Positions 1 through 38,050 of a stretch of 38,050 nucleotides of DNA are shown here, piece by piece. Source of the stretch: Deltaproteobacteria bacterium (lineage in GTDB: Bacteria; Desulfobacterota; Syntrophia; Syntrophales; UBA8958); assembly GCA_029561465.1 (NCBI GenBank), contig JAKQIZ010000037.1, positions 1 to 38,050 of the forward strand. Direction: 5' to 3'. The notes under the pieces were generated by a model. It worked only from the letters and a program-made list of their open reading frames with translations. It had not been told where the DNA came from and made no database searches. A program made the translations under genes and the position numbers. Every line of letters begins with the position of its first letter. Position 1 is the first letter of the stretch.

Positions 1-341
1 AAGTCCATATGCGGCGTTGCGCTTCATCCTTCGTCACTGCGACGTACGCACAAGTACGCCTCATTCCTCAGGATTCGCGCGCCTTGCCTCTGGAGCTTTT
101 TACTTCGTCGTCTCCATCATGACTTTTTACGAATTCATCAAGGTTGATGAGTCCGTAAAAAGGCGAATTTTGATTTTTTACGAGGTCGGTAAGTTTGGTA
201 TAAGCCGCGCCGGCGGTAAATGGTTCGCTATCCATCCCTTCATAATGATTACAGGCAAACCATGGAAAAGCGTGTAAGTTCTTTAAATTACAGCGCCGTC
301 CACGGTCCCTGGATGGTCGGCGGGAAAGGCGGGAGCCGTCG
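1..341. other. Intergenic region with dispersed-repeat-like sequence
   Basis: No credible gene lies in these 341 bases. An 86-codon open frame at 17-277 looks spurious: its composition is odd, it has no ribosome binding site, and its frame runs straight through the hairpin at 124-161. The first 170 bases contain a short inverted repeat (CGTAC...GTACG near 42-57) and several copies of a TTTTTAC word (near 99, 124 and 174). This resembles intergenic repeats that I recall from deltaproteobacterial genomes, but that is memory and not something visible here. The last bases, 331-335 GGGAG, form the ribosome binding site of rlmB. Confidence 0.5.
124..161. repeat. Long imperfect palindrome (18-bp arms)
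   Basis: The arms 124-141 and 144-161 are inverted copies with two mismatches and only a two-base centre. The outer part is TTTTTACG / CGTAAAAA and the inner part TTCATCAA / TTGATGAG. It has A and T runs on both sides, so it could act as a bidirectional terminator for genes on either side. It could equally be the end of a small mobile or REP-like repeat. A further TTTTTTACGAGGTC copy at about 173-186 repeats the left arm. Confidence 0.6.
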
Positions 342-1127
342 ATGAAAGGTCCGGGCGCGCCGGGGAAAAAGGGCTCATTGGTCGTCTATGGGGTGAATCC
401 CCTCTGGGAGACGGTCCAGGACAACCCCGGCGATGTACTGAGCATTCACGTAATGTCGGGGAAGGCGAGGCCTCAGATCCAGAAGATCCTGAAGGCGGCG
501 GAGCGTTTTTCCATTCCCGTTGTGGCGGCGGATCGCTTCCGGCTGAACGGACTGGCCGGCACGGAAAACCATCAGGGAATCGTCGGGGTGGTCCGGCCCT
601 TTGCCTATTCGGATCTCACGGAATTGCTGTCGGACGTGCCGGGGCCGCCGCCAGGAAAACTGGTCGTAGCCTTGGACGGGATTACCGATCCCCAGAATCT
701 CGGCGCGATCATCCGTTCCGCCCATTGTTTTGGCGCGGCGGGGGTGATCATTCCCCAGGACCGTTCCGCTGCCGTGACGGCAACAGTCGCTAAAACCTCG
801 GCCGGGGCGGTGCGGTATTTGCCGGTAGTCATGGTGACTAATCTACCCCGGGCCCTGGATTTTCTCAAGGAGCGGGACTTCTGGGTTTATGGCGCCGACG
901 CAGCGGTGGGGCAGGATGTCCGCACGGTGGCCTTCGCTGACAATGTAGTGCTGGTTATGGGCAGCGAGGGGAGGGGACTCCGGGAACTGATCAGAAAAAA
1001 ATGTGATTTCTTTTTGGCCATTCCCATGATAGGAAAAATAGGCTCCCTTAATGTATCGGTGGCAGCGGGCATTATTCTGGCGGAGATCTTTCGGGTACGT
1101 AGGGAGAGTCGGGAGACGGAAAGCTGA
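342..1127 (+). CDS. rlmB: 23S rRNA (guanosine-2'-O-)-methyltransferase RlmB, TrmH/SpoU family
   Basis: This 261-residue SPOUT-class methyltransferase is predicted to use S-adenosylmethionine to 2'-O-methylate a guanosine of 23S rRNA (G2251 in E. coli). The N-terminal 10-85 region fits the SpoU substrate-binding domain. The catalytic domain shows motif 1 (DPQNLGAIIRSA, residues 116-127, with N119 and R125), motif 2 (VMGSEGRGL, 205-213) and motif 3 (GSLNVSVAAG, 234-243) of the trefoil-knot fold. The ATG start has GGGAG six bases upstream. Assignment to the TrmH/RlmB family is firm. The exact target nucleotide is inferred from family membership, and a tRNA-directed or other rRNA-directed paralogue cannot be excluded. 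Confidence 0.88.
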   Translation: MKGPGAPGKKGSLVVYGVNPLWETVQDNPGDVLSIHVMSGKARPQIQKILKAAERFSIPVVAADRFRLNGLAGTENHQGIVGVVRPFAYSDLTELLSDVPGPPPGKLVVALDGITDPQNLGAIIRSAHCFGAAGVIIPQDRSAAVTATVAKTSAGAVRYLPVVMVTNLPRALDFLKERDFWVYGADAAVGQDVRTVAFADNVVLVMGSEGRGLRELIRKKCDFFLAIPMIGKIGSLNVSVAAGIILAEIFRVRRESRETES

Positions 1128-1178
1128 ACAGTCGTTGACATTTGCTTGGCGATCCAACAAGATCAAACAGGAGATCAC

Positions 1179-2390
1179 ATGCCGGTATTTGTTTGGGAAG
1201 CGACGACCAGAAGAGGTGATGTCAAGAAAGGCGAGCTCGAAGGCGCCGATGAGGCCGCCATCCGAGGACAGTTGCGGCGCCAGGGTTTCCGATCCATCAA
1301 AATCAAGGCCAAACCTAAGGACCTAAGCGAATATCTTCCGTTTTTGAAACAGAAGGTCAGTGAAAAGAACGTCGTGGTTTTTGCCCGCATCTTCGCCACG
1401 ATGATCAACGCCGGTCTTCCTCTGATCCAGTGCCTCGATCTCCTCTCCCAGCAGGAACAGAATAAGACCTTTGCCAAAATCATCGCCGATGTGAAGACGG
1501 ATATCGAAAGCGGGGCCACCCTTTCCGATTCCCTGAAAAAATATCCGAAGATATTCGATGAATTGTTTGTCAATCTCGTGGCCGCGGGTGAGAGCGGCGG
1601 TATCCTCGACGTGATCCTGCAACGCCTGTCCAGCTATATGGAGAAGGCGATGAAGCTCAAATCCAAAGTCAAGGGGGCCATGACTTATCCGGCCAGTGTC
1701 TTGGTCATTTCCATAGGCGTAGTGGCCCTCTTGCTCCTCAAGGTCATTCCGGTTTTCCAGAAAATGTTCGAGGGAATGGGGGGAGAACTGCCCGGTCCCA
1801 CTCAGTTTCTCGTCAATGCCAGCGCTTTCACGCAGAAATATTTCCTCCTCATGGCGGCGGCGGTGGTAGTGGCGGTCTTTCTGTTCAAACGCTTCGTCGC
1901 AACCGAACGGGGGCGCTATCTTTTTGACCGGACGGTGCTGAAATCACCCGTTTTCGGCGACCTGCTGAAGAAAGTGGCCGTGGCAAAATTCACCCGTACC
2001 ATGTCCACCATGATGTCCAGCGGCGTGCCCATTCTGGAGGGATTGACGATCGTCAGCAAGACGGCGGGCAACGTCATCATCGAGAAGGCCCTCCTGGAAA
2101 CGAGGAAAAGCATCGCCGAAGGGAAAACCATTGCCGAGCCCCTGGCGGAGACCGACATCTTTCCCGCCATGGTGGTGCAGATGATCGCTGTCGGTGAAGC
2201 CACTGGCGCCCTTGATACCATGTTGGCCAAGATCGCCGATTTTTACGACGACGAGGTGGATACGGCGGTGGACGCTATGACGGCGCTGCTGGAACCGTTC
2301 ATGATGGTCTTTCTGGGTGGGGTGGTCGGCGGCATGATCATCGCCATGTATCTGCCCATCTTCAAGATGGCGTCCGTGGTCGGCGGCTGA
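1179..2390 (+). CDS. pilC: Type IV pilus / type II secretion inner-membrane platform protein PilC (GspF family)
   Basis: This inner-membrane platform protein couples the cytoplasmic assembly ATPase to pilin polymerisation. The 403 residues match the usual PilC length. It has two T2SF repeats (about 65-190 and 270-395) and three hydrophobic segments near 172-192, 221-236 and 370-394. The short N-terminal part begins MPVFVWEA, typical of PilC. I chose ATG 1179 over an upstream in-frame start at 1146 because AGGAG lies five bases before it and the family start motif begins there. It stands alone, with no pilB, pilT or pilin gene beside it, so pilus versus secretion use is not settled by context. 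A TTGACA at 1135-1140 precedes it without a convincing -10. Confidence 0.88.
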   Translation: MPVFVWEATTRRGDVKKGELEGADEAAIRGQLRRQGFRSIKIKAKPKDLSEYLPFLKQKVSEKNVVVFARIFATMINAGLPLIQCLDLLSQQEQNKTFAKIIADVKTDIESGATLSDSLKKYPKIFDELFVNLVAAGESGGILDVILQRLSSYMEKAMKLKSKVKGAMTYPASVLVISIGVVALLLLKVIPVFQKMFEGMGGELPGPTQFLVNASAFTQKYFLLMAAAVVVAVFLFKRFVATERGRYLFDRTVLKSPVFGDLLKKVAVAKFTRTMSTMMSSGVPILEGLTIVSKTAGNVIIEKALLETRKSIAEGKTIAEPLAETDIFPAMVVQMIAVGEATGALDTMLAKIADFYDDEVDTAVDAMTALLEPFMMVFLGGVVGGMIIAMYLPIFKMASVVGG

Positions 2391-2410
2391 GAGGTGGATA
2401 AGATAAAAAA

Positions 2411-2487
2411 TGGTCGGGATGGCGCGATTTGAACGCGCGACTCCTGCGTCCCGAACGCAGTGCCCTACCAGGCTGGGCCACATCCCG
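2411..2487 (-). tRNA. tRNA-Pro (anticodon CGG)
   Basis: Read on the minus strand, this 77-base gene folds as a full cloverleaf. The acceptor stem is CGGGATG/CATCCCG, the anticodon stem is CTGCG/CGCAG around loop TTCGGGA (anticodon CGG), the T arm contains GTTCAAATC, and the discriminator is A followed by an encoded CCA. It decodes CCG proline codons. It is the only minus-strand gene in the window, sitting tail to tail with pilC and head to head with the DUF1178 gene. Confidence 0.96.
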
Positions 2488-2490
2488 ACA

Positions 2491-2526
2491 CGGCGGATAA
2501 ATATAAAATTACCGCCGGAATGTCCA
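2491..2526 (-). promoter_or_regulatory. Putative promoter of tRNA-Pro with an inverted repeat around the -10
   Basis: On the minus strand, TGGACA (plus 2521-2526) resembles a -35 box. An AT-rich TATATT/TATTTA stretch (plus 2498-2505) can serve as -10, with 15-17 base spacing depending on the hexamer chosen. The -10 lies inside an inverted repeat, CGGCGG at 2491-2496 and CCGCCG at 2512-2517. The promoter ends only a few bases before the tRNA 5' end. Confidence 0.4.
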
Positions 2527-2606
2527 ACAATATTTTCGGCGATGTAGTGACTATTGCAACTGTTTGATTTTATTTGCAACGATATTTAATGTGCGAGGGA
2601 AGATCC

Positions 2607-3023
2607 GTGATTGTCTATGATCTGCGCTGTGATCGCGGTCATAAATTCGAGGGCTGGTTTCAAGACCGGCAGGCTTTTGATGCCCAGAAACAGGGACGGC
2701 TGATTTCCTGTCCAATCTGTGGCAGTGTGGAGGCGGAGATCGTTCCGGCGGCGGTGAACGTTGTGGGCCGGGATTCCCGTCCGGTGACCAACGATAATAA
2801 AGGGGAAATTTCCCCGATGAGATATTTTGAGCAGTTGAATCGGCAACTAGAAAGGTGCTTCGACAATGTCGGCGACCGGTTTGCAGAGATTGCCTTCAGG
2901 ATCCATTACGGCGAGGAGGAGCGGCGCAATATCCGCGGGACCACAACCAAACAGGAAGAGGAGGCCCTCCGCGAGGAAGGGATCCCTTTCGTGAAGATTC
3001 CCCTGCCGAAATTCGACAGTTAA
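2607..3023 (+). CDS. DUF1178 family zinc-ribbon protein
   Basis: This is a 138-residue cytoplasmic protein of the DUF1178 family, whose function is unknown. It opens with MIVYDLRC, the usual start of the family, followed by a GH and a CPICGS knuckle at about residues 27-32. Together with the Cys near position 8, these look like a small zinc ribbon. The C-terminal half is charged and ends in a PLPKFDS tail. I chose GTG 2607 because GAGGGA lies about six bases upstream and the family consensus begins exactly there. Longer frames from 2574 lack a ribosome binding site. It sits 19 bases before the cysteine synthase-CysRS fusion and may be co-transcribed with it. No role should be read from that alone. 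Confidence 0.75.
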   Translation: MIVYDLRCDRGHKFEGWFQDRQAFDAQKQGRLISCPICGSVEAEIVPAAVNVVGRDSRPVTNDNKGEISPMRYFEQLNRQLERCFDNVGDRFAEIAFRIHYGEEERRNIRGTTTKQEEEALREEGIPFVKIPLPKFDS

Positions 3024-3042
3024 GCTAAGGTCAACTCCAGCC

Positions 3043-5352
3043 GTGAAACCACCCTCTTCCCATATTTTAGCCACGATAGGAAATACGCCGCTGGTGGAGA
3101 TTCGCCACCTCAGCGACAATCCGCAGGTGCGTATCTTCGCCAAAATGGAATGTTTCAATCCCGGAGGCTCCATCAAGGATCGGACAGCCCTGGCCATGAT
3201 CGAGGGTGCCGAACGGCGGGGAGAATTAACGAAAGACAAGGTGATTCTCGAGGCGACAAGCGGCAATACGGGTATTGGCCTAGCCCTGGTGGCCGCCGCC
3301 AAGGGCTATCGCCTCTGCCTTACCATGTCGGAGGCGGCCAGCGAGGAGCGGAAGAAGATCCTCCGGGCCATGGGGGCCGAACTTCACTTCACCCCCGCCA
3401 ATCTTGGCACCGACGGCGCCATCGAGGCGGCCTATCTAATGATGAGGGAAAATCCCGACCGATATTTCGGCACGGACCAGTTCAACAATCCCGATAATGT
3501 CCGGGCTCACTATGAGGGAACGGCGGAGGAGATCTGGCGCCAAACCGACGGTCAGGTTACGGCCGTCGTCGTTGCCCTGGGGACCACAGGAACGGCCATG
3601 GGGCTGTCGCGGCGCCTCAAGGAATACAACCCGGAGGTCCGGATCATCGGCGTGGAACCTTATTTGCAACACAAACTGCAAGGTCTAAAGAACATGAAGG
3701 AATCCTATCGTCCCGGGATATTCGACCGGAATCTCCTGGACGAGAAGGTCAACATTCTCGATGAGGATGCCTTCGAAACAGCCCGGCGACTGGCCAGAGA
3801 AGAGGGGCTCCTGGTGGGGATGAGTTCCGGCGCCGCCATGCATGTAGGCCTCCGGAAGGCCCGGGAAATGACGAGCGGGGTCCTGGTGGTAATCTTTCCC
3901 GACAGCGGCGAGCGCTATCTGAGTACGGATCTGTTCACCGAAAAGGGTGAAATGACGTTGCGGCTGTACAACACCCTGACCAGGCAGAAGCAGTTCTTCA
4001 AGCCCCTGCGCTCCGAAGAGGTACGGATCTATTCCTGTGGTCCCACCGTCCATGACGTGCCCCATATCGGCAGCTACCGCCGTTTCGTCGTCTCCGATCT
4101 GCTCAGGAGATATTTGGAGTACAAGGGCTGCCGAGTCCGCCATGTAACCAATATCGTCGATCTCGCCGACCGATCGATCCGGGGCGCCGAGCGGACCGGC
4201 GCGGATCTCGTTACGTACACGGCCCGGTGCACAGAGGCTTTCCTTAGGGATATCGGCAAGTTGAACATCAAAGAAGACGAGATGTACCCCCGGGCGAGCG
4301 AACATGTGGACGACATGATCCGCATGGTGGAAAAGCTGGTGGGGAAGGGCTATGCCTATGAAAAACTCCGGTCCGTTTATTTCGACATCTCCAAGTTCAA
4401 CGAATACGGGAGTCTGTCCAATATCGACCTGAGGAAGGTTCAGCACGGCCGGACTAGTGATCTGGACGACTATGAGAAGGACAGCCCGGTGGATTTCACC
4501 CTCCTGAAAAGGTCCACCCTGAGTGAACTAAAGAAGGGTATTTACTATAAGACCCGCTGGGGAAGCGTCCGGCCCAGCTGGCACCTCGAATGTGCCGCCA
4601 TTGCCATGAAATTTCTTGGTGAGGCATTTGATATCCATGCCAGTGGCGCCGATATCACCTTCCCCCACTGCGAAAATGTCCTGGCCATCGGCAAGGCGTC
4701 CACCGGCCGGGGCATGGCCAACTACTGGCTGAGCACGGAACTGGTGATGATCGACGGCAAGAAGATGTCCCGGTCGCTGGGCAATGTTCTGACCATGGAG
4801 GATCTGGAAAGAAAGGGTTATGAAGGTCGGGAGATACGCTTCTTTCTTCTGGGTGCCCACTATCGCAAGCCCCTGAATTTTTCCTGGGGTGCTCTGGAGA
4901 CCGCCAAAAACACCGTCCGGAAGCTGAACCGTTTCGTCCAGCGCTTACTCCGTTTCCGCCCCGGTATGGGTTGTCCCGATACGGACCAGTGGATCTATGA
5001 CGTCCGGCACAGCTTTATCGATGCCATGGATGACGACCTGAATATTTCGGGTGCCCTGGCCTCCCTCTTCGACTTTATCAACAAAGTCAGCCCGCCCCTC
5101 GAACAGGGATGCTTCACCCTCGAGGAAAGGGACCGCCTCCTCGATGCGCTCCAGGGACTGGACGGGGTGCTGGGGGTCATGACCTTTGCGGAGGAACGGA
5201 TCGACGGGGAGGTTCTGACGTTGGTGGAAAAACGGGCGGCACTGCGCAAGGAGATGCGGTGGGCGGAGGCCGACGCCGTCCGTGCCGAGCTTGCCGCTTT
5301 GGGGATCGAAGTCTATGACACCCCTCAGGGCAGTTTCTGGCGGCTCCGTTGA
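3043..5352 (+). CDS. cysS: Fused cysteine synthase (CysK/CysM type) and cysteinyl-tRNA synthetase
   Basis: One 769-residue frame joins two complete enzymes. Residues 1-300 are a PLP-dependent cysteine synthase: GGSIKDR with PLP lysine K45, substrate loop TSGNTG (72-77), phosphate-binding GTTGT (180-184) and SSGA (261-264). Residues 304-769 are a class I cysteinyl-tRNA synthetase: CGPTVHD with C332, HIGS (341-344) in place of HIGH, WHLEC with C517, FPHCEN (540-545), KMSRS (574-578) and the family's YDTPQGSFWR-type C terminus. Each half has normal family length, with a linker of only a few residues. It could make cysteine and load it onto tRNA-Cys in one polypeptide. The fourth zinc ligand of E. 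coli CysRS is replaced here (V546). The start is GTG 3043 with AAGG 12 bases upstream. The fusion is read directly; substrate channelling is inference. Confidence 0.93.
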   Translation: MKPPSSHILATIGNTPLVEIRHLSDNPQVRIFAKMECFNPGGSIKDRTALAMIEGAERRGELTKDKVILEATSGNTGIGLALVAAAKGYRLCLTMSEAASEERKKILRAMGAELHFTPANLGTDGAIEAAYLMMRENPDRYFGTDQFNNPDNVRAHYEGTAEEIWRQTDGQVTAVVVALGTTGTAMGLSRRLKEYNPEVRIIGVEPYLQHKLQGLKNMKESYRPGIFDRNLLDEKVNILDEDAFETARRLAREEGLLVGMSSGAAMHVGLRKAREMTSGVLVVIFPDSGERYLSTDLFTEKGEMTLRLYNTLTRQKQFFKPLRSEEVRIYSCGPTVHDVPHIGSYRRFVVSDLLRRYLEYKGCRVRHVTNIVDLADRSIRGAERTGADLVTYTARCTEAFLRDIGKLNIKEDEMYPRASEHVDDMIRMVEKLVGKGYAYEKLRSVYFDISKFNEYGSLSNIDLRKVQHGRTSDLDDYEKDSPVDFTLLKRSTLSELKKGIYYKTRWGSVRPSWHLECAAIAMKFLGEAFDIHASGADITFPHCENVLAIGKASTGRGMANYWLSTELVMIDGKKMSRSLGNVLTMEDLERKGYEGREIRFFLLGAHYRKPLNFSWGALETAKNTVRKLNRFVQRLLRFRPGMGCPDTDQWIYDVRHSFIDAMDDDLNISGALASLFDFINKVSPPLEQGCFTLEERDRLLDALQGLDGVLGVMTFAEERIDGEVLTLVEKRAALRKEMRWAEADAVRAELAALGIEVYDTPQGSFWRLR

Positions 5353-5423
5353 CAAGCCGGACATGCTCGCATCGGCAATGGTCGGATAATTATAATGAGT
5401 GGCTTAATGTTCATAAAAAGTTC

Positions 5424-5452
5424 TTGACAAAATAAGGCAATAAATCTAAGTT
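5424..5452 (+). promoter_or_regulatory. Putative promoter of the tRNA-rpmG-secE cluster
   Basis: A perfect TTGACA (5424-5429), within TTCTTGACA, is followed after 17 bases by TAAGTT (5447-5452), which is a weak -10. About 40 AT-rich bases upstream (5386-5420) could serve as an UP element, as expected for a strong stable-RNA promoter. It is the best promoter candidate in the 183-base gap before the first tRNA. Confidence 0.45.
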
Positions 5453-5535
5453 TCCCAATTCGCATTTTCGGCTCGGATTAGCGACGCCGGCAATATCGCG
5501 ATAAGTTCTTTGAATTACGTGTTAAAGTGTTATTT

Positions 5536-5611
5536 GCTGGCGTAGCTCAACAGGTAGAGCAGCTGATTTGTAATCAGCAGGTTGCGGGTTCGAGTCCCAT
5601 CGCCAGCTCCA
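5536..5611 (+). tRNA. tRNA-Thr (anticodon TGT)
   Basis: A 76-base cloverleaf with acceptor stem GCTGGCG/CGCCAGC, D arm GTAGCTCAACAGGTAGAGC, anticodon stem GCTGA/TCAGC around TTTGTAA (TGT) and encoded CCA. The T stem GCGGG/CCCAT has one C-A mismatch. It is the first of four tandem tRNAs and corresponds in position to thrU in the E. coli thrU-tyrU-glyT-thrT cluster. Confidence 0.96.
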
Positions 5612-5631
5612 TAATGATGGCAGGTCCCATT

Positions 5632-5716
<85 letters not shown>

Positions 5717-5805
5717 AATCATTAATTGGACGGCGCCGTTAAAAATGGACAAATGTTATGAACATTAATCAGCCCTGAAGGACTGATTTCTGAAGAGGAG
5801 GATAA

Positions 5806-5881
5806 GCGGGAGTAGCTCAGTGGCTAGAGCGTCAGCCTTCCAAGCTGAGGGTCGCGGGTTCGAATCCCGTTTCCCGCTCCA
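5806..5881 (+). tRNA. tRNA-Gly (anticodon TCC)
   Basis: A 76-base cloverleaf with acceptor GCGGGAG/TTCCCGC (the last pair is G-T), anticodon loop CTTCCAA (TCC), T arm GCGGGTTCGAATCCCGT and encoded CCA. It is third in the tandem array, in the position of E. coli glyT. Confidence 0.96.
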
Positions 5882-5894
5882 TCAGTGAAGATCA

Positions 5895-5970
5895 GCCCAC
5901 GTAGCTCAGTAGGTAGAGCACATCCTTGGTAAGGATGAGGTCACCAGTTCAATCCTGGTCGTGGGCTCCA
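5895..5970 (+). tRNA. tRNA-Thr (anticodon GGT)
   Basis: A 76-base cloverleaf with acceptor GCCCACG/CGTGGGC, anticodon loop TTGGTAA (GGT), T arm CCAGTTCAATCCTGG and encoded CCA. It is the last of the four tandem tRNAs. In E. coli and many proteobacteria a tuf gene follows directly; here rpmG follows after 22 bases. Confidence 0.96.
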
Positions 5971-5992
5971 TTATGAAAAGGCGATTTATTTT

Positions 5993-6142
5993 ATGAGGAA
6001 TATCATCACATTGTCCTGCACGGAGTGCAAGCAGAAAAATTACACGACCACGAAAAACAAGCGGACCATGCAGGGACGTCTGGAACTGAAGAAGTACTGC
6101 AAGTTCTGCCGGTCTCATAAGCTTCACCGGGAAACGAAGTAG
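5993..6142 (+). CDS. rpmG: 50S ribosomal protein L33 (zinc-binding form)
   Basis: This 49-codon gene encodes L33, a small protein near the E site of the 50S subunit. It begins MRNIITLSC and carries two CxxC knuckles, C9/C12 and C36/C39, so it is the zinc-binding (C+) form. The length is typical. It lies between tRNA-Thr(GGT) and tRNA-Trp, just upstream of secE, the standard location for rpmG in many bacteria. AAGG at about 5978-5981 is a modest ribosome binding site for the ATG. An overlapping ATG at 5973 leads only to a seven-codon frame. It is probably transcribed and processed together with the flanking tRNAs. Confidence 0.94.
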
Positions 6143-6179
6143 CGTCGTTTCGTCCCTTCGTCATGTTGAGGTATCATTC

Positions 6180-6256
6180 AGGCCAGTAGCTCTAATGGAT
6201 AGAGCGCCGGACTCCAAATCCGGATGCTGGGGGTTCGAGTCCCTCCTGGCCTGCCA
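6180..6256 (+). tRNA. tRNA-Trp (anticodon CCA)
   Basis: A 77-base cloverleaf with acceptor AGGCCAG/CTGGCCT, D arm TAGCTCTAATGGATAGAGC, anticodon loop CTCCAAA (CCA), T arm GGGGGTTCGAGTCCCTC, discriminator G and encoded CCA. It sits between rpmG and secE, the usual place in this gene block. Confidence 0.96.
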
Positions 6257-6279
6257 TTTATTTTTGAACGGTTTACTTG

Positions 6280-6483
6280 ATGGATAAGATCAAGGTTTGG
6301 ATTGACAAAGTGAAGGTGTTCCTTTCCGAGGCTAAGGTCGAACTGAAGAAAGTGACCTGGCCGACGCCGAAGCAGACCCTTGCCTCGACCGCGGTAGTAA
6401 TCGTCGTTACGGCCATTGTCTCCGCCTTTCTAGGCATCGTCGATTTCGGCTTGACCAAACTCATTAAATTACTGCTGGGATAA
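6280..6483 (+). CDS. secE: Preprotein translocase subunit SecE
   Basis: SecE clamps and stabilises SecY in the protein-conducting channel of the inner membrane. The 67-residue product is the short single-span form. It has an amphipathic cytoplasmic helix containing the conserved ELKKVTWPT stretch (about residues 20-28) and one transmembrane helix near 37-60. I prefer ATG 6280; an in-frame TTG at 6277 directly precedes it. The ribosome binding site is weak. It is followed after four bases by nusG, the near-universal secE-nusG pair. Its partner gene secY is in the same window at 29137. Confidence 0.95.
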   Translation: MDKIKVWIDKVKVFLSEAKVELKKVTWPTPKQTLASTAVVIVVTAIVSAFLGIVDFGLTKLIKLLLG

Positions 6484-6487
6484 GAAC

Positions 6488-7018
6488 ATGGCTCAGAAAT
6501 GGTATGTCGTCCACACCTATTCGGGTTATGAAAACCGGGTCAAGCTGTCTCTCCAGGAGCGTATTGAAGCGGCAGGGAAGCAGGAATTCTTTTCCGACGT
6601 CTTAATCCCCGAGGAGGATATCGTCGAGTTGGTCTCCGGGGAGAAAAAGACCTCAAAGCGCAAATTCTTTCCCGGTTACATCCTGGTCCGGATGGAGCTG
6701 AATGACGATACCTGGCATATCGTGAAAGACACCCCCAAGGTGACGGGTTTCATTGGCGGCAAGGAAAAACCCTTTCCCATTCCGGACAAGGATGTGGAGT
6801 CGCTGCGCACACGGATCGACGAAGGAACCCTGAAGCCGAAACCTAAATTCAAATTCGAGGTCGGCGACCACGTCCGCATCATCGACGGTCCCTTTACCAA
6901 CTTTGACGGGGTCATCGACGAGGTCAAACCGGAGAAGGGGAAGTTGAGAGTCATTGTAAGTATTTTCGGCAGATCCACGCCGGTGGAGCTGGATTTCATC
7001 CAGGTAGTCCAAAACTAA
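6488..7018 (+). CDS. nusG: Transcription termination/antitermination factor NusG
   Basis: NusG binds RNA polymerase, suppresses pausing, and links the polymerase to Rho or to the ribosome through S10. The 176 residues comprise an NGN domain (about 1-115, starting with the typical [12 protein letters not shown] and including [10 protein letters not shown]) and a C-terminal KOW domain (about 122-176, [17 protein letters not shown]). Length and start match the family. The ribosome binding site overlaps the end of secE. It leads the nusG-rplK-rplA series, and its binding partners RpoB, RpoC and S10 are encoded downstream. Confidence 0.97.
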
Positions 7019-7043
7019 ATCAGCGAAGATAAGGTGGAACACT

Positions 7044-7469
7044 ATGGCTAAAAAGGTAATTGCCAACATAAAATTGCAGATCAAGGCAGGCAAGGCCACG
7101 CCTTCCCCGCCGATCGGGCCGGCCCTCGGTCAGCATGGGGTGAACATTATGGAATTCTGTAAGGCTTATAATGCCATGACCCAGAGCCAGGAGGGTACGG
7201 TTATTCCCGTCGTGATTACTGTTTATGCCGACCGCTCCTTTACTTTTATCACCAAGACCCCCCCGGCCGCCGTGCTCCTCAAACAGGCGGCGAAGATCGC
7301 CAAGGGATCCGGGATCCCCAACAAGGAAAAGGTCGGGACGGTGACCGCCAAGCAGATCAAGGAGATCGCGGAACTGAAGTTCAACGATCTCAACGCGGTA
7401 GATATTGAAGGCGCCATCAGCGTCATCACGGGTACGGCGCGCTCCATGGGAATTACAATCGAGGGTTGA
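7044..7469 (+). CDS. rplK: 50S ribosomal protein L11
   Basis: L11 forms the stalk base with 23S rRNA and takes part in GTPase-factor binding and the stringent response. The 141 residues show the N-terminal [19 protein letters not shown] signature (about 21-39), with the paired prolines of the thiostrepton-contact region. The C-terminal RNA-binding domain ends with [15 protein letters not shown] lies seven bases before the ATG. It is followed after 17 bases by rplA. In E. coli the L11-L1 pair is autoregulated by L1; no such leader was worked out here. Confidence 0.97.
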
Positions 7470-7492
7470 TCCCCGATCTTTGAGGTTTGATC

Positions 7493-8191
7493 ATGACAAC
7501 AAGAGGGAAAACATTTATCGAGGCAAAGAAGAAGGTGGAACCGGGGAAACGCTATGCCCTCAAGGAAGCGGTGGAACTCGTCATTGCCACCAAACGGGCC
7601 AAGTTCGACGAGACGGTGGAGATCGCCATGCGGTTGGGCGTCAATCCCCAGCATGCCGATCAGATGGTCCGGGGCAGCGTCGTGCTGCCCAACGGTCTGG
7701 GCAAGACGGTCCGGGTCCTGGCCTTCGTCAAGGGCGACAAGGAACGGGAAGCCCAGGAGGCCGGTGCGGATTATGCCGGCGCCGATGACCTGATCGAGAA
7801 GATCAAAGGCGGCTGGCTGGAGTTCGACCGGGTGGTGGCCACTCCGGACATGATGGGCAGCGTGGGCAAACTGGGCAAGATCCTGGGGCCCCGGGGGCTC
7901 ATGCCCAATCCCAAGGTGGGCACCGTGACCTTCGATGTGGCCAGGGCCATTGGCGAATTGAAGGCGGGCAAAGTGGAATTCCGGGTGGAAAGGGCCGGAA
8001 TTGTCCATACCCCGGTAGGGAAAGTCTCATTTGGCGCCGACAAACTCATGGAAAACATCGCTGCCGTCATCGAAACCATCGTCAAGTTGAAGCCGGCGGC
8101 CAGCAAGGGTACCTATCTCAAGAGCATCTCCCTTTCCTCCACGATGGGACCCGGGGTCAAGGTGGACCCCCTTGATGTGAGAAATATATAA
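7493..8191 (+). CDS. rplA: 50S ribosomal protein L1
   Basis: L1 forms the mobile L1 stalk that helps release deacylated tRNA from the E site, and in many bacteria it also represses its own operon. The 232 residues have normal length and include the signature [20 protein letters not shown] (about 124-143). I chose ATG 7493, seven bases after GAGG (7482-7485); an in-frame TTG at 7487 is too close to it. After this gene come 275 bases of leader before rplJ, marking the usual break between the L11 and L10 transcription units. Confidence 0.96.
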
Positions 8192-8231
8192 CGTCCGCTA
8201 AAGGCAGTAATATCTAACACGTGATTGATTG

Positions 8232-8290
8232 AGTCTGAGACAGCAGGTACGGGAGTTTAAACGGTAATTGCAGGCCTGCCGAGACGAGAG
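8232..8290 (+). promoter_or_regulatory. Ribosomal protein L10 leader (autoregulatory RNA)
   Basis: The sequence has the hallmarks of the L10 leader RNA: GAGACAGCAGG at 8237-8247 and CCTGCCGAGAC at 8275-8285, pairing GCAGG with CCTGC, with flanking purine-rich bulges of kink-turn type. It lies upstream of rplJ, where the L10(L12)4 complex binds its own mRNA to repress translation. The fold was assigned by eye. Confidence 0.72.
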
Positions 8291-8301
8291 AAAAACCATG
8301 A

Positions 8302-8343
8302 TTCTGAAAGCGAAGCTTATTGTTCCGAAAGCGAAGCTTAATG
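8302..8343 (+). repeat. Two tandem 21-base repeats in the rplJ leader
   Basis: Units 8302-8322 and 8323-8343 differ at two positions and share GAAAGCGAAGCTTA; TTC after the second unit starts a partial third. Each unit contains AAGCGAAGCTT, an almost self-complementary word. They lie between the L10 leader stem and the rplJ start. Confidence 0.8.
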
Positions 8344-8409
8344 TTCATAATTGGTTGTCATCGTCTTTTTTCCTGTTACCTGCCATTTTGGAACTTTCGA
8401 TTGCGTAGC

Positions 8410-8440
8410 GTCCGGACGGCCGCCCCAGGCCGCCCCGGAC
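8410..8440 (+). promoter_or_regulatory. GC-rich hairpin just before rplJ
   Basis: GTCCGG (8410-8415) pairs with CCGGAC (8435-8440), and the interior GGCC words can pair further. There is no T tract. It ends 12 bases before the AAAGGAGGT ribosome binding site of rplJ, so it may be the lower part of the leader that controls access to that site. Confidence 0.4.
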
Positions 8441-8466
8441 CAATAAGATTGAAAGGAGGTTGAAGA

Positions 8467-8991
8467 TTGGATCGAAAGGAAAAAGAGCAGGTTGTCGCCG
8501 AACTTCACGAAAAGTTGAAGGGATTTAAGCTCGCCGTCCTCACGGGCTATTCGGGCATGGATGTCGCCCGGATTACGGCCCTGCGGGTAGCCCTGCGGAA
8601 ATCCGGCACCGATATGCGGATCGTCAAGAACACCCTACTGCGCATTGCCTCGCAGGGAACTGATTTCAGCGCCATGAACGAGCATATCAAGGGTCCCCTG
8701 GCGCTCGTCCTTACTGACAAGGACGTGGTAGAGACGGTCAAGGTGCTGGTGGAATTCGCGAAAAAGAACTCCGAAATGGAGATCAGAGCCGCCATGCTGG
8801 AGGGAAAGCTGTTGAACCGGGAGCAGGTCAATGCCGTGGCACTGCTGCCGAGTCGTGAGATTCTCATTGGCAGGTTGCTATCCGTGTTGATCGGTGTTCC
8901 CACTGGACTGGTGAGTGTGCTGAGCGCCGTCCCCAGAGGGATGGTCCAGGTCCTCGATGCTTATAGGGAGAAAAAAGAATCACTACAATAA
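8467..8991 (+). CDS. rplJ: 50S ribosomal protein L10
   Basis: L10 anchors the L7/L12 dimers to the ribosomal stalk. The 174 residues match the family: an N-terminal rRNA-binding domain with VAELHEKLKGFKLAVLTGYSG and VKNTLLRIA stretches, and a C-terminal helix near 150-174 that carries L7/L12. The start is TTG 8467, strongly supported by AAAGGAGGT (8452-8460) six bases upstream. The preceding leader contains an L10-type autoregulatory structure. rplL follows after 26 bases, with no terminator between them. Confidence 0.96.
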   Translation: MDRKEKEQVVAELHEKLKGFKLAVLTGYSGMDVARITALRVALRKSGTDMRIVKNTLLRIASQGTDFSAMNEHIKGPLALVLTDKDVVETVKVLVEFAKKNSEMEIRAAMLEGKLLNREQVNAVALLPSREILIGRLLSVLIGVPTGLVSVLSAVPRGMVQVLDAYREKKESLQ

Positions 8992-9017
8992 ATAAAACAG
9001 GAAGGAAGTAAGGAAAG

Positions 9018-9404
9018 ATGGCAAGTCAGATTACCAAGGAAGATGTCGTAAAGTTTATCGAAGGCATGACCGTTCTGGAACTGTCCGAGCTGGTCAAGGA
9101 ATTGGAACAGCGCTTTGGTGTCTCCGCCGCCGCCCCGGTAGCCGTTGCCGCGGTCCCGGCCGGTGGAGAAGCGGTTGCCCCGGCGGAGGAAAAGACGGAA
9201 TTCGACACCATCCTCACCGGATTCGGCGATCAGAAGATTCAGGTCATTAAAGTGGTCAGGGCGATTACCGGACTGGGGCTCAAAGAGGCCAAGGATCTGG
9301 TGGACGGAGTGCCGAAACCTATCAAGGAGGCCGTTTCCAAAGATGAGGCGGCGGATATAAAGAAAAAGATCGAAGAGGTCGGCGGTACCGTAGAGATTAA
9401 ATAG
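9018..9404 (+). CDS. rplL: 50S ribosomal protein L7/L12
   Basis: L7/L12 is the multi-copy acidic stalk protein that recruits translational GTPases. The 128 residues include an N-terminal dimerisation helix (about 1-35), an Ala/Pro/Val-rich flexible hinge (about 37-60) and a C-terminal factor-binding domain (about 61-128) with the conserved [13 protein letters not shown] run. Ribosome binding site GGAAGG lies 9-15 bases before the ATG. It sits between rplJ and rpoB, as in nearly all bacteria, with a 44-base gap before rpoB. Confidence 0.97.
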
Positions 9405-9448
9405 TTATTGAGGTACGGCTTATCGGATCTTGAAACCGAAAGGATCAT

Positions 9449-12400
9449 ATGGGCGAGTTTCGTAAAAATTTCGGAAGGATAAAGAAGATTGTGGATATTC
9501 CCAATCTCATCGATATCCAGGTAAAATCCTACGAAAAGTTTCTTCAGAAGGATACGGCCCCCGACCAGCGGGGCAACTACGGCCTCCAGGGGGCCTTTAA
9601 AAGCGTCTTCCCCATTTCCGACTATAGTAAGAAATGCTCTCTAGAATTCGTCAGTTATAAAATTGGAGAGGTGCGCTATGATGTCAAGGAGTGCATTCAA
9701 AAGGGAATGAGCTATGCCGCGCCGCTGAAGATCGTCGTCCGGCTGCTGATTTTCGACGTCGATCTGTCCACGAACCAGAAGCAGATCAGTAACATCAAGG
9801 AGCAGGAAATCTATTTCGGCGAGATCCCTCTCATGACGGAGAACGGGACGTTCATCGTCAACGGTACGGAGCGGGTGATCGTCAGCCAGCTCCACCGCTC
9901 TCCGGGAATCTTCTTCGATCATGACAAGGGGAAGACTCTGGCCAGCGGCAAGCTCATCTATTCGGCCCGGGTGATCCCCATTCGCGGTTCCTGGCTGGAT
10001 CTGGAATTCGATTCCAAGGATCTCCTCTATGTCCGGATCGACCGCCGTCGCAAGATGCCGGTGACGATTCTCCTCAAGGCCATGGGGAATTCCACGGAAT
10101 TTATCCTGAATTACTTTTACAATATCGAAACGGTCTTCCTGGATGGAGATCAGTTTTTTATGGCCGTGGATAATTCCCTCCTGGGCGAAAAGGCCCCGGA
10201 AGACATCCGGGACGCGTCTGATGAGGTGATTGTCAAAAAGGGCAGGAAGATCAACAAGATCCTGCTGAAAAAGATGTCCGAAGCTTCGATTACGCGCATT
10301 ACGGCAAGCGAAGCTGACGTGGTCGGCAAGATCCTCTCAACGGACATCATGGATCCGGAAACGGGAGAGGTCCTGTTGCGCTGCAACGAAGAACTCTCCC
10401 CGGAGGGATTGAAGCTCCTCCAGGCTAAGAACATCCGGGAGGTCCGGTTCATCCACCTCGATGAAGAAATGGGCAATGTGTCGATCCGTGAGACCTTGCT
10501 GGCTGATCGTATCGAAACCATGAATGATGCCATAATCGAGATATACCGCCGGCTCCGCCCCAGCAATCCCCCCACCCCGGAAACGGCCCAGGCTTTCTTC
10601 CGGAGTCTCTTCTTCGAACCGGAAACCTACGATCTCTCCGACGTGGGGCGGGCCAAGATGAACTACAAGCTCCGCCTCGACGTCCCCACGAATGTTACGG
10701 TACTAAGAAATGAAGATATCTTGGCGGCGGTCAAATATCTCATCGACCTGAAAAACGGGATCGGGGAATGTACGGTGGACGATATCGATCATTTGGGAAA
10801 CCGGCGGGTGCGCTCAGTCGGTGAATTGATCGAAAACCAGTACCGAATCGGGCTTGTGCGCATGGAGAGGGCCATCAAGGAGAAGATGAGCCTTCAGGAC
10901 ATCGAGACGATGATGCCCCATGATCTTGTAAATGCCAAACCCGTTTCGGCGGTGGTCAACGAGTTCTTCGGGAGCAGCCAATTGTCCCAGTTTATGGACC
11001 AGACCAATCCCCTTTCGGAGATCACCCATAAACGGCGACTTTCCGCTCTGGGACCCGGCGGCCTTACCCGGGAAAGGGCGGGGTTCGAGGTCCGGGACGT
11101 CCATCCCACCCATTACGGGCGGATCTGCCCGGTGGAAACACCGGAGGGGCCCAATATCGGCCTCATCGTCTCGCTTTCCACCTATGCCCGGGTCAACGAG
11201 TTCGGATTTATCGAAACCCCCTATCGCCTGGTAAAAGACGGGCGGGTCCTCGACGAGGTCCGCTATATGACTGCCATCGAGGAGGAAAATTTTATCATCG
11301 CCCAGGCGGATCGTCCTCTGGACAAGGATGGCCGGTTTATCGGGGAGATGATCTCCGCCCGCAAGGGCGGCGATTTCATTACCGTCGAACCGGAAGAGAT
11401 CAACTACATGGATGTTTCTCCTAATCAGCTCGTCAGCGTCGCCGCCACGCTCATTCCCTTCCTGGAACATGACGATGCCAACCGTGCCCTCATGGGCTCC
11501 AACATGCAGCGCCAGGCCGTGCCGTTGATGAGACCCGCCGTCCCGGTAGTAGGCACCGGCATGGAGGCGGTCGTGGCCCGGGATTCCGGGGCCGTAGTGG
11601 CCGCCCGGCGGGACGGAGTGGTGGAAAGCGTGGATGCGGCCCGCATCGTCGTCAAATGCGACGGCACCGGCGATGACAACCTGGACATCGGGGTGGATAT
11701 CTACAACCTGGTCAAATATCAACGTTCCAACCAGGACACCTGCTTCAATCAGAAGCCAATCGTCGTCAAGGGCGACCGAGTGCGCCGCGGGGACATCATC
11801 GCCGACGGTCCTGCCACGGACAACGGTGAACTGGCCCTGGGAAGAAACGTCATGGTGGCCTTCATGTCCTGGGGGGGGTACAATTACGAAGATTCGATTC
11901 TGGTGAGTGAGCGGGTCGTCAAGGAGGACATCTATACCTCCATCCATATCGAAGAGTTCGAGACCATGTCCCGGGACACGAAACTGGGCAAGGAGGAGAT
12001 AACCAGAGACATCCCCAATGTAGGGGAAGAGGCCCTGAAGAACCTGGACGAAAGCGGTATCGTCCGCATGGGCGTATCCGTGAAGCCCGGAGACATTCTG
12101 GTCGGCAAGATCACCCCCAAGGGGGAGACGCAACTGTCCTCGGAGGAGAAGCTGCTCCGGGCCATTTTCGGCGAGAAGGCCAGCGACGTGCGCGACACTT
12201 CCCTCCGGGTTCCCCCGGGGGTGGAAGGTACGGTGATCGACGCCAAGATATTTACCCGCAAAGGGGTGGAAAAGGACAGCCGGTCCCAGGAAATCGAGGA
12301 TGAAGCCCTGAGTTCCATAGAGAAGGATCGTAATGACGAGTTGCGCATCATCACCGATTCGGTACGGGCCAGAATCACGGAAATGCTAGTCGGTAAGACT

Positions 12401-13540
12401 GCCGGCGCCAAGCTCGCGGACGGAAAAAAGAAAAAGATCTACCTAAAAAAGGGCGAAGAGATCGATGGCGAAATCCTGGCGAAGATCCCCTTCGATCTCT
12501 GGAAGGACATCACCCTGGCCGGGGATGAAGAGACGGAAGAGCAGGTTCGGATGCTGTGCGACAATCTGACCCGGAAGAAGGAGAGGATCGACGCCTACTT
12601 CAAGGAAAAGATCGAAAAGCTCCGGGCCGGCGATGAATTGCCCCCCGGAGTCATCAAGATGGTTAAGGTCTATGTAGCCATCAAGAGGAAATTATCCGTG
12701 GGCGACAAGATGGCAGGCCGCCATGGGAACAAGGGAGTCCTTTCCCGGATCCTGCCGGAAGAAGATATGCCCTATTTTGTGGACGGCACCCCGGTGGATA
12801 TTGTCCTCAATCCCCTGGGGGTTCCCTCCCGGATGAACGTTGGCCAGATTTTGGAGACCCATCTCGGTTGGGCGGCCAAAGGTCTGGGCGACAAGATCAA
12901 CGAACTGATGAAGACACGGCAGAATCTGGAGCAGGTCAAAAAGGAAATCAAGGCAATTTATGCCTCTCCGGAGGCGAATGTTTTTATCGACAAGGCATCG
13001 GAGGGGGATGTCAAGAGATTCGTTTCTCGTCTGCAAAGTGGGATCTCCTTCTCCACCCCGGTCTTTGACAGCGCCGATGAAAACGAGATCCGGCAGATGT
13101 TGAAACTCGCCAACCTTCCCGAGAAAGGCCAGACGGTCCTTTTCGACGGGAGGACGGGTGAGCCCTTCGACCAGGAGATCACCGTCGGCATGATCTACAT
13201 GCTCAAACTCCATCACCTGGTGGACAACAAGATCCATGCCCGCTCCATCGGCCCCTATTCCTTGGTCACCCAGCAGCCCCTGGGAGGCAAGGCCCAGTTC
13301 GGCGGCCAGCGACTGGGCGAGATGGAGGTCTGGGCCATGGAGGCTTACGGTGCCGCCTATTCCCTCCAGGAATTTCTCACGGTTAAATCCGACGATGTGG
13401 CGGGGAGAACGAGGATGTACGAGACCATCGTGAAAGGGGAACACACCCTGGAACCGGGGCTGCCGGAGTCGTTCAACGTCCTGGTCAAGGAACTCCAGAG
13501 CCTCTGCCTGGATGTTGAATTAATTGAGGAAGAAAGTTAA
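9449..13540 (+). CDS. rpoB: DNA-directed RNA polymerase subunit beta
   Basis: This is the second-largest RNA polymerase subunit, forming one pincer and half of the active site. The 1363 residues are close to the E. coli length of 1342. The rifampicin pocket (about 506-532) keeps Q514, D517, H527 and S532, equivalent to E. coli Q513, D516, H526 and S531, so resistance is not predicted from these positions. The conserved [12 protein letters not shown] and [10 protein letters not shown] blocks are present. The ATG follows AAAGGA. The WGG codons contain a run of eight G (about 11872-11879), which is a slippage- or sequencing-error-prone tract but is in frame here. rpoC follows after 11 bases. Confidence 0.98.
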
Positions 13541-13551
13541 GGAGCAGATGC

Positions 13552-17760
<4,209 letters not shown>

Positions 17761-17781
17761 TCTCATTATTGGTAGTAAGCC

Positions 17782-17820
17782 AAGCTTTGCCGTACCTGTC
17801 CGTGCGGACGGGAAGAGCTT
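17782..17820 (+). promoter_or_regulatory. Hairpin between rpoC and rpsL
   Basis: CCTGTCCG (17795-17802) pairs with CGGACGGG (17805-17812), and AAGCT/AGCTT (17782-17786, 17816-17820) can extend the structure. No T tract follows; instead the rpsL ribosome binding site GGGAGGAG comes immediately after. It could be an S7/S12 mRNA control or processing structure rather than a terminator. Confidence 0.4.
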
Positions 17821-17832
17821 TCGGGAGGAGAC

Positions 17833-18204
17833 ATGCCGACTATAAACCAGTTAGTCCGCAAAGGCAGGACTAAAATAGAAGGAAAGACTAAGTCCCCGGC
17901 GCTGGTCGGGTCGCCGCAGCGGCGCGGAGTGTGTGTCCGTGTCTATACATCGACCCCCAAGAAACCCAACTCGGCGTTGCGCAAGGTCGCCCGGGTGCGA
18001 CTAACCAGCGGGTACGAAGTAACGTCCTATATACCCGGGGTGGGGCACAATCTTCAGGAGCATTCCGTAGTCCTGGTCCGGGGCGGGAGAGTGAAGGATC
18101 TGCCGGGGGTGCGTTATCATATCGTGCGGGGCACCCTCGATGCCGTGGGCGTCCAGGGAAGAAAACAGGGCCGATCGAAATACGGGGCCAAGAAACCGAA
18201 TTAG
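17833..18204 (+). CDS. rpsL: 30S ribosomal protein S12
   Basis: S12 sits at the decoding centre and influences translational accuracy. The 123 residues have the standard [11 protein letters not shown] start and the [14 protein letters not shown] loop. K43 is the unaltered lysine that mutates in streptomycin resistance, and the [10 protein letters not shown] loop has the aspartate that RimO methylthiolates in other bacteria. The ATG follows GGGAGGAGAC. It opens the str cluster and is followed after 16 bases by rpsG. Confidence 0.97.
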
Positions 18205-18220
18205 GCGGGGATAGATCATC

Positions 18221-18691
18221 ATGCCGAGAAGACGAGAGGTAACAAAAAGGGAGATTATACCTGATCCCAAGTACAATAATAAAATGGTGGCCCAGTTCGT
18301 CAACAATCTTTTGAAGCAGGGAAAGAAAAGCACCGCGGAATCAATTCTCTACGGGGCGTTTGACATCATAGAAAAACGGGTCAAGGAGCCGCCGGTGGAT
18401 GTATTCGAAAAGGCCCTCAGCAATGTGAAACCGGTGATAGAGGTCAAATCGCGCCGGGTGGGCGGTTCCACCTACCAGGTGCCCACGGAGGTCCAACCGT
18501 CGCGGCGAATGGCCCTGGCGATCCGCTGGCTGATCACCAATGCCAAGGAACGGGCAGAAAAGACAATGAAGGAAAAACTCGCGGCGGAGCTCATCGACGC
18601 CGCCAACAATAGAGGCGCGGCGATCAAAAAGCGGGAAGCTGTGCACAAAATGGCGGAGGCCAACAAGGCCTTTGCCCACTATCGGTTTTAG
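18221..18691 (+). CDS. rpsG: 30S ribosomal protein S7
   Basis: S7 nucleates assembly of the 30S head and lines the E site. In E. coli it represses its own operon. The 156 residues are of normal length, with MPRRREV at the start, the VGGSTYQVP beta-hairpin (about 80-88) and the conserved AIRWLITNA helix. The start ATG lies ten bases after GGGGATAG. In most bacteria fusA follows; here the next gene, 83 bases later, is tuf. Confidence 0.97.
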
Positions 18692-18774
18692 AGAAATTCA
18701 AGACAGGTCATTGCAGGAGCAAAGGGTCACAAATACATAAGAGTTTTTTCAACAGACGAAGGAGGTAAGTAGAG

Positions 18775-19968
18775 ATGGCCAAGAAAAAATTTGAAAGGAC
18801 AAAGCCGCATCTGAACATCGGTACCATCGGTCACGTGGATCACGGGAAGACGACCTTGACGGCAGCGATTACCAAGCACTTGTCCAAGAAAGGTTTCGCC
18901 GAGTTCAGGTCCTTTGACTCCATCGACAATGCCCCAGAGGAAAAGGAGCGAGGTGTTACGATCAATATCACCCATGTGGAGTACGAGACGGACAAACGGC
19001 ACTACGCCCACGTCGATTGCCCCGGCCATGCCGACTACATCAAGAACATGATCTCCGGCGCCGCCCACATGGACGGCACAATCCTCGTCGTGGCGGCCTC
19101 CGACGGTCCCATGCCCCAGACCCGCGAGCACATCCTCCTGGCCCGCCAGGTCCAGGTGCCCTATGTGGTGGTATATATGAACAAGGTCGATCTCGTCGAT
19201 GATCCGGAGCTTCTGGACCTGGTCGAACTGGAGCTCCGGGAACTTCTCAAGGAGTACCAGTTCCCCGGCGACGATATCCCCATCATCCGCGGCTCCGCCC
19301 TGAAGGCCTTGGAGACCGATGATCCCAATTCCGAAGAAGCCAAATCCATCTGGGAACTCATGAATGCGGTGGACAACTATATCCCCGAACCGCAACGCGT
19401 TCTGGACAAACCTTTCCTCATGCCCATCGGGGACGTCTTCAGCATCTCCGGCCGCGGCACCGTGGTCACGGGCCGGGTGGACAGGGGGATCATCAAAACC
19501 GGCGAGGAAGTAGAAATCGTTGGGATTCGTCCCACCTTCAAGACCGTCTGCACCGGCGTCGAAATGTTCCGCAAGACCCTGGATGAAGGCCGGGCCGGCG
19601 ACGACATCGGCGTCCTGCTCCGGGGCACAAAGCGGGAAGAAGTGGAAAGGGGACAGGTGGTTGCCAAACCCGGTTCCATTACCCCCCACACCAAATTCAA
19701 GGCCCAGGTCTATGTACTGACCAAAGAGGAAGGTGGCCGTCATACACCCTTCTTTACCGGTTATCGGCCCCAGTTCTATTTCCGGACCACCGACGTTACC
19801 GGGGTGGCCCTGCTGCCAGAGGGGGTGGAGATGGTCATGCCGGGAGACAATGTGGAAATGGAAATTCAGCTAATTACCCCCATCGCCATGGAGGAGCAGC
19901 TCCGTTTCGCCATCCGCGAGGGTGGCCGGACGGTCGGGGCTGGTGTTGTCAGCAAGGTAATTGAATAA
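18775..19968 (+). CDS. tuf: Translation elongation factor Tu
   Basis: EF-Tu delivers aminoacyl-tRNA to the ribosomal A site as a GTPase. The 397 residues carry G1 GHVDHGKT (19-26), the switch I threonine T62, G3 DCPGH with catalytic H85, G4 NKVD (136-139) and SALKAL, followed by beta-barrel domains II and III. A few normally near-invariant spots differ ([11 protein letters not shown] where NMITGAAQMDG is usual; VTINITH where ITINTSH is usual), but no catalytic residue is lost. GGAGG lies about ten bases before the ATG. This is the only tuf in the window; the usual second copy after tRNA-Thr is absent. rpsJ follows after 22 bases. Confidence 0.97.
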
Positions 19969-19990
19969 CAAAGAGGAAACCGGCGCGACC

Positions 19991-20299
19991 ATGAAAGACC
20001 AGAGAATAAGGATTCGTCTCAAAGCCTACGACTACAAGCTGCTGGACCGATCGGTGGAGGATATCGTCGAAACGGCCAAGCGCACAGGGGCCCGTGTTGC
20101 CGGGCCCATTCCCCTGCCTACGGAAATCAATAGATTTTGCGTCAACAGGTCGCCCCACGTAGACAAGAAATCCCGGGAACAGCTTGAGATCAGGACGCAC
20201 AAGCGTTTGATAGACATCATTGAACCCACCCAGTCCACGGTCGACGCCCTGATGAAGCTTGACCTGTCGGCCGGGGTGGATGTGGAGATCAAACTATAG
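19991..20299 (+). CDS. rpsJ: 30S ribosomal protein S10 (NusE)
   Basis: S10 is part of the 30S head and, as NusE, pairs with NusB and NusG in antitermination complexes. The 102 residues from ATG 19991 match the family, with [19 protein letters not shown] at the start and the GPIPLPTEI segment of the extended loop. A longer frame from TTG 19961 would overlap the end of tuf and has no family support. AGAGG is rather far upstream (about 14 bases). A terminator-like hairpin follows before rplC, which is unusual for the first gene of the S10 operon. Confidence 0.95.
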
Positions 20300-20310
20300 G
20301 TTGTATATGA

Positions 20311-20354
20311 CAGGGGATGGAACAGAGTCAGACTTTCCATCTCCTGATTTTTTT
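20311..20354 (+). terminator. Intrinsic terminator-like hairpin between rpsJ and rplC
   Basis: A 12-base arm CAGGGGATGGAA (20311-20322) pairs with TTCCATCTCCTG (20335-20346) with one G-U pair. The loop is 12 bases, and one A followed by seven T (20348-20354) comes next. This is a textbook rho-independent terminator shape, but it lies inside the S10 operon, 17 bases before the rplC start. It may act as a partial terminator or a regulated attenuator. Confidence 0.72.
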
Positions 20355-20370
20355 CGATTAGAGAACCGAC

Positions 20371-21012
20371 ATGATAAAGGGACTGATAGGCAGAAAACTG
20401 GGAATGACCCAGATCTTTACCGAAGATGGCGGTGCCGTGCCGGCGACGGTCATTGAGGTCGAACCTTCAGTGGTCGTTCAGAGGAAGACCACGGAAAAGG
20501 ATGGTTACGAAGCAGTACAGTTGGGATATGGCCGGATCAAACAGAAACACGTGACTAAGCCTCTCCAGGGTCATTTCCGCAAGGCGGACAAAGGATTCTT
20601 CCGGACGCTCCGGGAATTTCGCCTGGAGGCCGGCGGCTATAAGCCGGGAGAGGAACTGTGTGCCGACATCTTCAAAGCCGGAGATTATGTGGATATTACC
20701 GGTACCTCCAAGGGCAAGGGTTTTGCTGGCGGAGTGAAGAGGCATGGTTTCGGCGGCGGTCGGGCTACCCACGGCTCGATGTTTCACCGGGCCCCCGGTT
20801 CCATCGGGGCGAGCGCCGAACCTTCGCGGGTCTTCAAAGGAAAGAAGCTTCCCGGGCGAATGGGGGGTGAACGGAACACCATCCAGAACATCAAGGTGCT
20901 CCTCGTACGGCCGGAAGACAACGCCCTGCTGGTGAAGGGGGCCGTCCCCGGAGGCAAGCAGGGGATCGTTCTGATCAGGTCGGCAGTCAAGAAAACAACG
21001 GTTGAGAAATAG
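20371..21012 (+). CDS. rplC: 50S ribosomal protein L3
   Basis: L3 is an early-assembly protein whose long loop reaches the peptidyl-transferase centre. The 213 residues begin [16 protein letters not shown] and include the [17 protein letters not shown] signature (about 112-128) and the glycine-rich loop region after it. Only a weak GAGAACC precedes the ATG. The gene is separated from rpsJ by a terminator-like hairpin whose T tract ends 16 bases before the start codon, so its expression may depend on read-through or on an unseen internal promoter. Confidence 0.97.
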
Positions 21013-21030
21013 CGATACAGGGTGGACAAG

Positions 21031-21654
21031 ATGCCAGTAGCGGCTGTATACGATATTGAAAACAATAAAGTAGCGGAGATCGAACTGAGCGATCAGGTGT
21101 TTGGCGCCACCGTGAACGAGGCCGCGATGTACGAGGTGGTAAGGATGCAACTCGTGACGCGGCGCCTAGGCACGGCGGCAACGAAGACGCGGCGGGACAT
21201 AAGCGGCGGCGGGAAAAAGCCTTGGCGCCAGAAAGGAACGGGGCGAGCCAGAGCGGGAACCACGCGGTCGCCTATCTGGCGAGGGGGAGGAACGGTATTC
21301 GGACCCCATCCCCGGGACTATGCCTTCAAAGTGCCAAGAAAGGTTCGGAAGCTCGCGCTGGTATCGGCGCTCAGCCAGAAATTCAAAGAAGAGCGGATGA
21401 TCATCCTCAGTGACTTCCCCTTGGCCGAAGTCAAGACCAAGAAGTTCAAGGAAGTAGTCGATCGTTTCGGTTGGAAAAAGGCCTTGGTGGTCATCGACAA
21501 ATCCAATCCCATTTTGGAAAAATCTTCGCGAAACCTACAGGAAATAAAAATGATTCGCTCGGAAGGCATCAACGTTTACGACCTCTTGAATCATGAGCAT
21601 GTGGTTTTGCTGGCGCCGTCCGTCAAAAACATCGAGGGGGCGTTGCGATCATAA
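21031..21654 (+). CDS. rplD: 50S ribosomal protein L4
   Basis: L4 lines the polypeptide exit tunnel and in E. coli represses the S10 operon both by attenuation and translationally. The product is 207 residues from ATG 21031. I prefer it to GTG 21022 because AGGGTGG lies five bases before the ATG and the family start MPVAAVYD begins there. The tunnel loop region ([13 protein letters not shown], about 69-81) is intact. The stop overlaps the rplW start by one base (TAATG), suggesting translational coupling. Confidence 0.95.
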
Positions 21655-21941
21655 TGGAATTATACAAGATTATAAAAAAAACCCTGATTACGGAAAAAAC
21701 CACCATCGCCAAGGACGAGGCGAACAAGTACTTTTTTGCCGTTGATCGCCGGGCCAACAAGATCGAAATCGGCGCCGCCGTGGAGAAACTCTTCAAGGTG
21801 AAAGTCTTGGATGTGGCGGTGATGAATGTGCCGGGAAAGAAAAAGCGGATCGGCCGGATCGTCGGTGAGAAGCCGTCCTGGAAGAAGGCGGTGGTGACCC
21901 TGGCGCCGGGAAGCCGCATCGAAATATTCGAAGGTGTTTAA
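21654..21941 (+). CDS. rplW: 50S ribosomal protein L23
   Basis: L23 lies at the tunnel exit and is the docking site for trigger factor and the signal recognition particle. The 95 residues begin [17 protein letters not shown] and hold the VVGxKPSWKKA-like end region common to the family. The ATG overlaps the last base of the rplD stop codon, so it is probably translated by coupling. rplB follows after 34 bases. Confidence 0.96.
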
Positions 21942-21975
21942 ATTGGTGTGTGATTAAGGTTTAAGGACACGGATT

Positions 21976-22797
21976 ATGGCAATCAAGACATATAAACCCA
22001 CATCGCCGGGGAGGAGGTTTCAGACCTGTTCCGATTTTGAGGAGATCACCGCTTCCATCCCGGAAAAGAGTCTGTTGCGTCCCCTGCGCAAAAGCGGCGG
22101 GCGGAACGCCAATGGCCGGATGACCAGCCGGCATATCGGCGGTGGTCACAAGCGGCGGTACCGCATCATCGACTTTCGCCGGGACAAGCTCGACATCCCC
22201 GCACGGGTGGCATCCATCGAATACGATCCCAACCGTTCGGCCAGGATCGCCCTATTGAACTATGTGGATGGGGAGAAACGCTATATCCTCGCCCCGGACA
22301 AGATCGCCGTCGGCGATGTCGTCATCAGCGGCGAGCGGGCGGATATCAAAGCGGGAAACTCCATTCCCCTGAAGAACATCCCCTTGGGCACCCTGATCCA
22401 CAACGTAGAGTTGAAAGTAGGCCGGGGCGGCCAGATCATCCGCAGTGCCGGGTCTTACGGTCAGTTGATGGCCAAGGAAGGGGGTTACGCCCAGGTTCGT
22501 CTTCCCTCCGGAGAGGTTAGAAAGATCTTTCTCGACTGCCGGGCCACCATCGGCCAGCTCGGCAATATCGAGCATGAAAATATCAATATCGGCAAGGCGG
22601 GGAGGACCCGCTGGCTCGGCAGGCGTCCCAAGGTGCGCGGGGTGGCTATGAATCCGATTGATCATCCCATGGGGGGAGGCGAAGGAAAATCGTCGGGCGG
22701 CCGGCATCCGTGTACCCCCTGGGGGATTCCCACCAAGGGACATAAGACGCGTACGAATAAGAGCACAGACAAATACATTGTAAAGAGAAGAGGTTAG
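21976..22797 (+). CDS. rplB: 50S ribosomal protein L2
   Basis: L2 is a primary 23S rRNA-binding protein needed for subunit association and peptidyl-transferase assembly. The 273 residues begin [15 protein letters not shown] and carry the C-terminal signature [18 protein letters not shown] (about 225-242), including the conserved histidine implicated in activity. Length is typical. rpsS starts three bases after its stop codon, so the two are tightly coupled. Confidence 0.97.
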
Positions 22798-22800
22798 AAG

Positions 22801-23082
22801 GTGGCAAGGTCGGTTAGCAAGGGTCCATTTATCGAGCCCAAACTGCTGGACAAGGTGAGTAAGGCAGAGGCGGCGGGGAGCAAGACGGTCATCAAAACGT
22901 GGTCACGGCGGTCGACAATAACCCCGGATCTCATCGGTCATACCTTCGCCGTTCACAACGGCAAGAAGTTCATCCCCGTTTTTGTGACCGAAAACATGGT
23001 GGGACACAAACTCGGTGAATTCGCTCCGACCCGGACATTTTTCAGCCATGCCGGGGATAGAAAATCGAAAGTGAGAAGATAA
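22801..23082 (+). CDS. rpsS: 30S ribosomal protein S19
   Basis: S19 is located in the 30S head and contacts L5 across the subunit bridge. The 93 residues begin [11 protein letters not shown] and contain the conserved [13 protein letters not shown] stretch (about 69-81). The start is GTG 22801, preceded by AAGAGG inside the end of rplB, from which it is separated by three bases. A small GC-rich hairpin follows before rplV. Confidence 0.97.
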
Positions 23083-23087
23083 TACCA

Positions 23088-23104
23088 GCCGCCTTAAGGG
23101 CGGC
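23088..23104 (+). promoter_or_regulatory. Small GC hairpin between rpsS and rplV
   Basis: GCCGCC (23088-23093) pairs with GGCGGC (23099-23104) around a five-base loop TTAAG. There is no T tract, so it is not a standard terminator. It lies 17 bases before the rplV start and may affect mRNA processing or translation. Confidence 0.4.
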
Positions 23105-23121
23105 GGGCGTGGGGTAAGTTT

Positions 23122-23454
23122 ATGGAAGCAAGGGCTGTTGCCAAGTATATTCGCATATCACCGCAGAAGGCGCGTCTCGTGGCGGATCTCATCCGCGGAA
23201 AGAAGGCTGGAGAAGCGGAAAAGATACTGTCCTACACCACCAAGTACGGGGCGTTTCTGTTGGGCAAGGTGTTACATTCCGCCCTGGCCAACGCCAAGCA
23301 GAATCCCAATATCGATGAAAACATCCTCTTCGTGAAGGGTGTTTACGTTGACCAAGGGCCGGCGCTGAAGCGCTGGCGGGCCAGGGCCCAGGGCCGTGCG
23401 GCGGCGATCAAGAAAAGGATGAGTCATATTACCGTTGTGTTGGACGAGGCATAG
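23122..23454 (+). CDS. rplV: 50S ribosomal protein L22
   Basis: L22 spans the 50S subunit, and its long beta-hairpin lines the exit tunnel near the macrolide site. The 110 residues begin [26 protein letters not shown]-like, as in the family, and the hairpin tip region [16 protein letters not shown] (about 87-102) is intact, with no insertion of the resistance type. The ATG is preceded by GGGGTAAG. rpsC follows after 23 bases. Confidence 0.97.
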
Positions 23455-23477
23455 CGACATCGCAAGGAGGTGAAAGG

Positions 23478-24125
23478 TTGGGGCAGAAGGTAAATCCGAT
23501 CGGCTTGAGGCTTGGCGGCGTTAAAACATGGAAGTCGCTTTGGTTTTCTGAGAAAAACTACAGCGAGCTCCTCCACGAGGATCTCCGCATCCGCCGGTAT
23601 CTCAAGCAGAAACTCTATCATGCCGGTATTTCGAGAATTGAGATCGAAAGGGCCGCCAATAAAGCGAAGGTGAACATCTATGCCGCCCGTCCGGGAATCA
23701 TCATCGGCAAGAAGGGTTCCGAAATCGAGAAACTGAAGAAGGATCTTGAAAAGGTGAGCAGTAGCGAGCTGATCATCAATATTCTCGAAGTGCGGAAACC
23801 GGAAATCGACGCCCAGCTTGTGGCCGAAAACGTTGCCCTGCAATTGGAACGGCGGATCGCTTTCCGCCGGGCAATGAGGAAGGGCGTTACTTCCGCCATC
23901 AAGTTCGGAGCGAAGGGGATTCGCGTCAACTGTTCAGGCCGGCTCGGCGGTGCCGAAATGGCCAGGGCCGAGTGGTACCGGGAGGGTCGTGTCCCCCTGC
24001 ATACGCTCCGGGCCGATATCGACTGGGGTTTTGCCGAGGCGCGGACCGCGTACGGAAAAATCGGGGTGAAGGTGTTGATCTTCCTGGGAGAAATCCTGGG
24101 AACAAAAAGAGAGCGCGAACGATAG
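23478..24125 (+). CDS. rpsC: 30S ribosomal protein S3
   Basis: S3 forms part of the mRNA entry channel and its helicase centre. The 215 residues begin [16 protein letters not shown] type II domain is visible around [16 protein letters not shown] (about 68-83), and the C-terminal domain contains the [14 protein letters not shown] signature (about 151-164). The start is TTG 23478, supported by the strong AAGGAGGTGA sequence at 23464-23473. It is followed after 37 bases by rplP. Confidence 0.97.
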
Positions 24126-24162
24126 CAGCAGTTTACAGAAGATATATAGGGGTTTTTGAACC

Positions 24163-24585
24163 ATGTTGATGCCGAAGAGGGTAAAATACAGAAAACCGCA
24201 GCGGGGACGCATGACTGGGCCGGCCATGCGGGGCAACGCCATCGTCTTTGGCGAGTTCGGCCTGCAGGCCACGGAGTGCGGATGGGTGACGGCCCGGCAG
24301 ATTGAATCCGCCCGGGTGGCGATGACCAGACATGTAAAGCGGGGCGGAAAGATCTGGATCCGGGTGTTCCCCCAAAAGTCCGTAACGAAAAAGCCGGCGG
24401 AAACGAGGATGGGAAAGGGGAAAGGAGCCCCGGAAGAGTGGGTGGCCGTCGTCAAACCAGGCATGGTCCTGTATGAAATGCTCGGCGTAACCCCGGATAT
24501 TGCCAAAGAGGCCTTCCGCCTTGCGTCTCATAAACTCCCCATCAGCGTGAAATTTCTGACCAGGGAGGCGGCCGATGAAAACTAA
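24163..24585 (+). CDS. rplP: 50S ribosomal protein L16
   Basis: L16 organises the tRNA-binding region of the 50S central protuberance. The 140 residues start with the canonical [11 protein letters not shown]. The family's arginine-rich [11 protein letters not shown] and the [14 protein letters not shown] loop (about 85-98) are present. Two downstream ATG codons are in frame, but the family start MLMP supports ATG 24163. Its end overlaps the rpmC start by 11 bases, pointing to coupled translation. Confidence 0.96.
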
Positions 24586-24766
24586 GGAGTTAAGGGAGCT
24601 ACAGAGCGACGAATTGAAACAGAAAAAGGCGGAGCTGGATGAAGAGCTGTTCCGTTTGAAGATTCGTCATTCTTCCCGGCAGTTGGATTCCACCGCGGCA
24701 CTGGGGAAGGTGAGAAAAGACATTGCCCGCATCAATACGGTCCTGAAGCAGAAGGAGGGTCGATAA
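24575..24766 (+). CDS. rpmC: 50S ribosomal protein L29
   Basis: L29 is a small helical protein next to L23 at the tunnel exit. The 63 residues begin [14 protein letters not shown] and form two long predicted helices around the conserved [13 protein letters not shown] segment. It overlaps rplP by 11 bases and is followed two bases later by rpsQ, so three genes here are tightly packed. Its ribosome binding site (AGGGAGG, within rplP) is good. Confidence 0.96.
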
Positions 24767-24768
24767 TC

Positions 24769-25026
24769 ATGGAGGTCCGCGGAAACCGAAGAACGATCAG
24801 CGGCGTCGTGGTGAGCAACAAGATGGACAAGACCATCGTGGTTCGCGTGGAGCGCCTGGTCAAACATTCGGTGTTTCACAAATATATTCGACAATTCGCT
24901 AAATACAAGGCCCACGACGAAGCCAACGAGTGCCGGGTGGGCGACCGGGTGGTCATCGTCGAATCCCGGCCTTTGAGCAAGGATAAGCGCTGGCGGATGC
25001 GGTCCATCCTAGAACGGGCAAAATAG
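24769..25026 (+). CDS. rpsQ: 30S ribosomal protein S17
   Basis: S17 is an OB-fold primary binder of 16S rRNA. The 85 residues include [19 protein letters not shown] at the start of the barrel and a C-terminal [13 protein letters not shown] run. The ATG lies nine bases after AGGAGGG in the end of rpmC. It is followed by 32 bases and then rplN. Length and order are typical of the S10-spc junction. Confidence 0.96.
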
Positions 25027-25058
25027 CACAGGGAAATTAGTGAAGGCGGTACGGTAAG

Positions 25059-25427
25059 ATGATTCAGATGCAAACCATACTTAGTGTTGCGGACAACTCG
25101 GGAGCCAAGAAGGTTGCCTGCATCAAGGTGCTGGGGGGTTCGAAGCGGCGCTATGCCAGCATAGGAGACGTTATTGTTGTATCTGTGAAGGAAGCCATCC
25201 CCAATTCGAAGGTGAAGAAGGGCGATGTCATGAAGGCCGTTATTGTCCGCACGGTTAAAGAGGTGCGCCGGCAGGACGGTTCCTATCTCAAGTTTGACGA
25301 TAATTCCGCCGTCCTGATCACCAATCAGATGGAGCCCATCGGGACGCGCATCTTCGGCCCGGTGGCGAGAGAACTGCGGGCGAAACAGTTTATGAAAATA
25401 ATTTCACTCGCTCCTGAAGTCCTCTGA
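25059..25427 (+). CDS. rplN: 50S ribosomal protein L14
   Basis: L14 is an interface protein of the 50S subunit and the binding site of the silencing factor RsfS. The 122 residues begin [18 protein letters not shown] and contain the family [13 protein letters not shown] block and the terminal [19 protein letters not shown] precedes the ATG weakly. This gene normally begins the spc operon, and rplX follows after 35 bases. Confidence 0.97.
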
Positions 25428-25462
25428 ACAGGACGAGGGACATCGAAACAAGGATCAAGACG

Positions 25463-25783
25463 ATGCATGGAAAGCAGTTAAAAAAAGGAGATACGGTACA
25501 GGTTACCGCCGGCAGGGAAAAGGGTAAAACCGGCAAGATAATCAGAATCATGAGGGACAAAGACCGGGTGATCGTGGAAAAGCTCAACTTTGTGAAGCGG
25601 CACCAGCGGCCCGATGCCAAGGGCAAGGGCGGCATCGTGGAGAAGGAGGGCCCCATTCACATCACCAATGTCGCCTACTTCTGCAGCAAGTGCGAAAAGG
25701 GGGTCCGGCTCGGGAACAAAATCCTCGAGGAAGGAAAAAAGGTCCGTATCTGTAAGAAATGTCAGGAGATAATAGACGCATAA
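25463..25783 (+). CDS. rplX: 50S ribosomal protein L24 with C-terminal zinc ribbon
   Basis: L24 initiates 50S assembly near the tunnel exit. The 106 residues include a KOW motif (about 6-32) and the family [20 protein letters not shown] stretch. The C-terminal part holds two CxxC knuckles, C74/C77 and C97/C100, a zinc-binding form. I chose ATG 25463 ([10 protein letters not shown]); a second ATG four bases later is out of frame. The gene is followed by rplE after ten bases. Confidence 0.96.
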
Positions 25784-25793
25784 GGCGATCGAT

Positions 25794-26333
25794 ATGGCAA
25801 GACTCAAAGATTATTACCAAAAAGAAGTAGTCCCCGCATTGATAGGCAAGTTCGGCTACAAGAATCGCATGGAAGTGCCGAAACTGGAGAAGATCGTGCT
25901 CAACATGGGCCTGGGCGAGGCCATCCAGAATGCCAAGGTCCTGGATACGGCCGCCGCGGAGATAGCGGCGATTACCGGGCAAAAACCGGTGATCACCAAG
26001 GCGAGAAAATCCATCGCCACCTTCAAGCTGCGCCAGGGAATGTCCATCGGGTGCCGGGTCACTCTCCGGAGGGAGCGGATGTATGAATTCCTGGATCGCC
26101 TGGTCAATATCAACCTGCCCCGGGTAAGGGACTTCCGCGGTATTGCCCCAAAATCCTTTGACGGCCGGGGAAATTTCGCCCTGGGGCTAAAGGAGCAGAT
26201 CATCTTTCCCGAGATCGAGTACGACAAGATCGACAAGATCAGAGGGATGAACCTGGTCATCGTCACTACGGCGAAGACGGACGATGAGGCGAGGGAATTG
26301 TTGAGGCTGATGGGTATGCCTTTCAGGAATTAA
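25794..26333 (+). CDS. rplE: 50S ribosomal protein L5
   Basis: L5 binds 5S rRNA and bridges to the 30S head. The 179 residues are of standard length and begin [14 protein letters not shown]. The family motifs NMGLGEA (about 38-44), [18 protein letters not shown] (about 68-85) and the [17 protein letters not shown] stretch (about 128-144) are all present. It is followed by 28 bases and then the small zinc-binding S14 gene. Confidence 0.97.
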
Positions 26334-26361
26334 GCCGGGCAACGGCGGGAGGAAGATATAA

Positions 26362-26547
26362 GTGGCAAAGAAATCCCTGATCGCAAAAGCAAAAAGAGAA
26401 ATCAAATTTTCGGTCCGGCAGTACAACCGCTGTCCGCTGTGCGGCCGTCCTCGGGCTTATTATCGCAAGTTCGATATGTGCAGGATCTGCCTGAGGAATC
26501 TTGCCGCCAAAGGGGAGATACCCGGGGTGATCAAAGCGAGTTGGTAG
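26362..26547 (+). CDS. rpsN: 30S ribosomal protein S14 type Z (zinc-binding)
   Basis: S14 is a 30S head protein. This is the short 61-residue zinc form with C24/C27 and C40/C43 in a [20 protein letters not shown] arrangement, not the long zinc-free form found in E. coli. The start is GTG 26362, preceded by GGAGGAAG about eight bases upstream. It sits between rplE and rpsH, the normal place for the type Z gene. Confidence 0.97.
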
Positions 26548-26569
26548 ATCAAGATAAGGAGTTTTATTC

Positions 26570-26971
26570 ATGGGAATGACCGATCCAATTGCCGATATGT
26601 TGACCAGAATCCGGAACGCCAACCGCATGCACTTCAAGACGGTGGATGTCCTGGCCTCCCGGATGAACAGGAATGTCGCCGAGGTTCTGAAGAAGGCCGG
26701 ATACATCTCCGGCTACGAACTGAAAAAGGAAAAAGATAAACGTGAAGTCTTGCGGATCGAGCTGGTTTATCCAGATTCCAGAAACTATGTCCTTACGGAC
26801 ATTCAGCGGGTCAGTCGGCCCGGGCGGAGGGTTTATGTCCACAGCGCGGACATTCCCAAGGTGTTGAACGGCTACGGGATTGCCATCATGTCCACTTCCA
26901 AGGGCCTGATGACGGACCGCGAAGCACGGGATCTCAATGTGGGCGGGGAAATCATCTGTCAGGTGTGGTAA
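26570..26971 (+). CDS. rpsH: 30S ribosomal protein S8
   Basis: S8 binds the central domain of 16S rRNA and, in E. coli, represses the spc operon by binding near rplE. The 133 residues have TDPIADMLTRIRNA at the start and the STSKGLMTDREAR signature near the C terminus (about 110-122). I kept ATG 26570, eight bases after AAGGAG; the ATG two codons on (26576) would leave the ribosome binding site too far away. rplF follows after 42 bases. Confidence 0.96.
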   Translation: MGMTDPIADMLTRIRNANRMHFKTVDVLASRMNRNVAEVLKKAGYISGYELKKEKDKREVLRIELVYPDSRNYVLTDIQRVSRPGRRVYVHSADIPKVLNGYGIAIMSTSKGLMTDREARDLNVGGEIICQVW

Positions 26972-27013
26972 GCGTTCCCAGGGCGTGTTTGAATAGGGTC
27001 GGGAGATAGAAAT

Positions 27014-27556
27014 ATGTCGAGAATCGGGAAAAAGACCATCGAAATTCCTGTCGGCGTCAAGGTGGCCCAGGAAGGCAGGCTGGTTAAGGTGACCGGTCCT
27101 AAAGGGGAACTGTCCGCGGTTTTACCCCTGGGGATCGAATTCATGCATGGGGAAAATGCCGTTTCCGTCCAGCGTCTGGAAGAGAACCGGTTGGGAAGAT
27201 CGGCCCATGGGCTGGCGAGGACCCTGGTGAACAATATGGTGATCGGGGTAAGCAAGGGCTTTGAAAAGGGCCTGGAAATATCCGGGGTAGGCTATCGAGC
27301 GGAATTGAACAACAATGTCCTGAAGCTTGTCGTCGGCTTTTCCGCCCCGCGGGAATATGTAGTGCCGCAAGGGGTGTCCGTCAAGATCGAAAAGCAGGTC
27401 AATATACTCGTTTCCGGTATCGACAAGTATCTGGTGGGCAAGGTGGCCTCGGAGATACGGGACCTGAGAAAACCGGAACCATACAAGGGCAAAGGCATCA
27501 GATACGCCGGCGAACAGGTGCGTCGGAAAGTGGGCAAGTCCGTAGGAACGAAATAA
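27014..27556 (+). CDS. rplF: 50S ribosomal protein L6
   Basis: L6 lies near the sarcin-ricin loop and the factor-binding region. The 180 residues have two repeated L6 folds (about 10-80 and 90-165). The second begins near LEISGVGYRAE, and the C-terminal signature PEPYKGKGIRYAGE (about 154-167) is present. GGGAGATAGAAAT precedes the ATG. It is followed by 45 bases and then rplR with a TTG start. Confidence 0.97.
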   Translation: MSRIGKKTIEIPVGVKVAQEGRLVKVTGPKGELSAVLPLGIEFMHGENAVSVQRLEENRLGRSAHGLARTLVNNMVIGVSKGFEKGLEISGVGYRAELNNNVLKLVVGFSAPREYVVPQGVSVKIEKQVNILVSGIDKYLVGKVASEIRDLRKPEPYKGKGIRYAGEQVRRKVGKSVGTK

Positions 27557-27601
27557 ACGGCAGCGGTTGCCGCACATTCATAATTTTAAGGGGTAGGTGA
27601 A

Positions 27602-27964
27602 TTGGCAGCGAAGGTTGAAAAAATCAGAGAGAAGAGAAAAGCCCGGGTGCGGGGAAAGGTATCCGGTACCCAAATCCGGCCCCGCCTGGCGGTGTTCAGA
27701 ACGGCGCGGCATATCTATGTTCAGGCCATCGCTGATGACCTGGGCCGGACCATTGCCGAGGCTTCGACCCTGAGCCCGGAGCTGCGGGGAGAACTCGGCG
27801 GCAAGAAAAAATCGGACGCTGCCAAGGAGGTGGGTAAACTGGTGGCCAAGCGATTGATATCCGCCGGGATCGAGGAAGCCGTTTTCGATCGAGGTCGATT
27901 CCTTTATCACGGCCGGATCAAGGCCCTTGCTGACGCGGCCCGGGAAGGCGGTTTGAAATTCTGA
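27602..27964 (+). CDS. rplR: 50S ribosomal protein L18
   Basis: L18 binds 5S rRNA with L5 in the central protuberance. The 120 residues include [18 protein letters not shown] (about 27-44) and the conserved C-terminal [24 protein letters not shown] stretch. The start is TTG 27602, with AAGGGG 8-13 bases upstream and a nearer GGTGAA. rpsE follows after 33 bases. Confidence 0.96.
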
Positions 27965-27997
27965 TGACCAAAACAAGAGGGGCGATGAGATAAAATT

Positions 27998-28480
27998 ATG
28001 ATGGAAGAGCTTGAACTGATAGACAGGGTCATTACGATCAACAGAACCGCCAAGGTCGTCAAAGGGGGCCGGAGATTCCGTTTCAGTGCCATCGTGGTGG
28101 TGGGTGACGGACAGGGTTCCGTGGGCGCCGGGCTGGGCAAGGCCCATGAAGTCCCCGAAGCTATCCGCAAGGGGATGGAGCAGGCAAAGAAAAACATGAG
28201 GAAGGTCGCCATTGCCAACCACACCATTCCCTATGAGGTGATCGGTAGCTACGGAGCGGGCCGGGTCCTGCTGAAACCCGCCTCGGAAGGTACGGGACTG
28301 ATTGCCGGCGGGGCCGTGCGCGCTGTATTGGAGGCGGCGGGGGTGCACAACATTCTGACGAAGTGTCTAGGATCCCACAATCCCCACAACCTTGTGAAGG
28401 CGACCATCGAAGGTCTGTCCCGCCTGAAGGAACCGGCGGAAATCGCCCGGCTCCGCGGCCAGACGTCTTTGGCACAGTAA
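27998..28480 (+). CDS. rpsE: 30S ribosomal protein S5
   Basis: S5 helps form the mRNA entry tunnel and contributes to translational fidelity. The 160 residues include the KVVKGGRRF loop (about 19-27) that contains the usual spectinomycin-resistance positions, here of normal sequence. The [18 protein letters not shown] signature (about 86-103) and the C-terminal domain with [10 protein letters not shown] are also present. Two ATG codons stand in a row at 27998 and 28001. It is followed after seven bases or more by rpmD, depending on that gene's start. Confidence 0.96.
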
Positions 28481-28502
28481 ACTATTAATGAGGTCAAGTC
28501 TC

Positions 28503-28691
28503 GTGGGACGCAAATTGAAAATCACTTTGATCCGGAGTTATATCGGCAGACCGGAAAAACATCGCCAGGTCCTTAGGGGTCTGGGGCTCATGAAGATGAA
28601 CAAGACGGTCATCCTGGCCGATACGCCGGAGGTTCGCGGCATGGTCAACAAGGTATGTCATCTGGTTTCCATGGAAGAAGTGGAGGCATAG
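28503..28691 (+). CDS. rpmD: 50S ribosomal protein L30
   Basis: L30 is a small 50S protein. From GTG 28503 the product has 62 residues and begins [20 protein letters not shown], which fits the family. GAGG (28490-28493) lies nine bases before this GTG. An in-frame ATG at 28488 would add five residues but has no ribosome binding site; it remains a possible start. The [20 protein letters not shown] run is conserved. rplO follows after six bases. Confidence 0.92.
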
Positions 28692-28697
28692 CGATAT

Positions 28698-29135
28698 ATG
28701 GATTTAAAGACACTGAAGGCGCCGGCTGGTTCTAGGAAGAAATGCAAACGGATCGGGCGCGGCGGCGCCCACGGCGGAACAGCCGGCAAGGGTCACAAAG
28801 GCCAGAAAGCCCGCTCCGGCGGCGGTGCCAAGCCGGGTTTTGAAGGCGGACAGATGCCCATGGCCCGGCGGCTGCCCAAGCGTGGTTTCCGCAATCCCTT
28901 CCGAAGGGAAATAATTACGATCAACCTGGGACAGCTAAATGTTTTTCCGGAGCGCAGCGTGGTTGATGCCGACGCCTTGATGGCCAGGGGATTGATCAAG
29001 AAGCGGGGCGATGGAGTCAAACTGTTGGGCAAAGGGGAAATTCAATACCCACTGTCCGTGAAACTTGATGCGTTGAGCAAGGGGGCGAGAACAAAGATAG
29101 AAGCCGCCGGCGGTTCCGTTGTCGAGGTTGTCTGA
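28698..29135 (+). CDS. rplO: 50S ribosomal protein L15
   Basis: L15 is a late-assembly 50S protein. The 145 residues include the glycine- and lysine-rich N terminus ([20 protein letters not shown], about 16-35), the [18 protein letters not shown] signature and the C-terminal [12 protein letters not shown]. The ATG follows GGAGG in the rpmD end with about eight bases of spacing. Its last codons overlap potential upstream starts of secY; the two genes are effectively contiguous. Confidence 0.97.
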
Positions 29136-29136
29136 A

Positions 29137-30444
29137 TTGATCGGTGGACTTGGCAACATATCCAAAATTCCGGAACTGCAGAAAAGGATATTCTTCACTT
29201 TCGGCTTATTGATCGTGTATCGCATCGGCGCCCATGTGCCGACGCCAGGTATCGATGCGGCGGCCCTGGCAGCTTATTTCGAGCAAGCCAAGGGATCGCT
29301 GCTGGGGCTCTTTGACATGTTTGCCGGGGGCGCCTTGAGCAATCTGTCCGTATTCGCTCTGGGGATCATGCCCTACATCAGTGCGTCGATCATCCTGCAA
29401 TTGCTCACGATCGCCATTCCGCACCTGGAAAAACTTTCCAAGGAAGGGGAAGCGGGGCGGAGGAAAATCACCCAGTACACCCGCTATGGTACGGTAGTCC
29501 TGAGCATTATCCAGGGCTTCGGCATCGCCATCGGGCTGGAAAACATGGCGGGACCCACGGGGGCTTCCATCGTCCTGGAAACGGGTTGGGGCTTCCGTTT
29601 GATGACCATGATCACCCTGACAGCCGGTACCGCCTTCATTATGTGGCTGGGTGAACAGATAACGGAGAAGGGGATCGGCAACGGCATCTCTTTGATCATC
29701 TTCGCCGGGATCGTCTGCCGAGGTCCCGAGGCCATTATCAGCACTTTCCAACTGCTTTCGGCAGGGGAAATGGGGATCTTTTTCATCGTAATCCTTATTA
29801 TCATGATGGTTGCCGTGGTGGGTACGATCGTATATGTGGAAAGCGCCCAGCGCCGGATCCCGGTGCAGTACGCCAAACGGGTCGTCGGTAGGAAAGTGTA
29901 TGGTGGGCAGTCCACGCATTTGCCGTTGAAGGTCAATACCGCAGGCGTCATTCCGCCGATTTTCGCATCGTCCATCATCATGTTTCCGGCAACCATAGCC
30001 AATTTCATCCCTCATCCGTGGATGAAGCAGGTGGCGGATATGCTGGTCCCCGGGCGGATGGTTTATGAGTTACTCTATATCGCTTTCATTGTCTTCTTTT
30101 GCTATTTTTATACCGCGGTGACTTTCAACCCCGTGGATGTGGCGGACAATATGAAGAAGTACGGGGGGTATGTACCGGGAATCAGACCGGGCAAAAAGAC
30201 GGCGGATTATATCGATGACGTCCTGACGCGCCTCACATTCAGCGGCGCCATCTACGTATCGGCGGTATGTGTGCTGCCAAGTATTTTGATCTCGTATTTC
30301 AACGTACCTTTTTATTTCGGGGGTACGGCGCTCCTCATCGTGGTGGGTGTGGCGCTCGATACGGCCGGGCAGATCGAAACCCATCTGCTGACCAGGCAGT
30401 ACGAAGGATTCATGAAGAAGGGAAAGATCGCCAAGCGGCGGTGA
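29137..30444 (+). CDS. secY: Preprotein translocase subunit SecY
   Basis: SecY is the channel of the Sec translocon in the inner membrane. The 435 residues are consistent with ten transmembrane helices. It opens with a short [15 protein letters not shown] amphipathic start, then helix 1 and the [13 protein letters not shown] plug region, and ends with a cytoplasmic [12 protein letters not shown] tail. I chose TTG 29137, nine bases after GAGG (29124-29127). In-frame TTGs at 29119 and 29128 overlap rplO and lack such a site. adk, which commonly follows secY, is absent; map comes next after 35 bases. Confidence 0.95.
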
Positions 30445-30479
30445 AAAAACCATCACGACAAGTGGGTGAGCTCTTTTCC

Positions 30480-31229
30480 ATGGTCATTCTAAAGCAGCGA
30501 AGCGAGATAGACAAGATCAGAGCCAGCAACGCCATCGTCGCGGAAGTGCTGGTCGCGTTGAAAGAAAAGGTAAAAGAAGGAATTACCACCCGTCAGTTGG
30601 ATCGCCTCTCCGAGGAACTGGTACTGAAAAAAGGGGCCAAACCAGCCTTCAAGGGCTATCGGGGCTATCCCTTTTCCCTGTGCGCCTCGGTGAATGACGA
30701 GATCATCCACGGCCTTCCTTCGGAAAGGGTGCTGGTGGACGGCGATATCATCGGTCTCGATTTTGGCGCCTGTTATAAAGGATATTATGGTGATGCCGCC
30801 TTAACGGTTCCAGTGGGAACGATCTCTCCGGAGGCGGTGCGGCTCCTCCAGGCGACCGAAGAATCCTTGGTCCTGGCCATTAGGGAGGCGCGGGTCGGCA
30901 ACCGGCTGGGGGACATCTCCGCGGCGGTCCAGGGTCACGTCGAGACGGCCGGCTTCTCGGTGGTAAGGGATTTTGTAGGGCACGGCATCGGCCGGAACCT
31001 GCATGAAGAACCGCAGATCCCCAATTACGGCGTGCAGGGCAGAGGAATAAAACTGAAGGCGGGGATGGTCCTGGCGATTGAGCCCATGGTCAATGTCGGA
31101 TCATACAAGATAAAGATGCGACCCGACGGCTGGACGGCGGTGACGGCCGACGGGAAGCTTTCGGCCCATTTTGAACATACCATCGCCATTACGGAAAACG
31201 GTCCGGAAATCTTGAGCCGGCTTCAGTGA
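30480..31229 (+). CDS. map: Methionine aminopeptidase, type I
   Basis: This enzyme removes the initiator methionine from nascent proteins and is a dinuclear metalloprotease. The 249 residues have the full pita-bread ligand set: D94, D105, H168, E201 and E232, plus H77 and H175 of the substrate site. It lacks an N-terminal zinc-finger extension, as expected for the bacterial type Ia form. I chose ATG 30480, preceded by GGTGAG. An open frame reaches upstream into secY but has no family match. It lies between secY and infA, as in many bacteria, though without adk. Confidence 0.96.
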   Translation: MVILKQRSEIDKIRASNAIVAEVLVALKEKVKEGITTRQLDRLSEELVLKKGAKPAFKGYRGYPFSLCASVNDEIIHGLPSERVLVDGDIIGLDFGACYKGYYGDAALTVPVGTISPEAVRLLQATEESLVLAIREARVGNRLGDISAAVQGHVETAGFSVVRDFVGHGIGRNLHEEPQIPNYGVQGRGIKLKAGMVLAIEPMVNVGSYKIKMRPDGWTAVTADGKLSAHFEHTIAITENGPEILSRLQ

Positions 31230-31294
31230 TCGAAAAGGATCAAAGACCGAATCATGAACATTGATCAGTTCCGCTGATATCAGGGATCACTTTT

Positions 31295-31513
31295 ATGGTG
31301 AAAGAAGAGGCAATCGAGGTTGAAGGAAAGGTGATCGAGCCCCTGCCCAACGCCATGTTCCGGGTGGAACTGGAAAACGGCCACCGGGTTCTAGCCCACA
31401 TCTCCGGGAAGATGAGGATGCACTTCATCAAGATCCTCCCCGGAGACAAAGTTACCGTGGAGTTGTCCCCCTATGATTTGACCCGGGGGCGGATCATCTA
31501 CCGGACGAAATAG
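31295..31513 (+). CDS. infA: Translation initiation factor IF-1
   Basis: IF-1 occupies the 30S A site during initiation. The 72 residues form a single S1/OB domain with the family stretches [20 protein letters not shown] and [21 protein letters not shown]. Length matches E. coli exactly. AGGGAT precedes the ATG by nine bases. A perfect seven-pair hairpin (31518-31535) follows its stop codon, before rpmJ. Confidence 0.97.
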
Positions 31514-31517
31514 ACGG

Positions 31518-31535
31518 CAGGCGGCGGACCGCCTG
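31518..31535 (+). promoter_or_regulatory. Perfect hairpin between infA and rpmJ
   Basis: CAGGCGG (31518-31524) and CCGCCTG (31529-31535) form a seven-pair stem with a four-base CGGA loop. No T tract follows, so ordinary termination is unlikely. It starts four bases after the infA stop and ends 25 bases before rpmJ. Protection of the upstream mRNA end or translational control are possibilities. Confidence 0.55.
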
Positions 31536-31560
31536 ACCGGACGAGACAGGAGTGAAGATC

Positions 31561-31674
31561 GTGAAAGTAAGGGCTTCCGTGAAAAAGATCTGCGACAAGT
31601 GCAAGATCGTCAAGAGAAAGGGCATTCTTCGGGTGATCTGTGAGAATCCCAAACACAAGCAACGACAAGGCTGA
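31561..31674 (+). CDS. rpmJ: 50S ribosomal protein L36 (zinc-binding form)
   Basis: L36 is the smallest ribosomal protein, binding near helices 89 and 97 of 23S rRNA. The 37 residues begin [15 protein letters not shown] and carry the zinc ligands C11, C14, C27 and H32, so it is the zinc-binding form. The GTG start at 31561 is preceded by AGGAGTGAAGATC. It lies between infA and rpsM, the usual position at the spc-alpha junction. Confidence 0.97.
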
Positions 31675-31705
31675 AAACCGTCGATGAGGTCAGGAGGATA
31701 GACGC

Positions 31706-32074
31706 GTGGCAAGAATTGCAGGAGTGGATTTACCGAAGAACAAAAGGATGGAAATAGCCTTGACTTATATTTATGGTATCGGCAGAACGACCGCACAGAA
31801 GATTCTCGAGAAGGCGGGGGTGGACGCCAACGTGAAGACGGATAATCTTGCCGACGCGGAGATCACAGCCATCCGTAATATAATCGACAAGGACCACAAG
31901 GTGGAAGGCGATCTGCGGCGGGAAGTGTCCATGGACTTGAAGCGATTGATGGATCTGGGTACCTACCGGGGACTGCGGCACCGCAAAGGACTCCCCGTCC
32001 GGGGACAGCGGAGCCACACCAACGCCCGGACACGAAAGGGCCCGAGGCGAGCGATAGCAGGAAAGAAGAAGTAA
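31706..32074 (+). CDS. rpsM: 30S ribosomal protein S13
   Basis: S13 is a 30S head protein that contacts P-site tRNA and the L5 bridge. The 122 residues begin [20 protein letters not shown], with a helix-two-turn-helix core and a basic C-terminal tail ([17 protein letters not shown]). The start is GTG 31706, with AGGAGGATAG about five bases upstream. It opens the alpha operon and is followed after 12 bases by rpsK. Confidence 0.97.
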
Positions 32075-32086
32075 CGGGGAGGAACA

Positions 32087-32479
32087 ATGGCGAGGCCGGC
32101 GAGAAAAACAGGCAAGAAAAAGGAAAAAAAGAATATTCCCGAGGGAATTGCCCACATCCAGTCTACATTCAACAATACCATCGTGACCATTACGGATCTC
32201 AGCGGTAATGTTGTCTCCTGGTCGTCTTCGGGCATTCAGGGATTCAAGGGCTCCCGCAAAAGTACACCCTTCGCCGCCCAGATGGCGGCGGAAGATGCGG
32301 TGAAGAAGGCGAAAGAGCACGGGATGAGAAGCGTTCAGGTTTATGTCAAGGGACCCGGGTCGGGTCGGGAATCGGCCCTGCGGGCCTTGCAGGTTGCCGG
32401 AATCAACATCACGCTAATCCGTGACGTTACTCCGATTCCTCATAATGGATGCCGGCCCCCGAAACGGAGAAGGGTATAG
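32087..32479 (+). CDS. rpsK: 30S ribosomal protein S11
   Basis: S11 sits on the 30S platform near the E-site mRNA. The 130 residues include [19 protein letters not shown] (about 23-41), the [12 protein letters not shown] loop and the conserved C-terminal [18 protein letters not shown] (about 113-130). GGGGAGGAACA precedes the ATG. It is followed by a 48-base, AT-rich gap containing the rpsD ribosome binding site. Confidence 0.97.
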
Positions 32480-32527
32480 GATTTGTTTTTGTCTTTATTG
32501 CAGAATATGATTTGACAGGGAGGAACT

Positions 32528-33154
32528 TTGGCAAGGTATAGAGAATCCGTATGCAGGTTATGCCGCCGGGAAGGCCTGAAGTTGTTTTTGAAGGGCGATC
32601 GCTGCTACAGCGAAAAATGCGCCTTCGAACGCCGGGAATACGCCCCGGGAGACCACGGCCAGATGAGACGAAAGCCCACAGATTATTGCGTGCAGTTGCG
32701 GGCCAAGCAGAAATTGCGCAGGATGTACGGCCTTCTTGAAAAGCAGTTCCACGGTTATTTTGAAAAGGCCGACCGGATCAAGGGGATTACGGGAACCAAT
32801 CTGCTGATTCTTCTGGAGCGAAGACTGGACAACATGGTCTTCCGCATGGGTTTCGCCAATTCCCGTACCGAAGCCCGGCAGCTGGTCCGGCATAACCATT
32901 TTTCCGTCAACGGCAAAAAGGTCAATATTCCCTCCTACATGGTCAAGGTGGGGGATGAGATCGAAGTCCGGGAGGGAAGCAGAAAGATAGCCCGGATAGT
33001 CGAGGCCCTGGAGTCGGTTGCCCGGCGAGGAGTGCCGCAGTGGCTTGCTCTGGACAAGGATAGTTTCAAAGGCGCCGTAAAGATGCTTCCCACCCGCGAC
33101 GAGTTGACGATGCCGGTTCAGGAACAGCTGGTTGTAGAGCTTTATTCAAAATGA
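32528..33154 (+). CDS. rpsD: 30S ribosomal protein S4 (zinc-binding form)
   Basis: S4 initiates 30S assembly and in E. coli represses the alpha operon. The 208 residues include an N-terminal zinc knuckle with C9, C12, C26 and C31, so it is the zinc form. The S4 RNA-binding domain is around [25 protein letters not shown] (starting near residue 97). The start is TTG 32528, supported by GGGAGGAAC. It is followed by a hairpin and rpoA. Confidence 0.97.
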
Positions 33155-33162
33155 ACATAACC

Positions 33163-33188
33163 TCCCGGCGCGGTAACCGAGGCCGGGG
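33163..33188 (+). promoter_or_regulatory. Hairpin between rpsD and rpoA
   Basis: CCCGGC (33164-33169) pairs with GCCGGG (33182-33187), and the loop contains a smaller CGGT/ACCG pairing. It has no T tract. It precedes the rpoA ribosome binding site AAGGA by six bases, so it could tune RpoA output or be an RNA processing site. Confidence 0.45.
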
Positions 33189-33206
33189 ACAATAAGGACT
33201 AAGACA

Positions 33207-34205
33207 ATGCAGCGAAACTGGCGCGGCTTAATACGACCAAAGCGGATAGAAATCGACGAGACTACCCATACACGATATTATGGAGAGTTCACCTGTCAAC
33301 CCCTGGAAAGGGGCATGGGCGTCACGCTGGGCAATGCCCTGCGGAGGACCCTGCTGTCTTCAATCCAGGGGGCGGCCATCGTATCGGTACGTTTTGACGG
33401 CGTTCTTCATGAATTTTCCACCATCCCCGGGGTTAAGGAGGATGTGACGGATATCATCCTCAACCTCAAGGGCGTCCGGGTGATGCTCCATCAGGATGGC
33501 CCCCGGATGCTAAATCTGGACATCTCCCGGGAGGGAATCGTCACGGCCGACGACATTGCCCATGATAGCACCGTCGAGATCCTCAATCCCGACCACTATC
33601 TGGCCACCCTTTCCGGAAAGACGAATCTGAAGGCGGAAATGGTCGCCAAGCTAGGACGTGGGTATGTACAGGCGAAAAAGGAGAAAGATTACGATCAGCC
33701 CGAAGGGACCATCAATATCGACGCCGTATTTTCACCCATCAAGAAGGTGAATTACACCGTGACCCATGCCCGGGTGGGCCAGATCGCCGATTATGACCGC
33801 CTCGTTCTTGAGGTCTGGACGGACGGGAGCGTTCTGCCCGAGGATGCCATGGCGTTTGCCTCGAAGATCCTAAAGGAACAGTTGGATATCTTCATCAATT
33901 TCAGCGAACAGGAAGAGGAGTCCGAGCAGCCCGAGATCGAGGAAAAGGACAACCTCAACGAGCAGCTCCTCCGCCACGTGGACGATCTGGAATTGTCGGT
34001 GCGCTCGGCGAACTGTCTGAAAAACGCCGGGATCAACCTGATCGGCGAACTGGTCCAGAAAACGGAAGCGGAAATGTTGAAAACCAAGAACTTTGGAAGA
34101 AAATCACTCAATGAAATCAAAGAGATTCTTGCCGAACAGGGACTGGGTTTCGGCATGAAACTGGATTTTCACCCCTGGAACTCTAAGGAGGATAACCGGG
34201 AATGA
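33207..34205 (+). CDS. rpoA: DNA-directed RNA polymerase subunit alpha
   Basis: Alpha dimerises to start polymerase assembly and contacts UP elements and activators. The 332 residues have an N-terminal domain (about 1-230, with the typical [12 protein letters not shown] near 47-58), an acidic linker (about 235-255) and a C-terminal domain (about 257-325) with [12 protein letters not shown], which includes the arginine that binds UP-element DNA, and [21 protein letters not shown] lies eight bases before the ATG. rplQ follows after 57 bases. Confidence 0.98.
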
Positions 34206-34262
34206 CGTTGCCCCGGGCAGGCAGGGCAGCTCGGGGAGAGCAAATAGAGAGGACAAGGAACT

Positions 34263-34667
34263 ATGCGTCACGGAAAGGCGGACTGTAAACTCGGAAGAAC
34301 AACCAGCCACAGAAAGGCCATGTTGAGGAACATGGTCACATCCTTTATCGATCATGAATCGATACAGACCACGGATGCCAAGGCGAAGGAACTGAAAAGG
34401 GTGGCGGAAAAAATGGTGACCCTGGGCAAGAGAGGCAGCCTGCATGCCCGCCGGCAGGCCCTGGGGTATGTTCGCAGTGCAAAGACGGTGAAAAAGCTCT
34501 TCGAGGAGTTGTCGGTGCGTTACCGGGAACGGGCGGGGGGGTATACCCGCATCGTCAAGCTTGGTTTCCGGATCGGCGATAACGCCCCGGTTTCCCTGGT
34601 GGAATTCGTTAAAGACACGGACAAGGAGAAAAGCAAGAAAAAGGCGGGCGCGGCCAAAAAGGCCTGA
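34263..34667 (+). CDS. rplQ: 50S ribosomal protein L17
   Basis: L17 is located near the tunnel exit. The 134 residues begin [20 protein letters not shown] and include the [28 protein letters not shown] stretch in separate conserved blocks. A lysine- and alanine-rich tail (about 119-134) ends the protein. GGACAAGGA precedes the ATG. It is the last gene of the long ribosomal block and is followed by a strong terminator. Confidence 0.97.
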
Positions 34668-34695
34668 GAAGCAGCGGCTGTATCACGGTGAACCC

Positions 34696-34724
34696 AAAGG
34701 GCCGGTCTAATCCCGGCCCTTTTT
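34696..34724 (+). terminator. Intrinsic terminator after rplQ
   Basis: AAAGGGCCGG (34696-34705) pairs perfectly with CCGGCCCTTT (34713-34722) around a seven-base loop, and the T tract runs to 34724. This closes the alpha operon and the 28-kb ribosomal/transcription block. Confidence 0.92.
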
Positions 34725-34732
34725 ATTTATCC

Positions 34733-34761
34733 TTGTCTTTTTCGGGAAAAAAGGATAGAGT
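34733..34761 (+). promoter_or_regulatory. Putative promoter of the EF-Tu domain II-like gene
   Basis: TTGTCT (34733-34738) and TAGAGT (34756-34761) are separated by 17 bases; each matches the sigma-70 consensus at four of six positions. It lies just after the rplQ terminator and 48 bases before the next start codon. A weak inverted repeat (CGCCGCAT...ATGCGACG) lies between them. Confidence 0.4.
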
Positions 34762-34809
34762 TTCGCCGCATCTTAATCCCCGAATTATGCGACGAAAGGA
34801 GGTCTGATT

Positions 34810-35070
34810 ATGGCGGAAGAAAAAATCGGCGAAGTGGTCAAATTTTTTGCCAAACCCTCGGTGGCGGCGGTAAAGATCGTCAGCGGCGAACTAAAGATCG
34901 GCGACACGATTAAGATTACCGGTCATACCACCGACATAACCGATACCATAGAGTCCATGGAGGTCAATAACCAGAAAGTGGAAAAGGCCGTTCCCGGAGA
35001 CTATATCGGTGTGAAGGTTCCCGACCGCGTCCGTCCCGGGGACGAGGTTTTCCGCATACTCCCGGATTAA
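34810..35070 (+). CDS. Small EF-Tu/IF2 domain II-like beta-barrel protein, function unknown
   Basis: This 86-residue protein looks like an isolated translation-factor domain II. It shows the ordered pieces of that fold: GEVVKFFAKPSVAAVKI, LKIGDTIKITG, a MEVNNQKVEKAVPGDYIGVKV segment and a final VRPGDEVFRILPD. No GTPase domain is present in this or any nearby frame. The start ATG is well supported by AAAGGAGG. It has its own terminator-like hairpins on both sides, so it is a single-gene unit. Similar proteins are usually labelled translation elongation factor-like; what they do is not known to me. It is not a broken tuf: the sequence differs from domain II of the tuf in this window. Confidence 0.82.
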   Translation: MAEEKIGEVVKFFAKPSVAAVKIVSGELKIGDTIKITGHTTDITDTIESMEVNNQKVEKAVPGDYIGVKVPDRVRPGDEVFRILPD

Positions 35071-35128
35071 CCGGCGCCTAAATCGCCTCTAGTAGGTGAT
35101 TAATGTGCATAACAGATGGCGGCGATTG

Positions 35129-35168
35129 AAGCCATGGATTGACTTTTACCTGTTTTTCCATGGCTTTT
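35129..35168 (+). terminator. Probable terminator after the EF-Tu domain II-like gene
   Basis: AAGCCATGGA (35129-35138) pairs perfectly with TCCATGGCTT (35157-35166) across an 18-base loop, with TTTTCCTTTATT continuing from the end of the stem. The loop is long and the T tract interrupted, so efficiency is uncertain. It also lies only 14 bases before the folC start. Confidence 0.55.
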
Positions 35169-35181
35169 CCTTTATTATTCG

Positions 35182-36471
35182 ATGACGTCTTCCCTTGATC
35201 CCCATTCCTATCTACAACGTTTGACCGCTCTGGGCATCCGCATGGATCTTGGCGCCGTTCGGGCGGCCCTGGAGGCCCTGGACCACCCGGAGTCATTCTA
35301 TCCCGCACTCCTTATTGCCGGAACCAACGGTAAAGGTTCCGTAGCGGCCATGGCGGCCGCGATTCTAGCGGCGGCCGGGTATTCCGTCGGTCTTTACACC
35401 TCTCCACACTTGGTGGATGTCCGGGAAAGGATCCGGGTTGATGGCGAAATGATTACCCAGCGGGATCTGGCATCGGCAATCGGAGAGATTGACCGCTGGC
35501 TTGACGAACCGCTGACCTATTTTGAATTTCTCACGGTTTTGGCAGGTTTTCATTTCCGAAAGAAAAAGATCGACATCGCCGTGATCGAGGTGGGCATGGG
35601 CGGCCGACTGGATGCGACAAGGGTTTTTGAGGCGCCGGTGGCGGTCATCACCAATGTGGCTCGGGATCATCAGGAGTATCTGGGAAAGCGCCTTCGGGAT
35701 ATCGCCACTGAAAAAGCGGCGATTATTCCTGCCGGCGGCATCTGTGTGACCGCCGTCCGTCCTTCCGGCGCCCGGCAGGCAATCGAAGACATGGCGAGGG
35801 AACGGGGGACGGCCCTGTGGCGACTGGGCAAAGAAATCAAGATCCGCCGTCGCCGGGACGGAACCTTTTCCTATCGCTGCGAGGGCCGGTATCGGCACGC
35901 CCTGCCCTGCAATTTGAAGGGAGGGCATCAACGTCAGAATGCCGCGCTGGCCGTAGCGGCGGTGGAGGCCATGGCGGACCGGGGAATCATCGTGTCGGAC
36001 GAAGCCATCCGCCGGGGGTTGGCGGGGGTGCACTGGGAGGGGCGTTTGGAGGTCCTGCACCGCGATCCGGTTCTTCTCATCGACGGCGCCCATAACCCGG
36101 CGGGGATACGAGTCCTTTGCCGGGCCCTGCGGGAGGAATTTTCTTTCCGTCGCCTCATTGTGGTGTTCGGCGTTCTCCGGGACAAGCATTACCGCGAGAT
36201 GGCGGAGAGAATGGTCTCAGTTGCATCCATGATGATTCTTACCTGTCCAGAAAGCGAACGTTCCCTGCCGCCGACGGAGCTCCTCCCTTTCACCGGGGGG
36301 GCGACCCGGGAGGTCGAGACGATCACATCACCGGTCGCGGCCCTCCGGCGTGCCTTTGCCGTTGCCCATGCCGAGGACCTAATTTTGGTGACCGGTTCCC
36401 TGTATCTGGTGGGGGAGATAAAAAAAACTTTCCCTTCCCTGCGAACCATGATAGCTCCCAGAGGGAAATGA
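35182..36471 (+). CDS. folC: Folylpolyglutamate synthase / dihydrofolate synthase
   Basis: FolC adds glutamate to dihydropteroate or tetrahydrofolate with ATP hydrolysis, a Mur-ligase-type enzyme of the cytoplasm. The 429 residues show the P-loop AGTNGKGS (46-53), the SPHL motif (74-77), the central Mur-ligase domain and the C-terminal DGAHNPAG (about 300-307). Length is normal. No good ribosome binding site precedes ATG 35182, so the exact start is a little uncertain; the first in-family residues (HSYLQRL) are close to it. Its stop codon is only eight bases before lptD, suggesting a shared transcript. Confidence 0.92.
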   Translation: MTSSLDPHSYLQRLTALGIRMDLGAVRAALEALDHPESFYPALLIAGTNGKGSVAAMAAAILAAAGYSVGLYTSPHLVDVRERIRVDGEMITQRDLASAIGEIDRWLDEPLTYFEFLTVLAGFHFRKKKIDIAVIEVGMGGRLDATRVFEAPVAVITNVARDHQEYLGKRLRDIATEKAAIIPAGGICVTAVRPSGARQAIEDMARERGTALWRLGKEIKIRRRRDGTFSYRCEGRYRHALPCNLKGGHQRQNAALAVAAVEAMADRGIIVSDEAIRRGLAGVHWEGRLEVLHRDPVLLIDGAHNPAGIRVLCRALREEFSFRRLIVVFGVLRDKHYREMAERMVSVASMMILTCPESERSLPPTELLPFTGGATREVETITSPVAALRRAFAVAHAEDLILVTGSLYLVGEIKKTFPSLRTMIAPRGK

Positions 36472-36479
36472 TCCCCGTC

Positions 36480-38050
36480 ATGCATAGGATGATAACGCTG
36501 CGGCTTCCGGCCGGGATCGAGAAGGCGGGCCACCGCCGGTTCTTCCTGGCAACATTGCTGCTGGTTGTTTTGTTGTTTCCCGGTCCGGCCCGCGGCGAGG
36601 ATACGACCGTCTTGCAAGGATTAGTGGGTGACGAAAAGGGAAATCCCGTCTCCGGAGCCCTTGTAGAGACCCGGGAAGATCCCCACAGAGGGGTGGCGAC
36701 CGGTTCTGACGGGACGTTTTCCCTGGTGGTTCCCACCGGGCAGCGCCGGTTTCTCCTGACCGTGAACCGGGATGGTTACTTTCCCCATTATGAAGTCTGC
36801 GATATTAACAAGTGGGGCAAAGATGCGCGGGTGATTCTTTTATCCCCTTTACCTTCCCCATTGGCCACTGTTTCGTCCCCTCCGGGTGGCAAGGCTCCGG
36901 CCGTTCCCGTGGACATCGAAGCCGACACCATGAGTTATTTCCAGGATAGGGATTCCTACCAGGCCGACGGCAACGTCATCATCCATTATCAAGAAAAGAT
37001 CCTGAACGCCGCTACCGTTACCCTCAACAGAACGACGGAGGAAGCATTCGCCCAGGGGGGAGTGGTGTTGAAGAGCAAGGATGATGTCCTGGCGGGAGAG
37101 CGGGTGAAAATCCACTTTCCCTCCCATACAGGCGAGGTACAGGAAGGAAAGATGTTCATCGCCCAGACTCATTTGTACATCCGCGGCGATCGTATCGAAA
37201 AGAAGGGCGAGGCGACATATTCGGTAGAAAACGCCCAGGCGACCACATGTGACGGAGAGAAACCCGACTGGCATCTGGCGGGCAAAACCCTCGATGTCAC
37301 CGTCGATGGCTACGGAACGATCACCCACGGCAAGTTCTACGCGGGCAAATTGCCGGTGATTTATACCCCTTACCTGCTTTTCCCCGCCAAGACCACCCGA
37401 CAGTCGGGATTCCTCTTTCCCCATCGCCTGACTTATTCCCAAGATAAATTGGGCTGGGACATCGGCATCCCCTTTTACTGGGCCATCTCCAAAGATGCGG
37501 ATGCCACCTTTTATCAGCGCTACATGAGCCAGCGGGGATTCCAGGAGGGTGCGGAACTGCGCTATGCCCTTGGCAGCACCACCACGGGAACCATTTACGG
37601 GGATTTCCTCAACGACAGCAAGGAAGTGACGGAAACCAACGGCAACATCAGCAGAAACTGGAAATCGAACCAAAAGCGCTGGGCCTTCTACTGGAATCAG
37701 GAAACGCGCTTCGACCCCAGCTTCTATTTTCGCGCCGATGTCGCCAAGGTATCGGACAGTTGGTATTTCAAGGACTTCTCTTCGCACAACTACTTCCTGG
37801 ACAATTATGCCGCCGACCGGGTGCAGCCCTTCAAGAAGGTTGCCTTTGTGGGTAACGAGGCGCTTACCTCCCTGGATTCCACGGTGCGCCTCGTCAAGAA
37901 CTGGAAATTGTTCAATCTTACCGCCCTGGTGAAAAACACCGACGATTATACCGTGGCGACCAATGACGGCACCCTGCAAAAATATCCGGAAGTGACCCTG
38001 ACCGGTGCCAAGGCCCCGCTCTTCGGCTCCCCGGTCAATTATGAGTTCAC
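36480..38050 (+). CDS. lptD: LPS-assembly protein LptD (OstA) with extra N-terminal domain, partial
   Basis: LptD inserts lipopolysaccharide into the outer membrane. The frame is open for 523 codons to the window end, so the C-terminal part of the barrel is missing. There is a signal peptide (hydrophobic core 21-35, likely cleavage after residue 39). Residues 43-121 look like a carboxypeptidase-regulatory-like Ig-fold domain (VLQGLVGDEKGNPVSGA, GSDGTFSLVVPTG). After a Pro/Ser-rich linker comes the OstA/LptA-like beta-jellyroll (about 145-265), with TTCDGEKPDWHLAG at its end, and then the start of the barrel with LPVIYTPYLLFPAK. The start ATG 36480 has AGAGGG 14 bases upstream; ATG 36489 is an alternative. 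The identity is firm; the extra domain is a by-eye reading. Confidence 0.87.
   Translation, partial: MHRMITLRLPAGIEKAGHRRFFLATLLLVVLLFPGPARGEDTTVLQGLVGDEKGNPVSGALVETREDPHRGVATGSDGTFSLVVPTGQRRFLLTVNRDGYFPHYEVCDINKWGKDARVILLSPLPSPLATVSSPPGGKAPAVPVDIEADTMSYFQDRDSYQADGNVIIHYQEKILNAATVTLNRTTEEAFAQGGVVLKSKDDVLAGERVKIHFPSHTGEVQEGKMFIAQTHLYIRGDRIEKKGEATYSVENAQATTCDGEKPDWHLAGKTLDVTVDGYGTITHGKFYAGKLPVIYTPYLLFPAKTTRQSGFLFPHRLTYSQDKLGWDIGIPFYWAISKDADATFYQRYMSQRGFQEGAELRYALGSTTTGTIYGDFLNDSKEVTETNGNISRNWKSNQKRWAFYWNQETRFDPSFYFRADVAKVSDSWYFKDFSSHNYFLDNYAADRVQPFKKVAFVGNEALTSLDSTVRLVKNWKLFNLTALVKNTDDYTVATNDGTLQKYPEVTLTGAKAPLFGSPVNYEF

Follow-up and report, generated by a model that had tools for sequence, protein, structure and literature searches.

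A cysteine synthase fused to a redundant cysteinyl-tRNA synthetase paralogue in Desulfobacterota, possibly serving as a tRNA-Cys-binding control domain

In a large part of the phylum Desulfobacterota, a cysteine synthase is fused in frame to a cysteinyl-tRNA synthetase (CysRS). To judge from the alignments, the CysRS half repeatedly loses its catalytic motifs and keeps the residues that match anticodon contacts. The carriers form a large group of anaerobic bacteria. We put the probability at roughly 0.5 that the protein is a cysteine synthase controlled by a domain that derives from CysRS and binds tRNA-Cys, the two parts having been joined once and the CysRS half having turned from its role as a translation enzyme.

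The window that we analyzed is a stretch of 38,050 nucleotides (GCA_029561465.1, contig JAKQIZ010000037.1). Positions 3043-5352 of its plus strand form a single open reading frame with a GTG start, 769 amino acids and no internal stops, with the following features.

3043..5352, + strand: fused cysteine synthase-CysRS gene (ORF reading, Pfam, NCBIfam; the fusion is also found in relatives)
3070..3903, + strand: PALP (cysteine synthase) domain, residues 10-287 (Pfam, 6e-72)
3175-3177, + strand: codon of K45 (PALP motif in the sequence)
3256-3273, + strand: TSGNTG, residues 72-77 (PALP motif in the sequence)
3580-3594, + strand: GTTGT, residues 180-184 (PALP motif in the sequence)
3688..3690, + strand: Lys216, aligned with the Arg of LRNM in M. 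tuberculosis CysM
3937..3957, + strand: linker of about 7 residues (sequence reading only)
3997..4908, + strand: CysRS catalytic domain, tRNA-synt_1e, residues 319-622 (Pfam, 1e-88; AF2 model)
4036..4038, + strand: Cys332, equivalent to E. coli Cys28, present (alignment)
4063..4083, + strand: HIGS-Y-RR, a degenerate HIGH, with HIGS at residues 341-344 (alignment)
4591..4593, + strand: Cys517, equivalent to E. coli Cys209, present (alignment)
4660..4680, + strand: FPHCENV, with His542, equivalent to E. coli His234, kept (alignment)
4762..4776, + strand: KMSRS loop, intact equivalent of KMSKS, residues 574-578 (sequence, alignment)
5014..5178, + strand: DALR_2 domain, residues 658-712 (Pfam)
5203..5343, + strand: anticodon-binding domain CysS_C, residues 721-767 (Pfam, alignment)

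A sequence-only reading had described two complete folds fused in frame, and the reading frame, Pfam and NCBIfam bear this out, the anticodon-binding domain included. The motifs on which that reading relied (K45, TSGNTG, GTTGT, C332, HIGS, WHLEC and KMSRS) were each found in the protein. The NCBIfam models cysKM and cysS scored it at 361.8 and 395.3 bits, above their cut-offs of 344.15 and 340, and it has the PALP fold, Schiff-base lysine, and TSGNTG and GT(T/G)GT loops of a PLP cysteine synthase. Within CysS_C, Arg731, Arg735, Trp740, Asp744, Arg747 and Asp759 align with Arg423, Arg427, Trp432, Asp436, Arg439 and Asp451 of the E. coli enzyme. Residues 305-769 of an AF2 model superimposed on E. 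coli CysRS-tRNACys (1u0b_B) with a Z of 49.7, an rmsd of 2.9 and 444 aligned residues; the pTM was 0.69 for the window protein and 0.58 for a decayed member, so the mutual placement of the domains is uncertain. The stretch AAAAGGGTGAA precedes an in-frame ATG at the linker, which could be a candidate internal start for the CysRS half.

We ruled out a sequencing or assembly artefact, as the same frame recurs in many genomes. Another genome, G002, carries this frame with 91% identity. The fusion was found in 37 of 41 genomes (the window's own and the relatives searched), among them two in which it is broken by contig ends (G016, G018) and one in which it contains stops (G007). The proviso of the sequence-only reading, that close relatives might always encode two genes, thus fails. 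Nor is the fusion confined to a single genome, since a hand count among the matches listed placed it in at least 150 of 395 Desulfobacterota genomes. That reading knew of no characterised example, and our search, limited to open-licence papers and to the portions of them consulted, likewise found none; the accessible portions of PMC5424206, PMC2922099, PMC9437257, PMC7609411 and PMC8762117 do not mention such a fusion.

The gene stands between rlmB, a PilC/GspF-like gene and DUF1178 on one side and a tRNA cluster, nusG, rplK and rplA on the other, an arrangement that recurs at the loci of close relatives, and a MurJ-like gene is the next gene in 12 other fusion loci. A constant operon partner was ruled out, since no gene was common to all 52 loci compared, many of which had short flanks and seven of which had an antisense frame mistaken for the fusion by our crude ORF picker. 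Using one tRNA-Cys probe on 18 genomes, we confirmed a tRNA-Cys (GCA) once each in 11 and had no match in 7; among the stronger matches, short weak ones being left aside, there was no dedicated second tRNA-Cys.

We searched 72 fusion genomes for separate copies of both halves. These were hand-picked from the phylum survey, mostly by completeness (all ≥90%) and not at random, and G063 was included on purpose because it had shown a single match. A second CysRS match (E≤1e-40) was present in all 72, the window's own genome not counted; it was intact in 71 and a 100-aa fragment in G063. The separate CysRS outscored the fused one in 71 genomes, in 69 of them at 525-605 bits, while those of G143 and G198, at 448 and 432 bits, were of another CysRS type. 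The sequence-only reading had proposed looking for separate cysK/cysM and cysS genes, and the window's own genome has both, a cysteine synthase at G000:C191:16635-17546 and a CysRS at G000:C98:3094-4581. The fused copy as the cell's sole CysRS was therefore ruled out. Given the separate enzyme in 71 genomes and its fragment in one, the fused CysRS is, on sequence grounds, a paralogue, a redundant second CysRS.

To follow the CysRS half we used 97 nonredundant fused proteins, that is, 106 less 5 near-identical ones and less L109, L115, L117 and L119, for which our longest-ORF rule had picked a frame lacking SGNTG; from an earlier alignment of 85 sequences, 10 of fewer than 700 aa had been removed. 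The stand-alone reference comprised 37 of 40 CysRS, L126 (cut) and L203 and L207 (another type) being excluded. The second histidine of HIGH (H40) was kept in 5 of the 97 proteins and the first (H37) in 64; the window has HIGS in place of the HIGH of a functional CysRS. The KMSKS core, KxS(K/R), to which the window's KMSRS conforms, was kept in 53 and lost in 44, which takes no fewer than 13 state changes on the tree, and 32 proteins lacked both H37 and this core. The zinc ligands of E. coli CysRS are Cys28, Cys209, His234 and Glu238; the first three were kept together in 84 proteins and E238 in 53. Zinc trio and KMSKS core were both kept in 49 proteins, the window's among them, and neither in 9. 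Where E. coli CysRS has FPHHENE the window has FPHCENV, with Cys at position 235 and Val at 238, a combination found in 27 of the 97; a single change on the tree accounts for Cys235. All 97 carry Arg347, at E. coli position 43, where stand-alone CysRS mostly have S or A. The pocket cannot be called simply dead, since some residues of the active site are found throughout or almost throughout the set (R42, H206 and H234 in 97, N237 in 96, W205 in 94).

The anticodon-binding domain fared differently from the catalytic motifs. In the part of PMC12684709 consulted, Arg423, Arg427, Trp432 and Asp436 of E. coli CysRS are described as contacting G34. Among the fused proteins, R423 was kept in 96/96, R427 in 94/96, W432 (as W, F or Y) in 96/96, D436 and R439 each in 96/96, and D451 in 95/95. 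The nine decayed proteins, which had lost zinc trio and KMSKS core, all kept R423, R427, D436, R439 and D451, and their conservation was 0.91 over 10 anticodon-domain positions versus 0.59 over 90 positions elsewhere; the 0.29 for their catalytic motifs is partly by construction, as they were selected for that loss. These residues are equally conserved in stand-alone CysRS, and they may be kept for folding. CysS_C itself was present in the window and in 43 of the 45 proteins of alignment A1, and the C-terminal extreme (the W458 region) was absent or altered in L162, L166, L169, L171, L177, L181, L183, L184 and L187.

That the chemistry is often worn and the tRNA-reading residues are kept suggests a built-in sensor, not a second loading machine. 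In the working that we propose, a housekeeping synthase of the CysM/OPS type would make cysteine from sulfide and O-phosphoserine. The CysRS-derived half would bind tRNA-Cys through its anticodon domain, which we think fairly probable. Depending on whether that tRNA is free or charged, and possibly on cysteine or ATP occupying the former pocket, it would set the activity of the synthase, an allosteric control to which we give even odds. Uncharged tRNA-Cys would then signal demand, and cysteine would be made. More tentatively, uncharged versus charged tRNA-Cys might switch the synthase through the fused pseudo-synthetase across much of Desulfobacterota, at the protein level and with no transcriptional control; if such gating is true, the supply of the amino acid directly follows the demand of translation.

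The window's own CysRS half looks near-catalytic, and Cys-AMP or Cys-tRNA may still be a product of this domain in those lineages, the window's included, whose motifs are intact. A bifunctional enzyme, which would make cysteine and load it directly on tRNA-Cys with the second CysRS as a housekeeping or condition-specific partner, would agree with the 49 proteins that keep C28, C209, H234 and KxS(K/R), and some class I enzymes accept a residue other than His as the last letter of HIGH. It would also agree with two Patescibacteria relatives, L061 and L062, in which cysK and cysS adjoin, the cysS being the sole match above the CysRS cut-off in each genome, and in L061 a tRNA-Cys gene lies directly upstream. 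We nonetheless consider it unlikely, given that 71 of the 72 genomes have a separate CysRS with a better score, and given the repeated changes of the KMSKS core while the architecture persists, and the greater divergence of the fused CysRS half (mean pairwise identity 0.521 among the 97, versus 0.621 among the 37 stand-alone enzymes, the two sets being of unlike make-up). The sequence-only reading had proposed that cysteine is channelled into Cys-tRNA. Since many members have lost zinc ligands, histidines of HIGH or the core of KMSKS, this can hardly be what the family as a whole has retained; for the window copy the proposal may still hold.

A CysRS half with a purely structural part to play, covering the synthase like a lid or helping it to oligomerise, would account for the model of a decayed member without the motifs, which keeps the CysRS fold (Z 49.0 against 1u0b_B, rmsd 5.2, 441 aligned), and for the many positions beyond motifs and anticodon domain that decayed proteins also keep (the mean of 0.59 above). 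The preferential conservation of residues matching G34 contacts would be unexpected for a pure scaffold, and we regard this explanation as quite improbable. Another rival is an MshC-like activity, in which the CysRS half would activate cysteine and hand it to some other acceptor, be it a carrier, a peptide or a small thiol: the consulted portion of PMC9437257 describes MshC as a paralogue of CysRS, the window protein scores 201 bits against the MshC model, and the active site is partly kept. This score lies far under the NCBIfam equivalog cut-off of 485.1, the protein has retained the domain for anticodon binding together with the contact residues, the 52 loci share no neighbour gene, and 44 of 97 proteins have lost the KMSKS core, all of which makes such an activity very unlikely. 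Production of cysteine persulfide by a CysRS half fed by the PLP half is highly improbable, for although CysRS-type enzymes can reportedly make it (CysRS-linked polysulfidation, Akaike 2017), it would leave unexplained why anticodon contacts outlast catalytic motifs.

In the synthase half, K45 was kept in 96 of the 97 proteins, with one gap, and G180, T181, G183 and T184 in all 97, as was SGNTG, which was also the entry filter for the set. At a threshold of E≤1e-60, 34 of the 72 genomes had no cysKM match besides the fused PALP; the single-contig genomes G068, G077, G104, G138, G139, G240, G249 and G363 belong to these 34. A match to cysE, the serine acetyltransferase gene (E≤1e-20), was found in none of these 34, all of which have SerA, versus 36 of the 38 with an extra cysKM (Fisher 3e-18); all 8 independent pairs on a 34-genome tree agreed (p 0.008), and 25 of the 36 cysE matches lay no more than 1 kb from the extra cysKM. 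In the exceptions, G166 and G168, an additional synthase match occurs without cysE, that of G168 spanning a mere 187 aa. In the genome of the window there are both an extra cysK and a cysE-like match of 169 bits, under the curated cut-off of 210.65, and its close relatives G002, G008 and G010 have neither. Counting the own genome, 36 of 37 cysE matches in fusion genomes fall below that cut-off, so the naming is likely and not certain.

From this distribution, O-phosphoserine is the predicted substrate of the fused synthase, a prediction that we consider probable. A missing cysE is not peculiar to the fused-only genomes, as 8 of 40 hand-picked non-fused control genomes of the phylum also had no cysE match. 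Lys216 is present in 97/97 fused proteins, where LKNM aligns with LRNM of M. tuberculosis CysM (a probe that we composed ourselves); the Arg is presumably R220, which binds phosphate. This basic residue is not decisive for O-phosphoserine, because CysM of E. coli and Salmonella likewise has Arg there.

By sequence comparison, the CysRS copy was joined to a cysteine synthase once. The CysRS of L061 and L062 groups with the fused ones (SH-aLRT 99) and has canonical motifs but for HIGN. Unlike the fusion, their cysK and cysS are two genes, with slightly overlapping reading frames, and neither genome has a cysE match. Across 112 Patescibacteria genomes of the class of G425, no single match spanned both halves at E≤1e-70, and both halves, adjacent, were found in G425 alone. 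Near relatives without the fusion had no CysRS at the corresponding loci, as seen in L065, L066, L067, L069, L071 and L072.

If the proposed reading is true, an enzyme able to read tRNA-Cys supplies many sulfur-cycle bacteria and syntrophs with cysteine built from O-phosphoserine, cysteine gains a counterpart of HisZ-HisG, and there is a bacterial case of a synthetase-like domain that senses tRNA within a metabolic enzyme. Annotation is affected as well, since curated models give a single protein two names, cysteine synthase and cysteine--tRNA ligase, while the fusion is the only strong cysteine synthase match in 34 of 72 genomes and 71 hold an intact separate CysRS.

As in HisZ-HisG, the short-form ATP phosphoribosyltransferase, a synthetase-derived part is proposed to control the enzyme producing the cognate amino acid. 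HisRS is class II and CysRS class I, and they are not homologous. HisZ, as the consulted parts of PMC9437257 and PMC9734150 describe it, is a separate, synthetase-derived subunit without adenylation that mediates histidine inhibition of HisG, whereas the domain of the fusion is covalently joined and keeps its tRNA-reading part. SepRS-SepCysS also links O-phosphoserine-based cysteine synthesis with tRNA-Cys (PMC5424206, in the portion consulted). There the conversion takes place on the tRNA with other enzymes, unlike the PLP sulfhydrylase fused to CysRS here. M. tuberculosis CysM, unlike the fusion, has no CysRS domain, and it takes its sulfur from a protein thiocarboxylate. The likeness to that O-phosphoserine sulfhydrylase (3dki/3dwg) lies in the PALP fold (Z 40.9) and the basic residue of LKNM/LRNM. 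The CysRS* of Desulfobacterales (SelC* system) is likewise a second, non-canonical CysRS in related bacteria; in the part of PMC7609411 consulted it charges SelC* and lacks the anticodon-binding domain that the fusion has. A third CysRS match, ending near model position 410, was found in G310, G329, G402 and G172 and may be CysRS*.

The sequence-only reading had claimed an uninterrupted fused frame, and this was confirmed. The 769-residue product, in which a cysteine synthase (PALP) is joined to a cysteinyl-tRNA synthetase (CysRS), was laid out as follows.

3043-5352, plus strand: fused PALP-CysRS gene, open throughout
Residues 10-287: PALP domain
Residues 319-622: CysRS catalytic domain
Residues 658-712: DALR_2 domain
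Residues 721-767: CysRS anticodon-binding domain
3944-3957: domain junction, AAAAGGGTGAA and then an in-frame ATG

The protein scored above the cut-off of both NCBIfam models, cysKM and cysS; among the matches listed (the best 25 of 49) and the further families listed, no NCBIfam model spanned both halves. An AlphaFold2 model from a 45-row alignment had a mean pLDDT of 87.1 and a pTM of 0.69. Residues 305-769 superposed on 1u0b_B, the E. coli CysRS-tRNA-Cys complex (Z 49.7, rmsd 2.9, 444 residues), and the N-terminal half aligned to cysteine synthases, including M. tuberculosis CysM (3dki_A, Z 40.9). The junction ATG is a possible internal start that would yield a free CysRS half.

The fusion was present in 37 of 41 genomes (the window's own and 40 relatives), two of these copies being split at contig ends and one containing stops, and was absent from G019, G022, G035 and G038. 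Across the phylum, a match running from one half into the other was counted by hand, among the matches listed, in at least 150 of 395 genomes and in 47 family codes. Record labels of the carriers included Deltaproteobacteria, Syntrophus, Smithella, Desulfobulbaceae and Thermodesulfobacteriota, from which we read the names Desulfobacterota and Syntrophales. In-frame stops were seen in the fusion copy (L019 / L120) of a MAG labelled Syntrophus aciditrophicus.

In a quick tree of 123 CysRS sequences (motif columns excluded, midpoint drawing, no bootstrap), the 84 fused CysRS formed one group (SH-aLRT 97), which adjoined two linked cysS genes of Patescibacteria (SH-aLRT 99) and was distinct from the stand-alone CysRS that fusion genomes also encode. 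Judged by sequence, the fusion has one origin. At the two Patescibacteria loci, L061 and L062, both halves are adjoining separate genes, and this pair may be either the source of the fusion or a later split; no fusion was found among 112 genomes in the class of one of the two carriers. A tRNA-Cys (GCA) gene lies immediately upstream of the cysK-cysS pair in the Nealsonbacteria genome (L061:5917-5989). The nearest unfused PALP relatives (L065:6001-6951 and L066:277-1227) have a Cys-rich tail (YCNERC...C...C and similar) in place of CysRS, and no CysRS was found at their locus.

All 72 hand-picked fusion genomes had at least two CysRS matches at E<=1e-40. The separate CysRS scored 525-605 bits in 69 of them, was of another type in G143 and G198 (448 and 432 bits) and was a 100-aa fragment in G063, while fused copies scored about 240-460 bits. 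The fused CysRS is a spare copy.

We counted residues (E. coli CysRS numbering) in 97 nonredundant fused proteins, with 40 stand-alone CysRS for comparison. The HIGH histidines H40 and H37 were present in 5 and 64 fused proteins, the K266-x-S268-K/R269 core in 53, E238 in 53, and C28, C209 and H234 together in 84; this trio and the core were both kept in 49 and neither in 9, and H37 and the core were both lost in 32. In stand-alone CysRS, H40 and S268 were each kept in 38/40 and the other listed motif residues in 40/40. The anticodon domain retained R423 (96/96), R427 (94/96), D436 (96/96), R439 (96/96), D451 (95/95) and an aromatic residue at W432 (96/96). R423, R427, W432 and D436 are described as contacts of the tRNA-Cys base G34 in the E. 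coli complex (PMC12684709). Across the nine most decayed proteins, retention was 0.91 at 10 conserved anticodon-domain positions, 0.59 at the 90 remaining positions and 0.29 at catalytic-motif positions, the last partly by construction because motif loss defined these nine. A decayed member, L063, was still predicted as a CysRS fold (pLDDT 83.9, pTM 0.58; Z 49.0, rmsd 5.2 to 1u0b_B).

Redundancy of the CysRS, repeated loss of aminoacylation motifs, retention of tRNA-reading residues and a covalent link to a cysteine-making enzyme form a pattern read from the sequences; its best explanation is a synthetase that has become a regulator of cysteine synthase. The CysRS-derived half would bind tRNA-Cys, and binding would change synthase activity. 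Among members with intact motifs, the window's included, the CysRS half may still charge tRNA-Cys. A simple dead enzyme is argued against by active-site residues that persist (R42, H206 and H234 in 97/97, W205 in 94, N237 in 96) and by Arg43, present in 97/97 fused proteins and not in stand-alone copies; the CysRS pocket may thus still bind something. In the window's lineage position 235 is Cys, which needs one change on the tree, and 238 is Val, so that a zinc ligand may have moved rather than been lost.

The closest functional parallel to the proposed regulator is HisZ, a paralogue of HisRS that lacks adenylation activity and controls HisG (PMC9437257). CysRS* of the SelC* system, SepRS-SepCysS and MshC are related known cases. 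Synthetase paralogues in amino-acid synthesis are a known kind; sequences of the fusion already lie in public genomes, and no description of it turned up in searches of open-licence literature. A bolder view, that tRNA gates a metabolic enzyme directly, is possible but less likely than not.

The fused PALP was the only cysKM at E<=1e-60, a threshold that leaves out weaker PALP proteins, in 34/72 fusion genomes. None of these 34 had a cysE match at E<=1e-20, compared with 36 of the 38 genomes that carry an additional cysKM (Fisher p 3e-18); in 25 of these 36, the cysE match and that additional gene lay within 1 kb of each other. Independent pairs in a tree of 34 genomes agreed on extra cysKM and cysE in 8/8 cases (sign test p 0.008). 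Among the 37 genomes with a match (own included), only G020 passed the cysE model cut-off; scores in the remaining ones were about 144-172 bits. In a set of 40 genomes of the phylum that lack the fusion, a cysE match was missing from 8 and present in 32, in 15 of them above cut-off; the two Patescibacteria with linked cysK-cysS genes had none. The extra synthase and serine acetyltransferase occur together; in the window's own genome, both an extra cysK and a cysE-like match are present. Given this co-occurrence and the lack of a cysE match in fused-only genomes, all 34 of which have full-length SerA, the fused synthase most likely uses O-phosphoserine. Lys216 (window protein numbering), found in 97/97 fused proteins, aligns with the Arg of LRNM in M. 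tuberculosis CysM, which we take to be the phosphate-reading Arg220; it does not decide the substrate, since the CysM of Salmonella and that of E. coli likewise carry Arg at this position.

Several minor observations were made. The stand-alone CysRS in G143:C11 and G198:C1 (L203, L207) is of an HHTNE type instead of the usual one, resembling that of some Patescibacteria. In genomes G310, G329, G402 and G172 there is a third CysRS-like frame, about 420-480 aa long, that matches model positions 1-410 only and is perhaps the CysRS* of a SelC* system. An additional CysRS match (436 bits; G060:C1:594025-595398) lies within an open frame of 742 aa that does not appear in the cysKM matches of that genome and is perhaps another CysRS fusion. 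At L024:8485-8921, ARAGORN called a tmRNA that overlaps tRNA-Tyr and tRNA-Gly and is probably false. Directly after the fusion at L031, L036, L037, L042, L044, L046-L049, L051, L052 and L054 lies a gene for a MurJ-like flippase, and the stop-to-stop frames of the two often overlap.

Follow-up and report, generated by a model that had tools for sequence, protein, structure and literature searches.

N-terminal additions to LptD already have a precedent in the pseudomonads, whose LptD carries an N-terminal insert domain of ~100 residues, with structure and function described as unknown (PMC6372539). Among other outer membrane barrels, SusC has a periplasmic N-terminal domain, the NTE (9hfj and 6ytc), which is flexibly tethered and followed by a TonB box and a barrel for TonB-dependent import (PMC7782687). 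Upon deletion of the NTE in B. theta, SusC was still made and growth on levan was no longer detectable; the authors proposed a role of the domain in biogenesis or cellular function, possibly in TonB specificity (PMC7782687).

Here, we analyzed a window of 38,050 nucleotides, the entire contig C122 of a draft Syntrophales genome (G000), which ends within an lptD gene (Table 1). The encoded LptD has the jellyroll and barrel in common with E. coli LptD (9kn3 and 4q35), and LptA and LptE are present in the genome; however, an NTE-like N-terminal domain is found in the window LptD and not in the E. coli protein. In size, in its restriction to a lineage, and in its position before the jellyroll, this domain is similar to the pseudomonad insert as described in publication. 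Its fold, its periplasmic N-terminal place on an outer membrane barrel, and its flexible tether are shared with the SusC NTE, but what follows it is the LptD jellyroll and a barrel for LPS export instead of a TonB box and an import barrel. The fold is also that of the transthyretin-like domain of a metallocarboxypeptidase (5aq0), whereas the window LptD has no carboxypeptidase domain. No LptD with a CarboxypepD_reg/NTE-type addition was found in the open literature, with subscription papers and preprints outside the scope of the search. For so familiar a machine, the domain amounts to a modest change. It makes Syntrophales a second lineage with an added domain at the LptD N terminus and, since its fold is known, provides an independent and structurally tractable case in which to study the effect of such additions.

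Table 1. Features of the lptD region, in positions of the window.
Feature	Positions	Strand	Basis and remarks
folC	35182..36471	+	directly upstream of lptD; folylpolyglutamate/dihydrofolate synthase, named by sequence
lptD, N-terminal 527 codons	36468..38050	+	last gene of the window; Pfam, PRK03761, ORF list
Signal peptide	36468..36596	+	basic n-region, FFLATLLLVVLLF core, cleavage at about PARG|E; judged by eye
Extra domain, CarboxypepD_reg/transthyretin-like (NTE) fold	36597..36854	+	Pfam, AlphaFold2, structure comparison
PF13620 match proper within the extra domain	about 36612-36788	+	Pfam
Linker, Pro/Gly/Ser/Ala-rich	36855..36896	+	predicted disordered, pLDDT below 50
LptD periplasmic beta-jellyroll (OstA/LptA-like)	36897..37385	+	Pfam, AlphaFold2, E. 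coli LptD Z 20.4
Conserved Cys of TTCDG in the jellyroll	37248-37250	+	alignment of Syntrophales LptD
Start of the LptD beta-barrel (Pfam LptD_2/LptD)	37386..38050	+	ends at the contig end

The window gene is a genuine LptD. Its ORF scores above the cut-offs of the Pfam barrel models LptD_2/LptD (39.7 bits for PF19838 and 34.9 bits for PF04453) and matches PRK03761, the NCBIfam LptD model, with an E value of 2e-51, at 175 bits versus the 683 bits set for an equivalog, the ORF being truncated; the Pfam LptD_N model gives 16.2 bits, below its cut-off of 20.4. The ORF is open at the contig end, and the 3' part of the gene lies on contig C98, which overlaps the window lptD with identical sequence and completes an LptD of 829 aa counted from 36468, or 825 aa from 36480. 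The former position is the likely start: its ATG overlaps the TGA of folC (ATGA), AGAGGG stands a few bases upstream, and the "MI" start is also seen in LptD of the closest relatives. The folC-lptD gene order recurs in relatives. As this start is 12 bases upstream of the one implied in the original prediction, the CarboxypepD_reg-like segment placed there at residues 43-121 moves to about residues 47-125.

That segment was predicted to be a CarboxypepD_reg domain with an Ig-like fold, in the mature periplasmic part of the protein directly before the jellyroll. In isolation it reaches 32.6 bits (E value, 1.1e-7) with PF13620, marginally above the cut-off of 32.3, and within the whole window ORF it stays below the cut-off at 29.6 bits (E value, 8.9e-7). 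A genome-wide scan with PF13620 found the lptD domain as the sole match in the genome, and the corresponding segments of LptD relatives from other families, taken alone, score 33.3, 36.2, and 37.7 bits. Because the sequence score is marginal, the evidence from the fold matters. With 50 aligned N-terminal regions of LptD as input, the AlphaFold2 model has seven strands in the extra domain, of transthyretin-like (Ig-like) arrangement, with a mean pLDDT of about 80-96, followed by the low-confidence linker and a jellyroll with a pLDDT of about 90; a full-length model of an LptD relative with 83% identity recovered the same parts. In structure comparison, the domain model matches the SusC NTE 9hfj with a Z score of 12.8 and an rmsd of 1.8 over 80/80 residues at 30% identity, and 5aq0 with a Z score of 12.4, while the remainder of the model matches E. 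coli LptD 9kn3. Searched by sequence, the PDB returned weak matches only. Behind the domain, Pfam and the models place the LptD jellyroll and barrel, and a TonB-dependent receptor barrel is absent there. A chance Pfam match is ruled out by the fold match together with conservation. So is a true start downstream of the domain: in the LptD homologues read, hydrophobic, signal-peptide-like N termini precede it, and the next in-frame Met falls within the jellyroll. The original prediction thus holds in both identity and location, and the extra domain of LptD is confirmed as real, conserved, folded in prediction, and placed after the signal peptide.

The distribution of the domain is narrow. A survey of 155 genomes of the class, all of one order, gave 149 with an LptD match, and the extra domain is present in 15 of these, as befits a module said to be unusual in LptD. 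Carriers comprise all 11 members of the window's family (f1), both sampled members of family f4, and one genome each in f10 (G019) and f21 (G030); the remaining Syntrophales LptD proteins that were read have a short signal peptide region or different additions ahead of the jellyroll. The proposed architecture thus exists in part of the Syntrophales, and the wider Desulfobacterota did not add to it: in a sample of 395 genomes of the phylum, among the matches listed outside Syntrophales, none reached into the domain, and long LptD ORFs from outside the order, when read directly, have no such domain, a reading that a very divergent copy could escape.

In a tree of the LptD core, the f1 and f4 members form one clade (SH-aLRT 99), and G019 falls away from them with weak support; the LptD of G030 is too fragmentary for placement. 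Taken as first obtained, the tree requires three changes for the distribution of the domain. Two or more origins are not a necessity, since one origin for f1, f4, and G019 fits: constraining G019 to f1 and f4 is not rejected (p-AU 0.74), which supports at least one gain and leaves more than one possible. The extra domain is under purifying selection and evolves faster than the jellyroll. Within-genus pairs have a dN/dS of 0.14-0.54 for the domain versus 0.08-0.22 for the jellyroll, meaning that the domain is constrained, but less so than its neighbor. Its conserved residues (G, V, D, G, P, T, DG, and F) appear mostly fold defining. Elsewhere in Syntrophales, proteins encoded at L176:1-3507 and L179:1-925 contain several CarboxypepD_reg-like repeats that match a model of the LptD domain, and such repeat proteins are a possible source of the captured module.

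Another question is whether the domain altered the disulfides or the partners of LptD. The cysteines of TTCDG in the jellyroll and QCW in the barrel are invariant in the aligned Syntrophales LptD sequences and could form one disulfide pair, which we take to correspond to Cys173 and Cys725 of E. coli. The second disulfide of E. coli LptD (Cys31-Cys724) has no equivalent in the window LptD or in any other aligned Syntrophales LptD, with or without the extra domain, indicating that the pair was lost independently of the domain. In each of the eight members of the window's genus, the domain contains a single Cys; its position differs, with three sites in use, two of which are hydrophobic in most other relatives. 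Since these positions vary and the barrel has no extra Cys to pair with, a fixed disulfide is unlikely, and the domain Cys was rejected as a substitute for E. coli Cys31. LptA, LptB, LptC, and LptE of this genome are ordinary in appearance; the first three are clustered on contig C118 upstream of an rpoN-like gene, and LptE lies on contig C132 adjoining leuS (both neighbors named by eye).

What might the domain do? Since most LptD proteins of Syntrophales lack the domain, LPS export as such does not depend on it. The reading we prefer, to which we would give slightly less than an even chance, is that LptD of one Syntrophales branch gained at its mature N terminus a stand-alone transthyretin-like (CarboxypepD_reg/NTE) domain serving LptD biogenesis or contacts within the Lpt system. 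On the periplasmic side of the barrel, it would act as a tethered protein-protein interaction module, as the SusC NTE probably does. Such a module may aid the barrel during assembly, through BAM, chaperones, or LptE, or alternatively may tune the periplasmic partners met by the jellyroll, LptA or other Lpt parts; the LPS path itself would be untouched. If the domain does act like the SusC NTE, a shared accessory module would connect two unrelated outer membrane barrels. A serious rival, with a smaller yet appreciable share of our confidence, is that of a near-neutral passenger, in which a folded module was taken from a secreted repeat protein and persists without any specific partner because the N terminus of LptD admits additions. 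Its patchy distribution, its faster evolution than the jellyroll in within-genus pairs, the mostly fold-making nature of its conserved residues, and the unrelated N-terminal additions in other Syntrophales LptD proteins all fit a passenger. However, the domain has been kept in 13/13 sampled members of f1 and f4, across LptD identities down to about 45-50%, and its dN/dS is well below 1.

It is also conceivable, and in our judgment improbable, that the domain gates or reshapes the contact between LptA and LptD in the trans-periplasmic bridge, in line with the original prediction that it might modify this bridge; it could, for instance, cover the edge of the jellyroll as long as LptD assembly is incomplete. 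The domain directly precedes the first strand of the jellyroll, and the jellyrolls of LptA and LptD bind head to tail (PMC6164715). Against such gating, the predicted disorder of the linker leaves the domain without a fixed predicted place, the segment before the jellyroll of known LptD reaches the opposite end of the groove by a loop, and no change in LptA length is paired with the domain, LptA having its usual length whether or not the domain is present. Anchoring of LptD to another envelope layer, be it peptidoglycan, a surface polymer, or a sugar polymer, is very improbable. Secreted proteins commonly contain domains of the CarboxypepD_reg type, which would suit an anchor, as would a SPOR-like stretch further toward the N terminus in the LptD of G019; but this SPOR match is below threshold and missing from the window's family, and the Pfam scan of the window ORF gave no match to a carbohydrate-binding family.

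The mature N terminus of LptD has received other additions within Syntrophales. In G019 (L023:2548-3537), the SPOR-like stretch (PF05036; 13.3 bits versus a cut-off of 21) stands N-terminal to CarboxypepD_reg, giving two modules before the jellyroll. Two further genomes, G091 and G092 (L177:1755-2699 and L178:2001-2900), have a different addition with the shared pattern "KRYHLPGM..Y.K...VYF.SE.QAIA.GYYK", to which Pfam gave no match and which appears to us to resemble a cysteine-less Ada-type metal-binding motif. Smithella-like LptD proteins (L129:3153-3698, L136:3686-4249, and L054:3650-4198) have an N-terminal segment ("IKTDSMNGD...VQGKVTVIYKG") that looks like an additional, incomplete copy of the jellyroll start. 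Taking together the NTE-like additions (possibly gained more than once), the SPOR-like and Smithella-like ones, and the pseudomonad insert, one could speculate, with low confidence, that different lineages have repeatedly used the mature N terminus of LptD as a docking port for accessory periplasmic modules, each of which would recruit a lineage-specific factor regulating LptDE assembly or bridge formation. In the window, between rplQ and folC, positions 34811-35071 encode a stand-alone protein of ~86 aa, which by eye is like domain 2 of an EF-Tu-type translation GTPase.
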